Source: Candidatus Sulfotelmatobacter sp. (lineage in GTDB: Bacteria > Acidobacteriota > Terriglobia > Terriglobales > Acidobacteriaceae). From it: a stretch of DNA of 64,000 bases. Under the pieces are notes generated by a model. That model made no database searches, was not told the origin of the DNA, and saw only the letters and a list, made by a program, of their open reading frames with translations. How positions within the stretch are numbered: position 1 is the first letter of the stretch; the number at the start of each line of letters is the position of its first letter. This document shows positions 1-64,000 of this stretch, piece by piece. The stretch spans positions 1,674,001-1,738,000 of the forward strand of contig DASYBM010000004.1 in NCBI GenBank assembly GCA_036500765.1, read 5' to 3'. Position numbers and translations under genes: made by a program.

Positions 1-1342
1 TGCCTTCTTTCGATTCTTCGTAGACGCGCAGGAAGCCGTCGAATTTCAGCACCGATCCGGTCACGCGGAACCAGAAAACTTCGTTGCCATTTTTCGCGTC
101 GATGTCGACCGTCGTCTGGTCGAAGACCGCCGGCATAATCTGCGAAGCAACGAACCGTTGCCAGATCAGCTTGTAGACTTTGAACTCATCTTCTTTTAAG
201 TACTGCTTGATCTGGTCGGGATGACGCATCGCCGACGTCGGCCGAATGGCTTCGTGCGCGCCTTGCGCGTCTTTTTTGTCTTTATAGGCGTTTGGATTCT
301 CCGGCAGGTAAGCCGCGCCATATTCCTTGCCCACATATTCACGCACTTCCTGAATCGCTTCCGGCGCAACCCGCACCGAGTCGGTACGCATATAAGTAAT
401 GAGGCCGATCGAGCCTTCTTCGCCCAACTCCACGCCTTCATACAATCGCTGTGCGATCATCATGGTGCGCTTCACGCTAAAGCGCAGCTTGCGCGACGAG
501 TCCTGTTGCAGCTTGCTGGTCGTGAACGGAGGAGCGGCATTTCGGCGGCGTTCTTTTTTATCAACCGCCCGGACAATCCAGTCGGCCTTCTCTAGAGCGG
601 CACGAATCTTTTCCGCGTCTTCGCCGTTAGTGACTTCAATTTTTTCCTCGCCCTTGCCCAGAAACCGCGCATCGAACGCCGGCGGCTTGTTGGCCGCAAG
701 GTGCGCATCGATCGTCCAGTACTCGACCTTCTGGAACGCTTTGATCTCGCGTTCGCGCTCCACAATCAATCGCAGAGCCACGGTCTGCACACGTCCCGCC
801 GACAGGCCGCGACGCACTTTATCCCAAAGCAGTGGCGAAACCTGATATCCGACGAGCCGGTCGAGCACACGCCGCGCCTGCTGCGCATCGACCAGATTCT
901 GATCGATCGCCCGCGGATGCTCAAATGCCGCCTGCACCGCGCGCTTGGTAATTTCATTGAAGGTGACGCGCTGAATGCGCGGAGGCGGTTCCGCTTCACC
1001 CTTCTTTAACTTTACTTTCTTGGCTTTTTTCCCTTTGCCGTTGTCGCCGAGTTCAAACGCCAGATGCGCAGCGATGGCTTCACCTTCGCGGTCCGGGTCA
1101 GGCGCCAGATAAATCGAATCCGCCGCGCCCGCCAGCTTCTTCAGCTTGGCCACAACTTTTTCTTTGCCGGGGATGACGACGTAATCCGTCTCGAAGTCGT
1201 TCGACGTGTCCACGCCCAATGTGCTCTTGGGCAAATCCCGCACGTGGCCGTAGGAGGCCTCGACCGTGAAGCCTTTGCCCAGATATTTCTGGATGGTTTT
1301 CGCCTTACCCGGCGATTCGACAATGACTAAACCTTTAGACAA
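1..1342 (-). CDS. topA: DNA topoisomerase I, 3' end outside window
   Basis: Type IA topoisomerase that relaxes negatively supercoiled DNA by transient single-strand cleavage. The first 447 codons are visible. The N-terminus is a Toprim domain beginning KGLVIVESPGKAKTIQKYLG. The catalytic tyrosine is about residue 317 in the motif ITYMRTDS, matching Tyr319 of E. coli TopA, and is followed by the conserved AHEAIRPT. The start chosen is TTG at 1342, with GAGG five bases upstream; no ATG lies before the Toprim motif. The C-terminal zinc-ribbon region lies beyond base 1. It follows dprA on the same strand, a common bacterial order, but a four-helix-bundle gene has come between them. Confidence 0.95.
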   Translation of the reverse strand, partial: MSKGLVIVESPGKAKTIQKYLGKGFTVEASYGHVRDLPKSTLGVDTSNDFETDYVVIPGKEKVVAKLKKLAGAADSIYLAPDPDREGEAIAAHLAFELGDNGKGKKAKKVKLKKGEAEPPPRIQRVTFNEITKRAVQAAFEHPRAIDQNLVDAQQARRVLDRLVGYQVSPLLWDKVRRGLSAGRVQTVALRLIVEREREIKAFQKVEYWTIDAHLAANKPPAFDARFLGKGEEKIEVTNGEDAEKIRAALEKADWIVRAVDKKERRRNAAPPFTTSKLQQDSSRKLRFSVKRTMMIAQRLYEGVELGEEGSIGLITYMRTDSVRVAPEAIQEVREYVGKEYGAAYLPENPNAYKDKKDAQGAHEAIRPTSAMRHPDQIKQYLKEDEFKVYKLIWQRFVASQIMPAVFDQTTVDIDAKNGNEVFWFRVTGSVLKFDGFLRVYEESKEG

Positions 1343-1418
1343 TGGATCCTCTGTTTCCTTTAATTCCGTTTTCGAAGCTAGCACGAATTGGCGGGATGCA
1401 ACAAGTTACTGCAAGAAA

Positions 1419-1453
1419 GCTCTTGGCTCTTGGCTGTTGGCTTTTGGCTTGAA
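1419..1453. repeat. heptamer array, right-hand partner of 1848-1882
   Basis: Five 7-nt units of consensus GCTNTTG just downstream of the four-helix-bundle gene stop. The reverse complement closely matches the array at 1848-1882: both begin TTCAAGC and continue with CAANNGC units. The two therefore form an inverted pair around the gene. Confidence 0.85.
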
Positions 1454-1456
1454 TCC

Positions 1457-1822
1457 TTACGCCGCGGAGATATTTCTGATCTTTGCGGAGAGTGCGGATA
1501 ACATTTTCAGCACTCTCTCAGTCTGCGAGTTCAGCGGCGTAAAACCCTCTTCGGACAGGAAGCCCAAGTCTTTCGCCAAAAGAAGATGGTAGGAGAGTTC
1601 TGAGCCGGAACCCATCGCAATTTGGACAAATCGAGCCATCTCCCCATCCGACCTTCGCCCACAGCCTTCCGCCAAGTTCGCGGCAATCGAAGAAGAACAT
1701 CGTCGGATCTGGCTGATCATCCCGAAGCGCTCGTCCTTGGGAAACGTCATTGTTACTTTGTAGACAGCCAAAGTAAGCTGATGTGCTTCATGCCAAACCC
1801 GCAAGTCCTTGTAATTTCTCAT
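1457..1822 (-). CDS. four-helix-bundle protein (23S rRNA intervening-sequence / Avd-like family)
   Basis: A 121-residue all-helical protein of the S23/IVP family (TIGR02436 type), recognised by the opening NYKDLRVWHEAHQLTLAVY, the central FPKDERFGMISQIRRCSSSIAANLAEG and a polar C-terminal helix. Relatives form pentameric barrels and include Avd of diversity-generating retroelements; the cellular role of stand-alone members is unknown. The start at 1822 is preferred because GAGGAGG lies six bases upstream; an upstream in-frame extension would run through repeat DNA. The gene interrupts the dprA-topA pair and is bracketed by inverted heptamer arrays. A second, divergent copy lies at 29144. Confidence 0.88.
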   Translation of the reverse strand: MRNYKDLRVWHEAHQLTLAVYKVTMTFPKDERFGMISQIRRCSSSIAANLAEGCGRRSDGEMARFVQIAMGSGSELSYHLLLAKDLGFLSEEGFTPLNSQTERVLKMLSALSAKIRNISAA

Positions 1823-1847
1823 GAGGCGCCTCCTCGGTACTGAATGG

Positions 1848-1882
1848 TTCAAGCCAAGAGCCAAAGGCCAATAGCCAAGAGC
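1848..1882. repeat. heptamer array, left-hand partner of 1419-1453
   Basis: Five 7-nt units (TTCAAGC, then CAANNGC) lie between the dprA stop codon (1884-1886) and the start region of the four-helix-bundle gene. It is inverted with respect to the array at 1419-1453. Confidence 0.85.
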
Positions 1883-1883
1883 G

Positions 1884-3083
1884 CTAAAAGCTTTTCACAA
1901 AATTCTTCCCCGGCATCTGCCGCACTTTGCCGGCGAGCTCGAGTTCGAAGAGCGCGGCGAAAATTTCGGAGGACGATAACTGCGCCTCCAGCTTTTCGAC
2001 AATCTCATCGATGTGCGTGGCTTCGTCGGCTTTCAGCAGGCTCAGGATTCGCTTCTCGTGAGGAGGGAGCCCTTCGTCCGGGAATAGAGATGCGGAGGAG
2101 GCGCCGGGAGATTCAGGCGAGGCGGGCGGAGTCAATGCAAGTCGTACTTCTGCCGGGAGATCTTCCCACACATCTTCCCAGGTCGCGACCAGCTTGGCGC
2201 CCTGTTTGATCAGTGTGTTCGGTCCCCAGGAATTTTTGTTGGTGACGTTGCCGGGCACGGCGAAGACGTCGCGATTCTGTTCAAGGGCGCAGCGCGCGGT
2301 GATGCGCGTACCGGAATATTCCGCGGCCTCCACCACGAGCACGCCGCACGACATGCCGCTGATAATCCGGTTGCGGATGGGGAAATTTTGCGGCGCGGCA
2401 AACGTGCCCAGAGGAAATTCCGAGATCAACGCGCCGCCCAAAGCCAGAATCTGTTCGGCGAGACGCGAATTTTCTTTGGGATAAATCACGTCGACGCCCG
2501 TGCCAAACACCGCGACAGTCTTGCCTTTGGCGGAGATCGCGCCGCGATGACTGGCGGTATCGACACCGCGCGCCATGCCAGAGATGATGACGAGCCCCTG
2601 CGCGGCGAGATCGCATGCCAACCGCTCGGCCATGCCCGAACCATAAGGCGTGGGATGGCGCGTGCCCACCATCGCGATGCCAGGCCTGGTCAGCACATCA
2701 ACATTTCCGCGCACGCGCAGAATCAGTGGCGGATCGTAAATTTCCTTCAAGCGCGGTGGGTATGAGGCATCGTCGAGCGAGAGCAAGGTCACGTCGATCG
2801 ATGCGGCCTGTGCAATCTCTTCGCGCGCCAGAGCCGCCGACTTGCCCGTGGCCAGCGATTGCGCCGAGACCGCTTGAATGCCGGTGCTCTCAAGCTCTGT
2901 CAAAGACGCGCGGAAAACAGCTGCGGCCGAGCCGAAATGCTCCACCAGCTTGCGCGCCCTGGTCGGGCCCAGGCCGGGAGTCAGCGAAATGGCCAGCCAT
3001 TCCAGCAGATGGGTCGAGGATGATGACGATGACGCGGATACCGCGGCGTTGGACACAATTCGCTCCGAGCGGACTGTAATCAC
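1884..3083 (-). CDS. dprA: DNA processing protein DprA
   Basis: DprA/Smf binds incoming single-stranded DNA and loads RecA during natural transformation. The 399-residue protein has an N-terminal helix-hairpin-helix-like segment (LTPGLGPTRARKLVEHFG). A Rossmann-like DprA core follows, containing MVGTRHPTPYGSG, IISGMARGVDTASHRGA and SGTRITARCALEQNRDVFAVPGN. The C-terminal part, after a Pro/Ser linker, is a winged-helix domain. The GTG at 3083 gives the longest frame. A second GTG at 3056, preceded by GGAG, has the better ribosome binding site and may be the true start. A comF gene in the same window (48896) also fits a competence potential. Confidence 0.95.
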   Translation of the reverse strand: MITVRSERIVSNAAVSASSSSSSTHLLEWLAISLTPGLGPTRARKLVEHFGSAAAVFRASLTELESTGIQAVSAQSLATGKSAALAREEIAQAASIDVTLLSLDDASYPPRLKEIYDPPLILRVRGNVDVLTRPGIAMVGTRHPTPYGSGMAERLACDLAAQGLVIISGMARGVDTASHRGAISAKGKTVAVFGTGVDVIYPKENSRLAEQILALGGALISEFPLGTFAAPQNFPIRNRIISGMSCGVLVVEAAEYSGTRITARCALEQNRDVFAVPGNVTNKNSWGPNTLIKQGAKLVATWEDVWEDLPAEVRLALTPPASPESPGASSASLFPDEGLPPHEKRILSLLKADEATHIDEIVEKLEAQLSSSEIFAALFELELAGKVRQMPGKNFVKSF

Positions 3084-3141
3084 CGGCGGAGAAGCAAGTC
3101 AAGGTTATCCGTCACAAGGTTTGAGTTAAAATTGTGGAAAG

Positions 3142-3987
3142 ATGAGCCGTTTCCGTATTTCCGCCATTTCTTACCTCAATACCGCTCCCCTGATGTGGGA
3201 TTTCGAGCACGGCCAGGCCGGCCGCGACTTCGATATTTCGTACACGCTGCCCTCGGCATGCGCGCGGGCGCTGGCGGAGGGGACTGCCGATATCGGCATC
3301 ATTCCGGCGGCCGCGTATGCGGAGATCCCTGGCCTCCAGATACTCCCCGACGTCGCAATCGCTTCGCGGCGAGCGGTGCGGTCAATATTGTTGGTCAGCA
3401 AGGTTCCGGTAGAGACAATTCGCACCATCGCGCTCGATACATCGTCCATGACGTCGGTGGCGTTGACCAAAGTTCTGTTTGAGAAGTGGCTGGGCGGCGG
3501 AAGAATCTTTACGCCGATGCCACCCGACATCGACAAGATGCTGGTCGAGCACGATGCCGGACTGCTCATTGGCGATCCCGCGCTGAAAGTCGATCGCGCG
3601 CGCTTCCACACGCTGGACTTGGCGGAAGAATGGATTCGCCACACCGGCAAGCCGTTCGTCTTCGCCTTCTGGGCAGTGCGTTCGGCGGCGTTAGCGGAGG
3701 CTGCCCCGTCGCTGGATCTGCCGGCTGTCTTTCAGAAATCTCGCGATCACGGGCTGGAGCCTTCCAGTCTCAATCAGATCGTCCGCGAATGGGCGCCGCG
3801 CCTCAATCTGACCGAAGCCGACGTGCGCAGCTACCTTACCCAGAATATTCATTATCGGCTCGATGCCGGGTGTCTGGAAGGCTTGCGTTTGTTTTATCGT
3901 TACGCAATGGAAGTTGGCGCGTTGGCGGCGACGCCGGAGCTGCGGTTTGCCGAAACGAAAGTATTCGATTCTGTACATACAGTTTAG
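3142..3987 (+). CDS. mqnA: chorismate dehydratase MqnA (futalosine menaquinone pathway)
   Basis: Converts chorismate to 3-enolpyruvoyl-benzoate, the first step of the futalosine route to menaquinone. The 281-residue protein has the periplasmic-binding-protein fold typical of MqnA/MqnD. The family hallmark SAISYLNTAPL stands at residues 7-17, followed by GTADIGIIPAAAYAE and a hinge segment LLIGDPALK. No signal peptide is present, as expected for the cytosolic enzyme. It is transcribed divergently from dprA with 58 bases between them. No other mqn gene is visible in the window, so the pathway would have to be completed elsewhere. Confidence 0.9.
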   Translation: MSRFRISAISYLNTAPLMWDFEHGQAGRDFDISYTLPSACARALAEGTADIGIIPAAAYAEIPGLQILPDVAIASRRAVRSILLVSKVPVETIRTIALDTSSMTSVALTKVLFEKWLGGGRIFTPMPPDIDKMLVEHDAGLLIGDPALKVDRARFHTLDLAEEWIRHTGKPFVFAFWAVRSAALAEAAPSLDLPAVFQKSRDHGLEPSSLNQIVREWAPRLNLTEADVRSYLTQNIHYRLDAGCLEGLRLFYRYAMEVGALAATPELRFAETKVFDSVHTV

Positions 3988-4003
3988 CATTACTTGTATG
4001 TAC
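3973..4003. terminator. 9-bp perfect inverted repeat across the mqnA stop codon
   Basis: GTACATACA (3973-3981) and TGTATGTAC (3995-4003) form a stem with a 13-nt loop that contains the mqnA stop codon. No T-tract follows, so this may be an RNA hairpin at the end of the message or an operator rather than a classical terminator. Confidence 0.4.
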
Positions 4004-4367
4004 GTATAATGAACTGGGTGAGACGGTCCCGAATTTCCAGCCTACGGATCGCCCCCTGCAATGCCCTTTCCCGAGCCGGAAATGGGCCTGGCAGCGACGA
4101 TCTTTCCTCGGGGCAGGGATGACATCATCCGCCGTGCGGTCGCGCGTCCTGCGGGCCCCCGGGCCGTTCTACGACTTTTCAATCACTTGCACGAAGAGTC
4201 AATCACTTACGGGGATTCGCGGCGATCAAGCTCATCGGCACTGACTCGCTGGCTGAAAACAGCAGGTCCTCCACTCCGCCGCCCTTCCCTTCGGAAAGCA
4301 CATGCTTCGGTCGGGATGACAATTCTCCAGGCACGCCGATGGTTTAAGCTGAAACAGGACAATTGCC
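3988..4367. other. 380-bp intergenic region mqnA-rarA
   Basis: No credible gene. It holds the end of the inverted repeat at mqnA and a second hairpin at about 4069-4093 (GCCCTTTCC pairing with GGAAATGGGC), plus diffuse GC-rich DNA. The remainder shows no recognisable feature. Confidence 0.5.
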
Positions 4368-5786
4368 TTGAGCCTCTTTCAACCCATCCCGAATGCCGGC
4401 AGCGCCGCCGATGCCACCCGGCCGCTGGCCGATCGTATGCGGCCGCGGACGCTCGATGAATTTGTCGGGCAGGAACATCTGATCGGTCCCGGCAAGCCGC
4501 TGCGCACGCAGGTCGATCGTGACGACACGGGGTCGCTCATCTTCTGGGGACCGCCGGGTACGGGGAAGACTACGCTGGCGAAGATTATCGCCGGCATGAC
4601 CAGGGCGGAGTTTATTGAATTCTCCGCCGTGCTGGCGGGGATCAAAGAGATCAAGCAGGTCATGGCCGATGCCGAGCGAGCGCGGCAGTACGGCACGCGC
4701 ACCATTGTCTTCATCGATGAGATTCACCGCTTCAACAAAGCGCAGCAGGATGCGTTTCTGCCGCATGTGGAGAAAGGCAACATCCGGCTGATCGGCGCGA
4801 CCACGGAGAATCCTTCGTTTGAAATCAACTCTGCGTTGCTGTCGCGCTGTCGCGTGTATGTGCTGAAGCCGCTGACGGAAGAGCAGATCGTGCTGCTCCT
4901 GCGGCGCGCGCTGGCCGACCACGAGCGCGGACTCGGCGACAAGAATCTGACGGCTTCGGACGATGTGCTGAAAAAAATTGCCAGTTACACCAGCGGCGAT
5001 GCTCGCAGTGCCTACAACGTTTTGGAGGTCGCCGCGGGCCTGGCAAAATCCCCACTCCTCGCAAAAGACGCGAGAAATGGGGCACCCGGGGAAGAGCCAT
5101 CGCGTGAGATTACCGACGACATCGTTCGCGACGCGCTCCAGAAGCGGATTCTGCTGTACGACAAGTCGGGTGAAGAACATTACAACCTGATTTCCGCGCT
5201 GCACAAATCGGTGCGCAACAGCGATCCGGATGCGGCGCTGTATTGGCTGGGCCGCATGCTGGAGGCGGGTGAGGATCCCTTGTATGTGGCGCGGCGCGTG
5301 GTGCGCATGGCCGTCGAAGATATAGGCCTCGCCGATCCCAATGCGCTTCCGCTATGCATGGCGGCGCGTGATGCCGTCGACTTTATCGGCATGCCCGAGG
5401 GCAACCTCGCACTGGCGCAGGCGGTTGTGTATCTGTCGGTCGCGCCCAAATCGAATGCCCTGTACACGGCTTACGGCGAGGTCCAGCAGGATGTTGAGCA
5501 GACTGCGGCCGATGCCGTACCGCTGCACCTGCGCAACGCTCCCACTCGTTTGATGAAAGGGCTTGGCTACGGAAAGGATTATCAGTACGCCCACGATCTC
5601 GAAGGAAAAGTGGCCGACATGCAATGCCTGCCCGACAATCTCAGCGACCGCGTGTATTACCGGCCAACAAACGAAGGGGTGGAGAAACGCATTCGCGAGC
5701 GCATGGAAGAGGTGAAACGGCAGCGTTCGCGGGCCTCCGGGGGCCATTCTTTGTCTTCCGATCTAGCCTCAAAGAAAGAATCGTAA
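4368..5786 (+). CDS. rarA: replication-associated recombination ATPase RarA (MgsA)
   Basis: AAA+ ATPase related to clamp loaders and RuvB that acts at stalled replication forks. The 472-residue protein has Walker A GPPGTGKTT at residues 61-69 and Walker B IVFIDEIHRF near 115-124. Sensor 1 (GATTENPSFE) follows, and the C-terminal RarA tetramerisation region includes LPLHLRNAPTRLMKGLGYGKDYQYAHD. The start is a TTG at 4368 with AGGA eight bases upstream. Residues about 228-240 are encoded by a palindromic element (5050-5087) related to an intergenic copy at 62201. This adds a short insert in the lid region compared with ordinary family members. Confidence 0.94.
   Translation: MSLFQPIPNAGSAADATRPLADRMRPRTLDEFVGQEHLIGPGKPLRTQVDRDDTGSLIFWGPPGTGKTTLAKIIAGMTRAEFIEFSAVLAGIKEIKQVMADAERARQYGTRTIVFIDEIHRFNKAQQDAFLPHVEKGNIRLIGATTENPSFEINSALLSRCRVYVLKPLTEEQIVLLLRRALADHERGLGDKNLTASDDVLKKIASYTSGDARSAYNVLEVAAGLAKSPLLAKDARNGAPGEEPSREITDDIVRDALQKRILLYDKSGEEHYNLISALHKSVRNSDPDAALYWLGRMLEAGEDPLYVARRVVRMAVEDIGLADPNALPLCMAARDAVDFIGMPEGNLALAQAVVYLSVAPKSNALYTAYGEVQQDVEQTAADAVPLHLRNAPTRLMKGLGYGKDYQYAHDLEGKVADMQCLPDNLSDRVYYRPTNEGVEKRIRERMEEVKRQRSRASGGHSLSSDLASKKES
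5050..5087. repeat. palindromic element translated within rarA
   Basis: Imperfect hairpin of form CCCCACTCCTCGC / loop / GCGAGAAATGGGG, multiple-of-three compatible with the rarA frame. It resembles the intergenic hairpin at 62201-62237 (CCCACTCTTGCGC / GCGCAAGAATGGGG). Confidence 0.65.
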
Positions 5787-5860
5787 CGCTCCTCTCGGAC
5801 ATCTGATTGACATCTGTACGTGTTCGGACAAGCCACCTTCCGCGTCAAATAGGAGTTTTT

Positions 5861-7135
5861 ATGGCTACGACTCCCCGCGCCGCCGGCAGCGAGATTCTTC
5901 CCGTTCGTCCTGTGCCCATCGATCTGATCGACGATCTGCAACGCGTGCAAAAAGCCGCGCAGCGGATCACTTCGATTCTCGATCTCGACCAACTCATCGA
6001 CAGCGTGGTCAATGAAGTATGCGACTCCTTTGGCTGCCTCGAGGCCAGCATTTATCTGCATGACGAAGAACATGGCGACATGGTGATGACGGGAGTGCGC
6101 GGATGCACCGTGAATGGCAAGGGATTTCGCCTGAAAATTGGCCGCGAAGGATTGGTGGGCCATGTTGCCTCGACGGGACAGATGCGTTATGCGCCCGACG
6201 TGCGCAAGGATGAATACTACATCGGATGCGAGAACCCGACGCAGTCGGAAGTCGCCATTCCGCTGCGCGTGGGCGAGCGGCTCGTGGGAGTGTTCACCGC
6301 GTCGCACCACGAGTTGGACGCTTTTCCGCGGCAGCAATTAAGAATTTTGCAGGCGCTGTGCGATCATGTGGCGATCGCCGTGAACAACGCGCGGCGATTT
6401 CAGTACGAGCGTGCGGAACGCGCGGTTATGGACCGCGAAGCTCAGGAGGCGCGCCTGATTCAGCAGGCGCTGCTGCCGAAAAGTTCGCCATATATTCCGG
6501 GCTTTGTCGTTTCTGGTTTGAGCGTGCCGGCGCGTGCGGTGGGCGGCGACTGGTACGACTTCATTCCCTTCCCTGACGGACGCTGGGGATTGGTGCTGGC
6601 CGACGTTTCGGGAAAAGGCACGGCGGCCGCGCTGCTGATGTCGGCGACGCGCGGCGTGCTGCGTTCGCTCGCCGAAGCCTGCTGCACTCCGGGCGAGGTG
6701 CTGACCAAGCTGAATGAGTTGCTGGTCAATGACTTCCCTGCCGGAAAATTCGTGACCATGGTTTATGCGGTGCTCGATCCGGCTACGCGCAATGTCGTCT
6801 TCGCCAATGCCGGCCATTTGCGCCCGCTGTTCATCGACGGCGATGGCGAGCACTTCTTAGAGACTGAACGGGGACTGCCGCTGGGCCTCGGGTGCGGGGA
6901 TTATTCGGAAACGCAGATTTCGCTCTCCGCAGGATCGAAGCTCGTCTTCTACAGCGACGGCATCACAGAAGCTGAAAATGCGAATCAGGAAGAGTACGGA
7001 CTTGGCCGTCTCGCTGAACACGCGGCGAAGCCCGATGCTTCGGCGGTGAGCATTGTGGAGGACGTGCGGGCGTTCTCCAATGGATCAGGTGTCCGCGACG
7101 ACGCCAGCGTGGTGTTTGTCGGCGTTGGGCACTAA
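5861..7135 (+). CDS. GAF-domain PP2C/SpoIIE-type serine phosphatase (RsbU-like)
   Basis: Predicted regulatory serine phosphatase of the RsbU/SpoIIE type, which acts on anti-sigma-factor antagonists in partner-switching pathways. In the 424-residue protein, residues about 20-190 form a GAF sensor domain (SILDLDQLIDSVVNEVCDSFGCLEASIYLHD). A short coiled linker is followed by the SpoIIE catalytic domain. That domain carries ARAVGGDWYDF, LVLADVSGKGTAAALLM, FANAGHLRPL and the late metal-site motif VRDDASVVFV. The start at 5861 has AGGAG six bases upstream; a longer in-frame extension lacks such a site. No cognate STAS protein or anti-sigma factor is adjacent, so its target is unknown. Confidence 0.88.
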   Translation: MATTPRAAGSEILPVRPVPIDLIDDLQRVQKAAQRITSILDLDQLIDSVVNEVCDSFGCLEASIYLHDEEHGDMVMTGVRGCTVNGKGFRLKIGREGLVGHVASTGQMRYAPDVRKDEYYIGCENPTQSEVAIPLRVGERLVGVFTASHHELDAFPRQQLRILQALCDHVAIAVNNARRFQYERAERAVMDREAQEARLIQQALLPKSSPYIPGFVVSGLSVPARAVGGDWYDFIPFPDGRWGLVLADVSGKGTAAALLMSATRGVLRSLAEACCTPGEVLTKLNELLVNDFPAGKFVTMVYAVLDPATRNVVFANAGHLRPLFIDGDGEHFLETERGLPLGLGCGDYSETQISLSAGSKLVFYSDGITEAENANQEEYGLGRLAEHAAKPDASAVSIVEDVRAFSNGSGVRDDASVVFVGVGH

Positions 7136-7137
7136 GG

Positions 7138-7545
7138 CTAGCGCAGTCGCGCGCGATGTTCTTTGAGGATGCATCGGTCCATCACTACGAAACTTCCAGC
7201 CTGGCGGGCCTTCTCGGCGGCTCGCTCGTTAATCACTTCTTCCTGCATCCAGATGGCCGGGACTTTGAGTTGGATGGCTTGGTCGACGATTTCTTCGACG
7301 AATTCGGGACGGCGGAAGATATTCACGATATCGATCTTTTCTGCTTTTGGCACGTCCAGTAGCGACGCATAGGCCTTTTCGCCAAGGCACTCGTCGATTT
7401 GAGGATTCACCGGGATGATGCGATATCCGTGGCTTTGCATGTAGGCGGTGACGCCATGGCTGGGCCGCAGCGGATTGCGGGAGAGGCCGACGACTGCGAT
7501 GGTGCGGGCTTGTTTGAGGAGGTCGGCGATGGGATCGGCTGGCAT
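7138..7545 (-). CDS. CoA-binding domain protein (YccU family)
   Basis: A 135-residue stand-alone CoA-binding (Rossmann-like) protein of the COG1832/YccU family. The dinucleotide-type motif TIAVVGLSRNPLRPSHGV is near residue 15, followed by GYRIIPVNP and the family signature IWMQEEVINE with a C-terminal VVMDRCI. Members resemble the N-terminal domain of ADP-forming acyl-CoA synthetases but lack the ligase part; their role is not established. It is convergent with the phosphatase gene, with two bases between the stop codons. Confidence 0.85.
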   Translation of the reverse strand: MPADPIADLLKQARTIAVVGLSRNPLRPSHGVTAYMQSHGYRIIPVNPQIDECLGEKAYASLLDVPKAEKIDIVNIFRRPEFVEEIVDQAIQLKVPAIWMQEEVINERAAEKARQAGSFVVMDRCILKEHRARLR

Positions 7546-7585
7546 GAGTGAAGTTTGAGGTACGTGCTTGGCCGGTTGAGCTTGA

Positions 7586-7653
7586 GATCCCTTCGACTCC
7601 GCTCAGGGCAGGCTCTTCTCTTCGCCTGAAGAACGGCTCCGCTCAGGATGACA
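7586..7653. repeat. dispersed palindromic repeat (GCTCAGGATGACA family)
   Basis: Contains CCCTTCGACTCCGCTCAGGG and ends CTCCGCTCAGGATGACA. It belongs to the same family as the elements at 9681, 15140, 40672, 53040 and 53588, and fills most of the 7546-7679 spacer. Confidence 0.6.
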
Positions 7654-7679
7654 TCTCCGATACGCGAAACCGCATTGCT

Positions 7680-8954
7680 TTACTTCTTGGCGGCTTGTTC
7701 TTCTTTCTGTTTAAACATTTTCATCGCCAGTTTGCGGACCGTTTCGGGCACTTCCTTATTTCCGGAGACGGCCTTGAGATCCGCGGATAACAAGTGTTTC
7801 ATCAAGCCGAGCGCCAGATCGAGCGGCGTGCGCGGATTCGCCACCAGGTTGCGCACGACTTTGTAGTTCTTCATGAACTTGCGTTTGAGCGGAATCTGGC
7901 GCAGCACGGCTTCCAGCACGTTTTTCTGGCTGGCGAATTTTTCCACTTCGCCGTCGGAAAGTTTTGGGGCCTCGAGGACGGCCAGCGCGACAACTTTTGT
8001 GCCATCGCGAATCAGCAGCGAGCGCTCCTCTTTGTTGCCCTTCAATGCCAACTGGATGCGGCCCTTGATGTCGAGGCGGTTAATTTTCTGGAGCGCATTC
8101 TCGCGTACGGCCGGGGCCGCCGGCTTCTTCGCGGGAGCAGCGGCTGGCGCGGCGGGAGCCGCTGCCGCAGGCTCCGGCGCAGGAGCCTGGGCAACATCGT
8201 GAACTGGAAAATAATTCTCGCCAAGCAACTCAACGATTCCGCCAATGGCCTGAAACGGTTTCTCGCCCTGCGCAGCAATGTCTTCGGCGTGTTCCTCGAA
8301 GTAGGCCGAGGCAACGGCATCGGCTTCGGGATCGGGAGCGGCCTCCGCGGTTGCCGTTGAGTCCAGCGCCTCGGTCGAACCGGCGGGTACTGCCTTGATT
8401 GGGGACACTACAGGGGACGTGTTATCTTCGGCGGCCGGAGCATTATCTTGCGTGGCGTCCTGCGCAGGAACGGCATCGCTGGCAGCCGTCGCCAACAGCT
8501 TGCGCAGTTCTTCCGCCTTCGGCTTCTCCAGATACGGATTCGCCAGCAGCGCCTGAAGTACGCCGTTCAGCGAACGCACTCTCGAACTGGCGAGCATCAT
8601 CTCGATTAATTCCTTCGATGCGCCGACGCCGACTTTGACCAGTTGGCCTTCGGAGATCGAGGGATTTTCGAGAAGAGCGGGAAACAATTTCGGACGCAGA
8701 TTGTCGGGCGAGACGAAATAATTCAGGACTTCGGACGGGGTTTGGGGGTCGGCGGCGGCGGCGATCGAGGACTTTTCGTCCCATCCCGCCAAAGTCATCT
8801 TAGCGACTTCGCCGAAGACCGGATTGTGCCGCGCGAGATGGACGAGGATTTCAATATTTTCCGCTGCGGGCACCTGCAAGGCGCCGCGCGCGGCGAACTG
8901 CATCATATTGGAGGGCAGCTTCGAAGCGCGGATTTGATCGATGGTGCGTGGCAT
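7680..8954 (-). CDS. conserved hypothetical protein with alpha-solenoid-like N-terminal half
   Basis: A 424-residue soluble protein of unknown function. Residues about 1-150 are helical, with a repeated pattern (LARHNPVFGEVAKMTLAGW, ALLENPSISEGQLVKVG, ALLANPYLEKPKAEELRKLL) that resembles HEAT-like repeats. An acidic, Ala/Pro-rich linker (about 160-290) precedes a basic helical C-terminal domain (LKGNKEERSLLIRDGTKVV, LVANPRTPLDLALGLMKHLL). No signal peptide or membrane segment is seen. The start at 8954 lies four bases after the stop of the HD-domain gene, which suggests translational coupling and a shared process. Possibly an acidobacterial lineage protein; function not assigned. Confidence 0.75.
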   Translation of the reverse strand: MPRTIDQIRASKLPSNMMQFAARGALQVPAAENIEILVHLARHNPVFGEVAKMTLAGWDEKSSIAAAADPQTPSEVLNYFVSPDNLRPKLFPALLENPSISEGQLVKVGVGASKELIEMMLASSRVRSLNGVLQALLANPYLEKPKAEELRKLLATAASDAVPAQDATQDNAPAAEDNTSPVVSPIKAVPAGSTEALDSTATAEAAPDPEADAVASAYFEEHAEDIAAQGEKPFQAIGGIVELLGENYFPVHDVAQAPAPEPAAAAPAAPAAAPAKKPAAPAVRENALQKINRLDIKGRIQLALKGNKEERSLLIRDGTKVVALAVLEAPKLSDGEVEKFASQKNVLEAVLRQIPLKRKFMKNYKVVRNLVANPRTPLDLALGLMKHLLSADLKAVSGNKEVPETVRKLAMKMFKQKEEQAAKK

Positions 8955-8958
8955 GCAA

Positions 8959-9657
8959 TCAGGCCTTGGCGGTAGCTGGCACGGTGCGACGAGAGGTGCG
9001 ACGGCCGGAAATTGTTTTCTCTTCCGCTTGAGATTCAAGCGCCAGCGAATCCAATTCGTTCACGGCCAGTTCCAGGTCGCGCGTGATGCGATTTCGCGGG
9101 TGCTCAAGAAATATATCCCGCAACGTCCGATAGTACCAAAGCGTGCCTTCGCGTCCACCCTTGAACCGTGACCAGACCGATTCGCCGAGGGCACGGTAGT
9201 CGCTGAGAATGGAGCGGACATTGTTTAATTTGTCGGCGGCGGCGACGAGGCGTGTATCCGCATCCGACACCTTCAGCTGTGCGATGAATTTTTCTTTGCG
9301 CTCGCGCCACGGAGGCTTGGGATAAGTGTCGGCATCGGTGCAATCTTCAACGATCTTGGCCACGCGCTTGCCAAAGCGCCGGCGGACTTCCCCGAGCATG
9401 GGGGCTCCGCCGCAGTCTTCCACCACGTCGTGCAGCAGGGCGGCGATGGCAAGGTCTTCGTCGCCTCCGGCTTCGAGAACGAGAGATGCGACGCCCATCA
9501 GGTGTGCGATATAGGGAATGGTCGATGCTTTGCGGGTCTGGTCTTTGTGTTTGTCGGCGGCGAACGCGAAGGCGCGCAGGAATCGAGGACCGAGTTTTAC
9601 AAATTCCTTTCGACGATGTGGAACCTTGATCATTTTCCGGCACGCGCGAGCAACCAT
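8959..9657 (-). CDS. HD-domain phosphohydrolase (SpoT-hydrolase-like)
   Basis: A 232-residue metal-dependent HD hydrolase related to the (p)ppGpp-hydrolysing domain of RelA/SpoT. Visible landmarks are AFAADKHKDQTRKASTIPYI, YIAHLMGVASLVLE, the HD motif LLHDVVEDCGG and the later LVAAADKLNNVRSIL. No synthetase or TGS domain is present, so it could be a small alarmone hydrolase, though other substrates are possible. The frame starts at 9657; an internal ATG at 9633 (KVPHRRKEF) is an alternative, and neither has a strong ribosome binding site. The upstream DNA is a palindromic repeat. It probably forms a two-gene operon with the hypothetical gene downstream. Confidence 0.85.
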   Translation of the reverse strand: MVARACRKMIKVPHRRKEFVKLGPRFLRAFAFAADKHKDQTRKASTIPYIAHLMGVASLVLEAGGDEDLAIAALLHDVVEDCGGAPMLGEVRRRFGKRVAKIVEDCTDADTYPKPPWRERKEKFIAQLKVSDADTRLVAAADKLNNVRSILSDYRALGESVWSRFKGGREGTLWYYRTLRDIFLEHPRNRITRDLELAVNELDSLALESQAEEKTISGRRTSRRTVPATAKA

Positions 9658-9680
9658 CTAGTATTCGTCATCCTACTACT

Positions 9681-9802
9681 TGTCATCCTGACGGGCGCGT
9701 TCTGTGCGGCCGGAAGAATCTATGTATTCTTCTGGCAGCGCCACTCTGCGGGCAAAATGCAGAGGTCCTTCGGCCCGCAGAAAGCGCGGTCCTCAGGATG
9801 AC
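9681..9802. repeat. large imperfect palindromic repeat
   Basis: Begins TGTCATCCTGACGGGCGCG and ends CGCGGTCCTCAGGATGACA, with internal pairing arms between. It occupies the space between prfB and the HD gene. Confidence 0.7.
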
Positions 9803-9832
9803 ACCTACTTGCTTGCAATAAAAGTGCTCTCT

Positions 9833-10934
9833 CTACTGCTTCTCTCCCCGGCGCGCCAGTAAATAGGCGCGAATGAAGGGCTGCAAATCGCCGTCGAGTA
9901 CGCGGTCGACGTCGCCGACTTCGGTCTTGGTGCGGTGATCTTTGATCATGCGATACGGCTGGAGCACGTAGGAACGAATCTGCGATCCGAATTCGATGTC
10001 GAGCTTGGAGTCTTCGATCTTCTTGGTGGCGGCGCGCTTTTTCTCCATTTCGAATTCATACAGTTTGGAGCGCAGCATGCTCATGGCGCGCTCTTTATTT
10101 TTGTGCTGCGAGCGCTCGTTCTGGCAATTGGCCACCAGGCCGGTTTCGATGTGCGTGATGCGAACCGCGGAATCGGTGGTGTTGACGTGCTGCCCGCCCT
10201 TGCCGCTGGAGCGGTAAGTGTCGATGCGAATATCTTCCGGCTTGATGACGATTTCGATGTTGTCGTCGATCTCCGGCGAAACATAGACGCTGGCGAAAGA
10301 AGTATGCCGGCGCTTGGCCTGATCGAATGGGGAGATGCGCACCAGGCGATGCACGCCGATCTCGCTCTGCATCAGGCCAAAGGCGTACTCGCCGTTCACC
10401 GCGAAGGTCGCGGACTTCAGGCCGGCTTCTTCGCCGGGCTGGTAATCGTAGAGCACGGTCTCAAAGCCCTGGCGCTCCGCCCAACGCAGATACATGCGCA
10501 GCAGCATGTCGGCCCAGTCCTGCGACTCGGTGCCGCCGGCTCCGGGATGAATGGTGACGATGGCGTTGCGGGCGTCGTTCTCGCCCGAGAGCAGCGTCTC
10601 GGTTTCGAGTTTGTCGAGCAGATCGCTGAGGGCGGTAATTTCGCGTTGCAAGTCGGCGTCGACATTTTCGCCCTCTTTGGCGAGGTCGAAGTAGGCGGCG
10701 ATGTCTTCGCCGCGACGCGCTAACTCGGCATCGTGCGCCAAAACCTGCTCCAGGCGCTTCTTCTCGCGCATTACCTGTTGGGATCGTTGCTGATTCGACC
10801 AGAGATTAGGGTCGGCGGACTGCTTCTCGATTTCGGCTAACTGCGTGCGGACTTTTTCCGCGTCAAAGATACTCCCGAAGTTCGTGGACCTTCTTGCCCA
10901 GCTTCTCGTATTCCAGCACCAGCTCTTGATTCAT
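9833..10934 (-). CDS. prfB: peptide chain release factor 2 with programmed +1 frameshift
   Basis: RF2 recognises UGA and UAA stop codons and triggers peptide release. The gene is split in two frames. The first 23 codons start at ATG 10934 and end at an in-frame TGA (10863-10865) in the context CGGGAG-TAT-CTT-TGA-C, the classical autoregulatory slippery site. After a +1 shift the frame runs from 10864 to 9833, giving about 366 residues, the normal RF2 length. The body carries the GGQ motif (SSGKGGQHVNTTDSAVRITH) and the usual HPGAGGTESQDWADML. It overlaps the lnt stop codon by four bases (ATGA), implying coupling. Confidence 0.96.
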
Positions 10935-12583
10935 GAGGACAGGCCAACCTTCTTGGGATCGCGAAGTATGGGATCGCGGAGTGTGAAGCGCGTGAGCAGC
11001 GCTCCCATAGAAATTATCGCACAGGCGAATGCGAACCAATCGCCGTGACGAGTGTAGAAGGTGGTTACGGAAGTGAGCGCGTAGGGCGCGACCAGCGCGG
11101 TGCGCTCTTTGCGCGGAATTCGTGCGACGACTCGACCCCAGGGATCGATCGAGGCGGTAACGCCAGTATCGGTCGCGCTCAGCAGCCAGCGATTGTTTTC
11201 GATGGCGCGCATGCGAGTCTGGTTTAGATGCTGCGCGTAAGCGCCGCTGTCGCCGTACCAGCCGTCGTTCGAAATATTCACGAACGCCTGAGCGCCATCG
11301 TTGGCAAACTGGCGGACTTCGTCGGGGAAGACGGATTCGTAGCAGATGAATACGCCGAGTTGTTCGCCGCCGGCATTAAGAGGATTGCGCGCTGCGCCGT
11401 GCCGAAATTCGCCGACTTCTTTGGTCAAGCCGCCGGCGAATGAAAACAAGCTTGGAAACGGCAAATATTCGCCGAAGGGAACGAGATGGACTTTGTCGTA
11501 GCGGGCCGTCCAGTCGCCGCTGGGGCTGACCAAGGCGGCGGAGTTGAACACCGGCGATGTCGTGCTGCCCGGAGATGCCGGTGATGTTCCGATCGCTCCG
11601 GCGATCACCCATGCGTTGGATTGGCGAGACATCTCGCTGATCGCGGTGCGAAATCGCGGGTCGTTGGTGAAGAAGGGGGCAGGCGACTCCGGCCACACGA
11701 TCAGGCCGATCTTTTCTGCGGCCGCGGATGCTTGGGCGCGTGATTTATCGTTCGCCGCAGATTTCACGCTGAGCCCTGTCAATTCATTCAGCGTTTGCTG
11801 AAGATAGGCAGGAGTCCACGGAATCGAGACCGGAATATTCTGCTGCACCAATAGCGCCGCATGATCTGCCCTGGCGGGAGGAGCATCGATCAACCGCCCC
11901 GCCTGCAAAACTGCGGCGGCCGCTAATGCCGCAGCCAATAGTGCGAAGCGTTTCTGGCGGGGAACCAGAAATGCCGCGGCCAGCGCGACGTTGACCAACA
12001 CAATCTCAAACGAGATGCCGTAGACGCCCGTCCATCCGGCGATGTGGCAGAGTGCGATGTTGTCGACCTGCGCGGTACCGAGCAGGTCCCAGGGAAAACC
12101 TGTAATGCGCGTGCGCGCCAACTCGACGGCGACCCATACAAACGGAGCCAGCACGAGCGGACGGCGGAAGTCGCCGGCCAGGCCAGCGAGCAGGCTGATC
12201 AGGAGGCCGAAAAATCCGTGATAGAGGCCGAGATAGCAGCAAAAGAGAAAGAGCGTCAGCACCGCCTCGGGAGCGCTCAGACCGCCGTACTGCCGCATGG
12301 TGTCGTAGATCCAGTAACAGGTGCCGGCGTACCAGAGGATTCCGCAGGCGTAGCCGAGAAGAAATCCCTGACCCGGCGTGGCCGGGCGCAATCGAACGGA
12401 GCCGGCAATTTCAAGTTCGCTTGCGGGCCGCGCGCGCAGGAGAGCGATAATGAGCGGAGCAAGCGCGAACCACGAGAGCACGTAAACGCCGGGAAGAGGA
12501 AAGATGAGGGTCTGAAGAATCGCCGACAGTACGATCAGAAGCCACGCGCTGGAGTGGATTTGCCGCACGGAAAAGGATAACAA
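10931..12583 (-). CDS. lnt: apolipoprotein N-acyltransferase
   Basis: Inner-membrane enzyme that adds the third acyl chain to the N-terminal cysteine of lipoproteins. The 550-residue protein has an N-terminal membrane part with several helices (about 1-230) followed by a periplasmic nitrilase-fold domain. The Glu-Lys-Cys triad is visible: E299 in WPESPAPF, K364 in YDKVHLVPFGEYLPF and C414 in CYESVFP. Its presence fits a diderm envelope, together with lpxD nearby and the two lipoproteins at 14480-15678. The final codons overlap the prfB start. Confidence 0.95.
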   Translation of the reverse strand: MLSFSVRQIHSSAWLLIVLSAILQTLIFPLPGVYVLSWFALAPLIIALLRARPASELEIAGSVRLRPATPGQGFLLGYACGILWYAGTCYWIYDTMRQYGGLSAPEAVLTLFLFCCYLGLYHGFFGLLISLLAGLAGDFRRPLVLAPFVWVAVELARTRITGFPWDLLGTAQVDNIALCHIAGWTGVYGISFEIVLVNVALAAAFLVPRQKRFALLAAALAAAAVLQAGRLIDAPPARADHAALLVQQNIPVSIPWTPAYLQQTLNELTGLSVKSAANDKSRAQASAAAEKIGLIVWPESPAPFFTNDPRFRTAISEMSRQSNAWVIAGAIGTSPASPGSTTSPVFNSAALVSPSGDWTARYDKVHLVPFGEYLPFPSLFSFAGGLTKEVGEFRHGAARNPLNAGGEQLGVFICYESVFPDEVRQFANDGAQAFVNISNDGWYGDSGAYAQHLNQTRMRAIENNRWLLSATDTGVTASIDPWGRVVARIPRKERTALVAPYALTSVTTFYTRHGDWFAFACAIISMGALLTRFTLRDPILRDPKKVGLSS

Positions 12584-12593
12584 AAGAAGCTTT

Positions 12594-12684
12594 CAGCTCT
12601 CAGCTATTAGCTGCTAGCTACTAGCTTCTAGCTTCTAGCTCCTAGCTCCTAGCTTCTAGCTCCTAGCTGCTAGCTAGTAGCTTG
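12594..12684. repeat. thirteen-unit heptamer array, consensus TAGCTNC
   Basis: Thirteen consecutive 7-nt units, with bases 1-5 nearly invariant (TAGCT, first two units CAGCT) and the last two variable. It lies between lnt and the P-loop gene; the last codons and the TAG stop of the latter (12670-12672) are within the array. The same unit recurs at 18308. Confidence 0.92.
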
Positions 12685-13290
12685 AATTCGTTCTGTCAGG
12701 CTTGCGCGGACGAAATCTGCGATTTCTTTGGTTACGTAGTTTGGCGGTGTGATTCGAAATATTGGGCAATTCGCTACTGGCTTCAGGGAGACGGATTGCC
12801 ACGCCGCTCCTTCGATTGATTGATGCAGAATAACTGCATTCGCACGGTCGAGGAATTCGCGCGCTGAATTCTTGAAATCTGGGGTCGCGGGGTCGAGCAC
12901 TGTCAGATATAAGTCCGGGCGTAGAAATTTCAGCACGCTGTTCGATTCGATGATCACGTTGCGTGCGCCTTCGAGTCGACGACGCAGAGTCGGCATGGCT
13001 TCGGCCAGGCGGCCCTGTTCGGTGCGCGCCCACAACGATTGCACCGCACCCGCGACTAAAAATCGCGATGTGTCGGACTTGCCAGTTCTGTCGTGTTCTT
13101 CCGTGATCGCCCACGAATGATCGGCGGTCGCGCAGTCACAGGCTTCGCCGTTGGCGGAGCAGATGCCGTGCCCGTACTGTGTGATTTTTACGGCGGTCCA
13201 GGCGAACTCAGGCAAGGCTGCAATCAGACCCGCAACCACGCTCGTTTTGCCGACGCTGCGCGAGTGTCCGCCAATGACGACCAAGGCCAC
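12670..13290 (-). CDS. BioD/CobB/MobB-like P-loop NTPase, function unknown
   Basis: A 206-residue SIMIBI-class P-loop protein. The nucleotide-binding loop at residues 7-17 (GGHSRSVGKTS) aligns position by position with the GTDTGVGKT loop of dethiobiotin synthetase and CobB, and a MobB-like assignment is also possible. A cysteine/histidine-containing loop (GICSANGEACDC) follows at about 42-53, then IIESNSVLKFLRPDLYLTVLD, resembling a switch II/Walker B region. The start is GTG at 13290, two bases after the lpxD stop, with AAGGA in the lpxD 3' end, so the two are probably co-translated. No molybdopterin, cobalamin or biotin gene is adjacent, and the substrate cannot be assigned. The stop codon is supplied by a heptamer array. 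Confidence 0.7.
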   Translation of the reverse strand: MALVVIGGHSRSVGKTSVVAGLIAALPEFAWTAVKITQYGHGICSANGEACDCATADHSWAITEEHDRTGKSDTSRFLVAGAVQSLWARTEQGRLAEAMPTLRRRLEGARNVIIESNSVLKFLRPDLYLTVLDPATPDFKNSAREFLDRANAVILHQSIEGAAWQSVSLKPVANCPIFRITPPNYVTKEIADFVRASLTERIQATS

Positions 13291-13292
13291 GT

Positions 13293-14372
13293 TTAATCCT
13301 TTTTCAATTCTTTCTTGTTTTCAGTTGGTGTCTTCATTTTTGCCAGCCGCGCCAGCGCAGCCAACTGCTTCAGATAATCGCGCAGCGGCTGTGCAGGGGT
13401 TCCCCAGAATGCAACGCCTTTGCCGCGCAGGATTTTGTTGGGCAGAACTCCGCCCTGTCCGCCGAGCATCACGCCTGCTTCCAAGCGTGCGTGCTCGCCG
13501 ATTCCAACCTGGCCGCCCAACACGACGCCATTCTCGATGACGATGCTTCCCGAAAGGCCGGTCTGGGCGGCGATGACGACGTCTTCGCCGATGTGGCAGT
13601 TGTGGCCGATGTGGACCAGGTTGTCGATCTTCGTGCCGCGGCCGATGCGGGTTTCATCCAGCGCGCCGCGATCGATAGTGGTATTGGCCCCGATCTCGAC
13701 GTCGTCTGCGATGACGAGGCGACCGACTTGGGGAAATTTTTCGTAATGTCCAGTCTTGCGATCGCGCACGTAGCCGAAGCCGTCGCTGCCCAGCACTGCG
13801 CCGGCGTGGACGATGACGCGGTCGCCCAACGTGGTGCCGGGATAAATGGTGACGTTGGGATAGATCTCGCAGTCGCAGCCAATCTTCACTTCGGCGCCGA
13901 TGTTGCAACCGGCGGCAATCCGCGTGTGCTCGCCGATCTGCGCCTGGGCGGCAACGACGGATTCTTCGACGATGACGCCCGCCCCAAGTTTTGCCGAAGG
14001 ATGAATGATGGCTGTTGAGTGTAACGACGCTGAGTGCGAAGATAGCGGCGTATTTCCATCAGACTGCGGGATCTCGCGAAACAAACGCGCCGCACGGGCA
14101 AAAGCGAGTTTGGGATGATCGCTGATGAGAAGCGGCCGCTTGGCGCTCGCAGTGGCCGCGAGGTTCGCTGCGGGCTTAGCTGCGAATTCTCCCGCAATCA
14201 CGGCTGCCGCCGGAGATTGCAAAGCTGCGGTCAGATGTTTCTCGTCCTCGACGAAAACCAGATCGTCCGGGGTTGCCGATTCGATGCTGGCCACAGCGCT
14301 CACCTCGGAGTTGGCTTCGCCTATCAGGCGCGCTCCGGTTGCTTCGGCAATCTGCCGCAAAGAGAGCTTCAT
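13293..14372 (-). CDS. lpxD: UDP-3-O-acylglucosamine N-acyltransferase
   Basis: Third enzyme of lipid A synthesis, transferring an acyl chain to the 2-amine of UDP-3-O-acyl-glucosamine. The 359-residue protein has the N-terminal uridine-binding domain (about 1-100) and a left-handed beta-helix of hexapeptide repeats. The helix includes [31 protein letters not shown] and [24 protein letters not shown], and the catalytic histidine is expected in the latter region. The start at 14372 is chosen for GGGAG just upstream; the frame continues further 5' without a comparable site. The usual neighbours lpxA and fabZ are absent; the downstream partner is the P-loop gene. Confidence 0.95.
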
Positions 14373-14479
14373 CGCTCCCACTGTATAGCAGCGAGGTCCG
14401 AGGAAGGAAGGGCGGGACAATGCAGCAAGACAGCGGCGGCGGGATTCGCAGGCTTCGGTGGACTTTAGCTAGGGCGCGC

Positions 14480-15031
14480 TTAGGGCGCCGTGCAAGTATT
14501 CGTGCCCTGGCACATCAGGAAAGTGCCGCTTTGGTTGGCGCAGCTGGGATCCCCTGCACCGCCTGTCAATTGCCAGGTGCCGATCACAACGCCGTTACTC
14601 AGCGTTCCCGTCGTCGTGGTGGTTCCGTTCGAGGTACCGGTGAGGCCGTTTGGGTAGCTGGTTAGCACAAGCTGATTCACCGACAAGTCCGACGTAATCG
14701 AAAATGTCAGGGCGCCGGTGACCTGATCGGTTGAGGTATTGGTCGTGAAGGAGGCTGAGCCAGTCTCGGTGGTAGTGGGGCCGGTTACCGGGGTGGCAAA
14801 GCATGCGCCTTGGTTAATAAAACCGATGGTGATATCCGACAGCGGACCGGAGTTCTCCACATTAAATGCAGTGATGAAGTTCAGCTTGCTGGCCTCGCCT
14901 GTGCCTCCAATCAACTGCGCTTCCCAATTGCCGCTGGTGGAGGTATTGGTGGTGGTACTGGGAGTGGTGCTGCCGCAGCCGGCTACTGCGAGTTCCAGCG
15001 CCAGCACCATCAGGATTGCAAGCTTCTTCAT
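14480..15031 (-). CDS. secreted lipoprotein, beta-rich, family unknown
   Basis: A 183-residue predicted lipoprotein. The signal peptide MKKLAILMVLALELAVAGC ends in a lipobox (VAGC), followed by a Ser/Thr linker and a domain rich in short beta strands (GNWEAQLIGG, GALTFSITSDLSVNQLVL, VIGTWQLTGGAGDPSCANQSG). AAGGA stands seven bases before the ATG at 15031. The neighbouring 15241 gene has the same layout: lipobox, NG/SGNW motif, a middle section on solvent-accessible Ser/Gly strands, then a terminal GTW/GNW plus cysteine motif. It is probably a tandem paralogue. Membrane-anchored, with no known activity. Confidence 0.78.
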   Translation of the reverse strand: MKKLAILMVLALELAVAGCGSTTPSTTTNTSTSGNWEAQLIGGTGEASKLNFITAFNVENSGPLSDITIGFINQGACFATPVTGPTTTETGSASFTTNTSTDQVTGALTFSITSDLSVNQLVLTSYPNGLTGTSNGTTTTTGTLSNGVVIGTWQLTGGAGDPSCANQSGTFLMCQGTNTCTAP

Positions 15032-15139
15032 GTACCGTCCTTTGGAATTGGGGTCCTTACGAGAATAGAGAGATGCGGGCAGGGCCGTCAATGGATGCTA
15101 AGGGGGATAGTGGTGCAGGGCTTACGCTCCGCGCTCGTT

Positions 15140-15189
15140 AAGCCTGAGATCCTTCGCTCCGCCTGAAGAACGGCTACGCTCGGATGACA
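15140..15189. repeat. short palindromic repeat (CTGAAGAACGGCTACGCTCGGATGACA type)
   Basis: Contains GATCCTTCGCTCCGCCTGAA and ends GCTCGGATGACA. A degenerate member of the dispersed family, lying between the two lipoprotein genes. Confidence 0.5.
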
Positions 15190-15240
15190 ATCCCGTTTAG
15201 AACGTTAAGCTGCACCACTACCTAAAGCAGAGCCGCAAAC

Positions 15241-15678
15241 TTACGCTTTCTTCATGGTGAAAAAGCCGGAGCCGGTGCAACTGGTGCCCGACATGGTCCA
15301 ATTGCCGGAAATCGTGTTGCCGGTGGCCGTCCCAGTGAGTGTGAGGGAATTGCCCGCTGGAGTCCCGGATTTCACCACGAACCCGAACGCGCCATTGACC
15401 TGGCCATTGAAGTTTCCACTCAACGTAAACGACCCGCTCGGGGTTTCGCCGGAGACAAAGCAGGGCGAGTTACTGGTGAACGTGAAGTTGGAGACGGTCA
15501 GAGATCCGCCGCTGTTCACTACCAGCGAGGTGCCGAACGTGAAGGCCGTAACGTTATTGGTGTCGGTCAATGTGGCGTTCCACGTGCCGTTAATATTGGA
15601 AGGGTTGGAACCGTTCGAACCGCAACCCACCAGAATCAGTCCTATTGCAAGTAACACCGCCGCTGCCAAATACCTCAT
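15241..15678 (-). CDS. secreted lipoprotein, paralogue of 14480 gene
   Basis: A 145-residue predicted lipoprotein with signal peptide MRYLAAAVLLAIGLILVGC and lipobox LVGC. The mature part has repeated beta-strand signatures: INGTWNATLTDTNNVTAFTF, GSFTLSGNFNGQVNGAFGF and TISGNWTMSGTSCTGSGFF. GAGGG stands six bases before the ATG at 15678. The frame stays open further upstream, but that part encodes low-complexity SIDH repeats from the vapB control region and is not credible coding sequence. Shared domain organisation with the adjacent lipoprotein suggests duplication. Function unknown. Confidence 0.78.
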   Translation of the reverse strand: MRYLAAAVLLAIGLILVGCGSNGSNPSNINGTWNATLTDTNNVTAFTFGTSLVVNSGGSLTVSNFTFTSNSPCFVSGETPSGSFTLSGNFNGQVNGAFGFVVKSGTPAGNSLTLTGTATGNTISGNWTMSGTSCTGSGFFTMKKA

Positions 15679-15808
15679 GTATATCCCTCGGTTTGAGATC
15701 CGAAGAGCGCGATGATTAGATGCGGGAAGAATCGGGCAGGATGGCCTGGAGGCCGTGCTGGACACGGCTTTCAGCCGCAAGCTAAAGGAACGGGACGAAC
15801 ACCGAAAA

Positions 15809-15858
15809 CGATCTATACAACGATCGATACTATGATCTATACTATGATCGATACTGTG
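15809..15858. promoter_or_regulatory. tandem GATCNATACTAT repeats upstream of vapB, candidate operator
   Basis: Four direct 12-13-nt repeats of form GATC(T/G)ATAC(T/A)A(T/A) end about 35 bases before the vapB start. They contain TATACT-like -10 elements and self-complementary CGATCG cores, as expected for an operator bound by a dimeric AbrB-type antitoxin. Confidence 0.55.
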
Positions 15859-15892
15859 TGATAGACTGTGGTATCGACCAAGGAGTGCAACC

Positions 15893-16135
15893 GTGCCCCA
15901 GACCGCTAAACTCTTTCGCAATGGCCGCAGTCAGGCGGTCCGCTTGCCCGCCGAGTTTCGCTTTACTGGTGCAGAGGTTTTCGTGCGCCGCGATCCCGCC
16001 ACCGGGGATGTCATTCTCTCGCGCCGCCCCGAATCCTGGCAGGATTTCTTCGATCTCGCGGACACGCTTGATATTCCCGAAGACTTTCTGTCGAATCGGC
16101 TTGACGCCCCGCCGCAAAAACGGAAGCCCTTCTAA
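15893..16135 (+). CDS. vapB: VapB-type antitoxin (AbrB/SpoVT fold)
   Basis: An 80-residue antitoxin with a swapped-hairpin AbrB DNA-binding domain at the N-terminus ([21 protein letters not shown]) and a C-terminal toxin-binding tail ([27 protein letters not shown]). The start is GTG at 15893, with AAGGAG eight bases upstream. The stop overlaps the toxin start by one base (TAATG), a typical coupling for this module. It should neutralise the PIN toxin encoded next and repress the operon through the tandem repeats at 15809-15858. Confidence 0.9.
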
Positions 16136-16545
16136 TGCCGGTTCGCTATCTTCTCGACACGAACATGGCGAGCTATGTGATCAAGGGTAACGCTCCGCGA
16201 GTGCGTGAACGGCTGCTGAAAGTGCCCATGTCGGAAGTTGGGATTTCGGCGGTGACAGAGGCCGAGTTGCGCTTCGGCGTGGCCCGTAGACCGGACGCTG
16301 CGCCGCTCAAGCTGGCAGTAGATGAATTCCTGCTGCGGGTGGAGATTCTGCCTTGGGACTCGGCCGCCGCGCAGCATTACGCAACCCTGCGCGGCGCTCT
16401 CGAAGATTCAGGCACGCCCATCGGCAATATGGACATGCTGATCGCCGCCCACGCTGTCGCCGCAGGCGCGGTGCTGGTCACTCATGATCGGGTGTTTCAG
16501 CGTGTCAAGCATTTGCAGGTTGAGGATTGGACCAAGGGCCAATGA
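16135..16545 (+). CDS. vapC: VapC-type PIN-domain ribonuclease toxin
   Basis: A 136-residue PIN nuclease. The acidic active site is visible: Asp8 in YLLDTNMASY, Glu at about 42 in ISAVTEAELRFG, and aspartates in NMDMLIAAHA and LVTHDRVF. VapC proteins cut initiator tRNA or other specific RNAs until VapB binds them. It overlaps vapB by one base. The length and motifs are intact, so the module is probably functional. A second, unrelated VapBC pair starts 14 bases downstream on the opposite strand. Confidence 0.92.
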   Translation: MPVRYLLDTNMASYVIKGNAPRVRERLLKVPMSEVGISAVTEAELRFGVARRPDAAPLKLAVDEFLLRVEILPWDSAAAQHYATLRGALEDSGTPIGNMDMLIAAHAVAAGAVLVTHDRVFQRVKHLQVEDWTKGQ

Positions 16546-16558
16546 GGGGCAGCGAGGT

Positions 16559-16984
16559 TCAGGGCGTTCTGATTCGGCTGGCCACTTCAGGTCCGAGACG
16601 CCGAAAATCCTGGATATCCCAAGTGTAGATCACTTCGGCGGAGGCTTTTCGCGCACACCGAGCTAGCAGAAAATCATACAGCAGCCCCCCGACGATGCCC
16701 ATCGCGGCGGCCTCTCGAATCGCAGAGGAATATTCACGGCTGTTCAGTGCGATTATCGTCAGGTGCTCTTCAATGCCCTCGATAAAGAACAAGACCTGCT
16801 CGCCGCTTACGCGATGTTTTCCGGGCAGGCGGGTAAGAACCGAATAAAGTTCGGCCAGGCTGTGCGCCGAGCAGCACGCATTCTCTCTGTTGGCAGCTAC
16901 AAAAGCAGCCAGACTCGCCTCGTGATGCTCGTGTTCTACATTAAAAACTGGGATGAGAACCGAGGTGTCGAAGAACCATTTCAA
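16559..16984 (-). CDS. PIN-domain toxin of second VapBC module
   Basis: A 141-residue PIN nuclease beginning MKWFFDTSVLIPVF, with Asp6 as the first metal ligand, Glu in SAHSLAELYSVLTRLP and a later acidic cluster LLYDFLLARCA / YTWDIQDFRRL. It is the second gene of an operon whose antitoxin overlaps it by four bases (ATGA). The module is convergent with vapBC at 15893-16545, so two toxin-antitoxin units meet tail to tail with 13 bases between. Sequence similarity between the two toxins is limited to the PIN motifs. Confidence 0.9.
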   Translation of the reverse strand: MKWFFDTSVLIPVFNVEHEHHEASLAAFVAANRENACCSAHSLAELYSVLTRLPGKHRVSGEQVLFFIEGIEEHLTIIALNSREYSSAIREAAAMGIVGGLLYDFLLARCARKASAEVIYTWDIQDFRRLGPEVASRIRTP

Positions 16985-17286
16985 CGGGTCCGGCCTCGTT
17001 TGCGCGGAGCGATGGCGGATTCCCCAAGGTTTTTGCGGTCGCGCTCCCGCCGAATTTCGGTGAGGGTATCATTCACGGTTTTGGCCGAGAGGGGCTCGCC
17101 GCTGCTGAACACCCAGACCCCGCACTTCTTGCGTAGAGTGCCAGTTCCGCGTACCGGTCGCAAAACAATCTGCTGCTCTGAACTTTCCAGTTCCAGCCTA
17201 TCGCCAGGACTAAGTTGCAGTTCATCGCGCACCGGCTTGGGCAGCACCACGCGTCCAGCCTTGTCGACAGTCAGTTGGAGTGTCAT
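16981..17286 (-). CDS. AbrB-family antitoxin of second VapBC module
   Basis: A 101-residue AbrB/MazE-like antitoxin with the DNA-binding core LTVDKAGRVVLPKPVRDELQLSPGDRLEL and a charged C-terminal tail (IRRERDRKNLGESAIAPRKRGRTR). The start is taken at ATG 17286. A consensus promoter (TTTACA, 17-bp spacer, TATAAT) ends only seven bases upstream, so the transcript probably begins at or next to this ATG and is leaderless. Longer in-frame starts would lie inside the promoter. An inverted repeat covers the promoter and suggests autorepression. Confidence 0.88.
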   Translation of the reverse strand: MTLQLTVDKAGRVVLPKPVRDELQLSPGDRLELESSEQQIVLRPVRGTGTLRKKCGVWVFSSGEPLSAKTVNDTLTEIRRERDRKNLGESAIAPRKRGRTR

Positions 17287-17328
17287 GAATGGCATTATAG
17301 GATGCCATTTGCCATCTGTAAATGGCAT
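17287..17328 (-). promoter_or_regulatory. promoter and operator of second VapBC module
   Basis: On the minus strand, -35 TTTACA (17317-17322) and -10 TATAAT (17294-17299) are separated by 17 bases. A perfect 9-bp inverted repeat, AAATGGCAT / ATGCCATTT (17320-17328 and 17302-17310), spans the spacer, and a third ATGCCATT half-site overlaps the -10. The -10 is seven bases from the start codon. Confidence 0.75.
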
Positions 17329-17336
17329 TCAATACT

Positions 17337-17519
17337 CTACCTCCATGTCCTCCGCGACGGGCGCGTCAATCCCAATATCAGCAGGGCGATCGACACTCCC
17401 AGGAAAAACCCGCTGGCGAAATGGGAAAAGTCGCTTCCGGCCCACAGATGCAGGGTCAGGCCGATTGCCAGGGCCAACGAACCTGCGGCGGTAAACAAAC
17501 GATTACTACGCCCGGTCAC
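17337..17519 (-). CDS. small two-helix membrane protein
   Basis: A 60-residue protein with two predicted membrane helices (LFTAAGSLALAIGLTLHLWAG and FASGFFLGVSIALLILGL) and basic ends. It is accepted as real because AAGGAGG stands just before the GTG start at 17519 and it follows the PspA gene on the same strand. Function unknown; its position at the end of the flotillin/PspA cluster suggests a membrane-stress role. Confidence 0.65.
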   Translation of the reverse strand: MTGRSNRLFTAAGSLALAIGLTLHLWAGSDFSHFASGFFLGVSIALLILGLTRPSRRTWR

Positions 17520-17628
17520 ACTGCCTCCTTTGTGCCAACTGTTCTGCGGCCATTGAGAGAAGCGGGAGAGCCTGCCCCTGAGCTTGTCGAAGGGAGTGCC
17601 CGCTCCACGCTTAATTCGTCACACAAGC

Positions 17629-18288
17629 CTAAGCGCCGCGCTTCGACTTCAACTCCACCAGCAACTGCTCGATGCGGTCTTCTTTTTCGAGCGCGGCGAG
17701 GCGATCGTCGAGGTTGTCGCCGGCGATTTCCGACTTCGCCTGGCTCACGGCTTCGGAATGCGCCACTTTGCGTTTCATCCGCTCGAAGGCCGCGGTCTTC
17801 GAGCCATCGCGTGAGGCCATGCGGGCGTCGCTGGCCTTGCCTACGGCGCGGGCGCGGCGATGCTGCGCGATCAGCACATCGGCCTTGCCTTGCGCTTCGG
17901 TGAGCTTCTGTTCGAGCTGGCGCAGCGCAGATTTCAGGTTTTCGACTTGGGCTTTTTGATCGCTGACTTGCTGCGAGAAGTTTTCGCTGAGTTCGCGATA
18001 GCTCTCCACGCGCAGCAATGACGCGCGCGCCAGGTCGTCTTCTTTTTTGTCGACGGCGAGTTCGGCCTTGCGCATCCACTCGGCCACTTTGTCCGAATTC
18101 TCTTTCTGTTTTTTCTCGAGCAGATGCTGGTCGGCGATGGCGATCGCGACCTGGGTTTTGACTTGCAGAAGCTGGTTCTGCATGTCGAGGATCACTTGCT
18201 TGATCATCTTTTCCGGGTCTTCAGCTTTGTCGATCAGGTCGTTGAGGTTGGCCCGGACCAGTGTAGAAACGCGTTCTAGTAATGCCAT
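17629..18288 (-). CDS. pspA: PspA/IM30 (Vipp1) family membrane-stress protein
   Basis: A 219-residue peripheral membrane protein of the phage-shock/ESCRT-III-like family, which polymerises on damaged membranes. The N-terminal helix ALLERVSTLVRANLNDLIDKAEDPEKM is the family signature, followed by a long coiled coil (about 30-190). AAGGAG stands just before the ATG at 18288. No PspF or PspBC is nearby; instead it is downstream of a flotillin gene and NfeD-like gene, an arrangement reminiscent of Gram-positive membrane-stress operons. It is the fifth of six genes read downstream of an XRE regulator. Confidence 0.92.
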   Translation of the reverse strand: MALLERVSTLVRANLNDLIDKAEDPEKMIKQVILDMQNQLLQVKTQVAIAIADQHLLEKKQKENSDKVAEWMRKAELAVDKKEDDLARASLLRVESYRELSENFSQQVSDQKAQVENLKSALRQLEQKLTEAQGKADVLIAQHRRARAVGKASDARMASRDGSKTAAFERMKRKVAHSEAVSQAKSEIAGDNLDDRLAALEKEDRIEQLLVELKSKRGA

Positions 18289-18307
18289 GGTGGACTCCTT
18301 TTGTAGA

Positions 18308-18356
18308 AAGCTTCTAGCTGCTAGCTCCTAGCTTCTGGCTTGGAGCTGCTTGCTTC
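18308..18356. repeat. seven-unit heptamer array, TAGCTNC family
   Basis: Seven 7-nt units, the first four close to TAGCTNC as at 12594-12684 and the last three degenerate. It lies between pspA and the glycine-rich membrane-protein gene, whose last codons and TAG stop (18328-18330) are made of array DNA. Confidence 0.82.
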
Positions 18357-18555
18357 TGATTTCGTGGGCGCGGTGGATCTGTGCGCACTGCGGACACTTC
18401 GGCTCTCTGCGGGGGAATGAGGCGCCCAGGACCATTCCAATGGCGACGCCGAGGGCGAGCCAGACGCCGACATTTCCGGCCATGACGCCGACGGCTACGC
18501 CAAGGGCCGCTCCCAGTGACAGGCCTAGAGCCACGTAATTTGGTTTGCTCGCCAT
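18328..18555 (-). CDS. small glycine-rich membrane protein
   Basis: A 75-residue protein with a glycine-zipper-like hydrophobic stretch (LGLSLGAALGVAVGVMAGNVGVWLALGVAIGMVLGA), probably two membrane helices, and a cytosolic tail with a CPQC motif. The start at 18555 has AGGAG eight bases upstream. It lies between flotillin and pspA in the same direction. The last residues (KQLQARS) are encoded by a heptamer array, so the original C-terminus may have been different. Function unknown. Confidence 0.68.
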   Translation of the reverse strand: MASKPNYVALGLSLGAALGVAVGVMAGNVGVWLALGVAIGMVLGASFPRREPKCPQCAQIHRAHEIRSKQLQARS

Positions 18556-18650
18556 AACTTCTGCTCCTGAGGCGCTGCTCGCCTCGCTGCGCTTCGCGGG
18601 ACGGGCGAAGGCGCCCGTCCCCACACACCCCCCGTTCCCCACACGCCCGC

Positions 18651-20093
18651 TTATGGTTTCGGCGAGTCGGCCGGCTTGGGGACGCGGTCGCCGATCTGGC
18701 GGACTTTGCCGAGAAAATCGCCGAGCGGCATGCCGGACAAAGTTTCGAACAGCGCGGGCACTTGCGCCGCCATCTTCGTAATGTCGCCGGTGACTTTGTA
18801 CATGCCGGACGCGTCGCCGTTTCCGGTGGAGACGATTGTGATCTTGTCGACGTTGGCCAGCGGAGCGGCCAATGCCTTCACGATCTCCGGCATACTGGCG
18901 AACAGTTTGTCGATAACCGCCGCCTGGTTGTATTCCTGATAGGCCTCGGCTTTCACGTTCATCGCTTTGGCTTCGGCTTCGCCCTTTTTGAAAATGATTT
19001 CGGCTTCCGCTTCGCCTTGCGCGCGAATCGACGACGCCTGGCCTTCGGCTTCCGCGATCAGACGCTGCTTCTCGGCGGCCGCGAGCGTTTCGATTCGCTG
19101 ACGCTCGATCTCCGCACCTTTCAGCACTGTGGCGATTAATTCTTTTTCGCGGCGATTGATTTCCGCCTCCTGGACTTTCACCTGTTGCTCTTTCTCGACC
19201 TGCTGCACCTTCACCTGTTCGGCGATGACCTGCTGCTGCATGATGTTGGTCTGGATGTCGTAGGCCTTATCCGCTTGCGCCTGCTGGCGTTTGGTGACTT
19301 CCAGGTATTGGGCTTTCTTGATTTCCAGGTCGCGCTGGGACTCGGCTTGCTTGGCCAGCGACAGCGTTTCGGCGAGCACGCGCTCCTGATCGGCTTGCGC
19401 CTTGGCCACAGCCGATTCGCGCGTCAACGCGGCTCGCTTGATAGCCGTGTCGCGGTCCGCTTCCGCGGTGGCGACATCGGCGTCGCGCTTGATGCGCGCC
19501 ACATCCGGCTTGCCCATGTTGGTGATGTACTCGTTCTTGTCGCGAACTTCCTTGATGGTGAAGGAGATGACTTCCAGCCCCATCTTGTTCATGTCCTCAG
19601 CGCAAGTGCCGCGCATGCGGTCGGACACCATTTCGGGCTGCTTGACGATTTCTTCGACCGTGAGCTGACCGATGATGCCGCGCAGGTGGCCTTCCATGAC
19701 CAGGCGAATCAGGCCTTCGCGCTCCTGATCGGACTTGGTGAGAAACTGCTCGGCCGCAGTGAGCACCGATTCGCGATCCGACTTGACCTTGATCTGCGCG
19801 ACGGCTTCCACCGTGACCGCGACGCCTTGTTTGGTGTATAGATCCTGTTGCGGCGCCACGTCGAACGACATCAGCTCCAGCGACAGATCCTTGCAGATTT
19901 GCACCATCGGGAAAACGAGAGTGCCGTGCCCCTGCACGACGCGCGTTCCACCCAGGCCGTAGACGATGAGTGCCTCGTGCGGCCCGGCTTTGCGATAGAG
20001 CCTGGCCATTCCGCTCATCAAAAACAGGATGACCATCACTCCCAGCCCGACAAAAATCCAGATCGTGACCATTGACGACAATCCCAATCCCAT
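18651..20093 (-). CDS. flotillin-like SPFH protein
   Basis: A 480-residue membrane-anchored scaffold of the flotillin (FloT/YqiK) type that organises membrane microdomains. It has an N-terminal membrane helix (VTIWIFVGLGVMVILFLM) and an SPFH/PHB domain to about residue 190 (LELMSFDVAPQQDLYTKQGV). A long Ala/Glu/Gln-rich coiled coil of flotillin repeats (AEAEIIFKKGEAEAKAMNVKA) follows, then a C-terminal domain (ITIVSTGNGDASGMYKVTGD). AGGAGG stands upstream of the ATG. The NfeD-like gene two places upstream fits the known NfeD-flotillin pairing. Confidence 0.93.
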   Translation of the reverse strand: MGLGLSSMVTIWIFVGLGVMVILFLMSGMARLYRKAGPHEALIVYGLGGTRVVQGHGTLVFPMVQICKDLSLELMSFDVAPQQDLYTKQGVAVTVEAVAQIKVKSDRESVLTAAEQFLTKSDQEREGLIRLVMEGHLRGIIGQLTVEEIVKQPEMVSDRMRGTCAEDMNKMGLEVISFTIKEVRDKNEYITNMGKPDVARIKRDADVATAEADRDTAIKRAALTRESAVAKAQADQERVLAETLSLAKQAESQRDLEIKKAQYLEVTKRQQAQADKAYDIQTNIMQQQVIAEQVKVQQVEKEQQVKVQEAEINRREKELIATVLKGAEIERQRIETLAAAEKQRLIAEAEGQASSIRAQGEAEAEIIFKKGEAEAKAMNVKAEAYQEYNQAAVIDKLFASMPEIVKALAAPLANVDKITIVSTGNGDASGMYKVTGDITKMAAQVPALFETLSGMPLGDFLGKVRQIGDRVPKPADSPKP

Positions 20094-20158
20094 AACGCCT
20101 CCTGTAAATCTAAAATTTGTTAGTGCGAGCGCTCCATCGTGGCGCGTATCGAATCACA

Positions 20159-20244
20159 TAGCGGCGGACGCATTCATCCGGGCCAGGCATGACCGACCCG
20201 GGCATTACTGACTTAGTGCGGGCGGATGAATGCGTCCGCCGCTA
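20159..20244. repeat. 22-bp perfect inverted repeat around the DUF1648 gene end
   Basis: Arms 20159-20180 and 20223-20244 are exact reverse complements (TAGCGGCGGACGCATTCATC core) with a 42-base loop. The right arm and loop encode the last residues of the DUF1648 protein (SGGRIHPPALSQ). Confidence 0.85.
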
Positions 20245-20615
20245 CGTGAAACGAGCGCAGCCCGCGGCGCTTGCTCGTTCTGCTGCAGGTTCCATTTCAC
20301 GATCGAGTCGTTGACGTACCACAGAATCGCGATCACTATGTAGAACACGATCAGCATCGGCCACGCGGAGCTTGGTTTCAGTGCATGCACAATCAAAGCG
20401 GAGATCGTGAACGAGAGCACCAGTACGCCCATAGCGCCGAGTCCGAGCATTACTGCTCCTTCGCGCGACGTGTAGCCGTTGGGCTGCCAGTTGGCGTCGA
20501 AGTGTACAGCCATCCGCATGGGGAGTTGGTCCCAGGCTCGCCAGGAGTTCAGAGCCGTCATCGCGAACGCCAGCCACATCAGCCAGACTGCCGGTTTGTA
20601 GAAGCTGCGATTCAT
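20205..20615 (-). CDS. DUF1648 membrane protein
   Basis: A 136-residue membrane protein with the DUF1648 signature QLPMRMAVHFDANWQPNGYTS between predicted helices; three helices are likely (VWLMWLAFAMTALNSW, GAVMLGLGAMGVLVLSFTISA, WPMLIVFYIVIAILWYV). The start at 20615 has GGAG seven bases upstream. It lies between the NfeD-like and flotillin genes on the same strand. The C-terminal dozen residues come from an inverted repeat element that has extended or replaced the natural end. DUF1648 domains occur in bacterial membrane proteins such as SdpI; role here unknown. Confidence 0.8.
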   Translation of the reverse strand: MNRSFYKPAVWLMWLAFAMTALNSWRAWDQLPMRMAVHFDANWQPNGYTSREGAVMLGLGAMGVLVLSFTISALIVHALKPSSAWPMLIVFYIVIAILWYVNDSIVKWNLQQNEQAPRAALVSRSGGRIHPPALSQ

Positions 20616-20673
20616 AGAATCTCCGAGTACGGTCTTCGAGTACGGCAGTGAACAATGGTTCGGCAACAAGCGA

Positions 20674-21411
20674 CTAACGATCTCCTGACATTTCGCTCCA
20701 CAAGCGCACGTAAGCAATTCCCTTCTCGTAGCGCGTGACCATGACCTCGGTTCCCTTGGCTATGGCGCTGCCATCCTCGCTGCGCGCGCCGCAGACGCGG
20801 CGAGTACCGGCTTGCGAATACAAGACTTCACCTGTACCTCCGTCGCGGATCGAAACGCATAGGCGTCCGAGCACGCCCACCATTTCGTAATCGCCAGGGT
20901 CCATGTTCTCTTCGTCCGACATCAAAACCCTGCTCAGGAACAGAAAAATAATTCCGCCGCCGACCAGTCCCGCAACTACCGACAGCGTTAAACCCAGACC
21001 AACCCACACCGATGAAAAGCGCGTGAGCAAATAGCCGGTCCCGCCAAACCACGCCAGAAAAGCAGTGAGCGTGACGAAGTTGAACGGCGAAACGCCGTTG
21101 TGCATGGGCGTGTTCGGATTCGAGTCCGTCGATGACACGGATGCACGCCCTGCGCGTAGCCCCTGCGTGCCCGCCGCCGAAGCGTGCGCTCCTGGGCCGT
21201 GTGCCGCTGGCAGATGCGGAACATGCGCGTTGCCATGAAAATGCGGCAGGTGCAGGCGGCCAAAGCGCGAGCCTCCAAAGACGAACGAAAAAAAACTGAA
21301 GCAGAAGCCGACCGCGAAACAGATTAGATAAAAATCGGACCAATCGAGCCTGGTCAAAGTCATCGCCGGAATCATCGCAGGCATCACCCAAGCTAGAACT
21401 ATCGAGGTCAT
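20674..21411 (-). CDS. NfeD-like membrane protein with OB-fold tail
   Basis: A 245-residue protein with an N-terminal membrane helix pair, a His-rich low-complexity loop (LHLPHFHGNAHVPHLPAAHGPGAHAS), two more membrane helices (VTLTAFLAWFGGTGYLLTRF, VGLGLTLSVVAGLVGGGIIFLFLS) and a C-terminal OB-fold domain. The tail motif VGVLGRLCVSIRDGGTGEVLY...KGTEVMVTRYEKGIAYVRLW is typical of NfeD proteins, which assist flotillins. The start at 21411 overlaps the regulator stop codon (ATGA), showing translational coupling. The membrane-bound serine-protease domain of long NfeD proteins is absent. Confidence 0.82.
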   Translation of the reverse strand: MTSIVLAWVMPAMIPAMTLTRLDWSDFYLICFAVGFCFSFFSFVFGGSRFGRLHLPHFHGNAHVPHLPAAHGPGAHASAAGTQGLRAGRASVSSTDSNPNTPMHNGVSPFNFVTLTAFLAWFGGTGYLLTRFSSVWVGLGLTLSVVAGLVGGGIIFLFLSRVLMSDEENMDPGDYEMVGVLGRLCVSIRDGGTGEVLYSQAGTRRVCGARSEDGSAIAKGTEVMVTRYEKGIAYVRLWSEMSGDR

Positions 21412-21998
21412 CGCATCCGCCTCTCTTCCCCGGTCGCGCCACGCTCGGTCGTGGCGCGATCGGTGGTACGCGCGTTCGCACGGCGATGATTGCCGTTGCC
21501 AGCCGTCAGTTCGGGCCGCAGCGCTTCCAGCAAGCGGTCCGCCAGCTCCGGCGTATCGAGGATTGCGCCCAAGAGCAGGAAACAACGCCGCGTGTCTTTC
21601 TCGCGGGCCGCTTTGATCAGCACCTGGCTGACGTCGGGATCGTTCGCGAATTTTTCCGAGCCTTGCAGCAGCCAAACGTCGAGCTGGCCTTCGGTGGTGC
21701 GCAAGTCCGACGTCAGCTCGGCGTGGTAGCCCGCAGGGTCATCCACCAGAAAGCCGGGGTGCACCTTGAAAAACTTCGCCAGCAGCGCGCGCGAGGACTG
21801 GGTCATGTGCGGACGCGCGCCGTTTTCAATCTGCGAGAGATACGACTGGCTGATCGTCGTGCCCTTGGCCCGTTTGCGGCCCTTACCTGCCTCTTCGCGA
21901 ATCGCGCGGACGAGTTCCAGCTGGGTCAGGGGGCGACCCAGTCCGCGCAGCGATCCTTCGACCTCACGCAGATACCGAATTTTCTCGCCCAGTTTCAC
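21408..21998 (-). CDS. XRE-family transcriptional regulator
   Basis: A 196-residue DNA-binding protein. An N-terminal helix-turn-helix with an unusual basic insert covers residues about 1-75 (KIRYLREVEGSLRGLGRPLTQLELVRAIREE, TTISQSYLSQIENGARPHMT). A helical C-terminal effector part follows (LDVWLLQGSEKFANDPDVSQVLIKAARE) and an Arg-rich end. The start is GTG at 21998, with AGGGGG upstream. It heads the NfeD-DUF1648-flotillin-PspA series and overlaps the second gene by four bases, so it is the likely local regulator. The palindrome at 22031-22046 just upstream is a candidate site for autoregulation. Confidence 0.87.
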   Translation of the reverse strand: MKLGEKIRYLREVEGSLRGLGRPLTQLELVRAIREEAGKGRKRAKGTTISQSYLSQIENGARPHMTQSSRALLAKFFKVHPGFLVDDPAGYHAELTSDLRTTEGQLDVWLLQGSEKFANDPDVSQVLIKAAREKDTRRCFLLLGAILDTPELADRLLEALRPELTAGNGNHRRANARTTDRATTERGATGEERRMR

Positions 21999-22030
21999 CG
22001 AATGCCCCCTGGCGGCTTATATTTCATTTC

Positions 22031-22046
22031 GCAATAATACTATTGC
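22031..22046. promoter_or_regulatory. palindromic operator candidate upstream of XRE gene
   Basis: GCAATAATACTATTGC is a perfect 6-bp inverted repeat (GCAATA / TATTGC) with a 4-base centre, 32 bases before the GTG start. An adjacent half-site, CAATTTGCG, follows. Position and symmetry fit binding by the dimeric regulator encoded downstream. Confidence 0.6.
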
Positions 22047-22142
22047 AATTTGCGATTCACGTCAAGCAGGCCATGTGGCGCATTATCACAAACTTGCGGA
22101 TTGGATTTTTAGGAGCGATCGGCTTTGGGGTAGACCGTGGGC

Positions 22143-23027
22143 CTAGAGGCCGGCTTCGATGCGCGACCGCGGATCGAGATAATCGCGCAGGGCGTCGCCG
22201 ATGAAGTTGAAGCTGAGCACCGCGAGCATGACGGCGAGCGCGGGAAACAATACGAGGTGCGGGGCGTCGAACAGATGAGCGCGGCCGTCGTTGAGCATCG
22301 CTCCCCAACTGGCAGTGGGCGGGGGAACGCCGAGTCCGAGAAAACTCATGGTGGCTTCGGCGAGAATGGCTCCGGCCATGCCGATCGCGGCCTGCACGAC
22401 AACTGGCTGAATGATGTTGGGCAGAATGTGGCGCACGATGATGCGCAAGTCGCTGGCGCCGAGAGCGCGCGCCGCTTCGACGAATTCGCGTTCGCGGGCG
22501 GCCAGCACTTGCCCGCGAACCAGGCGCGCGTAGCCCACCCATCCTCCGAGGGAAAGGGCGAGTACGAGATTGAAAATGCCGGGGCCGCGAAAGGCGATGA
22601 AGGCGATGGCCAGCAGGATTCCGGGGAAAGAGAGAAATGCATTCATCAGAACGACGTTGACGAAGCGGTCGATGGCGCCACCGTAGTAGCCGGCAATCGA
22701 TCCAATAATGAGTCCAAGCCCCAGAGAGGTTAAGACGACGGAACTGCCCACCAGCATGGAGATGCGCGCGCCGTAGATAACGCGAGAGAAAATGTCGCGG
22801 CCGAGTTCATCGGTGCCGAACCAGTGTGCGCTGGAAGAAGAGTCGAGGCGCGCGGGCAGATGAATCGACGCCGGGTCTTGCGGCGCGATCCACGGCGCGA
22901 ACAAGGCGAAGATCATGAAGAGGACGACCAGCACGACTCCGATTGCCGCCAGCGGATTGTGGCGGGCATTAGTCGCAATGCGGCCCGCAACTCCGCGGCG
23001 CGTTCGCGAGATAGCGGCGGTAGACAT
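22143..23027 (-). CDS. dppC: peptide ABC transporter permease, DppC/OppC type
   Basis: A 294-residue inner-membrane permease with an N-terminal DppC leader helix (NPLAAIGVVLVVLFMIFALFAPWIAP), the family motif HWFGTDELGRDIFSRVIYGAR and the cytoplasmic EAA loop EAARALGASDLRIIVRHILPN that docks the ATPases. About six membrane helices are expected. Its partner dppB is at 25123, but the pair is separated by about 2.1 kb of unrelated genes. No ATPase or substrate-binding gene is in the window. Confidence 0.92.
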   Translation of the reverse strand: MSTAAISRTRRGVAGRIATNARHNPLAAIGVVLVVLFMIFALFAPWIAPQDPASIHLPARLDSSSSAHWFGTDELGRDIFSRVIYGARISMLVGSSVVLTSLGLGLIIGSIAGYYGGAIDRFVNVVLMNAFLSFPGILLAIAFIAFRGPGIFNLVLALSLGGWVGYARLVRGQVLAAREREFVEAARALGASDLRIIVRHILPNIIQPVVVQAAIGMAGAILAEATMSFLGLGVPPPTASWGAMLNDGRAHLFDAPHLVLFPALAVMLAVLSFNFIGDALRDYLDPRSRIEAGL

Positions 23028-23158
23028 AATCTAGAAATCGTCGGTCGGCTTGAGAGCGTTCGCGAAATATGTTCTCATAAAGAATAATGCCGGGAGCGCA
23101 TGATCTCTCCGCGTGCGCGCCGTAACCTCAGCTTGAACCCACATCTAAGGAGGAAATC

Positions 23159-23632
23159 ATGAGTAAAGTCTCGTATATTCCCAAGGACTACAGCTCCGTC
23201 ACACCGTATTTGGTTATCAAGGGCGCAGCCCAAGCCATTGAATATTACAAGAAAGTTTTTGGAGCCACGGAAACCGTTCGCATGAATGGTCCCGACGGCA
23301 AAGTCGGCCACGCGGAATTGAAGATCGGCAACTCGCACATCATGCTGGCCGACGAAAATCCTCAGATGGGGCAAGGACACACCAGCCCGGCCACTGTCGG
23401 CGGCAGTCCGGTAAGCCTCTATGTTTATCTTCCCGACGTCGACCGCGTGGTTGAAAACGCGGCGAAAGAGGGCGCGAAAATTCTGAAGCCGGTGCAGGAT
23501 CAGTTCTACGGGGACCGCTCCGGTTTCATTCAAGATCCGTTCGGACATCTGTGGGGGATTGCCACGCACGTCGAAGACGTGTCGCCCCAGGACATGAAAG
23601 AGCGGATGCAGAAGATGATGCCGGCGGCGTAA
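23159..23632 (+). CDS. VOC/glyoxalase-fold protein (PhnB-like)
   Basis: A 157-residue protein of the vicinal-oxygen-chelate superfamily, PhnB/YnjC-like group. Characteristic segments are SVTPYLVIKGAAQAIEYYKKVFGATE, GHAELKIGNSHIMLADE, SLYVYLPDVDRVVENAAKEGAKIL and the C-terminal DRSGFIQDPFGHLWGIATH. A perfect AAGGAGG stands before the ATG at 23159. Substrate unknown. It is transcribed opposite to the surrounding dpp genes and is part of the island that splits them. Confidence 0.9.
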   Translation: MSKVSYIPKDYSSVTPYLVIKGAAQAIEYYKKVFGATETVRMNGPDGKVGHAELKIGNSHIMLADENPQMGQGHTSPATVGGSPVSLYVYLPDVDRVVENAAKEGAKILKPVQDQFYGDRSGFIQDPFGHLWGIATHVEDVSPQDMKERMQKMMPAA

Positions 23633-23686
23633 GTTGGGTTAGATGAGGGCGGGGCGTCGGCTCCGCCCTTTGTTAATCTCGACGTG

Positions 23687-24043
23687 TCACTCGTCCAGCC
23701 CGGCGAACTCAAGTTTGCCGCGATACTTCCTCATGAGATCTTTGAAGTCTCGCATCCCTCGCTGAGGAACCCGGCGGACGCGGATTCGGTGCTCACGCGA
23801 TCGAGTACGGGCGATGTCGTAAGAGGATTGCATTCGCATGAGTGTATCCATCTTCACCCCGAAAGCTTTTTCGATGCGGAGGGCCATTTCGCCGGAAAGG
23901 TTCGCCTTCCCATTCAGCAGGCTGGAAAGCGCGGGCCGGGAGACTTTCAGCGCGGCGGCGGCGGCAGTAACCGACAGGCCTGCGGGCTGAATGATTTCGG
24001 TACGGATGAAATTTCCGGGATGCGGCGGGTTCTTGATCGGCAT
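23687..24043 (-). CDS. higA: HigA-type antitoxin
   Basis: A 118-residue antitoxin of the HigA family (PHPGNFIRTEIIQPAGLSVTAAAAALKVSRPALSSLLNGKANLSGEMALRIEKAFG) with the complete helix-turn-helix. The C-terminal tail (RKYRGKLEFAGLDE) is a little longer than in compact HigA proteins. It follows the toxin gene by 18 bases, the toxin-first order typical of higBA. Confidence 0.9.
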   Translation of the reverse strand: MPIKNPPHPGNFIRTEIIQPAGLSVTAAAAALKVSRPALSSLLNGKANLSGEMALRIEKAFGVKMDTLMRMQSSYDIARTRSREHRIRVRRVPQRGMRDFKDLMRKYRGKLEFAGLDE

Positions 24044-24061
24044 GAGGATGCTCCTTCTGTC

Positions 24062-24352
24062 CTAGTGGTAATCTTCCAGATTGACGTCGAAGATTTCACG
24101 CTCTTTAGTATCGATGCGAAAGGTCAAGCGCAGGTTCCTGGTCACGCTGAGACTCCACGCGCCCTTGCGATCGCCGGTTAACGTATGTGCCTTCCACGCA
24201 GGAAGCGAATGCAGCTCTTCCGGATTTTCCATGTTATCGAGAAACGCCAGCATTTTGCGGAGCTTGTCGACCGCGTCCGGCGGAACGCCTTTCCTAACAT
24301 CGTCCGCGTAGAGGCGTTTCAGACCTTTGTGCGCGAAGCTCTGTATCTTCAC
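24062..24352 (-). CDS. higB: HigB/RelE-type mRNA interferase toxin
   Basis: A 96-residue RelE-fold toxin of the HigB (plasmid maintenance killer) group. It begins KIQSFAHKGLKRLYADDVRKGV, with the family motifs LHSLPAWKAHTLTGDRKGAWSLSVTRNLRLTFRI and the terminal DVNLEDYH. HigB cleaves mRNA on the ribosome and is neutralised by HigA. The start is GTG at 24352, only five bases after a -10 element, so the mRNA is probably leaderless; no ribosome binding site is present. Confidence 0.9.
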   Translation of the reverse strand: MKIQSFAHKGLKRLYADDVRKGVPPDAVDKLRKMLAFLDNMENPEELHSLPAWKAHTLTGDRKGAWSLSVTRNLRLTFRIDTKEREIFDVNLEDYH

Positions 24353-24357
24353 TTGCT

Positions 24358-24386
24358 AGTGTAGCCTGTAGCTTAACACTTTGCAA
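24358..24386 (-). promoter_or_regulatory. promoter of higBA
   Basis: On the minus strand, TTGCAA (24381-24386), a 17-base spacer and TACACT (24358-24363) form a near-consensus promoter that ends five bases before the higB GTG. TTGCAA is self-complementary and may also serve the divergent gene at 24479. Confidence 0.6.
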
Positions 24387-24422
24387 TACGGCCGGGGGCC
24401 TGTACTTTATATGGTACTCTAA

Positions 24423-24482
24423 TGGCACGAGTTCGGCGACTTGATGCTGGCGCGCAAGCGGCAAAGGGAGCTGGAACAATGA
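24423..24482 (+). pseudogene. possible remnant of a Gp49/RelE-type toxin C-terminus
   Basis: The 19 codons WHEFGDLMLARKRQRELEQ end in a TGA that overlaps the antitoxin ATG. The segment DLMLARKRQRELE resembles the basic C-terminal helix of Gp49-like toxins that normally precede this antitoxin family, but upstream sequence shows no toxin body and has an in-frame stop at 24419. The resemblance is short, so this is only suggestive. Confidence 0.35.
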
Positions 24483-24757
24483 GCAAGAAGAATTTGGGAT
24501 CGAGTATCGACGACTTCTTGAAAGAAGAGAACATCTTTGAGGAAGCGCAGGCCCAGGCCGCGAAAGAAGTCGTAGCGTGGCAACTGGCGAAAGCTATGAA
24601 GAAGAAAAAGATCTCCAAGGCGCGCATGGCGGTTTTGCTGAAGACGAGCCGGTCGCAGGTGGATCGTATTCTCGATCCGAAACGCGATATTACGCTGTCA
24701 AGTTTGCAGCGGGCGGCGGCGCTGGTGGGGCAGCGGGTGCTGATTGAGTTGGTGTGA
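24479..24757 (+). CDS. XRE-family antitoxin-like protein
   Basis: A 92-residue helix-turn-helix protein beginning SKKNLGSSIDDFLKEENIFEEAQAQAAKEVVAWQLAKAMKKKKISKARMA. It has a recognition region (KTSRSQVDRILDPKRDITLSSLQRAAALVG). This layout is typical of antitoxins partnered with Gp49/RelE-like toxins. The start at 24479 has GGGAG upstream; a longer start at 24422 is possible. No intact toxin is next to it; only a possible short remnant overlaps its start. It is divergent from higBA. Confidence 0.82.
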   Translation: MSKKNLGSSIDDFLKEENIFEEAQAQAAKEVVAWQLAKAMKKKKISKARMAVLLKTSRSQVDRILDPKRDITLSSLQRAAALVGQRVLIELV

Positions 24758-25122
24758 TGGATTCTGGCCTTTCGCACACATTCGATCCGGGCGATCAGAA
24801 AGAGCCGACGTTCTTCACCGCCAAACTTGTTTGTAGTAGCCAGGTTTGCCTGAACGGTTTACAAGTTTGTGCGGTAATCGTTCGTGTGAATCGGGAAGCC
24901 ACTCGCCCCCATATTCCTTCGCATGAAGGCCGGTGCGGCCGCAGACGATGCAGGTATAGGTACCGGTTATCATTTCTGACCCGGCCATCCCCTCATTTTC
25001 GTATACGTCACTCAAGAGCGCCGTTGTATCGGCGCTGAAACGCCCTCTGCACATTGCCATGGGAATAGCCTATCAAACGGTGTTTTATTGTCCAAAAAGG
25101 GGATGCAGAACAAATCTTATTT
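24758..25122. other. 365-bp spacer with one doubtful small gene
   Basis: Apart from the small minus-strand frame at 24815-25060 (listed separately), nothing recognisable is seen between the XRE gene and dppB. Confidence 0.4.
24815..25060 (-). CDS. possible small zinc-finger-like protein
   Basis: An 81-residue frame with a CIVCG motif and several histidines in its C-terminal half (TGLHAKEYGGEW, LPDSHERLPHKL), plausible for a metal-binding mini-protein. The ATG at 25060 lacks a clear ribosome binding site and a later ATG at 24988 is an alternative. Not recognised as a family; may be spurious. Confidence 0.35.
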   Translation of the reverse strand: MAMCRGRFSADTTALLSDVYENEGMAGSEMITGTYTCIVCGRTGLHAKEYGGEWLPDSHERLPHKLVNRSGKPGYYKQVWR

Positions 25123-26040
25123 TCATTGTCTGATCCTCGGGTTCGCCACCGAGTACAGAACGTCCGTCAGGAAGTTCACTGCGACGTAGGTCAATCCGAT
25201 CGCCAAAATGCAGCCTTGCACCAGGAAATAGTCGCGGGCGGAGATGGCGTCGACGGTGAGGCGGCCGATGCCGGGCCAGGAGAAAATTTTTTCGGTCACG
25301 ATCGCGCCGGCGAGCAACGCTCCGAATTGCAGGCCCAGCACCGTTAAAACTGGGATCATCGCATTGCGCAACGCATGGCGATATACCACGGTGCGTTCGG
25401 GGAGGCCTTTGGCGCGGGCGGTGCGAATGTAGTCCTGGCTTAACTCTTCGAGCATTGACGTGCGCACCATGCGGGTCAGGATCGCGGCGAGCGCGCTGCC
25501 CATGGTCAGGGCGGGCAGCACGAGATTGGCGAATGATCCCGCGCCGGAGACGGGTAGCCATCCCAGCTTGATGGCGAACAGGAGAATCAGAATCGGCCCG
25601 AGCGCGAAGTTCGGGAACGACAGGCCGAAGAGGCTGACGATGGAGAGCAGGCGGTCGTCCCAGCGATTGCGGCGGCGGGCGGAGCGAACTCCGGCAGGGA
25701 TCGAAAGAACGATGGCGACGAACAGACTCGCCAGCGTGAGCCGCAGCGTGTAGGGATAGCGCTGGGCGATTAACTTCGTGACGGTCTGGTTGTAGCGGAT
25801 GGAGCGTCCGAGGTCGCCGTGCAGGACGCCTTTCCAGTAGTGCAGGTATTGTTCGCCTAGCGGGGCATCGAGGCCGTAGGCGTGGCGCGTTGCGGCGATG
25901 TCGGCGGATGGAGCGCCTTCGCCGAGCATTTGGGCGATGGGGTCTCCGGGGACGAGGTGGATGAGCAGAAACACGAGACTCACAACGAGCCAGATTACGG
26001 GCAGGGTGTAGAGGACGCGTTGGAGGAGGCGGGTGAGCAT
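25123..26040 (-). CDS. dppB: peptide ABC transporter permease, DppB/OppB type
   Basis: A 305-residue permease with the DppB N-terminal signature LTRLLQRVLYTLPVIWLVVSLVFLLIHLVPGDP, the GLDAPLGEQYLHYWKGVLHGDLGRS motif and an EAA-like loop (RTARAKGLPERTVVYRHALRNAMIPVLT). Five to six membrane helices are expected. It should pair with dppC (22143) as the membrane channel of a peptide importer; ATPases and binding protein are not in the window. A heptamer array abuts the ATG directly, so no ribosome binding site of normal form is present. Confidence 0.92.
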   Translation of the reverse strand: MLTRLLQRVLYTLPVIWLVVSLVFLLIHLVPGDPIAQMLGEGAPSADIAATRHAYGLDAPLGEQYLHYWKGVLHGDLGRSIRYNQTVTKLIAQRYPYTLRLTLASLFVAIVLSIPAGVRSARRRNRWDDRLLSIVSLFGLSFPNFALGPILILLFAIKLGWLPVSGAGSFANLVLPALTMGSALAAILTRMVRTSMLEELSQDYIRTARAKGLPERTVVYRHALRNAMIPVLTVLGLQFGALLAGAIVTEKIFSWPGIGRLTVDAISARDYFLVQGCILAIGLTYVAVNFLTDVLYSVANPRIRQ

Positions 26041-26082
26041 TCGGTCGTTGGTCGTCGGTCGTTCGTCGCCGGTCGTCGGTTT
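26041..26082. repeat. six-unit heptamer array, consensus TCGGTCG
   Basis: Six 7-nt units of consensus TCGGTCG fill the gap between the CorC-type gene stop (26101) and the dppB ATG (26040), touching the start codon. The related unit GTCGTCG occurs at 31834. Confidence 0.85.
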
Positions 26083-26100
26083 GGCGCTGCGCTTAGTCGC

Positions 26101-27486
26101 CTACCCCCTTGCGGCCTCGGCTTCGGCTTCGTCTTCGACTTTGGCGGTTTTCTCGATTCTTACTCTGGCGATACGGTGGCCGTCTAATTCTTCGACGGTG
26201 TAGCGGCGGCCATCGTATTCGAAGGAATCGTGCAGGGCCGGAATCTTTTGCAGGCGGGCGAGGATGAATCCGGCTAAGGTTTCAAAACCGGCGTCCCGCG
26301 GCAGGGTCAGGCCGTACTGGGCTTCGAGGTCGCGAATGTTGACTGAGCCTTCGAGCACCATCACCGACTCATCTTCGAACGCGGGCTCGCGCGGAGAAAC
26401 GTCGAATTCGTCTTCGATATTGCCGACCAGTTGTTCGAGGATGTCCTCGACTGTAATCACGCCGGCGGTCGAGCCGAATTCGTCGACTACCACGGCGAGG
26501 TGGCGGCGGCGTTCTTTGAACTCGGCCAGCAATTCGGCCAAGACTTTCGTTTCGGGCACAACCAGCACGTCGTGCATGATCTGGCTGATCTGCATACGCG
26601 AGATGCGCGTCGAGGTGGATTGGCCGAGATTGCTGAGGCGCAGGCGCATCCAGCGCATCAGATCTTTGTAATAAAGGACGCCGACAATGTGTTCGGGCCC
26701 GCGCTGTGGATCGTAGACCGGGATGCGGGAGTGCTGGCCCTCGACGACGCGGGCCAGCGCTTCGTCGAGTATCAGGTCTGAGGGAATGGAAAAAATATCG
26801 GGGCGGGCGACCATGACCTCGCGCACGGTAATGCTGTCGAGTTCAATGGCGCTGTGAATCATCTCTTCCTGGAATTCGGGGATCTGGCCAAACTGCCGGC
26901 TGGCGGTCACGATGAGCTTGAGTTCGTCGGGCGAGTGCACCGCGCCGCCGCGGCGCGCCTGCTGGGCTCCGAACAAACGCAAAACGAGGCCGCCGGATCG
27001 ACGCATAAAGAAGAGGATGGGGCTGGCAATGGCAAGGAAAGCCTCCATCGGCGCGCCGACGGCAAGGGCGACCTGCTCGGCCCTCTGCAAAGCCAGCGTC
27101 TTCGGCACCAGTTCGCCGAGGATCACGTGCATGTAGGTGATCAGGGTAAAGGCGATGCCGATGGCGATAGCATGAGCGTAGACAGCGGCGTGCGGAACTT
27201 CATGGACAAATCGCATGCCTTCGACGAGGCGGGCGACCATGGGTTCGCCGATCCAACCCAGAGTGAGGCTGACCATGGTGATGCCGAGCTGAACCCCGTT
27301 GACAACTTCGTCGAGGTGGGCATGCAGGCGCTGCACGATGCGCGCACCAATGCGTCCCTGGGCGATGAGCTGCTGGATGCGAGTATCGCGTACGCTGACC
27401 AGGGAAAATTCTGCTGCCGCGAAGAAGGCGTTGGCTGCCACCAGGAGAAGGATCAGAAAGACCCGGAGCAGCACAAAGGCGATCAT
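26101..27486 (-). CDS. CNNM/CBS-domain protein of HlyC/CorC family
   Basis: A 461-residue membrane protein of the CorB/CNNM type, linked to Mg2+ (and other cation) efflux. The N-terminal DUF21/CNNM domain with about four membrane helices contains EFSLVSVRDTRIQQLIAQG and VILGELVPKTLALQ. Two CBS domains follow (IPVYDPQRGPEHIVGVLYYKDL, HLAVVVDEFGSTAGVITVEDILEQLVGNIEDE). The C-terminal CorC_HlyC domain ends near ARVRIEKT. It lies upstream of dppB, separated by a heptamer array. Confidence 0.92.
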   Translation of the reverse strand: MIAFVLLRVFLILLLVAANAFFAAAEFSLVSVRDTRIQQLIAQGRIGARIVQRLHAHLDEVVNGVQLGITMVSLTLGWIGEPMVARLVEGMRFVHEVPHAAVYAHAIAIGIAFTLITYMHVILGELVPKTLALQRAEQVALAVGAPMEAFLAIASPILFFMRRSGGLVLRLFGAQQARRGGAVHSPDELKLIVTASRQFGQIPEFQEEMIHSAIELDSITVREVMVARPDIFSIPSDLILDEALARVVEGQHSRIPVYDPQRGPEHIVGVLYYKDLMRWMRLRLSNLGQSTSTRISRMQISQIMHDVLVVPETKVLAELLAEFKERRRHLAVVVDEFGSTAGVITVEDILEQLVGNIEDEFDVSPREPAFEDESVMVLEGSVNIRDLEAQYGLTLPRDAGFETLAGFILARLQKIPALHDSFEYDGRRYTVEELDGHRIARVRIEKTAKVEDEAEAEAARG

Positions 27487-27882
27487 GGAAGAGCAATTCT
27501 AACATTTCAAAGGCCGTTCTCAGTTCTCGGTTCTGAGTTCTCAGTAGGAATGCTGCGTCACCGGTTGCGCTTTCGGCGCGGCGGGCGAGGACGTCCCGCC
27601 GGACAGCCGCCGGGACGGCGGCGCTACTTTTCATGTGCGGGTCACAAAAATTGGGGCTGGATCGGCTATCCTTATTATGAGACCCTCGGTCTAACTGGGC
27701 AGGCGGGCGATGGGTTAGCAGTAACGAGGCGGCGACTGCCGCATCCGGACAGAAATTCAATCATAGTTCTGAAATCGCAGGAACAAAAGCAATACCGGGC
27801 CCGTACAAACCTTTGAGAGCAGCGGAAGCGCTCCTTATCCCACTTGGCAGCAACAATTCGCAGTAACAATTTAGGAGGCGTT
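27487..27882. other. 396-bp divergent intergenic region with repeats
   Basis: Lies between the divergent CorC-type and MacA-like genes, so it must contain both promoters; no clear -35/-10 pair was picked out. It holds a four-unit heptamer array (27515-27542) and a GC-rich inverted stretch around 27585-27625. Confidence 0.5.
27515..27542. repeat. four-unit heptamer array, consensus AGTTCTC
   Basis: Four 7-nt units of consensus AGTTCTC about 30 bases upstream of the CorC-type gene start. Confidence 0.75.
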
Positions 27883-29097
27883 GTGAACGGTAACGGCAAT
27901 ACTAAGAAGAAGCGTCGCAGACTGATTATCTGGGGTAGCGTCGGGCTGGCAATTGTCCTCCTCATCGCCATCGGAGTCTTCGCGGCGACCCGTGGCGGCA
28001 CTAAGATCGATCCGTCGAAGCTCGCCAAAGTGGAAAAAGGCGACCTGGCCAAGAGCGTGGTGGCGACCGGCAAGGTCACGCCGATCACCAAGGTCGAAGT
28101 GAAGTCCAAGGCCAGCGGTATTGTGAAGAAGCTTCTGGTGGACTACGGCGACCGCGTAAAGAAAGGCCAATTGCTGGCTCAACTCGATAAGGTCGAGATT
28201 GAAGCGCAGGTGGAACAGTCCAAGGCCGCGCTGGAAGCTGCTCAGGCCAACCTAAATAGTTCGAAGGCGGACTTCGAACGCGCCAAAGTCGATGCCGAAG
28301 GCCCCGACGTTCCGCTGCTGAAACGCGCCTACGACCGCGCGACCGGCATGGCGAAGGACGGTGTGGTTTCGGCTTCGGCGCTCGACGACGCGGAGAAGAA
28401 TTACGAGATGGCGCTGAACAAGCAGAACGTCTCGAAGGCGCAGGTGACTGTGCTGAAGGCGAAGATTGCGCAGGCCACAGCGCAGGTCGCGCAGGACCAG
28501 GCAAACCTCACCCAGCTTGAGGAGCAACTCAGCTACACCGACATCATTTCGCCGATCGATGGCATCGTGCTCTCGCGCGACGTGGAAATGGGCGACGCGG
28601 TCAGCTCGATCCTGGTGCTGGGTTCTTCGGCGACGCTGGTCATGACGCTGGGCGATACCAGCGAAGTCTATGTGAAGGGCAAGGTTGACGAGAGCGACAT
28701 CGGGAAGGTCTATCTGGGCCAGCGGGCGCGCATCAAGGTGGAATCCTTTAAGGACAAGACCTTCGAGGGCAAAGTAACGAAAATTTCTCCCATGGGTGTG
28801 GAGAAAGACAATGTCACGACATTCGAAGTGCGCGTGTCGATTCAGAATCCTGGCGGCGAGCTCAAAGCCGAGATGACCGCCAACGCCGAAATCATTCTCG
28901 AAGAACACAAGAACGTGCTGCAAATTCCTGAAGGCTCCATCCTCTACGATAAAGACAAGAAGGCGTCGGTTGAAGTGCCAGACCCGAAAGCCAAGGACGG
29001 GAAGGATAAAAAGGCGGTCAACATTGGGATCTCCAACGGCGCGAAGACCGAAGTGCTGAGCGGGCTGAAGGAAGGCGATCAGGTGGTGTTGCAGTAA
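27883..29097 (+). CDS. MacA-like periplasmic adaptor (HlyD/RND-MFP family)
   Basis: A 404-residue membrane-fusion protein. It has an N-terminal membrane anchor (LIIWGSVGLAIVLLIAIGVFAA) and a first lipoyl half (GKVTPITKVEVKSKASGIVKKLLVDYGDRVKKGQLLAQLD). A long alpha-hairpin (about 95-215) leads into the second lipoyl half (SYTDIISPIDGIVLSRDVEMGDAV), followed by a beta-barrel and membrane-proximal domain. The start is GTG at 27883, with TTAGGAGG four bases upstream. The downstream MacB-type permeases indicate a tripartite ABC efflux system, but no TolC-like gene or ATPase gene is in the window. Confidence 0.9.
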   Translation: MNGNGNTKKKRRRLIIWGSVGLAIVLLIAIGVFAATRGGTKIDPSKLAKVEKGDLAKSVVATGKVTPITKVEVKSKASGIVKKLLVDYGDRVKKGQLLAQLDKVEIEAQVEQSKAALEAAQANLNSSKADFERAKVDAEGPDVPLLKRAYDRATGMAKDGVVSASALDDAEKNYEMALNKQNVSKAQVTVLKAKIAQATAQVAQDQANLTQLEEQLSYTDIISPIDGIVLSRDVEMGDAVSSILVLGSSATLVMTLGDTSEVYVKGKVDESDIGKVYLGQRARIKVESFKDKTFEGKVTKISPMGVEKDNVTTFEVRVSIQNPGGELKAEMTANAEIILEEHKNVLQIPEGSILYDKDKKASVEVPDPKAKDGKDKKAVNIGISNGAKTEVLSGLKEGDQVVLQ

Positions 29098-29102
29098 AGC
29101 CT

Positions 29103-29134
29103 AGTCCCGAGTTGAGAGTCCTGAGTCGCGAGTC
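29103..29134. repeat. heptamer array, left partner of 29537-29570
   Basis: About four and a half 7-nt units (consensus NNGAGTC) between the adaptor stop and the four-helix-bundle gene. The reverse complement shares GACTCGCGACTCAGGACTC with the array on the other side. Confidence 0.85.
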
Positions 29135-29143
29135 CGGCTCACC

Positions 29144-29575
29144 ATGAGTTATCGAGACTTAGTCGCGTGGAAGAAAGGGATGGAGCTCGTCAAAAGCGTT
29201 TACGGGGTCACCGACTCGTTTCCACAAAACGAGATGTATGGGTTGATGAGCCAGCTTCGACGGGCGGCAGTTTCAATTCCGAGCAACATTGCGGAAGGAC
29301 AAGCTCACTACACAAATCGAGAATTTGTCCGATTCCTGCGACTCGCGCGAGGTTCGCTCGCCGAAATTGAAACTCAACTTTTGATCGCCCAAGACCGAAA
29401 GTATGTGTCGAAGGCAAGAGTGGACGAGTTGCTTAAACAGACCGACGAACTGGGAAGGGTGCTCAGCGGTTTGATCAAGTCAATGAAAGAATCGCTGGGC
29501 GACGATAGACAGACGCCCTTCCGACCGCACAATCTGAACTCGGGACTCGCGACTCAGGACTCGCAACTCCGATGA
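29144..29575 (+). CDS. four-helix-bundle protein (23S rRNA intervening-sequence / Avd-like family)
   Basis: A 143-residue member of the same family as the 1457 gene, opening SYRDLVAWKKGMELVKSVYGVTDSFPQNEMYGLMSQLRRAAVSIPSNIAEG, which contains the family core. The two copies share the motif plan but differ at most positions, so they are not a recent duplication. The gene separates the adaptor from the first permease and ends in ATGA, overlapping the permease start. Its last residues (NSGLATQDSQLR) are encoded by the right-hand heptamer array. No clear ribosome binding site precedes the ATG. Confidence 0.87.
   Translation: MSYRDLVAWKKGMELVKSVYGVTDSFPQNEMYGLMSQLRRAAVSIPSNIAEGQAHYTNREFVRFLRLARGSLAEIETQLLIAQDRKYVSKARVDELLKQTDELGRVLSGLIKSMKESLGDDRQTPFRPHNLNSGLATQDSQLR
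29537..29570. repeat. heptamer array, right partner of 29103-29134
   Basis: Five 7-nt units (consensus GACTCNN) at the end of the four-helix-bundle gene, touching its stop codon and the next ATG. Inverted relative to 29103-29134. Confidence 0.85.
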
Positions 29576-30831
29576 CTCTCTCCGAAATTCTGCGCCAGGC
29601 CTTTGCCACCTTCCGGGCTCACAAGATGCGGACGTTTCTCACGATGTTCGGAATCGTGTGGGGGATCGCGTCGGTGATTATCCTGGTAGGACTGGGGCGC
29701 GGCTTCAGCGTCGACCAGAAAAAGCACATGCAGAGCCTGGGCAAGGATCTGGTCATCCTGTGGGGCGGACGCACCAGTTCGCAGGTGGGCGGGCGCGCCG
29801 CGGGCAGAGAGATTCATCTCAACGTCGGCGATGCGGAGTTGATTCGCGACGAATGTTATCTGGTCAGAAATGTCAGTCCCGAATTGCGGCGAACGATTCC
29901 TGAAGTGAGCCAATACAATCTGGCGAGTCGTGGCGTAGTCGGGATGTGGCCGTCCTATCAGGATTTCCGCTCGCTGAAGATTTCAGAAGGTCGGCGGATC
30001 ACCGACGACGACGAGCGCGAGGCGCGGCGCGTGCTGGTGATGGGTTCGAAAGCCTACCGGCAACTGTTTCCGGGGCAGCCCGCAATCGGCGCGACCGTGC
30101 TGGTGCAGAGTGTTCCTTATTTAGTGGTTGGAGTTTTGCTGGAGAAAAAGCAGAACTCGAATTACAGCGGCCCCGACAACGACTACTTATTCGCGCCGTA
30201 CTCGGCGATATCGCGCGACTTTCCGCCGCCGACCAAGCCCGGCGCTGGAATCTTGCGAGGCTATCTGGACGACATTGTTTTTGAAGTTGGCGATCCGGAA
30301 GAACACGAGGCGGCCGTTCTTCAGGTGCGAAGCGTTCTGGCGCGCGTGCATCACTTTGACGCTCTCGACAAAGACGCGCTGTTTATTTGGGACACCATGG
30401 AAGGCGCCAAGTTGCTGGACAAGATTTTCGGCGTGGTTACGCTCTTTTTCGGGTGCGTGGCGATTGTGACTCTGTGCCTGGGCGGCATCGGCGTGATGAA
30501 CATCATGCTCGTGTCAGTCACAGAGCGCACCCGCGAGATTGGCACGCGCAAGGCCATGGGCGCGACGAAACGCGATATCTTGCGCCAATTTTTCGCCGAG
30601 TCAGCCATGCTCACGGTGGTCAGCGGCGTGCTTGGGCTCAGCTTCGGCATCGGAATCTGTTCGGCTATGGAAGCGCTGCCGCTTCCTGACTTCGTTCCGC
30701 ACCCAATCGTTTCCTGGATCTCGATTATCGCTTCGATTCTGACACTTTCGTTGATTACCGTGACCGCAGGCATGTATCCCGCCCAGCGCGCCGCGGATAT
30801 GACACCTGTGGAGTCACTACGCTATGAATAA
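29572..30831 (+). CDS. MacB/FtsX-type ABC permease (no ATPase domain)
   Basis: A 419-residue permease with the MacB layout: N-terminal membrane helix (MRTFLTMFGIVWGIASVIILVGLG), a large periplasmic MacB_PCD domain (about 60-270), then three C-terminal FtsX helices. The conserved GGIGVMNIMLVSVTERTREIGTRKAMGATKRDILRQFF is present. MacB of E. coli carries its ATPase in the same chain; here it is missing, so a separate ATP-binding subunit is required and is not encoded nearby. The start overlaps the four-helix-bundle gene stop by four bases. Confidence 0.9.
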   Translation: MTLSEILRQAFATFRAHKMRTFLTMFGIVWGIASVIILVGLGRGFSVDQKKHMQSLGKDLVILWGGRTSSQVGGRAAGREIHLNVGDAELIRDECYLVRNVSPELRRTIPEVSQYNLASRGVVGMWPSYQDFRSLKISEGRRITDDDEREARRVLVMGSKAYRQLFPGQPAIGATVLVQSVPYLVVGVLLEKKQNSNYSGPDNDYLFAPYSAISRDFPPPTKPGAGILRGYLDDIVFEVGDPEEHEAAVLQVRSVLARVHHFDALDKDALFIWDTMEGAKLLDKIFGVVTLFFGCVAIVTLCLGGIGVMNIMLVSVTERTREIGTRKAMGATKRDILRQFFAESAMLTVVSGVLGLSFGIGICSAMEALPLPDFVPHPIVSWISIIASILTLSLITVTAGMYPAQRAADMTPVESLRYE

Positions 30832-31831
30832 AAATCGCATTCTCTCTTCTGTATCCGTGTCCGGCCGATCTTCATTTGCAAACCCATTTGCAAACCCGTT
30901 TGCAACGCCATTCGCAACATCAGTTGCGATGTCGGCGATCGTGCTGGTCGTGCTTTTCTCCTCGACGATGGCTATGGCTTCGACACCGCAGGGCAGCTTC
31001 GAAAGAACGCTCACCGTAAGCGGCCCTGTCGATCTCGAGGTGCTCACCCACTCCGGCGACGTCACGGTTCGCGCCGGCGGCTCGGGATCGGTCTTCATCC
31101 GCGGCAAAATCTACGTTGGCGATCACTGGCTAATGGGCAGCCGCGAGGGCGACGTTCATCAGATCGAGCAGAATCCTCCCATCCGGCAGGAGGGCAATGG
31201 CATTCACATCGACTACGTCAACATACGCAACATCTCGGTCGATTACGAGATTACTGTGCCCGCCGACACTGTCGTCCGCACTCGCAGTGGCTCGGGAGAT
31301 CAGACCATTGAAGGCACACGCGGCAACGTGGATACGCAAACCGGCTCGGGCGATGTGAAGCTGGCCAACCTGACCGGCGAAATTCACTTGCAGACCGGAT
31401 CGGGTAACATTCGGGCCCGGCAGATTTCGGGCCCGGTACGCGGTGGCACGGGCAGCGGCGACGTTGAGATCGAGGAAGCGTCCGCGGGCGACATCGACCT
31501 GCACACCGGCTCGGGCAACATTACCGCGCGAGGCGTCCAGGGCGGCTTTCATGGCGAGACCGGAAGCGGCGACGTCACAGCTGAAGGCACGCAGACGGGC
31601 GAGTGGGAGATTCAGACTGGCTCGGGCAACGTGCATGTTCGTCTGCCCTCCAACGCAGCCTTCGATGCCGATATCTCAACCAGTTCCGGGACGGTCGACG
31701 TGGGCGAACCCATAGAGACGACTGTGCAGGGCCGCATCGGCGATTCGCACAAACAGATTCGTGGCAAAGTGCGCGGCGGCGGGCCGCTTCTGCGGGTGCG
31801 CACGGGCTCGGGAGATATTCATATTCAGTAG
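30824..31831 (+). CDS. secreted DUF4097-type beta-helix protein
   Basis: A 335-residue exported protein. After a hydrophobic helix (VAMSAIVLVVLFSSTMAMA) the mature part is a DUF4097-like repeated beta structure. The ladder repeats TGSGDV or TGSGNI about every 20 residues, from RSGSGDQTIEGTRGNVD to RTGSGDIHIQ at the end. The N-terminal FANPFANPFATPFAT stretch is encoded by four 12-nt tandem repeats (30875-30922). It overlaps the upstream permease by eight bases and sits between the two permeases, so it is probably co-expressed with the efflux system. Function unknown. Confidence 0.82.
   Translation: MNKNRILSSVSVSGRSSFANPFANPFATPFATSVAMSAIVLVVLFSSTMAMASTPQGSFERTLTVSGPVDLEVLTHSGDVTVRAGGSGSVFIRGKIYVGDHWLMGSREGDVHQIEQNPPIRQEGNGIHIDYVNIRNISVDYEITVPADTVVRTRSGSGDQTIEGTRGNVDTQTGSGDVKLANLTGEIHLQTGSGNIRARQISGPVRGGTGSGDVEIEEASAGDIDLHTGSGNITARGVQGGFHGETGSGDVTAEGTQTGEWEIQTGSGNVHVRLPSNAAFDADISTSSGTVDVGEPIETTVQGRIGDSHKQIRGKVRGGGPLLRVRTGSGDIHIQ
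30875..30922. repeat. four 12-nt tandem repeats within the DUF4097 gene
   Basis: Consensus TTTGCAAACCCN, in frame, encoding FANP/FATP in the N-terminal segment before the signal helix. Confidence 0.85.
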
Positions 31832-31833
31832 GA

Positions 31834-31964
31834 CCGTCGTCGGTCGTCGGTCGTTAGTCGTTGGTCATGCTTAGATGACAGGCGAGGGTGGGGTAACTGC
31901 CGCAGCCACCGACTATCGGCGGGCGACTACGCACTGACGACTGAAGACCGACGACTGACGACTC
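31834..31964. repeat. pair of inverted heptamer arrays with 54-bp spacer
   Basis: Left array (31834-31868, five units, consensus NGGTCGT) and right array (31923-31964, six units, consensus ACGACTG) are inverted relative to each other. They fill the space between the DUF4097 gene and the second permease. No coding sequence lies between them. Confidence 0.85.
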
Positions 31965-31968
31965 GACG

Positions 31969-33225
31969 ATGTACTTCAAGGAACTCATTTCGCAAGGCTG
32001 GCAGTCGCTGATGCGCGATCGCATGCGGTCGGCGCTCACCATGCTGGGCATCGTGTGGGGCCTGGCGTCGGTGGTGCTGCTGCTGGCCTACGGGCAGGGG
32101 CTCGGGGGATGCGTGTTGCACGCGTTCCTCAACATGGGCAACAACGTCATCGTGATTTGGCCGGGGCAGACCAGCATGCAGGCGGGCGGACAACGCGCCG
32201 GCAAGGCGGTCAAGTACGAACTCGAGGACGTGGAAGCGATTCGCGACGAAGTGCCCATTGTGCGCGCGGTGAGCGGAGAGATCGACCGCGACTTCGGATT
32301 CAAGATTGGCACGCGCGTGGTTTCGATCCAGGTACGCGGCGTCGATATGCCGTATGGTCAGATGCGCAAGCTCGATCTGGCCGATGGCCGCTACTTTAAC
32401 GAGAGCGATTTCGCCGACCATCGGCGGGTGGTGATTCTCGGCTACGCGGCCGCCAAGAAAGTGTTTCAGGGCGCGCCCGGCGTGGGCCAGTACGTTGAAA
32501 TCGGCGGCCTCGATTTTGAAGTGATCGGCACCATGCGCAACAAAATTCAGGACTCGATGTATCAGGGACCGGATAACGACAACGGGTTCATCCCCTTTGC
32601 GTTGATGCGTGATTTGAAAAACATTCGCGATCCCGACGAGATCATCATTCAGCCGACCGCGCCGGAACTCAACAAGAAGGCGCTGGCCGCGGCTCGTGAA
32701 GTGATCGCGCGGCGGCACCACTTCGATCCCAAGGACGATAAGGCCACCCCGGAGTGGGACACGATTGAAGACCGCGCGATGGTCAACGCGTTCTCCTACG
32801 GGTTGCAGGCGGTGCTGGGACTGATCGGCGTGTGTACGCTGGCCGTGGGCGGCATCGGCGTGATGAACATCATGCTGGTGTCGGTGACCGAGCGCACGCG
32901 CGAAATCGGCCTGCGCAAGGCGATTGGGGCGCGCCCACGCCATATCCTGGTGCAGTTTCTGCTGGAGGCGCTGGTGCTCACATTCGTGGGCGGCATGATC
33001 GGTATGGCCGTCGCCGAACTGCTGACGTGGGCGATCCCGCCCATGCCGCTCTACGACGAGTTCTACAAAACCGCCGACCACGAAGGCGCAATCTTCCTGC
33101 ACGCCTCGATGGGCGTGATGATGATTTCGTTCGTGATTCTCTCGCTGGTCGGGATCGTCTCGGGATTCTTCCCGGCGCTGAAGGCCTCGCGCCTGAATCC
33201 AATCGAGGCGCTGCGGTACGAGTAG
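31969..33225 (+). CDS. MacB/FtsX-type ABC permease (no ATPase domain)
   Basis: A 418-residue permease homologous to the 29572 product. It has an N-terminal helix (MRSALTMLGIVWGLASVVLLLAYG), a periplasmic MacB_PCD domain and a C-terminal FtsX block with GGIGVMNIMLVSVTERTREIGLRKAIGARPRHILVQFL, ending SRLNPIEALRYE. The paired permeases could form a heterodimer. The ATPase is again absent. The ATG is four bases after a heptamer array, with no normal ribosome binding site. Confidence 0.9.
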   Translation: MYFKELISQGWQSLMRDRMRSALTMLGIVWGLASVVLLLAYGQGLGGCVLHAFLNMGNNVIVIWPGQTSMQAGGQRAGKAVKYELEDVEAIRDEVPIVRAVSGEIDRDFGFKIGTRVVSIQVRGVDMPYGQMRKLDLADGRYFNESDFADHRRVVILGYAAAKKVFQGAPGVGQYVEIGGLDFEVIGTMRNKIQDSMYQGPDNDNGFIPFALMRDLKNIRDPDEIIIQPTAPELNKKALAAAREVIARRHHFDPKDDKATPEWDTIEDRAMVNAFSYGLQAVLGLIGVCTLAVGGIGVMNIMLVSVTERTREIGLRKAIGARPRHILVQFLLEALVLTFVGGMIGMAVAELLTWAIPPMPLYDEFYKTADHEGAIFLHASMGVMMISFVILSLVGIVSGFFPALKASRLNPIEALRYE

Positions 33226-33361
33226 GGCAGCGGATTCTTCTTTTCGCAAAACGTACAATCGCCCTCCATTGCAATCATCGCGCAGCCGTAGAGCCCTGCC
33301 TGCTTTTATCTCAAGTCGTCTGCGGCCTCGTCGAGTGAGCTAGAATTTGAAGGGTCGATCT

Positions 33362-33889
33362 ATGCAAGGAAAGATTCTCCGCACCATTGTGCCCATCGGT
33401 CTGATGGTGCTCACGCTGGCCACGATACGATTTCCGGACATTCTCGCCAGGGCGGCCGGCCGGTGGCTCGGCCTTCAGAACAGGTTGGATCCGACATCGC
33501 TGCACTTGCAGGGAGAATTTGTGGAGAGCAACCTGGGATCGGCACGGGAACCGGATGGCTCGGTCACGGTGAGAATGATTGCGCAACAGTATCTTTTTGT
33601 GCCGCAATGCGTGCTGGTGCCCGCCGGCGTCACCGTACACTTTCGCCTGACCAGCGCGGACGCGGTGCACATGCTGACCATCGCCGGAACAGAACACGGC
33701 ATTGAGGTTGTGCCGGGTGCGGTGAGCCAGGCGAGCTTCCAGTTTTCACACTTGGGGACTTTCGCCATGCCTTGCCACGAGTTTTGCGGGCCTGGGCACT
33801 TTGCCATGAGGTCGCGGCTGATAGTCGTTTCCCAAAACCAGTTTCAGTCTTTAAGTTCGACGCAAAGGGTGAACTGTGAATCGCGTTAA
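33362..33889 (+). CDS. CuA-domain protein, cytochrome c oxidase subunit II-like
   Basis: A 175-residue protein with one N-terminal membrane helix (IVPIGLMVLTLATI) and a periplasmic cupredoxin domain. All CuA ligands are visible: H103 in DAVHMLTI, then C138, E140, C142, H146 and M149 in PCHEFCGPGHFAM. A single helix instead of two recalls subunit II of ba3-type oxidases. No subunit I gene is adjacent. It overlaps the next gene, a dihaem cytochrome c, by 14 bases, so the two are probably an electron-transfer pair. Confidence 0.85.
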   Translation: MQGKILRTIVPIGLMVLTLATIRFPDILARAAGRWLGLQNRLDPTSLHLQGEFVESNLGSAREPDGSVTVRMIAQQYLFVPQCVLVPAGVTVHFRLTSADAVHMLTIAGTEHGIEVVPGAVSQASFQFSHLGTFAMPCHEFCGPGHFAMRSRLIVVSQNQFQSLSSTQRVNCESR

Positions 33890-34730
33890 AGCACCTGCTC
33901 TGGGATCCCAACGCACCGGATGGTTCGGCGGGAGATGGGTCGGCGGGAGATGGGTCGGCGCCGGGTGGGTCGGGGCGGCCATTCTGACTCTGGCCATACC
34001 GCTTACAGTTTGGCCAAGTTCGCTTCTTCCTGCCCTAGGCGCGGCCGTAGATCGAGCGGGAGAAAACGTTCCCCCTCCACTTCGAATTCCTTCCAATATT
34101 GCCTGGACCAGAGAAACCATCGCCACTGCCTCCGCCGGCGCTGCTCTGCGCGGATTGTTCATTGCGCGGCGTTGCGAACATTGCCACGGGACCGAAGGCT
34201 TCAGCGCGGAATCGGCAATCCCCAATTTAGCCGGAATGGATCCCCTGGTGATGTGGAAGCAACTGGAAGATTTCCGATCCGCAAAACGCGAATCGCCGGT
34301 GATGCAGAAGATCGCTGCCGTACTCTCCGGCAAAGATTCCGCCGACCTGGCGGCGTATTACTCCATGCTTCCGACTTCCCCTGACCCGCAGGACACGAGG
34401 GCATTCCCTCAAGCCCCGCTAAGACCGGCCGATACGGGGGTAGCAGGGGGACTCATCGCCAGCGGCGACGCCGGGAGAGGGATTCCACCGTGCCAGGCCT
34501 GCCACGGCCCGGTCGGTCATAAGATGGGGGCTCCGTCCCTCGCGACGCAGAACGCCGACTACATTCTCACGCAGCTCGAGAAATTCGCGGCCGGAACTCG
34601 CGCCAATGACATTGACATGCCTATGCGCAGCATCGCATCTGACCTTACGGAGGAAGAGCGGCGCGCCTTAGCCGAATATTATGGCGCCGGTCTTGGACAA
34701 TCCCCTGCGGGCGCGACTGTTCATAAATAG
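33876..34730 (+). CDS. dihaem cytochrome c (c4-like)
   Basis: A 284-residue exported c-type cytochrome with two CXXCH sites, CEHCH (100-104) and CQACH (206-210), each in a cytochrome c fold with a later Met as probable sixth ligand. An N-terminal hydrophobic segment (VGAAILTLAIPLTVWPSSLL) serves as signal or anchor. Before it, 15-nt tandem repeats encode WFGGRWVGGRWVGAGWVG. The start is GTG at 33876, with AAAGGG upstream. It likely passes electrons to or from the CuA protein encoded just before. Confidence 0.85.
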   Translation: MNRVKAPALGSQRTGWFGGRWVGGRWVGAGWVGAAILTLAIPLTVWPSSLLPALGAAVDRAGENVPPPLRIPSNIAWTRETIATASAGAALRGLFIARRCEHCHGTEGFSAESAIPNLAGMDPLVMWKQLEDFRSAKRESPVMQKIAAVLSGKDSADLAAYYSMLPTSPDPQDTRAFPQAPLRPADTGVAGGLIASGDAGRGIPPCQACHGPVGHKMGAPSLATQNADYILTQLEKFAAGTRANDIDMPMRSIASDLTEEERRALAEYYGAGLGQSPAGATVHK

Positions 34731-34770
34731 ACTTGGCTGATTGGGCGGTGCGGTACGAGTAGAGTTGCAG

Positions 34771-34832
34771 CTTATTGCGATCAATCGTTTATCGATCAAT
34801 CGCTTATCGATCAATCGTTTATCGATCAATCA
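34771..34832. repeat. 15-nt tandem repeats, consensus TTTATCGATCAATCG
   Basis: Three full 15-nt units plus a degenerate first unit between the cytochrome c gene and a small hypothetical gene, whose stop codon and last codons lie in the last unit. Rich in ATCGAT and GATC. Confidence 0.85.
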
Positions 34833-35088
34833 TCGAAAGGATCGCAGCATACAGCCTTGGTTTCGGCTTCTGATCTGGGAATGCGCTGCGTAACGGGCAG
34901 TGCGAGTCCGTTCGAGGTAAGACTGTTGCGGGTGCGTGGTACTCTGCAAGTCCTCTCTCTGCGCCAAATTTACGCCAAAGTTCGATGGACAAAGACTCAT
35001 ACTCTTCATTCGACAGACCCGCGGTATGGGCCTCCTCGGCAGCGATCTCGAGCAGCCTTTCGTAGTCCATTTGTGAATAGGCGGTCAT
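34819..35088 (-). CDS. small hypothetical protein
   Basis: An 89-residue protein with an acidic helical N-terminal half (DYERLLEIAAEEAHTAGLSNEEYESLSIELWRKFG) and no signal peptide. The start at 35088 has GGAG eight bases upstream. The stop codon and final residues (SMIDR) are encoded by the ATCGATCAATC tandem repeat, so the natural end may have been altered. Not recognised as a family. Confidence 0.55.
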   Translation of the reverse strand: MTAYSQMDYERLLEIAAEEAHTAGLSNEEYESLSIELWRKFGAERGLAEYHAPATVLPRTDSHCPLRSAFPDQKPKPRLYAAILSMIDR

Positions 35089-35309
35089 GCTGGTTTCTCC
35101 GTCGTTACTCTCCCGGGCTCGCTGAGACCGGAAGCTCTTTGCCCAGGGGATCCAATGTATTCGACACGATGCCCCTAATAAAGAGATTGAGCGCCCCAAC
35201 TGCGGCGGTCAATGGAAATGGAGGGGCAATTAGTAACTAGAAAGATACTTCCGGCAAAGAAAAAAGCGTGAAATGCAGACCGAATTGGATTCCGCCGGAC
35301 AGGCGATGG

Positions 35310-36419
35310 TCACAGTCCTAATCGGGACAGGCCGTTGCGGATTGCGGCTTCGAGCCGGGGGGAGCGTTTCACTTCGGTGGCAATCCGGTATCTCGTAATC
35401 TCGCGCCAGTGACGTACGGTGGAGGCCGTGACGGCAGCGTAAAGCGTCTGCCGAGCGCTATTGGCGAACCATTCCTTGTAGCCCTCGGCTCCTAACCCCA
35501 AATCCACGCGCGCCATGGAACTCATGTCGCAGGCTTCGATCAGAATCTTCGCCAGCAGGCAATAGCCAGGAGAGTTTTCTTCGCAGCGAATATCGAACGT
35601 CGTCTGATACAGGAACCAGCCTTCGTGGAACTGGAAACCAAAGCTCCAGGCCACCGGCCGGTCTGCGATCTTGAAGCTGCTGAAAGTCACGATTCCCGAG
35701 TCGGAGAGCCTTTTGGCGAGATCCTCCATGAAGAGCTGGCGCTCGCCAGTCTCGAGGAAACTGGTGCGCTGTCTTGCCTGGAAGCGGGCCACATGGGCTT
35801 CGAAAAACGCGGGCAGCGCGGCCTGAATCTCGTTCCAGGAGTGAAGGTAGGTGGCGGTCACAGGGCCCTCACGCTCCAGCGCGCGCAGGCAGCGGCGCAG
35901 CTGTCGCTTGCCTTTCACCATGGTCTTGAACTCTTGCCGTTGCGCGGCCGACCCCAATTCGACCTGGGGGCACGAGTATGCCGGCCGCAGGTGAACGTGA
36001 AAGCCATACTTCTTGCCCGCGGTGCGCAGCGCATTCGGAGTCGCCGAGTCGGCGGGCAGGTTGGCCAACTTCAGAGTGCCCATCTTTAATTGTTTCAGCC
36101 GATCGAAAATCGCCTCGACGAATTCCGCGCGCCGCTGGGGATGACACAGGAATTCGCAATAGTCCGCAGTATTCGCGGCCAGAAAGCTCACTTCGTCGCC
36201 GCTCGCGTCCGTGGCAAGAGAAGCCACAGCGACCAGGTCATCCTCGTCGTAACCCAGGAACAGAAGCGGCTTTAGAGCGGCGTGGTAAGCGGACTGCACA
36301 GCGAGCGCCCATTCGCAGGTATAGAACACCTGGGGCCGTTCCATCTGCACGACCAGTTCGTTCCAGCGTCGCAGCAGAAGAGGCTCTTCTGGAACCTTCT
36401 TCATCAGGACAATGCGCAA
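35310..36419 (-). CDS. BioF2/CelD-like GNAT-fold acetyltransferase
   Basis: A 369-residue cytosolic protein of the FemAB/CelD type (GNAT-like double domain). Landmarks are WNELVVQMERPQVFYTCEWALAV near the N-terminus, a basic middle helix (KTMVKGKRQLRRCLRALERE) and the acetyltransferase part FSSFKIADRPVAWSFGFQFHEGWFLYQTTFD with DLGLGAEGYKEWFAN. Relatives are found in exopolysaccharide and cellulose loci, but no such gene is adjacent, so the acceptor is unknown. Confidence 0.82.
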   Translation of the reverse strand: MRIVLMKKVPEEPLLLRRWNELVVQMERPQVFYTCEWALAVQSAYHAALKPLLFLGYDEDDLVAVASLATDASGDEVSFLAANTADYCEFLCHPQRRAEFVEAIFDRLKQLKMGTLKLANLPADSATPNALRTAGKKYGFHVHLRPAYSCPQVELGSAAQRQEFKTMVKGKRQLRRCLRALEREGPVTATYLHSWNEIQAALPAFFEAHVARFQARQRTSFLETGERQLFMEDLAKRLSDSGIVTFSSFKIADRPVAWSFGFQFHEGWFLYQTTFDIRCEENSPGYCLLAKILIEACDMSSMARVDLGLGAEGYKEWFANSARQTLYAAVTASTVRHWREITRYRIATEVKRSPRLEAAIRNGLSRLGL

Positions 36420-36883
36420 ACTTCCTCCCGGAATTTCAACTTTGTGAAGAGCAGGCTGCCAGCCGCTCCTGATGATTGAGGTCCTTTTTTCGCAGAAATA
36501 ACAAGATAGAAGGTGTGCTTCTGGCTTGTCAAAGACGATTCAAACACAGCAGGCATAGCGCTTCTGCAAAACGGCCGGGGAGGAAGAAATCCGGCAGCAC
36601 TGCCGTTCTTTCCTATTGATTCACACCAAACCATAGTCGGGCGTTTCGGTCCCTCCCCAAAGGTCAAGTCATCAGGAGAGAAATATGGCGTTCGCTCGCA
36701 GATCGTGGCATAAACTCACAATCGGATGATGAGCCTGTGCGTAAGGCAAATCAATCTCGGGCACCGCACAACCCGCCTCGATACAGGGACAACGAAAAAC
36801 GGAGAAGGCCGGGAAGTAGCGAGTGTTCACGCATGAGAACGGCGCTCGTAATTCTTGCTAGACTTTCTTGCTACGGCCCTAAG
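36420..36883. other. 464-bp intergenic region
   Basis: Divergent region between the acetyltransferase and the YeiB-like gene. Short frames are present on both strands but show no family resemblance and no ribosome binding site. No repeat was recognised. Confidence 0.45.
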
Positions 36884-38076
36884 ATGTCTGCCCTCGCTGA
36901 ATCCGTCACTGTCAATGTCGCCGCCAAGCGCGCCCGCCTCGAATCGATCGATGTGGTTCGCGGCCTCATCATGATCTTGATGGCCATCGATCATACCCGC
37001 GATTTCTTCAGTAACTCCGGCGTGAATCCGACCGACCCTGCGACCACCACGATCCCGCTTTTCTTCACGCGCTGGATCACGCATTTCTGCGCGCCTACTT
37101 TTTTTCTGCTCACTGGAACCGGCGCGTTCCTGGCGCGCCGGCGAAAGTCCACGAGCGAACTGTCGAGTTTCCTCTTTACGCGCGGCCTGTGGCTTATTTT
37201 TCTCGAGTTGGTGGTCACTCGCGACCTCGGATGGCAATTCAACTTCGATTATCACGTGACCATGCTGATCGTGCTGTGGGCGCTGGGCTGGGCGATGATC
37301 GCGCTCTCCGCTCTGGTTTATCTGCCGCCGGCTGCGGTCACGGCTTTCGGCGTCGTGATGATCGCCACGCATAACTTATTCGACTCTGTCCAGCCGACAT
37401 CCTGGCTATTGTCGATCCTTCATGGTCCCGGCTTCGTGCTGGAGACTCCGACTCATACCGTATTCGTGCCTTATCCGCTCATTCCCTGGATCGGCGTCAC
37501 AGCGGTTGGCTACGGTCTCGGGCAGATTTATAGTTGGCCCGCCGATCGGCGCAGGACTTTCCTGTTGCGTCTCGGTGTGGGCCTGACGGCAGCGTTTATC
37601 GTTCTTCGCGCCATTAACATTTATGGCGATCCGCAACCCTGGAGCACGCAACGGTCGGCGGCCTTCACCGTCTTGTCATTTCTGAACACTACGAAATACC
37701 CACCGTCGCTGCTATATCTGCTGATGACTCTGGGCCCAGCCACACTGTTTCTTTGGGCAGTGGATGCGGCAACCCCCCGGTGGCTGCGCCCGCGCTCATC
37801 TTCGGCAAAGTCCCCATGTTCTATTATCTGCTCCACATCCCACTCATTCATCTCCTTGCGATCGCAGTCTGCTACGCGCGTTACGGCCACGTCTACTGGA
37901 TGTTCCAATCTCCTACTCTCGGTCAGTTTCCTTTCACCCAGCCACCAGGCTGGGGATATTCTCTGCCGATCGTCTACCTGGTCTGGGCGATTGTAGTGGT
38001 GACGTTGTATCCGTTGTGCCGCTGGTTCGCTGGCGTACGGCAGCGAAGAAGCGACGCCTGGCTCAGTTATCTCTGA
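36884..38076 (+). pseudogene. DUF1624/YeiB-like membrane acyltransferase, frameshifted
   Basis: A polytopic membrane protein of the DUF1624 (heparan-alpha-glucosaminide N-acetyltransferase-like) family. It opens ARLESIDVVRGLIMILMAIDHTRDFF and has at least eight hydrophobic helices. The frame is broken near 37776 in a run of six C. One extra C would restore DAATPPVAAPALIFGKVPMFYYLLH and a family-like C-terminus ending at 38076. Without it the first frame runs on to 37996 as nonsense. This may be a sequencing error, a phase-variable tract or a real mutation. The start at 36884 has a weak ribosome binding site. Confidence 0.75.
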
Positions 38077-38212
38077 AATGAAGTTGCGCATCTCGAAAGT
38101 CGACTTCGAGCAGAGGCGTAATGGTCGCGGTGCTTCAGTCGCGGAGCGGCGACATGTGTTAGCCCGGGGCGTATGCCCTGGGGTAAGTCAGAAAGATTGA
38201 ACCTGTCCCGTA

Positions 38213-38243
38213 GAGCCTGCCCTGAGCGCAGTCGAAGGAGACG
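38213..38243. repeat. half element of the palindromic repeat family
   Basis: CCTGCCCTGAGCGCAGTCGAAGG, related to copies at 17568 and 56237. Confidence 0.45.
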
Positions 38244-38256
38244 GTACAAACCGGCC

Positions 38257-39027
38257 CTATGATTTCGTAGCGAGAATTTTCTTCCTTACCGACGCCGGCA
38301 GCGTCTCACACGCCGTACGCAACACCAACCGCGGAGCACGCCCCCGAATCTTCGTCAGATACGGTACGGTGCGCTTCGCATCAAATTTCGCCGTCTCGCG
38401 CAAAAGCCAGCCGAGGCCTTTTTGCACCATGTCGTCCCGGTCGGCCAGCAGCGAATCGGAGAGGTCTACGATCTCACGGAAAAACATCTTCGCCCGTGCT
38501 CCGCGGATCAGCGCCACGCAGGCCGCCCGCCGGTGCCACCGTTTCGGTGACTTTGCCCAACGGAATACATCCGCCACTCGCGCCGGATTCGCCGCGACCA
38601 TGGGAGAGATCAGACAATGCACCAATCCATCATGATCGGCCCAGCTGCCGATGCGGTTGAGCCACGACTCGAATTTGCGAAATTCGCGATCGCCAAACCG
38701 ATCGTCCAGCTTCTCTAACAAAAATACGGCGGCGACTTTTTCTTCGAGCACTCGGCCTGTAAACAATTCATCCGCGACCGCGACCAGAAAATCGAAGTCG
38801 TGCTCCCGCAAAATTTCCAGTCGGCAGCGCCGCGCTGCCCGCCGCAGGGCCGCCGTATACCAACCGTGCGACTCTATCGCTTCCTTGAAAAACCATTGCA
38901 CTCCAGCCGCATGCTCCGCCGAGCCGCCATTTTTCAGTGCAATCCGAATCTGCTCTGCAACCTCCAACGGAGTGCCGAACAATGTTTCGGGTTGCGCCGG
39001 CTTGATCTTCTGAGAAGCCCGCGCCAT
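38257..39027 (-). CDS. AlkD-like DNA alkylation repair protein
   Basis: A 256-residue HEAT-repeat protein of the AlkC/AlkD DNA glycosylase family, which removes bulky alkylated bases without base flipping. Typical segments are AVFLLEKLDDRF, WLNRIGSWADHDGLVHCL with a family aspartate, RWAKSPKRWHRRAACVALIRG, and DMVQKGLGWLLRETAK near the C-terminus. Its ATG overlaps the MFS stop codon (TAATG), so it is co-translated with the transporter upstream. Confidence 0.87.
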   Translation of the reverse strand: MARASQKIKPAQPETLFGTPLEVAEQIRIALKNGGSAEHAAGVQWFFKEAIESHGWYTAALRRAARRCRLEILREHDFDFLVAVADELFTGRVLEEKVAAVFLLEKLDDRFGDREFRKFESWLNRIGSWADHDGLVHCLISPMVAANPARVADVFRWAKSPKRWHRRAACVALIRGARAKMFFREIVDLSDSLLADRDDMVQKGLGWLLRETAKFDAKRTVPYLTKIRGRAPRLVLRTACETLPASVRKKILATKS

Positions 39028-40298
39028 TACTTCACTTCCTCCGTCTCGACCCGGATGAATCTGTCATAAATCCACAGCAACAAAGTTGTAACCATGCCGA
39101 CCGCAATTACGGACCACCAGACCAGTTCCGGACGGTGCCTCTCTTCGCCGAAGTGGTGAATCAGCCATCCGCTAAATTTGCCCGCAACTAAGGATCCGAT
39201 GCCCAGCGGTAGAAATGCGAAACCCATATACGTGCCCTGTTGCCCGGGCGGCGCGAGCCGAGAGATGTAGTCGTAATAACGCGGCTGCTGCACGATTTCG
39301 CCGATCGCAACTACAACCAGCGTCGCCACCGCCATCCACACCGACGGATGCACGATGAGCAAAATCCATGCCAGACTGGAAATCAGTGTGCCCAACACGA
39401 TGGCATGAAAAGCGTGCATCTTCTTGGTTAAGAAGCCGATCGCCATCGTGAAACAAATTACGACCAGTGGATCGGTCACCAGAATCAGCTCCGTATCTGC
39501 CTTTGCGTCGATATAACCGGAAATGTAGAGCGGCAGGGCGATGAATTCCTGCCAGAAAACTATCCAGTAGCCCGTGAAGATAAGCAAGAAAAGCATGAAG
39601 CGCGGGTTGGAAAGAACGGTGAGAAAGTTTCTTCCGACTTGCGCGAGGCTGGCTGCGGGGGCGTCGGTGGCTTGCCGTGGTTCCCGAAAAAAAAGCACAA
39701 CAAAGAACAGCATTGCGAACACGCTGATGGCGGCCATGCGAAAGACACTTTCCATACCTGCGTGTCGATGCACCCACGAAGCAAGATAGGGTCCGGCTGT
39801 GCTGCCAACGTTGACCAGCGTGTAATAAATGGAGTATCCCACCGATCGGACATTTTCTTTGGAGGCGCGGGCCGTGGTTCCTACGACGCTCGGCTTTACC
39901 AGCGCGACGCCCAGCGCCGGCAGCACGAGCACGAATGCGACCAGCGTCCCGAGAGGCACGGCATCGCGCACAGGCGCGAACCACTGTGCGCCAATTGAAC
40001 CTAAGGAGAAATACGCGATCGTCAGAAACAGATAAGCGAGCGAGAGGGCGCGGCGGAAACCAAGGCGGTCCGCGATCGCGCCGCCAAATACCGCGATGAT
40101 CCAAACCCAACCGCCGAACATCCCAGTGAGGCTGCTGGCGCGTTGAACATCAAAGTGCAGTCCTTCATGCAAGTAACGAGCCAGAACGGCGAACACGGCG
40201 TAATAAGAGAGCCGCTCAAAAAGTTCGCTGATATTCGCAATCCAAAACGGCCGCTCGAATCCGGTGCGGATTTCCTCAAAGCGTTGCGAGAAGGTCAA
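39027..40298 (-). CDS. POT-type MFS transporter
   Basis: A 423-residue major-facilitator transporter with twelve predicted helices. The N-terminal motif WIANISELFERLSYYAVFAVLARYL contains the ExxER pattern of proton-dependent oligopeptide transporters; GIADRLGF-like loop GGAIADRLGFRRAL follows. The substrate cannot be read from sequence. The start is TTG at 40298, with AGGAG five bases upstream. It overlaps the stop of the DUF167 pseudogene and is followed, with one base overlap, by the AlkD gene. Confidence 0.85.
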   Translation of the reverse strand: MTFSQRFEEIRTGFERPFWIANISELFERLSYYAVFAVLARYLHEGLHFDVQRASSLTGMFGGWVWIIAVFGGAIADRLGFRRALSLAYLFLTIAYFSLGSIGAQWFAPVRDAVPLGTLVAFVLVLPALGVALVKPSVVGTTARASKENVRSVGYSIYYTLVNVGSTAGPYLASWVHRHAGMESVFRMAAISVFAMLFFVVLFFREPRQATDAPAASLAQVGRNFLTVLSNPRFMLFLLIFTGYWIVFWQEFIALPLYISGYIDAKADTELILVTDPLVVICFTMAIGFLTKKMHAFHAIVLGTLISSLAWILLIVHPSVWMAVATLVVVAIGEIVQQPRYYDYISRLAPPGQQGTYMGFAFLPLGIGSLVAGKFSGWLIHHFGEERHRPELVWWSVIAVGMVTTLLLWIYDRFIRVETEEVK

Positions 40299-40652
40299 AG
40301 TAGCTCCTGATTATTTGTGTGGCGCGGGTACTCTTGCCAGCGAAATGCAGCGCGAAAGCGCTGGTCGACGTCAGCCGCGCAATCGCTCCGCGCGTACTCC
40401 GCTGTAACTCCCGCCACGCGAATTACTTTATTCCGGCTGTTCAAGCCGGACGCAATGGTAACGGAAGATCGCGACACCTTCAAAAGTTTCGCGAACAATT
40501 CGACGCGGGCCTTTTCGCTCGACTCTCTACCGGAGGCGTGGTCAACGACAATTTCAGCGCGTCGCCCACTTCGCCGCAGCATTTTTCTTCGCGCGAGGAT
40601 GAACCTTGACCGCGAACCTCGCCCCATCGCCGTTTTCATGAATCGCAAACAT
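40295..40652 (-). pseudogene. DUF167 (YggU) gene with two frameshifts
   Basis: The gene begins at ATG 40652 behind GAGGGAA with MFAIHENGDGARFAVKVHP, then RAKKNA, the DUF167 start. The frame then switches, and the next part GEVGDALKLSLTTPPVESRAK is read in a second frame. A further switch in an A run gives KARVELFAKLLKVSRSSVTI in a third frame through to the stop at 40295. Each switch fits one missing base. Order and identity of the three parts match an intact DUF167 protein, so it has decayed (or two sequencing errors occurred). Confidence 0.72.
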
Positions 40653-40671
40653 TTCCCTCATAAGAGCACTG

Positions 40672-40763
40672 GTCATCCTGAGCGAAGCGAAGGATCTATG
40701 TAGCTCGCCGGCGCCACCTTAATGCATATATCCTTCGCGGCAAAAAAAGCCGCTTAGGATGAC
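40672..40763. repeat. dispersed palindromic repeat
   Basis: Begins GTCATCCTGAGCGAAGCGAA and ends GCCGCTTAGGATGAC; arms about 30 bases with a central GCATATATCC segment. Lies between the YggS gene and the DUF167 pseudogene. Confidence 0.75.
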
Positions 40764-40780
40764 AGGACACTGAGAGTGCG

Positions 40781-41485
40781 TTAAGTTTTTATTCGTTCCC
40801 CGAAAATCGCGGTCCCCACCCGCACGCAGGTCGATCCTTCCGCGATCGCCACTTCGAAATCGTGCGACATGCCCATGGAAAGCACGTCCATCCCAACCGC
40901 AGGAAGTTTGCGAGCGGCAATCGTGTCGCGCAATTCGCGCAGCTTGCGGAAGTTTGGCCGAGCTTGCTCGGGATCGTCAGTGAACGGAGGCACGGTCATC
41001 AGTCCGCGAAATTCCAACGCCTCGAATCGGGGCGCAGCGACGAGCAATTCTTCCAGTTCGCGCGAATCCGGCGCGACACCGCTCTTCGCACTCTCGCCGC
41101 CGACATTGATCTCAATCAGCACGCCAAGTTTCTTGCCCAATGCTCGGGCCGCCGCGTCGAGCTTTTCAGCGAGCTTTACCGAATCGACCGAATCCACCGC
41201 GCTGAACAACTCTGCTGCCGTGGCAACTTTGTTCGTCTGCAAGTGTCCAATCATGTGCCACTGGGCTGCTGCAAGATCGGCCAGCGCGCCTGCTTTCCCG
41301 GCAAACTCCTGCACACGGTTTTCCCCAAACAGACGCAACCCAGCAGCATAAGCTTCGCGAATGCGTTCCGGCGGATGGGTTTTGCTGACTGCCATCAGTG
41401 CGATGCCTTCCGGTTCGCGGTTGGCTCGCCGGGCGGCTGAAGCAATCCGCTCCTGAATCGCCGCGATATTTTCCGCAATCGACAT
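40781..41485 (-). CDS. YggS-family PLP homeostasis protein
   Basis: A 234-residue protein of the YggS/PROSC family that binds pyridoxal phosphate and maintains PLP and amino-acid balance. The PLP lysine lies in LMAVSKTHP near residue 34, with the family motifs FGENRVQEFAGK, WHMIGHLQTNKV and SMGMSHDFEVAIAEGSTCVRVGTAIFG. The start at 41485 is the first ATG that gives the normal N-terminus; the frame stays open upstream only as antisense of the OPT gene. YggS and DUF167 (YggU) genes often occur together, and the decayed DUF167 gene lies just downstream here. Confidence 0.93.
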   Translation of the reverse strand: MSIAENIAAIQERIASAARRANREPEGIALMAVSKTHPPERIREAYAAGLRLFGENRVQEFAGKAGALADLAAAQWHMIGHLQTNKVATAAELFSAVDSVDSVKLAEKLDAAARALGKKLGVLIEINVGGESAKSGVAPDSRELEELLVAAPRFEALEFRGLMTVPPFTDDPEQARPNFRKLRELRDTIAARKLPAVGMDVLSMGMSHDFEVAIAEGSTCVRVGTAIFGERIKT

Positions 41486-41487
41486 AA

Positions 41488-41572
41488 AAACACTAAACCA
41501 CGAACGACACAAAGTTGCACGAGGGAATTCCAGATTTCCTTCGTGTCTCTCCGTGTCCTTCGTGGTTATCGA
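41488..41572. repeat. imperfect inverted repeat between yggS-like and OPT genes
   Basis: AACCACGAACGACACAAAG (left) and TTCGTGTCTCTCCGTGTCC with CTTCGTGGTT (right) can pair. It fills the intergenic space and covers the YggS upstream region. Confidence 0.45.
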
Positions 41573-41574
41573 AC

Positions 41575-43650
41575 TTACATGATCGCCGTTGGCGGCGCTG
41601 GTTCGCTCGGATCTCCGGCAGCCGATACCGGCGTCGCGATCATCAAGGCCGCCAGCCCCATTAGCACGATCATTCCTCCGATCAGGTACGAGGGATGGTG
41701 AAAAAGCAGCGGATAGTGTTTGCCATCGGGTCCGGTCCAGGATGTAAATCGCGCCGGCGCAAACTGCAATCCTGCCCACACCAGGCCCAGGAGCGCTTCG
41801 CCCGCGATCAACCCGGAAGCCACCAGCACTCCGGCATTTTCCACACGCGCTTTCTGCGCGCTGTTGAAGCCGCGACGCTCGGCGACCCAATCTCCGATGG
41901 TGCGAAAGACTCCGCCTACAAAAATTGCAAACGTCGTGCTGAACGGCAAATACATGCCGACCGCCACCAGCATCGGACTTTTCACTTGCATCATGATCAT
42001 CGAGATCCCGAACAGAATTCCCACCACCACCAGCGGCCACGCCATATCGTGGCCCACAATTCCCGATGCCAGAGTCGCCATCAGACCTGCTTGCGGCGCG
42101 GGAAGCTCGGGACCCCCAAAGCCCACGCCCCCAGCCTTAATGCTGCCCTCATGCAGCAGCATGATCGGCCAATACATCACCAGGCTGGCCACCACAACGG
42201 CGATCAATTCAGCAGTCTGAATTCTTGCCGGTGTGCCGCCCAGGATGTACCCGACTTTGAAGTCCTGCAAGAGTTCCCCGGCCACGGCCGACGAAACGCA
42301 GACCACGGCCGCCACTCCGAGCACGGCCGCCACTCCCGAAGGTCCCGCCACTCCGAGTAACACCATCAGTATCGCCGCAATCAGCAAGGTCGACAGCGTC
42401 AGGCCGGAGATCGGGTTGTTCGACGAGCCAATGAATCCCACCAGATTGCCCGACACGGTGGCAAAGAAAAATCCCACCAGGATCATCACGACCGCCGCCA
42501 GAATCGCGGGCATGAATAAACCCGAGATCCTGATGTAAAGAGCGCACATCAGAACAAACATTCCGGCGATCAGTCCGAAGACTATTTTCGAACTCATGTA
42601 ACGTTCCGTGCGAGCCAGTTTGGCTTGCTGTTCCGCGGTCTGGCGCAAATCCGCGAATGCCTTGCCCAGCCCGGCGGTCAGGCTGGCGCGCATCTTGAAA
42701 AGTGTGTAGGCCGCACCTACCAGCATTCCGCCCACGGCGATCGGGCGCACAATGTATCGCCACACGGCATCCGCCATATTCGCCCAATTGTCGGGTGTGT
42801 CCGCCGGAATATAGTTCCTCAATTGCGGCCCCAGAAAATAAATAAACAAGGGAACCAGCAGCCCCCAGGCCAACACACTGCCGGCAAACTGGATCGACGC
42901 CAACCTGATCCCAATGATGTATCCCACGCCGAGATAGGCCGGACTCACGCTGGGCGCCGCGAACACCGTGGTCCCGCCAGTGGCGAGCACTTGCGTGCTG
43001 CCGGTGTTGCCGAGCCGCACCTGACTGTGTCCGAGTGTGCCGACGCCAACGCTAAGGTCCGTGTCGGCGGCAAAGAGGCCAAATTTTCCTAGAATATAAA
43101 TCACTCCGCCGACGCCAATATTCCAGAAGAGATATTTGGCAGCTTGCGCGCCGCGCTGTCCCGCTTTGTGAATCTCCGCCGCCGCCAGCGATTCCGGAAA
43201 GGGCAATTCCGGATCTTCCACCATGCCCCGTCGCACCAATGAAATAAATAAAACTCCCAGGATGCTGCCCACCATGATCAGCGCCGTCGATTTCCAATAG
43301 GCATCCTGTGGCCGGAATGACGGCCAGGCTTTCGCCAGCACGAATGCCGGCAGAGTGAAAATTGCTCCCGCAGCCACCGACTCTCCGATAGACCCTGCGG
43401 TTCGCGCAATGTTCTCTTCCAGAAGCGAACCTTTCCACGCGCGCATCGCGGCCATGGCAATCACCGCCGCAGGATATGTCGCGGCAATGGTGATGCCGGC
43501 TCGCAGACCCAGGTAAGCATTGGCCGCTCCCAGAATGATCGTCAGAAACAGCCCGAGCAGGATTGCCCGCAGCGTGAACTCTTTCATCTCCATCGTCACA
43601 GGTACAAATGGGACATGCTTCTTCGGCGTTCCAATTTCCGCGCTGCTCAT
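41575..43650 (-). CDS. OPT-family oligopeptide transporter
   Basis: A 691-residue polytopic transporter of the OPT family (bacterial EspB/OPT type), importing peptides or metal chelates with protons. The N-terminal motif EFTLRAILLGLFLTIILGAANAYLGLRAGITIAATYPAAVI, an internal GSSNNPISGLTLSTLLIAAILMVLLGVAG, and GVFRTIGDWVAERRGF are characteristic; about sixteen helices are present. The start at 43650 has AAGGA nine bases upstream. Substrate not determinable. The peptide-uptake theme recurs in the window (dppBC, POT, OPT). Confidence 0.92.
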   Translation of the reverse strand: MSSAEIGTPKKHVPFVPVTMEMKEFTLRAILLGLFLTIILGAANAYLGLRAGITIAATYPAAVIAMAAMRAWKGSLLEENIARTAGSIGESVAAGAIFTLPAFVLAKAWPSFRPQDAYWKSTALIMVGSILGVLFISLVRRGMVEDPELPFPESLAAAEIHKAGQRGAQAAKYLFWNIGVGGVIYILGKFGLFAADTDLSVGVGTLGHSQVRLGNTGSTQVLATGGTTVFAAPSVSPAYLGVGYIIGIRLASIQFAGSVLAWGLLVPLFIYFLGPQLRNYIPADTPDNWANMADAVWRYIVRPIAVGGMLVGAAYTLFKMRASLTAGLGKAFADLRQTAEQQAKLARTERYMSSKIVFGLIAGMFVLMCALYIRISGLFMPAILAAVVMILVGFFFATVSGNLVGFIGSSNNPISGLTLSTLLIAAILMVLLGVAGPSGVAAVLGVAAVVCVSSAVAGELLQDFKVGYILGGTPARIQTAELIAVVVASLVMYWPIMLLHEGSIKAGGVGFGGPELPAPQAGLMATLASGIVGHDMAWPLVVVGILFGISMIMMQVKSPMLVAVGMYLPFSTTFAIFVGGVFRTIGDWVAERRGFNSAQKARVENAGVLVASGLIAGEALLGLVWAGLQFAPARFTSWTGPDGKHYPLLFHHPSYLIGGMIVLMGLAALMIATPVSAAGDPSEPAPPTAIM

Positions 43651-43930
43651 CGCTGGGATCCTTTTAGGGCGTGGGATGGGAGCAAGGTTGATAGTTCCAA
43701 ACACATTCTAGACAACGGCGCACCTTAGCATGCGGCGAAGGCGCATGACAAGGGTGCAGGCGCCGGTGGAGCAGGCGCTGCTGCCCGCCGGCTGGCCGGA
43801 GCCCCAAACCAGCGGGCAAGAGTGCCCGCTCCCTACAAACTTCATCGCTCCGGATGGGGGCTCAGGGCAGCACGGGCTCCGCGTTGGGCCCGCGTCAAAT
43901 CTGCTACCATAAGCCTTCGTTGAGGTGGCC

Positions 43931-44203
43931 ATGCCGCAATTCGTGATCGAGCGCGAGATTCCCGGCGCAGGCAATTTGTCAGACGCGGAAATTCAGGAAG
44001 TCAGCAAGAAATCGGTTGGCGTGCTCAAAGACATGGGCCCGGAAATTCGCTGGCTGCATAGCTATGTCACGGGCGACAAAGTTTATTGCGTGTACCTCGC
44101 CCCCGATGAGGATGCCGTTCGCGATCATGCCCGCCGCGTCGGGATCCCTGCCAATCGCATCTCGGCGGTGCGGCGACTCATCGATCCCAGCAGCGCGGGC
44201 TGA
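43931..44203 (+). CDS. DUF4242 protein
   Basis: A 90-residue ferredoxin-like alpha/beta protein of the DUF4242 family (PQFVIEREIPGAGNLSDAEIQEVSKKSV, YVTGDKVYCVYLAPDEDAVRDHARRVGIPANRISAV). Some relatives are annotated as nickel-binding. The ATG at 43931 has GAGG five bases upstream; the GTG at 43925 overlaps that site and is less likely. Single gene on the plus strand, convergent with the kinase gene. Confidence 0.8.
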   Translation: MPQFVIEREIPGAGNLSDAEIQEVSKKSVGVLKDMGPEIRWLHSYVTGDKVYCVYLAPDEDAVRDHARRVGIPANRISAVRRLIDPSSAG

Positions 44204-44234
44204 AACTAACCAGATTGAACTAACCAGAATTGAA

Positions 44235-47200
44235 CTAAGCAGGTTGAATCTTCGAGATCGAACTGGAAGACGAATCTGGCATGGCCAGCTTCAGCTCCGC
44301 GTCCGTACCCAGCGCTTCCTGAATGGCCTGCTCCACCGGCATGGCCCAGCCTTCCATCCACGCCGCCAGGCCCGCCGCATTGCCCAGCGTTCTGCGCGCA
44401 AATTCCAAAGCCTTTTCGAGGCGCGGCGCTTCCGCGGGCGTTAGCGGCGCTCCTAATTTCTGGCGCAGCGCCGCCGCCGCGCCCGCCAGGTGCAACGAAT
44501 GCTCGGCATGGGATTGCGCCGCGGCACTGGCCGCCAGACATTCCAGCGCCCGGGCGATGCCCCGCTTGTGGCCCAGTTCCTTAAATAACCTGATGCTTTG
44601 ACCGTAGAGGCCTCGCGCCTCGGTGTTGTTCCCTTGATCGCAGCTCAATGTGGCCAGATCGGAAAGTGTGCTCGCAACTCCCCAGCCATCGTGCAATTGG
44701 TGAAACGCCGCCAGACTTTGTTCGCAGTAGGAGCGTGCGGCGGCGAAGTCGCCTTTTTCGCGAGCCACGTCGCCCTGGTAGTTCAGCGTCCAGGCTGCTC
44801 CGGCGCCGTCTCCGGCCTGGCGGAAAATGGTCAGGCACTCAGCGTAAAGCAAAGACGCCCGCGCGTAGTCGCCCTGCAATTTCATCAGGTTGGCCTGGTT
44901 CGACAGGGCGCGAGCCACGTCGGGCAAATCGCCAAGATCTCTCCAGATCGCGATGCAGCGATCGAATAACAGCGACGCGCTGGTCAAATCTCCACGATCG
45001 CGAGCGTTGAGTGCCAGAGCATTCAACGCCACAGCCACGCCGCTCTTATCGTCTAGATCGACACAGGCCGCGAGACTCTCTTCGAAGAGTTGCCGCGCTG
45101 AGCCGAAATCCCCCAGTTCGCCGGCCAGCACAGCGCCCGCGAACAGCAGGCGCGAGCGCAGCTTGGGGCGCGTCGCGGCTCCTTCCAGTGCGAGCAACCT
45201 GGCGATTGCATCCCGTCCCTCGGTAAGATGTTCCCGCGTCTCCCAGAAGCGAAACAGCGCGGTGCCCAGGCGCATGCCCCACTCCGCATCCCCGGTCTTG
45301 ACCAGATAATCGAGCGCCATGCGAAAGTTGTCATGCTCCGTCTCGAAACGGTCGAGCCATTCCGGATGTGCGGCCGCATCCTGCGCTCCTTCTTCGGCCA
45401 GCACCAGAAAATAAGCGGCGTGGGCGCGGCGTGTCGCGGCTTCATCGTTACTCTCCGCCAAACGCTCCAAAGCATATTCGCGAATCGTCGAAAGCGAACG
45501 AAATCGCGCGTCCGCGTCGACCTGCTCCACCTGCTGCGCCAGGCTTTTATCGACCATGGACGCCATGCCGTCGAGCACATCAAGGCCAAGATCGCCCTTG
45601 GTGTCACACACCGCTTCCACGCTCTCCAGAGTGCTGCCGCCGGTGAAGACCGCCAGCCGGCGGAACAGCGTCTGCTCGGCGGGATTGAGCAATCCATAAC
45701 TCCAGTCCACGGTGCTGCGCAGAGTTTGCTGGCGAGAAGGTAAATCGCGGGCGCCGCCAGTTAAAAGATTCAAGCGGCTTTCCAGTCGCGCCAGCATGGC
45801 CGAAGGCGACAGCAACTTGATGCGCGCCGCCGCCAGTTCGATGGCCAGCGGCAACCCGTCAAGCCGCGCGCAAATCGCCGCGACCGCCTCGGCATTTTCC
45901 CGCGTCAGCGCGAACTCCCGCTTCACAGCCCGCGCCCGTTCCACAAAAAGCGCGACCGCCGGCAGGCGCGACAGTACTTCCACAGATGGAATCGAATTCA
46001 GGTCCGGTAAGGCGAGCGGCGGCACCGGAAATTCATGTTCCCCGTAAACATGCAGCGGCGCCTGGCTCGTCACCACCACCTTCAGCTGCGGGCCGGTCGT
46101 GAGCAACTGCGCAATCACTGGCGCGGCTGAAACCAGGTGCTCGAAGTTATCGAGCAACAGAAACATCGGCTGGTCCAGCGCGGCCAGGTATTCTTTCAAA
46201 TTTTCCTGCGGCGATTGATTACCGGTTTCCCGCGCTCCCACCGCCTGCGCGATGGCGGATGCGATCAAGCCGCGGTCGGCCACCGCTGCCAGAGGTACGA
46301 AGCACACCCCTCCCGGAAAATCGCCCGCGATCTCAGCCGCCACTTGCAACCCGAGTCGCGTCTTTCCTATCCCTCCCGGACCGGTGAGCGTGACCAGCCG
46401 AACATCCGGTCGGCGCAGCATCTGCCGCAGCGCGGACGCTTCCGATTCGCGTCCGATCAATGCCGTGCGCGGGATGGGAAGATGGTTAGGACGGGTCTCC
46501 GCGTGGCGCGCCGGAGTGTCGGCGACGCGATCGCGCACCGCGGCCAGGTCGCGAGCCAAATCGTGAGTGGAAGCATAGCGATCTTTCGGCTCTTTCGCCA
46601 GGCAGCGATCCACAATCCAAAGAAAGGGAGGCGGTGCTTGCAGCATACGCGCCCGCTCCGGTTCATCGCGCAGAATCGCGGCCGTGGTCTCCGCATGATT
46701 TTTTTTGCGAAACGCAGCCAAGCCGGTCACCATCTCATAGAGAACGGAGCCAAAAGAAAACTGATCGGAGCGAAAATCCAGCTCGCGGCCAGTCGCCTGC
46801 TCCGGCGACATATACCCGATTGTGCCCATCACCGTGCCGTCTTCGGTGATGCTGGTCGAAGCCTCCGAGTCTGAAGCGGGGTCGACGGCGCGCAATTTCG
46901 CCAGACCGAAATCCAGAATCTTGGCGGTGGCATCGCCTGAGACCATCAGGTTCTCCGGCTTCAAGTCGCGATGCACAATCCCAATCTCGTGCGCTTTGGC
47001 GAGCGCGTCGGCGACCTGCGCCGCAATAACGACGGCTTTGCGAAAGGGAAGCGGTCCAGCCATCAGCAGGTCGCGCAGCGTCCCGCCCTGCACCAGTTCC
47101 ATGGCGATGTAGCGCGTGCCGTTGCTCTGCCCCAGTTCGTAAATCGTGACGATGTTCGGATGATTCAGAGCGCAGGCGGAGCGTGCTTCCTTCTCGAAGC

Positions 47201-47399
47201 GCGCCAGCGCTTCCGGCTGAGAACAGCGCTCCAGCGAAAGCGTCTTGAGGGCGACTTCGCGATCAAGACGTGTGTCGCGGGCGCGATACACCTCGCCCAT
47301 GCCGCCCGCGCCCAGCCGTTCGATAATTTCGTACCCGCCCAGCCGCATGCCGGGAGACAGAGTCGAGGGCGTCAGTCCTGGCGTGAGCGGCTGCTTCAT
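44235..47399 (-). CDS. serine/threonine kinase fused to a STAND-type NTPase and TPR array
   Basis: A 1054-residue signalling protein. Residues about 23-290 are a Hanks-type kinase with [10 protein letters not shown]52, HRDLKPEN (D145), DFGLA (163-167) and [10 protein letters not shown]. Next comes a P-loop NTPase with Walker [10 protein letters not shown] (340-348), Walker [11 protein letters not shown] and the STAND-type [20 protein letters not shown] winged-helix-like region follows (about 580-660), then a long TPR array ([41 protein letters not shown]). No DNA-binding domain is apparent. The ATG at 47399 is taken as start; a TTG at 47444 lies inside a repeat and is less likely. Confidence 0.9.
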
Positions 47400-47434
47400 A
47401 GATTTTGACGGAGGCGGGCTGGTGTATAAAGCGA

Positions 47435-47462
47435 TGTCATCCAACGTCGTTTTCCAATCAAG
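47435..47462. repeat. 28-nt direct repeat, copy 1
   Basis: Starts TGTCATCCAACGTCGTT and ends CAATCAAG; matches the copy at 48139-48166 in 26 of 28 positions. The pair flanks the OsmC gene. Confidence 0.75.
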
Positions 47463-47596
47463 AGGAGCCGTTTTTCAGGCGAACCGAAGGATCTCCTGCT
47501 TAATCGCTCCCGCTCGTCAGCCAAACTGCGTCCCCACGGCGCCGCGCCTTTATCCCGCCGCGGTTTATAATAACCCAGATTTCAGGAGCCAATTTC

Positions 47597-48100
47597 ATGG
47601 ATGTTCGCGCGCTGCAGCGACCGCTCAAAGACCACTACCGGAAGGATCCGGCCAGTTCCTGGATCACCCTGACGGCGCGCGGCACCCAGACGGACGCTCC
47701 TATCTCCTGTTCCGTAGACCTGGGACGGGCCGTCTACCAGGCGCAAGCCCACCAGGGAGTTGGCGGGGCCGGCACCGGCGCCTGCTCCGGCGACCTTCTG
47801 TTGGGCGCGCTCGCCGCCTGCGCCCAGATCACCTGCCAGATGGTGGCCGCCGCCATGGGCATCCCCACCGAAGGCATTGATGTGACAGTCGAGGGCGATC
47901 TGGATCTGCAGGGAACGCTGGGACTCTCCAAAGAGGCTGCGGTCGGATTTCAGAGCATCCGCATCATTTTCTCAGTCCGCGCGCCCCAAGCCACCGCCGA
48001 GCAACTCGCCGCGTTGCAAGCGAAAACAGAACAGTACTGCGTGGTGATGCAAACCTTGCAGCATCCACCCAGCATTGAACACAGTTGGGGCCGGGGGTAG
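47597..48100 (+). CDS. OsmC-family peroxidase-like protein
   Basis: A 167-residue protein of the OsmC/Ohr superfamily that detoxifies organic hydroperoxides through a thiol pair. The first catalytic Cys lies in LLLGALAACAQITCQM (near residue 75-79); the second is in EQYCVVMQTLQHPP, where the family has a CPV-like motif. The opening (LKDHYRKDPASSWITLTARG) is that of the OsmC-like group. A flanking pair of 28-nt direct repeats brackets the gene. Confidence 0.88.
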   Translation: MDVRALQRPLKDHYRKDPASSWITLTARGTQTDAPISCSVDLGRAVYQAQAHQGVGGAGTGACSGDLLLGALAACAQITCQMVAAAMGIPTEGIDVTVEGDLDLQGTLGLSKEAAVGFQSIRIIFSVRAPQATAEQLAALQAKTEQYCVVMQTLQHPPSIEHSWGRG

Positions 48101-48138
48101 CTGGCCACCGCTTCGGTTCGAAATTCTGCATTCCGCAG

Positions 48139-48166
48139 TGTCATCCAACGTCGTTATGCAATCAAG
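48139..48166. repeat. 28-nt direct repeat, copy 2
   Basis: Same orientation as 47435-47462, two mismatches. Confidence 0.75.
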
Positions 48167-48244
48167 CGTACCGTAGTTCAGCTTGGGATTTCGCGGTGAA
48201 GCACTACAGTATCTTAAATTTAGTCTTGCGTTCTTTATTTTAGC

Positions 48245-48363
48245 CTCTGCATTCTTTGCGGCATTTCTTGGCGCACTTTGTAATTACGGTTTTTCCTTGA
48301 GGGCTAGAATCGGCCAGCTCTTAACCGCAAAGAACGCTAAGAAATGCCGCAAAGAACGCAGAG
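48245..48363. repeat. 29-bp inverted repeat, 61-bp loop
   Basis: Arms 48245-48273 and 48335-48363 match in 27 of 29 positions (core AAGAAATGCCGCAAAGAA). Not near a gene end; resembles a small non-coding mobile element. Confidence 0.75.
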
Positions 48364-48493
48364 ATGGACGGCGCGCAGTTTACAACGCGGCTAGCCGTAA
48401 CCGAGGGCCTCGCCGAGAAGCTTCGACAGGTGTAAGATAGAGTTAATCGGTTCCAGCTCGCTTCGTCGCAAGTCTTCCCGAGGTGTAAAGTAT

Positions 48494-48763
48494 ATGAGCG
48501 ACTCCCCCGATCGGCCTTTAATTCCCCCGTACCGATGCCGCGATTGCGCCAGCCAAGAAGGTTTCCGCTCACGGCGGCGCACCTTCACCGAACGGTATAT
48601 TTTGCCGTTGTTTCTTCTACAGCCGGTTCGCTGCGGCGAATGTTTCCGGCGTGACTATCGCCTGATTTTTACCGCGGTGCGGGATCGACTCTCGGATACG
48701 CCAAGGATCATGCCGCGTAAGGAACCCGCGCCGGCGCCCACGTCCACTCGCAACGTTGCCTAG
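48494..48763 (+). CDS. small zinc-ribbon protein
   Basis: An 89-residue protein with two CxxC knuckles (CRDC and CGEC) around a basic helix (RSRRRTFTERYILPLFLLQPVRCGECFRRDYRLIF). It resembles small zinc-ribbon proteins seen in environmental bacteria. The ATG at 48494 has GAGG ten bases upstream. Its Pro-rich tail (PRKEPAPAPTSTRN) is likely disordered. Stand-alone, 133 bases before comF. Confidence 0.65.
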   Translation: MSDSPDRPLIPPYRCRDCASQEGFRSRRRTFTERYILPLFLLQPVRCGECFRRDYRLIFTAVRDRLSDTPRIMPRKEPAPAPTSTRNVA

Positions 48764-48895
48764 CGCGGCCATCGCCGCTATACTGACAGACAAGAACCAT
48801 CGCCCGCGGCGGACTATTCCTCGCGGGATGACGAGGAGGCCGTCTTCAGCAGTAGCGAGGACCGAATCCGGGCGAACCACGCCAGCGTCGCAGTC

Positions 48896-49849
48896 GTGGG
48901 GCCTTCTATTGTTCCGGCTCAGCCGTCGCAGCCCGCGCCATCCAGCTCTGGACCGTCCAGCTTTGGACGAGTTTTTTGGGTCCGAGTTTCCGAAAGTCTG
49001 TTCTCGGTTTTGTTTCCTTCCGATTGCCGCATTTGCGCCGAGCCTCTGCTAAATATCTCCCGTCTTCCGGTGTGCCTGGATTGCCTGGGGCGCATTCATC
49101 CGGTGCGCGGCAAGACCTGCTCGGTTTGCGGCGAGCGCGTGCTTTCGACCTACGCCGAGATCGACGCCGATGGGCTGCGGCGATGTCCTGTATGCCGTCG
49201 CATCGACCGTCCCTTTGCCCGGGCGGTGGCCTATGGCAGTTACGACGGCGGGCTCCGCGAACTGGTTCATCTGCTGAAATACAACGGCGTGCGCCCAGCA
49301 GCTAACGTTCTGGGACGCATGCTGGCCGAGGCCCTCGCGGCTCTGGAACCCTCATTTGAGCAGGCCGGCCTTTTCGATCGCGGTCGCATCGCCGTCATCC
49401 CCGTGCCGCTGCATAAGAGCAAACGGCGGCAGCGGGGCTTCAATCAGTCCGAATTGATCGCCCGAGCCGGATTGAAGGTCTATTCCGCGCGCCAGCGTTT
49501 GCAGTTGATTCCCGATTTGCTCTTGCGCACCCGCGACACGCATTCGCAAATCGGATTGACCAGCCACCAGCGTCGCGAGAATCTTCGCGGAGCTTTCGCC
49601 GTGGCGCGTGCCCCGGAAGTCACTGGACGTGAAGTAATTCTGGTGGATGATGTCTACACCACCGGCACCACGGCTACCGAATGTGCCCGCGTGCTGCGCC
49701 GGGCCGGAGCATCGCGCGTATGGGTCGCTACGGTGGCGCGCACCCTGAAATTGGCATCTAATTATGCTGAATTTCAGCCGGACGGAGCCGAAGTCGAGCA
49801 GGATGATGTCGAGCAGGATGAAGAGATCGTGGCTAAGGCCGTTAGCTAG
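48896..49849 (+). CDS. ComF-family phosphoribosyltransferase-like competence protein
   Basis: A 317-residue ComF-type protein. The N-terminal zinc-binding part has four CxxC pairs (CRIC, CLDC, CSVC, CPVC) and is followed by a type I PRTase domain with the PRPP loop EVILVDDVYTTGTTATECARVL. ComF proteins aid DNA uptake, though the reaction is unknown. The longest start is a GTG at 48896 without a clear ribosome binding site; a later start is possible before SLFSVLFPSDCRIC. An acidic tail (EVEQDDVEQDEEI) ends the protein. Along with dprA it hints at transformability. Confidence 0.87.
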   Translation: MGPSIVPAQPSQPAPSSSGPSSFGRVFWVRVSESLFSVLFPSDCRICAEPLLNISRLPVCLDCLGRIHPVRGKTCSVCGERVLSTYAEIDADGLRRCPVCRRIDRPFARAVAYGSYDGGLRELVHLLKYNGVRPAANVLGRMLAEALAALEPSFEQAGLFDRGRIAVIPVPLHKSKRRQRGFNQSELIARAGLKVYSARQRLQLIPDLLLRTRDTHSQIGLTSHQRRENLRGAFAVARAPEVTGREVILVDDVYTTGTTATECARVLRRAGASRVWVATVARTLKLASNYAEFQPDGAEVEQDDVEQDEEIVAKAVS

Positions 49850-49857
49850 GCAAAGCT

Positions 49858-49954
49858 AGGTTTCAAAGTTTCAAGGTTGCAAAGGTTAAGAATGCCGGCC
49901 AAGAATTGGAATTCTAAGACTTTGAACCTGAAACCCTGGAACCTTGAACCTGGG
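49858..49954. repeat. inverted pair of 7-8-nt arrays between comF and HNH gene
   Basis: Left array 49858-49890 (GTTTCAA units) and right array 49918-49954 (TTGAACC/TGAAACC units) are reverse complements in pattern with a 27-base spacer. The unit is 7-8 nt and less regular than the other arrays. Confidence 0.75.
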
Positions 49955-49962
49955 ATTGATAC

Positions 49963-50574
49963 ATGTCGCTGAGAACAGAACAGTACGATGCAAGCTCCCG
50001 GCACGCCGCCGGCCTGTTCTCGCCGGCGGCGGCGGCGGCGCACCGCGCGGGCGATGGCCATGCTCTGCTTGCACCCGTTCTAGTACTCAACGCATCCTAT
50101 GAGCCCATCAACGTCTGCGCCGCCCGCCGCGCTCTGGTCCTTGTCCTGAAGGGCGTGGCCATGACCGAAGAAGAGAATGGACACTTCCTGCACTCGCCCC
50201 GCGTGGCCATGCGCCTGCCGTCGGTGATCCGCCTGCTCGAGTACCGCCGCATTCCGCACCAGAGCCGCGCGCTCTCCCGCAAGAACATTCTGCTGCGCGA
50301 CCGCAATAGCTGCCAGTATTGCGCCACCGTGCTGCCCTCGGGCGAACTTACGCTCGACCACGTCATCCCCCGCTCCCGCGGAGGCTCCTCGACCTGGGAA
50401 AATCTCGTCGCCTGCTGCCACACCTGCAACCGCCGCAAGGGCAACCAGTATCCCGCCGAAGCCGGCATGAAGCTGATGCGCGAACCCCGCGCCTTCAACC
50501 TACACACCAGCCGCCACATCATGCGCCTGATGGGACGATCCGACGATAAGTGGCGGAAGTATTTGTTCTACTAG
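49963..50574 (+). CDS. HNH endonuclease
   Basis: A 203-residue HNH-family nuclease. The core is [49 protein letters not shown], with two CxxC pairs for zinc (CQYC, CHTC), the metal/catalytic HD in LDHV and the last N/H element in ENLV-CN. The N-terminal [26 protein letters not shown] is typical of stand-alone chromosomal HNH proteins found in many soil bacteria. No restriction-modification partner is adjacent. Confidence 0.9.
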
Positions 50575-50620
50575 CGTTCCGAAAGAAGCTGCTAATTTCA
50601 AGCTACGCGGAGGGGCGCAC

Positions 50621-51046
50621 GTGAAACCCAATTTTCCCATCCTGATTCCGTTGGTAGTCCTTTGTAGCGCCGCATCATTTGGCCAAGACGAGGCAAAACC
50701 TGTTCACCCTACCTCGTTCATCGAGAGCCGGCAGGGAAATCATCCCGATGGGCCGGACATGATCGGCCACGCGTCGGTTGTGAAGGATGACACCCTGTTT
50801 TGCATGCTGGTCGAGGTTTATGACGAGACCCACACCGCTTCGACGGCCTGTGTCATCAAGTTCAAAGACGGCGGAAAACGAACCTTGACGCAGGGGCAGT
50901 TCATAAAATCTTCGGAAAATGGCGAAGCGCTGCTAACGTGCTCGGGCCATGTGCCACGGCGTTGCATGATTGAAGTGAACGACCCGATAAATCAGCCTCC
51001 GGTCAAGCAACGCCCGAAGCAAGAGCCAGGAGACCCTTCGCTGTAA
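50621..51046 (+). CDS. secreted hypothetical protein
   Basis: A 141-residue exported protein with signal peptide KPNFPILIPLVVLCSAASFG and cysteines that could form disulphides (C in LFCMLVEVY, STACVIKF, LTCSGHV, RRCMIEV). The start is GTG at 50621, with GGAGG six bases upstream. The Pro/Lys-rich tail ends QEPGDPSL. No family recognised. Convergent with the 51083 gene. Confidence 0.65.
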   Translation: MKPNFPILIPLVVLCSAASFGQDEAKPVHPTSFIESRQGNHPDGPDMIGHASVVKDDTLFCMLVEVYDETHTASTACVIKFKDGGKRTLTQGQFIKSSENGEALLTCSGHVPRRCMIEVNDPINQPPVKQRPKQEPGDPSL

Positions 51047-51082
51047 GAGAATCTCTCCCATTTAGCATCGCTGAAAAAGCTC

Positions 51083-51946
51083 CTACTTCTGTGGCGCGTT
51101 CGGATCCTTCTCGTCCGGCTTCTTCTGCTCCGGCGGCTTCTGATCCTTGGGAATTTCCTTGCCCTGATACAGAATCTTCGTATTGGCCCCGAATCGCTTG
51201 TAGTCTTCATACTTCACGATTTCGCGGATGTGCACGTCCTGTAGCTTGAAATGCAGTTCGTCGTCGGCCCGGGTATAGACCGGGAACCAGTACTGCCCGT
51301 CAATCTGCTGCCGCCAGGTAGTGAACTTGGGATAAAGATTCTCATCGTTGCCGTGATTCTTGCGAATATCCGGTACGGACTTGCCATAAGTTTTTACGAT
51401 CTGAAAATCGTGGTCGTCGACCCAAATGCGCCCTTGAAAGTAGCGCTTCTTGCCTTCAATCTTCTTGGGCGCGATGTCGAACACATAACAGTGCACCTCG
51501 TCTTCCTGCTGCTGCCCAACGTAGAGAATGTTGTATTCCGGCAGGTCAGCCTCGGTCAGCACAAACGGCAGGCGATGCCGGATGTCCTCAAAGTCGCCCT
51601 GGTCCATGGAAATTCCGCCTGCTTCCAGCGACGACTGCGGCGCGAAGACCACGTTCTCGATGCGCTTGCCCTGATCGTTAAACATCACGTCGAACACTTC
51701 GTGATACTGTCCCGTAACGGTCGAGCCGTCGAGAGTTTCAACCTTTACATCCTGGCGATACGTGTATTGATCCCGCGCCTTGGCAAACTCGGTCTCTTTG
51801 GCCGAGAACCGCTTGATGATTTCTTCCGGGGTAGCGTCCTTGGGGGGGTCGCTCAACAGCGGGCCTTCCTGTGCGCGCACAGGCAAAGCGGCCAGCGCGC
51901 AGGCCAGCAGAGATAAACACAGGAAACGAGCGGATACCGATTTCAT
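51083..51946 (-). CDS. secreted protein, LolA-like outer-membrane lipoprotein-sorting fold
   Basis: A 287-residue exported protein with signal peptide SVSARFLCLSLLACALAALPVRA. The mature part shows LolA-like beta-sheet traits: YTYRQDVKVETLDG, YFQGRIWVDDHDFQIVKTYGKS, KFTTWRQQIDGQYWFPVYTRADDEL. These suggest a periplasmic lipid- or lipoprotein-binding role, not proven. A Lys/Pro/Glu-rich tail ends the chain. Confidence 0.7.
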   Translation of the reverse strand: MKSVSARFLCLSLLACALAALPVRAQEGPLLSDPPKDATPEEIIKRFSAKETEFAKARDQYTYRQDVKVETLDGSTVTGQYHEVFDVMFNDQGKRIENVVFAPQSSLEAGGISMDQGDFEDIRHRLPFVLTEADLPEYNILYVGQQQEDEVHCYVFDIAPKKIEGKKRYFQGRIWVDDHDFQIVKTYGKSVPDIRKNHGNDENLYPKFTTWRQQIDGQYWFPVYTRADDELHFKLQDVHIREIVKYEDYKRFGANTKILYQGKEIPKDQKPPEQKKPDEKDPNAPQK

Positions 51947-52144
51947 AAGCCTAGTTTATCGGATGAGCAATAGTCGTGCCGGCGTTGTACGAAACGCCAA
52001 GAGTGTCGTATGAAACGCGAAAACGCCACACCGCGGCAACCCGACCCTCCAACCCCTCTCCGCTCAGTGAGGCTGGAGGGAAGGGCGCTGCAGTTCTGCC
52101 ACTCACTTGGATGCCAGAGACGAAAAGAGGTTGCCGGCAAGAGC

Positions 52145-52169
52145 GGGCGTCAGGCGTCAGGCGTCAGGC
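52145..52169. repeat. three-unit heptamer array, consensus AGGCGTC
   Basis: GGGCGTC followed by two AGGCGTC units and a broken fourth. Confidence 0.7.
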
Positions 52170-52272
52170 GAACGAAGCGTGTTGCAGTCTGCCCGGGACG
52201 AAGAGGGCTGTAACCAAGGTCCTGAAGTCCGAGGTTGGAGCTCTGATGCCCGACGCCCGCCCCTGTGCAATC

Positions 52273-52293
52273 AATGATTGCAGTGCTATCATT
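52273..52293. promoter_or_regulatory. operator candidate of fitAB
   Basis: AATGAT and ATCATT are perfect inverted 6-mers separated by nine bases, six bases upstream of the antitoxin ATG. Fits binding by a ribbon-helix-helix dimer. Confidence 0.5.
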
Positions 52294-52299
52294 TCTCCT

Positions 52300-52542
52300 A
52301 TGGCTAGCATCACCATCCGCCGCCTCCCGGAGAATACCAAGCGTCGCCTGCGTTTACGCGCGGCACGCAACGGCCACTCTATGGAGCAGGAAGCTCGTGA
52401 ATTGCTGGAAGCGGCTCTGGCTCGTCCCGAGCCAAAGTCCGAAGATCTCGGCCAAAAAATCCACCGGCGTTTTGCCGCCTTAGGAGGCGTTGACCTGAAG
52501 ATTCCTCCTCGTGGCCCGATCCGCGATCCTGGCATTCGTTGA
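52300..52542 (+). CDS. FitA-type ribbon-helix-helix antitoxin
   Basis: An 80-residue antitoxin. The RHH fold is seen in SITIRRLPENTKRRLRLRAARNGHSMEQEARELLEAAL, and a C-terminal tail follows (LGQKIHRRFAALGGVDLKIPPR) that should thread into the PIN toxin. The toxin gene starts 12 bases downstream. The ATG at 52300 lacks a strong ribosome binding site but gives the exact family N-terminus; the open frame upstream is not family-like. Confidence 0.9.
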   Translation: MASITIRRLPENTKRRLRLRAARNGHSMEQEARELLEAALARPEPKSEDLGQKIHRRFAALGGVDLKIPPRGPIRDPGIR

Positions 52543-52554
52543 GAACTTGCCGCA

Positions 52555-52971
52555 ATGCTAATCGTCGATACCAATGTGATCTCGGAGATAATGCAGTTAG
52601 TTCCTTCGCCTCGCGTGTTAGGGTGGTGGTCGCAGCACCGGTCCACGGAACTCTACACCAGCGCTATAACCATGGCGGAAATTCTATACGGCATCGAGCT
52701 TCTTCCCAAAGGGAAGCGTCACGACAGGCTCTCGACGGAAGCCGAAGTCGTCTTCGCTCAGGATTTTTTCGGTCGCATTCTTCCCTTCGACGAAGAAGCA
52801 GCCCGGGGATTTTCGGAAATCGCAGCGGCCCGCCGCGGACGTGGCCACCCGATCGCCGAACTTGACGCGCAGATCGCCGCTATTGCCCGTTCCCGCAAGG
52901 CTACGCTGGCCACTCGCAACACTTCTGACTTCCAAGATTGCGGTGTGCCCCTGGTGAATCCCTGGCTTTAA
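52555..52971 (+). CDS. FitB-type PIN-domain toxin
   Basis: A 138-residue PIN nuclease. Active-site carboxylates are in LIVDTNVISEIM (D5), YTSAITMAEILYGIELLP, and ELDAQIAAIARSRKATLATRNTSDF. The motifs and C-terminal NPWL are typical of FitB/VapC toxins. Together with the upstream RHH protein it forms the fifth toxin-antitoxin-type locus of this window. Confidence 0.92.
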   Translation: MLIVDTNVISEIMQLVPSPRVLGWWSQHRSTELYTSAITMAEILYGIELLPKGKRHDRLSTEAEVVFAQDFFGRILPFDEEAARGFSEIAAARRGRGHPIAELDAQIAAIARSRKATLATRNTSDFQDCGVPLVNPWL

Positions 52972-53039
52972 CGCATAGCGCCGGCGTCCCCTCCTCTGGA
53001 AAAAAAGGAGCGCTAAGAGGGGACGCACAAAAAGTCCCT

Positions 53040-53140
53040 TGTCATCCTGAGGCGACGTTCTTGTCGCCGAAGGATCTATGCAACTCGCCGCGGATTGCAT
53101 AGGTCCTTCGGCCTGCAAAAACGCAAGCCTCAGGATGACA
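53040..53140. repeat. dispersed palindromic repeat, copy left of GIY-YIG gene
   Basis: Starts TGTCATCCTGAGGCGACGTT and ends AAGCCTCAGGATGACA, with inner arms GGATCTATGCAA / TTGCATAGGTCC. Near-identical to 53588-53734. Overlaps the last codons of the GIY-YIG gene. Confidence 0.85.
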
Positions 53141-53501
53141 ATTTTGTGGCTTTTGTAGGGACGCTCGTGCCATTTGCAGTCGTGGCATCCGGCTGAAACG
53201 CGTGCCGCTCATACCACTCCAGACTCAAGTCTCTCCACGCCGGGTTGACCGAGACAATCAATGCGATCTTCTTGCTGCGCAGCCAGCCCTTGATCCGCTT
53301 TTCGCGCTCGATCGCATCGTGTACATCTTGGAAGCGCTCAAAATAAACCAGACGGTCGAGTTTGTATTTCGCAGCGAATCTGGAACCGGTACCGTCCTTG
53401 TGCTCACGCACTCTGCGAATGAGGCTGTTTGTCACTCCGGTGTAGAGCGTCTTCGAGCGGTTCGTCATGATGTAGACGAAATATGTTTTGGGAGGGTGCA
53501 T
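53130..53501 (-). CDS. GIY-YIG superfamily nuclease-like protein
   Basis: A 123-residue UPF0213/YhbQ-type GIY-YIG protein: YFVYIMTNRSKTLYTGVTNSLIRRVREHKDG holds the YIM/YTG signature, R24 and the following catalytic region; later RFAAKYKLDRLVYFERFQDVHDAIEREKRIKGW includes the conserved Glu. It may nick branched or damaged DNA. The ATG at 53501 gives the normal N-terminus. Both flanks are occupied by near-identical palindromic repeats. Confidence 0.88.
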   Translation of the reverse strand: MHPPKTYFVYIMTNRSKTLYTGVTNSLIRRVREHKDGTGSRFAAKYKLDRLVYFERFQDVHDAIEREKRIKGWLRSKKIALIVSVNPAWRDLSLEWYERHAFQPDATTANGTSVPTKATKLSS

Positions 53502-53587
53502 GCGGATGTGTTCCGCAGCATGGCAGACCTGTGCAGGTCTGTCAGTGACGTGCAAACACCAAGCTGTGGAAAAGCCCATAAAAGCCC

Positions 53588-53734
53588 TGTCATCCTGAGG
53601 CGACGTTCTCTGTCGCCGAAGGGCCTGCCCTGAGCGAAGTAGAAGGGACCTATGCAACTTGCCGGCGGCGAATTTGCGGTCGACAAGTTGCATAGGTCCT
53701 TCGGCCTGCAAAAAACGCAGGCCTCAGGATGACA
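53588..53734. repeat. dispersed palindromic repeat, copy right of GIY-YIG gene
   Basis: Starts TGTCATCCTGAGGCGACGTT and ends AGGCCTCAGGATGACA. Longer than the left copy because of an extra CCTGCCCTGAGCGAAGTAGA segment. Same orientation as 53040-53140. Confidence 0.85.
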
Positions 53735-53816
53735 AAGCAGGGTGGATGGCGAGCTAGCGGCTAGAAGCCGTGCGCCTCTCCCTGCTAAACTCATCCGTTT
53801 GTTGCGGAGGTCGCTC

Positions 53817-56195
53817 ATGCGCCGCTTTTTACTCTCTCTTCTTCTCTTCGCATTCACGCTGCCCGCATTCGCCCAGACCAAGCATCCCTTCACCTTCGAA
53901 GACATGATGAAGCTCAAGCGCGTGGGCGATCCGCAAGTCTCGCCCGACGGCAAGTGGGTCATCTTCAGCGTGACCGACGTCAACCTCGAAGCCAACACCA
54001 AAATGCCGCACATCTGGATCGTCCCGCTGAACGACGGAAAAGCAGGTTCCTCCACTGCGCAGGATGCTTCGCATCCAGCTACGGTCGGAATGACAAAGGA
54101 AAAAAGTGTGGATCAAGACAAAAGTGGGGATCAAGACAAAAGTGGGGTGCCCCACGCCAGCCCTGAGCAAGGTCGAAGGGTCTCGCCGAATTTGCGAGAC
54201 GTGGGAGCCACGGAACGCGAGCTAATCCCGAATCAAGACGGCGACCGCCCGCGCTGGGCCCCCGATGGCAAGCGCTTCGCCTTTCTCTCGACGAAACAAA
54301 ACGGTTCGCAAGTCTGGATTGCCGATTTCGACGATACTTCCGGCAAAGTGGACCGTGTTTTTCCCCTGACCATGATCGCGACCGAAGCGAGTGGTGAATT
54401 GTGGTCTCCCGACGGCAAGAACATTCTCTTCACCTCCGATGTATATCCCGAGTGCGATGGCGAGGTCGGTGGTCAGATAGACGAAGCGTGCAATGCCAGG
54501 AAGCTCGCCGAGGCGCGCAAATCCAAAGTCAAGGCGCAGATTTTCGACCATCTCCTCTATCGCCACTGGAACGCATACAGGGAAGGCAAGCGGACGCATA
54601 TCTACGTAGCCACGCTTCCGACCCCGACGGCGATTTCGCCCGAAGGCGTCATCGATAACCATCCGCCCCGCGACTTAACTCCGGGTGACTACGATTCACC
54701 CGTGTTCTCGCTGGGCGGGCAGGACAACTATGCTTTCTCGCCCGACGGAAAGGAAATTTGCTACGCCTCGAACCACGACAAGAATCCAGCCGCTTCCACC
54801 AACAACGATCTGTGGATCGTCCCGGTCACGGGAGGGCCCGCCAAGAACATCACCGCCGACAATCCCGCCAGCGACTCGACTCCGCTCTATTCGCCCGATG
54901 GCCGCTACATCGCCTACCGAGCCCAGCAGCGTCCCGGATACGAAAGCGACCGCTTCCGCCTGATGCTCTACGACCGCAAGACGGGCGAGAAGAAGAATCT
55001 GACGGAAGGGTTTGACGCATGGGTTGGGACATTCGCGTGGGCAACTGATTCCAGGCGGATATTCCTTAGCTTCCAGAATGACGAGTACTCGTCAATAACA
55101 TTTGTGGACATCGATCGGCCTCTTGCGCCGGCCAGAGGATGGTGGGACGTGCTACGGGGCGAAGCGGCGACTACCATGTATCCGCCGCTCCCTACCGCTA
55201 CATTTGATGACGATCTGAATGTCTCGCCTGCCGGCAAAACCCTGGCATTTACACGAATGTCACTTCAGCATCCGACCGAAATTTACGCTGAACCTCTTAG
55301 CGAGATAAGCACCGAAAAAGATAACTCTCCAGGCAAACCGCTCACTCATTTCAATGATGCACTTCTGTCTCAAGTTTCGATGCCCCCACTCGAATCCTTC
55401 TGGTTCACTGGGGCGCATAACGAAAGCGTCCAAGGCTTCCTGGTCAAGCCACCGAACTTTGATGAGCACAAGAAATATCCCGTGAAGTTCCTCATTCACG
55501 GCGGGCCGCAAGGCGCCTGGGGAGATGACTGGAGCTATCGCTGGAATCCCGAACTGTTCGCGGCGCCAACTTCATCCACGCCCAGCGGATACGTCGTCAT
55601 CATGATCAACTTCCACGGCTCGACCGGCTACGGACAGAAGTTCATCGACGCCATCAACGGCGACTGGGGCGGCGCTCCGTATGAAGACCTGATGAAGGGC
55701 CTCGACTACGCCGAGGCGCATTACGGTTTTATTGATAAAGACCGAGAGTGCGCGCTGGGCGCCAGCTACGGCGGATATATGATCAACTGGATCCTCGGCC
55801 ACACCGATCGTTTCAAATGCCTGGTGTCGCACGACGGCATGTTCAACGCCGAGTCGGCCTGGGGATCGACCGAAGAACTCTGGTTCAACGACTGGGAGTT
55901 CAAAGGCACGCCCTACGACAACCGCGCCAGCTACGAAAAGTGGTCGCCGCACCAGTACGCGAAAAATTTCAAGACGCCAACCCTGGTCATCCACGGCCAG
56001 CGCGACTACCGCCTCGACGTGAGCGAGGGCTTCCAGCTTTTCACCACTCTGCAAATGGAAGGCGTCCCATCGAAGATGCTCTACTTCCCCGACGAGGGGC
56101 ATTGGGTGCTCAAGCCACAGAACTCGCGGCTCTGGTATGAGACGGTAAACGCCTGGGTGGATCAGTGGACAAAAGATCAGGGAACAAAGAAATAG
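53817..56195 (+). CDS. S9 family serine peptidase (prolyl-oligopeptidase/DPP-IV-like)
   Basis: A 792-residue exported peptidase with signal peptide RRFLLSLLLFAFTLPAFA. A seven-bladed beta-propeller with repeated SPDGK motifs precedes a C-terminal alpha/beta hydrolase domain. The catalytic triad is S650 (GASYGGYM), D730 (GQRDYRLD) and H762 (DEGHWV). It should trim short peptides in the periplasm, fitting the peptide-uptake genes. Residues about 76-133 are low complexity (SVDQDKSGDQDKSG) and derive from repeat DNA inserted in frame. The start at 53817 has GGAGG six bases upstream. Confidence 0.93.
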   Translation: MRRFLLSLLLFAFTLPAFAQTKHPFTFEDMMKLKRVGDPQVSPDGKWVIFSVTDVNLEANTKMPHIWIVPLNDGKAGSSTAQDASHPATVGMTKEKSVDQDKSGDQDKSGVPHASPEQGRRVSPNLRDVGATERELIPNQDGDRPRWAPDGKRFAFLSTKQNGSQVWIADFDDTSGKVDRVFPLTMIATEASGELWSPDGKNILFTSDVYPECDGEVGGQIDEACNARKLAEARKSKVKAQIFDHLLYRHWNAYREGKRTHIYVATLPTPTAISPEGVIDNHPPRDLTPGDYDSPVFSLGGQDNYAFSPDGKEICYASNHDKNPAASTNNDLWIVPVTGGPAKNITADNPASDSTPLYSPDGRYIAYRAQQRPGYESDRFRLMLYDRKTGEKKNLTEGFDAWVGTFAWATDSRRIFLSFQNDEYSSITFVDIDRPLAPARGWWDVLRGEAATTMYPPLPTATFDDDLNVSPAGKTLAFTRMSLQHPTEIYAEPLSEISTEKDNSPGKPLTHFNDALLSQVSMPPLESFWFTGAHNESVQGFLVKPPNFDEHKKYPVKFLIHGGPQGAWGDDWSYRWNPELFAAPTSSTPSGYVVIMINFHGSTGYGQKFIDAINGDWGGAPYEDLMKGLDYAEAHYGFIDKDRECALGASYGGYMINWILGHTDRFKCLVSHDGMFNAESAWGSTEELWFNDWEFKGTPYDNRASYEKWSPHQYAKNFKTPTLVIHGQRDYRLDVSEGFQLFTTLQMEGVPSKMLYFPDEGHWVLKPQNSRLWYETVNAWVDQWTKDQGTKK
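54041..54206. repeat. repeat DNA inserted in frame in the S9 peptidase gene
   Basis: Contains two 18-nt direct repeats (54108-54147) and a hairpin (54150-54206: CCCACG ... TCTCGC-GCGAGA ... CGTGGG) resembling the dispersed palindromic elements. Encodes a charged insert between propeller blades without breaking the frame. Confidence 0.65.
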
Positions 56196-56236
56196 TTCGT
56201 GTGGAAGTAGTGGAAGTAGTTGTGTGGAGCGGACAC

Positions 56237-56262
56237 TCTCTTCGACAAGCTCAGGGCAGGCT
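56237..56262. repeat. half element of palindromic repeat family
   Basis: CTTCGACAAGCTCAGGGCAGG, related to the sequence at 17568-17602 in opposite orientation. Confidence 0.5.
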
Positions 56263-56393
56263 TTGTCCGCTGTTTTGATTTTGCTCTTGGTTTTGATTTG
56301 AGTTTGTATTCTCTGCTCGAAGCTCACCCGAAACCACTGCAAGAACAAAGTTAAAGTCAAAGGCTAGAGCAAAAATCAGACTCAAAATCAACG

Positions 56394-59300
56394 TCAAAAG
56401 CGGCGGACAGGAGTGTCCGCCCCACACGGGCATGGGGCTCGACCGACGATGGGCGGAGTGGGGCCGGGCTTGTCCGGCATGGTCGGAGACGGGAACAAGT
56501 CCAAGGGAAAGTCGAGCACGGTGCTGATCCCCGCCGTGGCGGTGACGTCCACTTCGAGCGGGCCGCTAAAGCCTGCGGCCGAGGGCGCTGTGCTCGCCAA
56601 TCCGTTCAGATCGGTCGTAACGCTGCTCTGGCTCACGTTCAAGATCACGGGCGTTACCGGATCGCTTCCGTTTTCGCCGGCAGAAGCTCCGATAGGCCGC
56701 AGCACAGTGGTCAGAAACGCCACGTTGGCCGCGATCACCGGATTCGGCGGCGAGGAAGAATCCGTTACCTTAACCTGCACCGGCTGAAACGCCCCTCCGG
56801 TTGAGACCTGGCCCGCTCCCGACACCGTCTGCAAATTCTGTTGGGCGAGCGGTACCGCAGTTACATAAATGGGTCGGCACGGGTTGTTGGCCAGAACCGC
56901 GCAGGCATTTACCTGTAGCGACGATTCGATTTCTGTAACCGTCAGCGTGACGGTCGCGTAACCGGTGGAACTGGTTTGCGCGCTGGCGGCGCTCAGCGTT
57001 CCGGAGCCATTGATCAGGCTAAAGTTAACTCTTGCATTGTTCTGCGCGACGCCGTTGCTCAACACGCGCGCGGTCAGAGGAATACTAACGGTGGCGCCCT
57101 CAGCGATCCAAAGATAACCCGCCGAAACTCCAATGTCGGCGCTCGATTCCGTCGCCTCAACAGTTGCGGTTACCGATTTCGCCGGACTATACGCTCCCGG
57201 CGCGAGGGTTGCGGTGGCCGTGGCCACGCCCAAGGCCGCAGGCGTAACCCACGTGACTGCATATCCACTTGCATCGCTGGTCACCGTACAAGACGCAGTT
57301 CCGGAGCACGTCGAAAGCTGTAGCTGGTCGGTACTGCTCCAAACGATCGTGGCCCCACTGACCGGCGTCACGCCATCGGAAGCCAGCACGCGCACCTGTA
57401 CGGCGTTCGTAGCCTGCGTGCCGACCGGCGTCGGCGGATTCAGGCCGCTCAATAGCACAATGTTGTCGGTGGCCGCCGCGCCATAAGTCAGCACGCCGGT
57501 CATCGCGGAAGAGCCGCCGCTGACCGGATCGCTGATAGTAATGTTTTCTACTCCATCTCCCCGCGGAGGCGCAGCCAGAATCATTTGACCGGCGTTTACC
57601 ACGAACGGAACCGCCACCGTGCTGCCGATTGTGGTAGTCAATCCCGCATTGAAGCCCGTGCCTTGCACGGTAATCGCGCCCCCACTCACCCCCACGCGCG
57701 CCGGAACCACGGAATCGCCGTACAGCACATATCCGTGATAGCGATAATCCGGCCGGCCGTCGCCGCGAACATCCGATATTGCGATCAGGAAGTTCGTAGA
57801 GGTATTGATTTGCGCGTCCAGTCGCGTGAGCCCATTGTTGAGCTGATTGAAGGGCGACGGAGTAAAGGCGGGAGGCGCCGTGCCTTGCGAATCCGAAGCC
57901 GCCCACATGCCAATTACCGGCTGCGCTTTGAGCAGCGTGGGATTGCCATATTCATCGAGAGAAGTTACAGCCACTGACAATGTGCGATTGGCTTGCGCGG
58001 GCAACAGGAAGTACGACAGATCTCCATAGCCGCTGAATGTCGATTGCCAATCTGCCCCCAGGGGCAACGCCGCCGGAGCGGTCCATGTGGACGCGGCGTG
58101 CGGCCGAGGCTGCGCGCTGCCGCCCATCACAATATCCTGCTCAACGTCATTGCCCGTTGTTACCGTTACCGTGGTAGGCACGACCAGCGAGGCAGGCGAC
58201 GGCGCGACCGGACCGGGCGTGTACGGGCCAACATCGGTCGACCAGGTTGGGTCGAGAGCTTCCACGCTCAACTGGTATTGCGCGCTCCTGCCGTTCGGCG
58301 TTTGCAGTCCAGCCAGGTCGAAAAAACCTTCCACGTCTGCGCTATTCGATCCCCATTCCGCCAGGGGGTCTCCAAGCGCGTCATAGAAGCCGGTAATAGG
58401 ATTGCCTGCGTTGCCAGCGAACAAAAAGCCGGAGACCGCGGACGCGGCATACCGGCCCGAGGGCAGGTTGGTAGTCGGATCGATCCAGCGCGCCACGACA
58501 TTGACTCCCTGCATTGCCTGTGTGGGATTTCCCTGCGGGTCGGCGAACCATACCGACCCATGAATGCGCGCCGTGACTGCGGAAAATATCTGGCTGCCAC
58601 TGAAGTTTTGCTGGTTCTCGGCCGTGACCGGATACAGCCGCGACACCGATGCAACGTCATCCATGGCGAGCTGATAAGGATTGGCGTAGCAGATCGTAAT
58701 GGGCACGCAATTTAGAGGATCGGCGAAGTGCATGACGGGGAATCCCAGATAGTCGTCGGGCGTAGGAAATGGGTCTAAACTCTGCACGTTGGTGTTTAGT
58801 TGCGACCAGCCCAGCCCGAGCACTCCCCCGATCACGCGGACCAGGCGGTACTCCACATCAATGAGCTGCGACGATTGTTGCGCGCACTGGCCGTTGATCA
58901 CGATCAGCGCATGCTGAAAATTCGCCGATGTTCCATAGTTGTCGTCGCCGCCATAGACCGCATTGGAGAAACACTGGCTGGCATCGCCCGCCCCCGCGCC
59001 GACCAAGGCATCGGTCACCGATCCGTCGAGGTCATACACAATTCCCACGGGCGTGGCGGTCGCAGTCGGCTGAATGTCGGCGGGCATGGAGATGGTGCCG
59101 TCGGAATTCAGCGTAACGTTGGTACCGTTTACGTCTTCGGCGAGTTGGCCTCCGCTTGTGATAGCAAGCGCCGCCGTGGGAACGGCGGTCCACTGGCTGA
59201 AGGCGTCGGCGACGAAGCTGTTGGCGGACGCGTTGGGCAGGACCGGGCTGAGATCTCCTTGATCTGTGTAATACGTTACGACTCCCTGTGACCACACCAG

Positions 59301-59531
59301 CGGCTGCCCGGTCATGGAGGCGTTAAAGTATGCCGTCCCGGCGATGTATTTCGGGCCTCCGGCCCGGGATAGCAGGGCGAACAGCAACACGATTGCCAAT
59401 GCCAAGGCCAGGCGCACGATGAACGCCCGCGCCGCCGATGTTTCCACCATTCGCGGCGTACGATTTTTGAGGATCGTCGTGTCGGCCGTCGTCTCAGCGG
59501 ATGCTTTGGATTGCGATGCCTCGGATCGCAC
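56394..59531 (-). CDS. large secreted Ig-like/TIG protein with degenerate matrixin-type domain
   Basis: A 1045-residue exported protein with an N-terminal hydrophobic segment (FIVRLALALAIVLLFALLS). An N-terminal domain resembles a matrixin metalloprotease (GTAYFNASMTGQPLVWSQGVVTYYTDQG, VADAFSQWTAV), but the place of HExxHxxGxxH reads LVRVIGGVLGLGWSQ, so zinc ligands are lost. A carboxypeptidase-regulatory-like stretch, an IPT/TIG-like domain (GAITVQGTGFNAGLTTTIG) and several Ig-like (Big-type) domains follow. The start is GTG at 59531, immediately after the stop of the upstream gene and behind GAGGAG. Likely cell-surface; binding partner unknown. Confidence 0.82.
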   Translation of the reverse strand: MRSEASQSKASAETTADTTILKNRTPRMVETSAARAFIVRLALALAIVLLFALLSRAGGPKYIAGTAYFNASMTGQPLVWSQGVVTYYTDQGDLSPVLPNASANSFVADAFSQWTAVPTAALAITSGGQLAEDVNGTNVTLNSDGTISMPADIQPTATATPVGIVYDLDGSVTDALVGAGAGDASQCFSNAVYGGDDNYGTSANFQHALIVINGQCAQQSSQLIDVEYRLVRVIGGVLGLGWSQLNTNVQSLDPFPTPDDYLGFPVMHFADPLNCVPITICYANPYQLAMDDVASVSRLYPVTAENQQNFSGSQIFSAVTARIHGSVWFADPQGNPTQAMQGVNVVARWIDPTTNLPSGRYAASAVSGFLFAGNAGNPITGFYDALGDPLAEWGSNSADVEGFFDLAGLQTPNGRSAQYQLSVEALDPTWSTDVGPYTPGPVAPSPASLVVPTTVTVTTGNDVEQDIVMGGSAQPRPHAASTWTAPAALPLGADWQSTFSGYGDLSYFLLPAQANRTLSVAVTSLDEYGNPTLLKAQPVIGMWAASDSQGTAPPAFTPSPFNQLNNGLTRLDAQINTSTNFLIAISDVRGDGRPDYRYHGYVLYGDSVVPARVGVSGGAITVQGTGFNAGLTTTIGSTVAVPFVVNAGQMILAAPPRGDGVENITISDPVSGGSSAMTGVLTYGAAATDNIVLLSGLNPPTPVGTQATNAVQVRVLASDGVTPVSGATIVWSSTDQLQLSTCSGTASCTVTSDASGYAVTWVTPAALGVATATATLAPGAYSPAKSVTATVEATESSADIGVSAGYLWIAEGATVSIPLTARVLSNGVAQNNARVNFSLINGSGTLSAASAQTSSTGYATVTLTVTEIESSLQVNACAVLANNPCRPIYVTAVPLAQQNLQTVSGAGQVSTGGAFQPVQVKVTDSSSPPNPVIAANVAFLTTVLRPIGASAGENGSDPVTPVILNVSQSSVTTDLNGLASTAPSAAGFSGPLEVDVTATAGISTVLDFPLDLFPSPTMPDKPGPTPPIVGRAPCPCGADTPVRRF

Positions 59532-60170
59532 TTACTCCTCCTGGCCAGCGCGCTCGACCGCCCGGGCGAAGTCGCTGAAACTGGCGAGCGCTTTCCCGCC
59601 CAGAATGGGATCGGCCTTAAAAGATGAAAGATGTTGTGCCGTCAACAGCACGCGTCCGCGCGGATCGATCGTGAAACGTCCCATCGGCCCGGCGACGCAA
59701 CTGGTCAGTCCCAGCTTGCTCGGTGGATATAAAAAAAGAAGCACGCGCTCGCCCACGCGATAGCGCTGCCCCGCCGACCACAGGCCCGTCCATTGCAGAA
59801 CGGTCAGATCCTGGCCCGGCGCGGCGCCTCGAATCGCGTTCTCAATGTGGAATGTAATCGCCACCGTCTCGACGGTTTGGCCGCGGGAAAAAGGCCGCCG
59901 CGCCACGCTCGTGACAGTGCCCGAGAAAATCGTCCCGGCCGCGCTGGCGATCAGGTGGAATCCGACGGGCCTGATTGGAGGGGGCTGAAGTGGAGCCCCG
60001 GACGCCCCCGTCCGGGGTGGCCGCAGGCTATATAAATCCAGAATGGACGGGGCTGTCCCAACTTCCGCATTCTGCGAAACGCCGAGCCGATCCGCCTGTC
60101 CGCGCATCGGCGCAGCAGACACAATCAGCAGCGAAATAACGAGCAGACGAGCGCAACTTCTCCCAGGCAT
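59532..60170 (-). CDS. secreted hypothetical protein, partner of matrixin-like protein
   Basis: A 212-residue exported protein with signal peptide PGRSCARLLVISLLIVSAAPMRG. The mature part has a beta-rich core (GTIFSGTVTSVARRPF, VAITFHIENAIRGAAPGQ, YRVGERVLLFLYPPSKLGLTSCVAGPMGRFTID), reminiscent of small surface beta domains. The start at 60170 has GAGG eight bases upstream. It ends directly before the GTG of the 1045-residue protein (TAAGTG), so the two are co-translated and probably work together. Confidence 0.72.
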   Translation of the reverse strand: MPGRSCARLLVISLLIVSAAPMRGQADRLGVSQNAEVGTAPSILDLYSLRPPRTGASGAPLQPPPIRPVGFHLIASAAGTIFSGTVTSVARRPFSRGQTVETVAITFHIENAIRGAAPGQDLTVLQWTGLWSAGQRYRVGERVLLFLYPPSKLGLTSCVAGPMGRFTIDPRGRVLLTAQHLSSFKADPILGGKALASFSDFARAVERAGQEE

Positions 60171-60343
60171 TGGGGAGACCTCGAAATATGACATCTGCTC
60201 GGAGGGAACCGGGGAAACCGGGACGAGCCTAATCGAGACCCACCCACGAAAGCTGTGACCGATGTCACAGCAACCTGTGGATTACGCGGAATGATTAGCA
60301 AAGGCGTTTCGCGTCTGACGCTACAATGCCCTGCGGAGGCTTC

Positions 60344-62161
60344 ATGGCAAAATCGCGGAGACAGTTCATCACATCGCTGGGAGCGCTGGGTGCGGCGGCT
60401 GCGCTTCGCGGGCAGAGTACGAACACGGCGGAGCCAAAGCCTGCCCAGAATCCTGAAGCGCCACCGCCGGGTGCACCTCCGGCGTTCGGAGCCGGTCCAG
60501 CGGTTGGGCCGGAAGTGACACCAACTACCTTTGCCGAAGCCGAAAAGCTGGTGCAATTCGAAATGACCGCCACCGAACGCGCCCAGGCGGCGGGCAGTTG
60601 GCGCAAGACCATGGCGGCTCTATACGAGCGGCGTACCGGGCCGCGCAAAGTGGCGCTGGAAACTACGCTTGCTCCCGCGACACGATGGAATCCCGTGCTG
60701 CCGAGTCAAAGTGCCGGGCCGGAGCGTGAGCGTTTTGTGCGCAGCAAGATCGAAGCTGGGAAACTCCCCGCGCGAGACGAAGATATCGCCTTCGCTCCGG
60801 TCACCCACCTCTCGCGCTGGATCGAGACCCGCCAATTGACATCCGAACGACTCACCAACATCTATCTGAAGCGTCTTGAAACGTTCGATCCCAAGCTGCA
60901 TTGCGTCATCACGCTGACGCGCGATCTGGCCTTGCGGCAGGCGCGCCAAGCCGACGCCGAAATTGCGGCTGGGAAGTATCGCGGACCGCTTCATGGCATC
61001 CCGTGGGGCGCCAAGGATCTGCTCGACACCGCGGGCATTCCCACCACCTACGGCGCAGAGCCTTTTCGCAACCGCGTGCCATCGGATGACGCCGTCGTGG
61101 TCAAGCGTCTGCACGAGGCGGGCGCTGTGCTGGTGGCCAAGCTCAGCCTGGGAGCGCTGGCCCTGAACGACATCTGGTTCGGCGGCCAGACGATGAATCC
61201 GTGGCTGCTCGCAGAAGGTTCGTCGGGATCGAGCGCCGGTCCGGGCGCGGCCACGGCGGCTGGGCTGGTCGGTTTCGCAATCGGCAGCGAGACCGGCGGC
61301 AGCATTATCAGCCCCTCGATGCGGTGCGGCATCACTGGGCTGCGCCCCACTTACGGCCGCGTGGCGCGCACCGGCGCAATGACGCTCTGCTGGTCGCTCG
61401 ACAAACTTGGTCCCATGACGCGCAGCGTCGAAGACGCCATGTTGGTGTTGCACACGATCACCGGCCCGGATGCGGGCGACGTGGCCAGCGTGGCCAGCCG
61501 CCTCGATTTTGATGCGAGTGCGACCGTGGCCGGATTGCGAGTTGGATATTTTCCCAAGTGGATGAATGAAAATCCAGCGACGGCAGTCGATCGCGCCGCG
61601 GTCGACGTCGTGAAAAGATTCGGCATGCTTCCAGTCGAGGTTTCAATTCCCGCCTGGCCGTATGATTCGCTCAATCTGATTCTGTTCGCGGAGGGCGCGG
61701 CCGCCTTCGAGGAACTCACGCTCGGCGGCGGACTCAGAGAACTCAAAGCGCAAGTGCCGGACGCGTGGCCCAACATTTTTCGTCAGGCCCGGTTTCTTTC
61801 GGCCGTCGACTTCGTGCAGGCCGACCGGCTGCGCCGCAAAGTCGCCGAAGAAATGGCGCGGCTTTTCGCCCACGTCGATCTGCTCCTGGTTCCGTCGGTA
61901 CGCGACGAGATGTTGACCATCACAAATTTCACTGGACATCCGGCGCTGGTGCTGCGTGCAGGATTCGTCCAAGTAGCAATGGCCCGCAGCGACTGGGCTC
62001 CGGACCCGGCGCATCCCCTGCCGCGGTTCAATCCTCCGCGCCGGGTGCCGCACGGCGTCACTCTGATCGGCCGCCTCTTCGAAGAAGGAACCATGGTCAA
62101 CGCCGGCATGGCGCTGGAGCGCGCCTTTGGCGTGGTTGGAGAGCGACCGCCAGGATTCTGA
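60344..62161 (+). CDS. Tat-exported amidase of the amidase-signature family
   Basis: A 605-residue secreted amidohydrolase. The Tat signal contains SRRQFI at residues 4-9 and a hydrophobic core GALGAAAALRG. The amidase-signature core has the Ser-cisSer-Lys triad at K224 (WGAKDLLD), S297 (EGSSGSSAG) and S320 (GSETGGSI). The glycine-rich loop reads GSSGSSAG rather than the usual GSSGGSAA. The start at 60344 has GGAGG nine bases upstream. Substrate unknown; GatA function is unlikely because of export. Confidence 0.92.
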   Translation: MAKSRRQFITSLGALGAAAALRGQSTNTAEPKPAQNPEAPPPGAPPAFGAGPAVGPEVTPTTFAEAEKLVQFEMTATERAQAAGSWRKTMAALYERRTGPRKVALETTLAPATRWNPVLPSQSAGPERERFVRSKIEAGKLPARDEDIAFAPVTHLSRWIETRQLTSERLTNIYLKRLETFDPKLHCVITLTRDLALRQARQADAEIAAGKYRGPLHGIPWGAKDLLDTAGIPTTYGAEPFRNRVPSDDAVVVKRLHEAGAVLVAKLSLGALALNDIWFGGQTMNPWLLAEGSSGSSAGPGAATAAGLVGFAIGSETGGSIISPSMRCGITGLRPTYGRVARTGAMTLCWSLDKLGPMTRSVEDAMLVLHTITGPDAGDVASVASRLDFDASATVAGLRVGYFPKWMNENPATAVDRAAVDVVKRFGMLPVEVSIPAWPYDSLNLILFAEGAAAFEELTLGGGLRELKAQVPDAWPNIFRQARFLSAVDFVQADRLRRKVAEEMARLFAHVDLLLVPSVRDEMLTITNFTGHPALVLRAGFVQVAMARSDWAPDPAHPLPRFNPPRRVPHGVTLIGRLFEEGTMVNAGMALERAFGVVGERPPGF

Positions 62162-62200
62162 TAGCCAAACGAAAATCACAAGGCACGCACAGTCGTAGTT

Positions 62201-62237
62201 CCCACTCTTGCGCACAGAACGCGCAAGAATGGGGCGC
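62201..62237. repeat. intergenic palindromic element related to rarA insert
   Basis: CCCACTCTTGCGC / ACAGAAC / GCGCAAGAATGGGG hairpin just after the amidase gene. Confidence 0.7.
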
Positions 62238-62271
62238 CGTTTGTGTTGCTGATGTCTGCAATACAAGACGG

Positions 62272-64000
62272 CTACTTTAGCCCATCAACTACGTAAAGGT
62301 CGGAGAGAAGTCTGCCGGTGGAGTAGGCGTAGGATTTTCCGTCGGCGCTGAATTTGATGACGGGGAGATTCATCACGCCCGCGGGATCGGCGGGAGCGAT
62401 TTGCTGCAATAGTTCCCGTTTGCCGGTTGCGAGGTCGACACGACTGATCTGGCTCGGGATAGTCAGGGTGCGCAGGCGGAGGCTCGCGCCGTCGGGGAAA
62501 AAGCCCATGATCCGTTCGTCGGGGTTGATGACGACGTCGATTTTTTGTGGCTCGCCGCCGGCAATGGGGTAGAGCCAGCGCTGGCGCTTGCCGTCGCTGG
62601 CGAGAAGAGATTTGCCGTCGGGGGTGACTAGGCTGCCGCTAGTGCCTTCGGGCGTGAGCGGGCGGGGCGTTCCACCCTGAAGATCGAGCAAGTAGCTGCG
62701 TGGGCCGTGACCGGGTTCGGCTGTGGTGTAGACGATGGATTTGCTGTCCGGCAGCCAGGCGAAGTAGTAGTGGTCGGTTTTGTCGTCAGTGAGTTGCCTG
62801 GGTTCGCCGACGCCGGTAGGCAGGAGAGTTAACTTGGCTGGCGCTCCCACCGAGGAGATTACCCACTGGCCGTCGGGAGAAAGAGCGCCAAAGCCTCCAT
62901 CGCCCAGCCGAACGGCCGGTGAGCCATCGGTCTTGCGCAGATAAAGACTGTAGTTGGCGCCCGCGGCTTCTCCGGTCTCGGAGAACAAGAGAGTCTTGCC
63001 GTCGGCGGACATGTCGAGGAGCAACGTCCAGTCAAACCAGGAGAGGCTGCGCTCCCGCGTCTCCCCCGGTGGTAGCGCAGAGAGCGAAAGGCGAGACTTG
63101 TCGGCGGTTAGGAGCACAAGACCGGTTCGACTGATGTCATGAATCGTCAGTCCGCCGGGCGAACGATAGATAAGGCGCTCTTTGCCGGCGAAGTCGAGAG
63201 CATAGATGGAGCGCGCGGCTCCGGCAGGCACGGCCGAGAACCAGACTTCCTTGCCGCTGGGTGCCCAGGCCAGACCCTCGACACTCGTGTAATAAGAAGA
63301 GCTGGCCTTGTGGTTTCCATGCACGTCAAGAATGACGACGCGGCCGTCGTCTCCGCCGGCAACGTGATCGGCGACCGCAAGGAAATCTCCGCCCGGAGAA
63401 AAGCGCACGTGGCTGACCCAGCCGTTGGGCTCATAGATCCTGGTGCCCGCGGGAAATTCCAGATACGAGAGGCGCGTCAACCCATTGCGAATCAGCGCGA
63501 GAGACTGTCCGTCCGGCGTCCAATCCGCCCAAAGAATATCGTCGAGCATTTCCCGCGGAGCGCCGCCGGCGAGAGGAACGCGCGCCAGCGTTCCAGCCTG
63601 GGCAAAGGGACCGGAAACCCCAGGATGCAGCGAGACGGCCATCTCGCCTTTGGACGAGATGGAAAGAATTTGCGCCGCCGGCAAGCCAAGGGAACGAGAG
63701 TCGGAGCTGTCGAAACGAGTGGAGAAAATTTCCTGCGGGCGGCCGTCCCAGGCGGCGCCGTAGATCACGGTCTGGCCGTCCGGCGCGAAGCGCGCGTCCC
63801 AAATAGTGCCATTGCGGAACGTGACTTCATGAAACGTTGGATTCGCGGGGCGCGCCCCGCCGCGACCCAGACGATAGACGCCCGCCCATGACGCCAGCAA
63901 AAGCAAGACCGCCACAGATGGAATCAGCCAGCGACCAGCTGGTTTTTCTTCCGGCAGAGCCCGCACGCCGCCCCGGCCGGTAGTCGAGATATCGGTCAGA
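62272..64000 (-). CDS. C-terminal part of a serine/threonine kinase-type sensor with beta-propeller, 5' end outside window
   Basis: 575 codons are visible, reading from beyond base 64000. The first residues LTDISTTGRGGVRALPEEKPAGRW lead into a membrane helix (LIPSVAVLLLLASWAGVYRLG). A long periplasmic region of PD40/TolB-like repeats follows (WDARFAPDGQTVIYGAAWDG, ADWTPDGQSLALIRNG, SADGKTLLFSETGEA, SPDGQWVISSVG), likely a seven-bladed propeller. This layout matches acidobacterial Hanks-type kinases, so the missing N-terminus is expected to be the kinase domain. Residues of that domain are not visible, so this is inference. Confidence 0.82.
   Translation of the reverse strand, partial: LTDISTTGRGGVRALPEEKPAGRWLIPSVAVLLLLASWAGVYRLGRGGARPANPTFHEVTFRNGTIWDARFAPDGQTVIYGAAWDGRPQEIFSTRFDSSDSRSLGLPAAQILSISSKGEMAVSLHPGVSGPFAQAGTLARVPLAGGAPREMLDDILWADWTPDGQSLALIRNGLTRLSYLEFPAGTRIYEPNGWVSHVRFSPGGDFLAVADHVAGGDDGRVVILDVHGNHKASSSYYTSVEGLAWAPSGKEVWFSAVPAGAARSIYALDFAGKERLIYRSPGGLTIHDISRTGLVLLTADKSRLSLSALPPGETRERSLSWFDWTLLLDMSADGKTLLFSETGEAAGANYSLYLRKTDGSPAVRLGDGGFGALSPDGQWVISSVGAPAKLTLLPTGVGEPRQLTDDKTDHYYFAWLPDSKSIVYTTAEPGHGPRSYLLDLQGGTPRPLTPEGTSGSLVTPDGKSLLASDGKRQRWLYPIAGGEPQKIDVVINPDERIMGFFPDGASLRLRTLTIPSQISRVDLATGKRELLQQIAPADPAGVMNLPVIKFSADGKSYAYSTGRLLSDLYVVDGLK

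Follow-up and report, generated by a model that had tools for sequence, protein, structure and literature searches.

The junction between dprA and topA in a Candidatus Sulfotelmatobacter genome raises the question of what a small four-helix-bundle gene is doing between two inverted arrays of a 7-nt repeat. We analysed the window, which is the whole stretch of 64,000 nucleotides containing this junction, together with related genomes. The features at the junction are the following:

2..1384, minus strand: topA, the downstream host gene, truncated at the window edge (PF01131, 285.9 bits)
1419..1450, minus strand: 3' arm, a heptamer array in inverted copy (TRF, period-7 run and inverted repeat; it pairs with the 5' arm in the predicted transcript fold, z = -5.0)
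1457..1822, minus strand: S23p (four-helix-bundle, PF05635) gene of 121 aa (PF05635 124.9 bits, cut-off 33.8; TIGR02436 116.3 bits)
1852..1882, minus strand: 5' arm, a heptamer array reading GCTCTTGGCTATTGGCCTTTGGCTCTTGGCT on the gene strand (TRF and period-7 run; inverted repeat with 1419-1450)
1884..3083, minus strand: dprA, the upstream host gene (PF02481, 258.5 bits)

The order dprA, S23p gene, topA is as given in the preliminary description of this DNA, and all three genes are on one strand. The ATG of the S23p gene is located at 1822 and is preceded by AGGAGG 6 nt upstream. The two arms (1419-1450 and 1852-1882) form a single inverted repeat spanning 1419-1882, and TTCAAGC was found to be the innermost start of both. 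That the gene lies between inverted heptamer arrays, each starting with TTCAAGC, was claimed before and is upheld by an inverted-repeat score of 27, compared with 15 or less in 1000 dinucleotide shuffles of the flanks. The period-7 runs score 20 and 11.5, and both flanks reached 11.5 in none of 1000 shuffles (best 6). The last codons of dprA (AGC TTY TAG) are similar to the outermost heptamer of the dprA-topA site in relatives.

A second copy at 29144, said to have the same architecture with another heptamer, was also recovered:

29103..29135, plus strand: 5' arm of the second copy, heptamer GAGTCNN (TRF, inverted-repeat scan and shuffles)
29144..29575, plus strand: second four-helix-bundle (S23p) gene (PF05635 131.9 bits; bAvd PF22296 35.5 bits, below the cut-off of 40)
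29538..29569, plus strand: 3' arm of the second copy, inverted (TRF, period-7 run, inverted-repeat scan and shuffles)

Its inverted-repeat score is 25 compared with 14 or less in shuffles, and its heptamer differs from that of the first copy. The 3' array is located inside the end of the open reading frame, where it encodes the tail of the protein. The proposal is supported in that one gene family recurs in one architecture, with a heptamer particular to each copy and a unit bounded by its arrays. In addition, the window contains heptamer arrays without a gene, which were absent from the preliminary description:

12588..12682, no strand: lone heptamer array of about 13 units, AGCTNNT type (period-7 run 55.5)
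18309..18341, no strand: lone heptamer array, AGCTTCT type (period-7 run)
26043..26080, no strand: lone heptamer array, GGTCGTT type (period-7 run)
27516..27545, no strand: lone heptamer array, AGTTCTC type (period-7 run)
31836..31962, no strand: gene-less heptamer inverted repeat, GGTCGTC type, spacer 75 nt (inverted-repeat score 20)
49858..49953, no strand: gene-less worn inverted pair of heptamer arrays, AGGTTCA type (TRF; inversion judged by eye)
52146..52170, no strand: lone heptamer array, GGCGTCA type (period-7 run)

The gene-between-arrays architecture is general in this genome and is widespread beyond it. In the source genome, inverted arrays of 7- or 8-nt units enclose all seven PF05635 genes, with a different unit each time (judged by eye), the unit being 8 nt at locus L007 and locus L005 having two nested heptamers. 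Period-7 runs (score at least 9) were found in 44 upstream and 48 downstream flanks of 64 Acidobacteriota loci, compared with 7 and 8 for period 8, 2 and 1 for period 9, and 1 and 0 for period 12; periods 4, 5, 6, 10 and 11 gave no runs in these flanks. The Acidobacteriota set was enlarged by 40 loci, and 102 of the 104 were long enough to be scored (L095 and L104 were dropped as too short). The loci come from the top-scoring PF05635 matches of the searches and are a non-random sample, in which 92 of 102 reach an inverted-repeat score of at least 16 and 10 stay below this cut-off, a score that 14 of 300 mismatched flank pairs also reach. The possibility raised earlier that most such genes lack heptamer flanks is therefore not borne out. 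A scan of all phyla with one genome per species provided the best 80 of the 540 relatives listed, mostly from metagenome-assembled genomes and from about twenty phyla by record title, and a scan of viral contigs added 10 loci. Among the 88 of these that were long enough (L180 and L195 were too short), 65 pass the arm cut-off and 23 miss it, including the sole testable archaeal-labelled locus (L155); about 5% of 200 mismatched flank pairs score 15 or more in this set. Plasmid-borne examples occur on plasmid C of Trichormus variabilis ATCC 29413 and on pNsp_a of Nostoc sp. ATCC 53789, and a search of phage records gave no match. With both sets pooled, 157 of 190 testable arm pairs pass the cut-off, where the sets overlap slightly (at least L183 equals L058 and L188 equals L091, and a single Maribacter genome supplied L145 and L205). 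The period of the passing pairs is 7 in 133, 8 in 20 and other or none in 4. Median arm length is 32.5 nt in Acidobacteriota (quartiles 28-37) and 32 nt in the all-phyla and viral set (28-35.5).

The sequence of the repeat unit changes with the protein. We compared pairs among the 92 loci with a clear heptamer and counted a heptamer as shared when it had at most one mismatch in any rotation; these locus pairs are non-independent and the counts carry no p-value. At non-homologous sites, the heptamer is shared in 8/634 pairs at 30-40% protein identity, 14/1927 at 40-50%, 32/993 at 50-60%, 20/170 at 60-70%, 16/18 at 70-80% and 1/3 above 80%; pooled, it is common to 22 of 2561 pairs at 30-50% and to 17 of 21 above 70%. 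Homologous sites show the same trend (10/115 at 40-60%, 25/68 at 60-70%, 51/60 at 70-80% and 29/29 above 80%), and across 141 loci the mean heptamer distance drops from 3.4 at 40-45% identity to 0.8 at 70-80%. The period also follows the protein, where 13 of the 20 loci with an 8-nt unit have an 8-nt nearest neighbour (2.6 expected, maximum 10 in 2000 permutations). A pairwise scan of the 141 proteins for specificity residues yielded small effects only (top positions 69, 85, 8, 12 and 56) and no clear determinant. No sampled pair at unrelated sites exceeds 83% protein identity; therefore, the sample contains no recent jump of the gene-bearing form.

Array abundance goes with the gene family in Acidobacteriota. 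A count of heptamer inverted repeats whose arms are separated by no more than 700 nt gave 15 in 464 kb of the source genome (the window and a further 400 kb); 2 of them hold the S23p gene and 13 do not, and the gene-less hairpins of this genome have spacers of 14-123 nt. The 400 kb contain 32 period-7 arrays. Sampled stretches of other Acidobacteriota gave 39 such arrays where PF05635 is present (20 genomes, 300 kb) and 3 where it is absent (20 genomes, 356 kb, with 7 of these genomes from the window's own family); the three hits are two homopolymers and one low-complexity stretch. Counted by genome, period-7 arrays are present in 11 of 20 with the family and in 0 of 20 without (Fisher 7e-5; with the simple-sequence hits included, 2 of the 20 PF05635-free genomes, Fisher 0.003), in a comparison that covers one phylum and is phylogenetically non-independent. 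The other 9 PF05635-bearing genomes have no period-7 array in the sampled stretches. Among other periods, only 8 is commoner with the family (7 vs 2). The preliminary description had considered that the dprA-topA loci of relatives might carry arrays without relation to the gene, and this is borne out in part. Gene-less hairpins do occur at orthologous sites and elsewhere in the genome, but the sampled gene-free genomes lack arrays apart from the three simple-sequence hits, which argues that the arrays do relate to the gene. In ten S23p-bearing genomes of other phyla, 400 kb gave 14 period-7 runs compared with 0-5 runs for any of the other periods in the range 5 to 11, a count made without gene-free partner genomes and therefore only supportive.

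Individual heptamers were also observed to be abundant where their cognate gene is present. Across 45 congeners, exact matches to AGTTCTC have a median of 37 in the 8 genomes with a cognate gene (full-length S23p with 70% or more identity to that of L071) and of 2 in the 37 others (p 4e-4). For GTCGTTN, the medians are 30 in 7 genomes (S23p at least 65% identical to that of L076) and 4.5 in 38 others (p 7e-4). These are counts of pattern matches in which one long array is counted several times, and three genomes (G001, G019 and G040) belong to both cognate sets. Patterns read backward gave 1 and 14 matches over all 45 congeners, while the swapped-heptamer controls (p 0.09 and 0.05) were weak but not null. 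There are exceptions: G004 has a 96% identical protein and only 5 matches, and no cognate gene was found in G014 or G034 despite 57 and 59 AGTTCTC matches. As a separate observation, two near-identical gene-less hairpins at L265 share their arms, and their flanks are possibly related, which perhaps reflects a local duplication. Recent transposition of a gene-less hairpin was considered for this locus and rejected, since the flanks of both copies may be related too.

The two arms are mirror copies of each other at the level of single units. Arm-arm identity is 85% in the best register, which was picked by score and so favours this figure, and falls to 67-68% when the arms are shifted by one unit (7 nt); neighbouring units inside one arm are 71% identical. 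When read inward, AG exceeds CT in 56 and is below it in 23 of 92 Acidobacteriota loci, and the corresponding numbers are 51 and 12 of 65 in the all-phyla and viral set. Such mirroring could in principle come from mutation only, where slippage makes the heptamer arrays, template switching in quasi-palindromes mirrors them, and S23p is a tolerant passenger. The unit-by-unit match of the arms (0.85 in the best register, 0.67-0.68 at the 7-nt shift) and the drifting sequence of the tandem units fit this explanation, as does earlier work: in the available portions of PMC4679880 and PMC4692102, heptamers are reported to be over-represented in bacteria and polymerase slippage is proposed as the cause, an earlier survey cited in PMC4679880 taking 7 nt as the contact length of the polymerase. 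Mutation only, however, leaves unexplained why arrays are absent from the sampled PF05635-free genomes, why heptamer and period track the protein and why periods other than 7 and 8 remain near background, and we consider it very improbable.

A second explanation places the element at the RNA level, as a free-standing relative of the intervening sequences (IVS) of 23S rRNA. The arms would fold in the host mRNA, and either RNase III would cut this stem and so free the S23p message, or S23p would bind the stem and thereby control the operon, and the spread of the arrays would be incidental. The direction of the gene is in keeping with this idea. With neighbour direction taken from the longest open frames, S23p reads the same way as the genes on either side in 50 of the 60 Acidobacteriota loci with a clear call and in 37 of the 45 such loci of the other set, and it is antisense between tandem neighbours in 2 of 60 and 3 of 45; these figures leave out the loci that gave no call (42 of 102 in Acidobacteriota, 36 ambiguous and 6 short; 43 of 88 in the all-phyla and viral set, 30 ambiguous, 12 short and 1 without an ORF). 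With the dprA-site orthologues removed, 31 of 41 Acidobacteriota cases are co-directional and 2 antisense. Furthermore, a stem between the two arms closes the predicted fold of the window copy's transcript (z = -5.0), and the Coxiella IVS, as described in the available part of PMC4990558, is a like ORF between complementary ends that is cut by RNase III in vitro and has heptamers before the ORF. The mismatches between the arms speak against a conserved RNA stem. Over 157 arm pairs we counted 185 sense-strand G.U and 215 A.C mismatches, although pairing in RNA would be expected to give an excess of G.U; selection for such a stem was therefore rejected as leaving no trace, and the match of the arms is either at the DNA level or recent. 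No rRNA was found at the 20 S23p loci scanned, and both the gene-less hairpins and the abundance of cognate arrays go unexplained by an RNA-level role, which we regard as unlikely.

Turnover of the element was followed at two orthologous junctions. At dprA-topA, a genus search with dprA gave 24 of 29 junctions with an S23p gene and 5 without, among the dprA matches listed; this count covers loci L105-L134 only, of which 29 of 30 gave a call and L133 gave none. If the loci selected for their gene are added, 27 of 32 distinct junctions carry it, which is a biased count. The preliminary description proposed a comparison with relatives for empty sites, and none of the five gene-less junctions is clean: L119 has fused arms, L128 and L134 have remnants, and L115 and L127 contain other DNA. 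Present in 24 of the 29 junctions, the S23p gene at dprA-topA is old and widespread, and the site is no recent insertion. Each S23p subtype at this site has its own heptamer variant, mostly with an AGCT core, which is also present at the dprA end. On a tree of DprA and TopA from 22 genomes, the four subtypes require 12 changes, and subtypes C and B are rejected as clades (AU p = 7e-5 and 2e-10), so that subtype and host phylogeny disagree at a site whose position is fixed. The earlier suggestion of mobility is accordingly supported in part, where exchange of the unit receives indirect support from this conflict and recent insertion does not, given the gene in 24 of the 29 junctions among the dprA matches listed. 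The subtype swaps could be ordinary homologous recombination. Across the site, identity to the copy in the window is 44-75% for S23p, 69-92% for dprA and 79-93% for topA; S23p evolves faster than its neighbours, and part of this gap is due to subtype replacement.

The second site lies between macA- and macB-like genes, which score below the curated cut-offs for those names. Among the 19 junctions read, only the source species has an S23p gene here. The other 18, from congeners, have gene-less heptamer hairpins of several heptamers in 16 (by eye) and none in 2. The two array-free junctions (L297 and L303) do not provide a clean empty site, as their between-gene DNA is not alignable with the others (by eye). 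No target-site duplication and no clean empty site was found among the dprA-topA and macA-macB junctions read.

That hairpins recur at this one junction in 16 of 18 congeners (by eye) would be expected if S23p were a domesticated DNA-binding protein and the arrays were chromosomal sites, for example in regulation or chromosome structure, kept by host selection. The S23p family is indeed under purifying selection: among 13 pairs, dS is unsaturated (0.5-2.2) in 6, and these give dN/dS of 0.04-0.07; in the remaining 7, dS is saturated and dN is 0.12-0.20. A host-serving role fits poorly, however, with a heptamer type that varies among relatives at the macA-macB-like junction, with several different heptamers side by side in one genome and with a subtype at dprA-topA that conflicts with the host phylogeny. 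We hold it to be highly unlikely.

Pfam detects no nuclease domain and no HUH/Y1 tyrosine transposase in S23p, and only PF05635 and a sub-threshold bAvd match are seen. Neither window copy contains a transposase gene, PF05635 being the sole gene. The retro-type origin suggested for the cassette was dropped for this genome: RVT_1 has 0 matches in the source genome, four other genomes (G000, G047, G051 and G059) have arrays without RVT_1, and the arrays track neither reverse transcriptases nor Y1 transposases. Y1_Tnp, the only transposase family compared, was also rejected as a hidden RAYT-type partner, as 11 of 20 PF05635-free genomes have Y1_Tnp and are array-free in the sampled stretch, and G051 and G059 have arrays without Y1. 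Both solved structures of the family (2gsc and 2rld) contain five chains, and a match between five 7-nt units and an S23p pentamer is suggestive only. Structure 2gsc is XCC0516, an S23p protein whose tag we take to indicate X. campestris.

Our preferred answer, to which we assign a probability of roughly 0.5, is that a selfish two-part system made of an S23p gene and inverted cognate 7- or 8-nt arrays is seen here in its gene-bearing form. The S23p protein would recognise its own repeat, and the hairpin-capable pair of arrays would be the unit that is kept, copied and exchanged. Gene-less forms would be non-autonomous relatives spread over the genome, lone arrays would be remnants, and the gene would ride host transcription units in the sense direction. 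As no nuclease domain was found in S23p, our guess for the copying or insertion step is host replication or repair acting on the hairpin. We infer that S23p may bind the array directly and drive its spread; recognition of the array by S23p, and mobility of the pair with its aid by spread or exchange, are likewise probable. Such repeats are scattered in number through the S23p-bearing genomes of the studied group, a pattern that points to a selfish element, so far unnoticed, as the origin of the puzzling 7-nt repeats of bacteria. A bolder version is possible although doubtful. Here, S23p would be the source of the long-noted bacterial heptanucleotide repeats and part of a nuclease-free selfish system of many phyla, in which a ring protein, its footprint 7 or 8 nt long, recognises its own tandem repeat, mirrors it around its gene and perhaps also writes or homogenises it, and the 23S rRNA IVS would be a branch settled in rRNA. 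On the two-part reading, the orphan family S23p (PF05635) gains a partner and a testable role and is tied to the over-represented heptanucleotide repeats of bacteria, whose origin becomes open to direct experiment.

How does this system compare with those already known? It is unlike an insertion sequence or MITE in that no transposase gene is located inside either window copy, and unlike a diversity-generating retroelement (DGR) in that the source genome has 0 RVT_1 matches. Homology between Avd (4DWL) and the PF05635 structure (2GSC) is suggested in the part of PMC10053308 available. The window proteins miss the Avd cut-offs: the second copy scores 35.5 bits with PF22296 (cut-off 40) and 34.9 bits with NF033474 (cut-off 80), and the first has no Avd match.

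Repeats of 7-nt units, like those described here, are on record in several groups. The available portions of PMC4692102 report GGGAATC in Xanthomonas and GGGGA(T/C)T in Nostoc, and cite Calothrix heptanucleotides; the Xanthomonas arrays have mostly four units, and X. campestris has 70 convergent two-array cases among 186 arrays. A TAACTGA heptamer in Beggiatoaceae is given in the corresponding portion of PMC4679880. Unlike our reading, these portions of both papers treat heptamers as G-quadruplex or regulatory repeats, and the words S23 and four helix have no match in their main texts. Among the best-ranked matches in the open-licence PMC literature, we found no report of a link between S23p and heptamers.

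The 23S rRNA IVS of Coxiella and Leptospira are the nearest relatives by protein, sharing the same protein family and an ORF between complementary ends. The accessible part of PMC4990558 describes a 28-bp stem in the Coxiella IVS and heptamer repeats before the S23p ORF. The present element differs from the IVS in its location between protein genes (dprA-topA) instead of in 23S rRNA, in its many gene-less copies and in a repeat that forms both arms.

The closest parallel in way of life is RAYT/REP. For that system, the available part of PMC2817692 describes a fast-evolving gene between inverted repeats, co-evolution of repeat and protein, and repeat abundance tied to the cognate gene. Similarly to RAYT/REP (REPIN), the S23p gene lies between two inverted repeat copies (92/102 and 65/88 loci), repeat and protein co-evolve, a repeat is abundant where its cognate gene occurs (exceptions G004, G014 and G034), the gene evolves faster than its neighbours at the dprA site, and gene-less copies outnumber genes, as do the palindromic ones in that part of PMC2817692. 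The two systems are nonetheless built differently. The protein is S23p, which has no HUH/Y1 tyrosine transposase or Pfam-detectable nuclease domain; each arm is an array of tandem 7- or 8-nt units, about 32 bp long, and not one palindrome with a GT(A/G)G head; and the S23p system occurs under record titles of about twenty phyla. Because protein and repeat both differ, the S23p system is not a member of RAYT/REP, and it would represent a second, unrelated solution to the same way of life that works without a recognisable nuclease.

The open reading frame of the second four-helix-bundle gene in the window (29144-29575, forward strand) was observed to continue through its own 3' heptamer array (stretch 29538-29575), and the C-terminal residues of the protein are therefore specified by the array. 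Three tandem repeats with longer units were also noted in the window:

30873-30917: 12-nt tandem repeat, CATTTGCAAACC, close to the start of an open reading frame at 30824
33919-33973: 15-nt tandem repeat, GATGGGTCGGCGGGA
34778-34831: 15-nt tandem repeat, CGATCAATCGTTTAT

At one locus of the window's genome (L005) and at one other of the loci compared (L296), two or three arrays of differing heptamers lie side by side or nested within one another, resembling the insertion of younger elements into older ones. At the dprA-topA junction of one congener (L127), about 1.2 kb of unrelated DNA occupies the place of the four-helix-bundle gene.

Inverted AGCTTCT array pairs were also observed as hairpins without a gene, three of them within 2.7 kb (L265:14364-17101), and two of the three share identical arms. 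The upstream flank of a viral-contig locus (L221) contains an AGGCTTC array of great length, with a period-7 score of 196.5, next to the four-helix-bundle gene. The proteins of L036 and L096 are 83% identical and their respective heptamers, AGCCCGA and GGGCTTC, resemble each other's reverse complements; the polarity of the array may therefore have flipped between these two loci.
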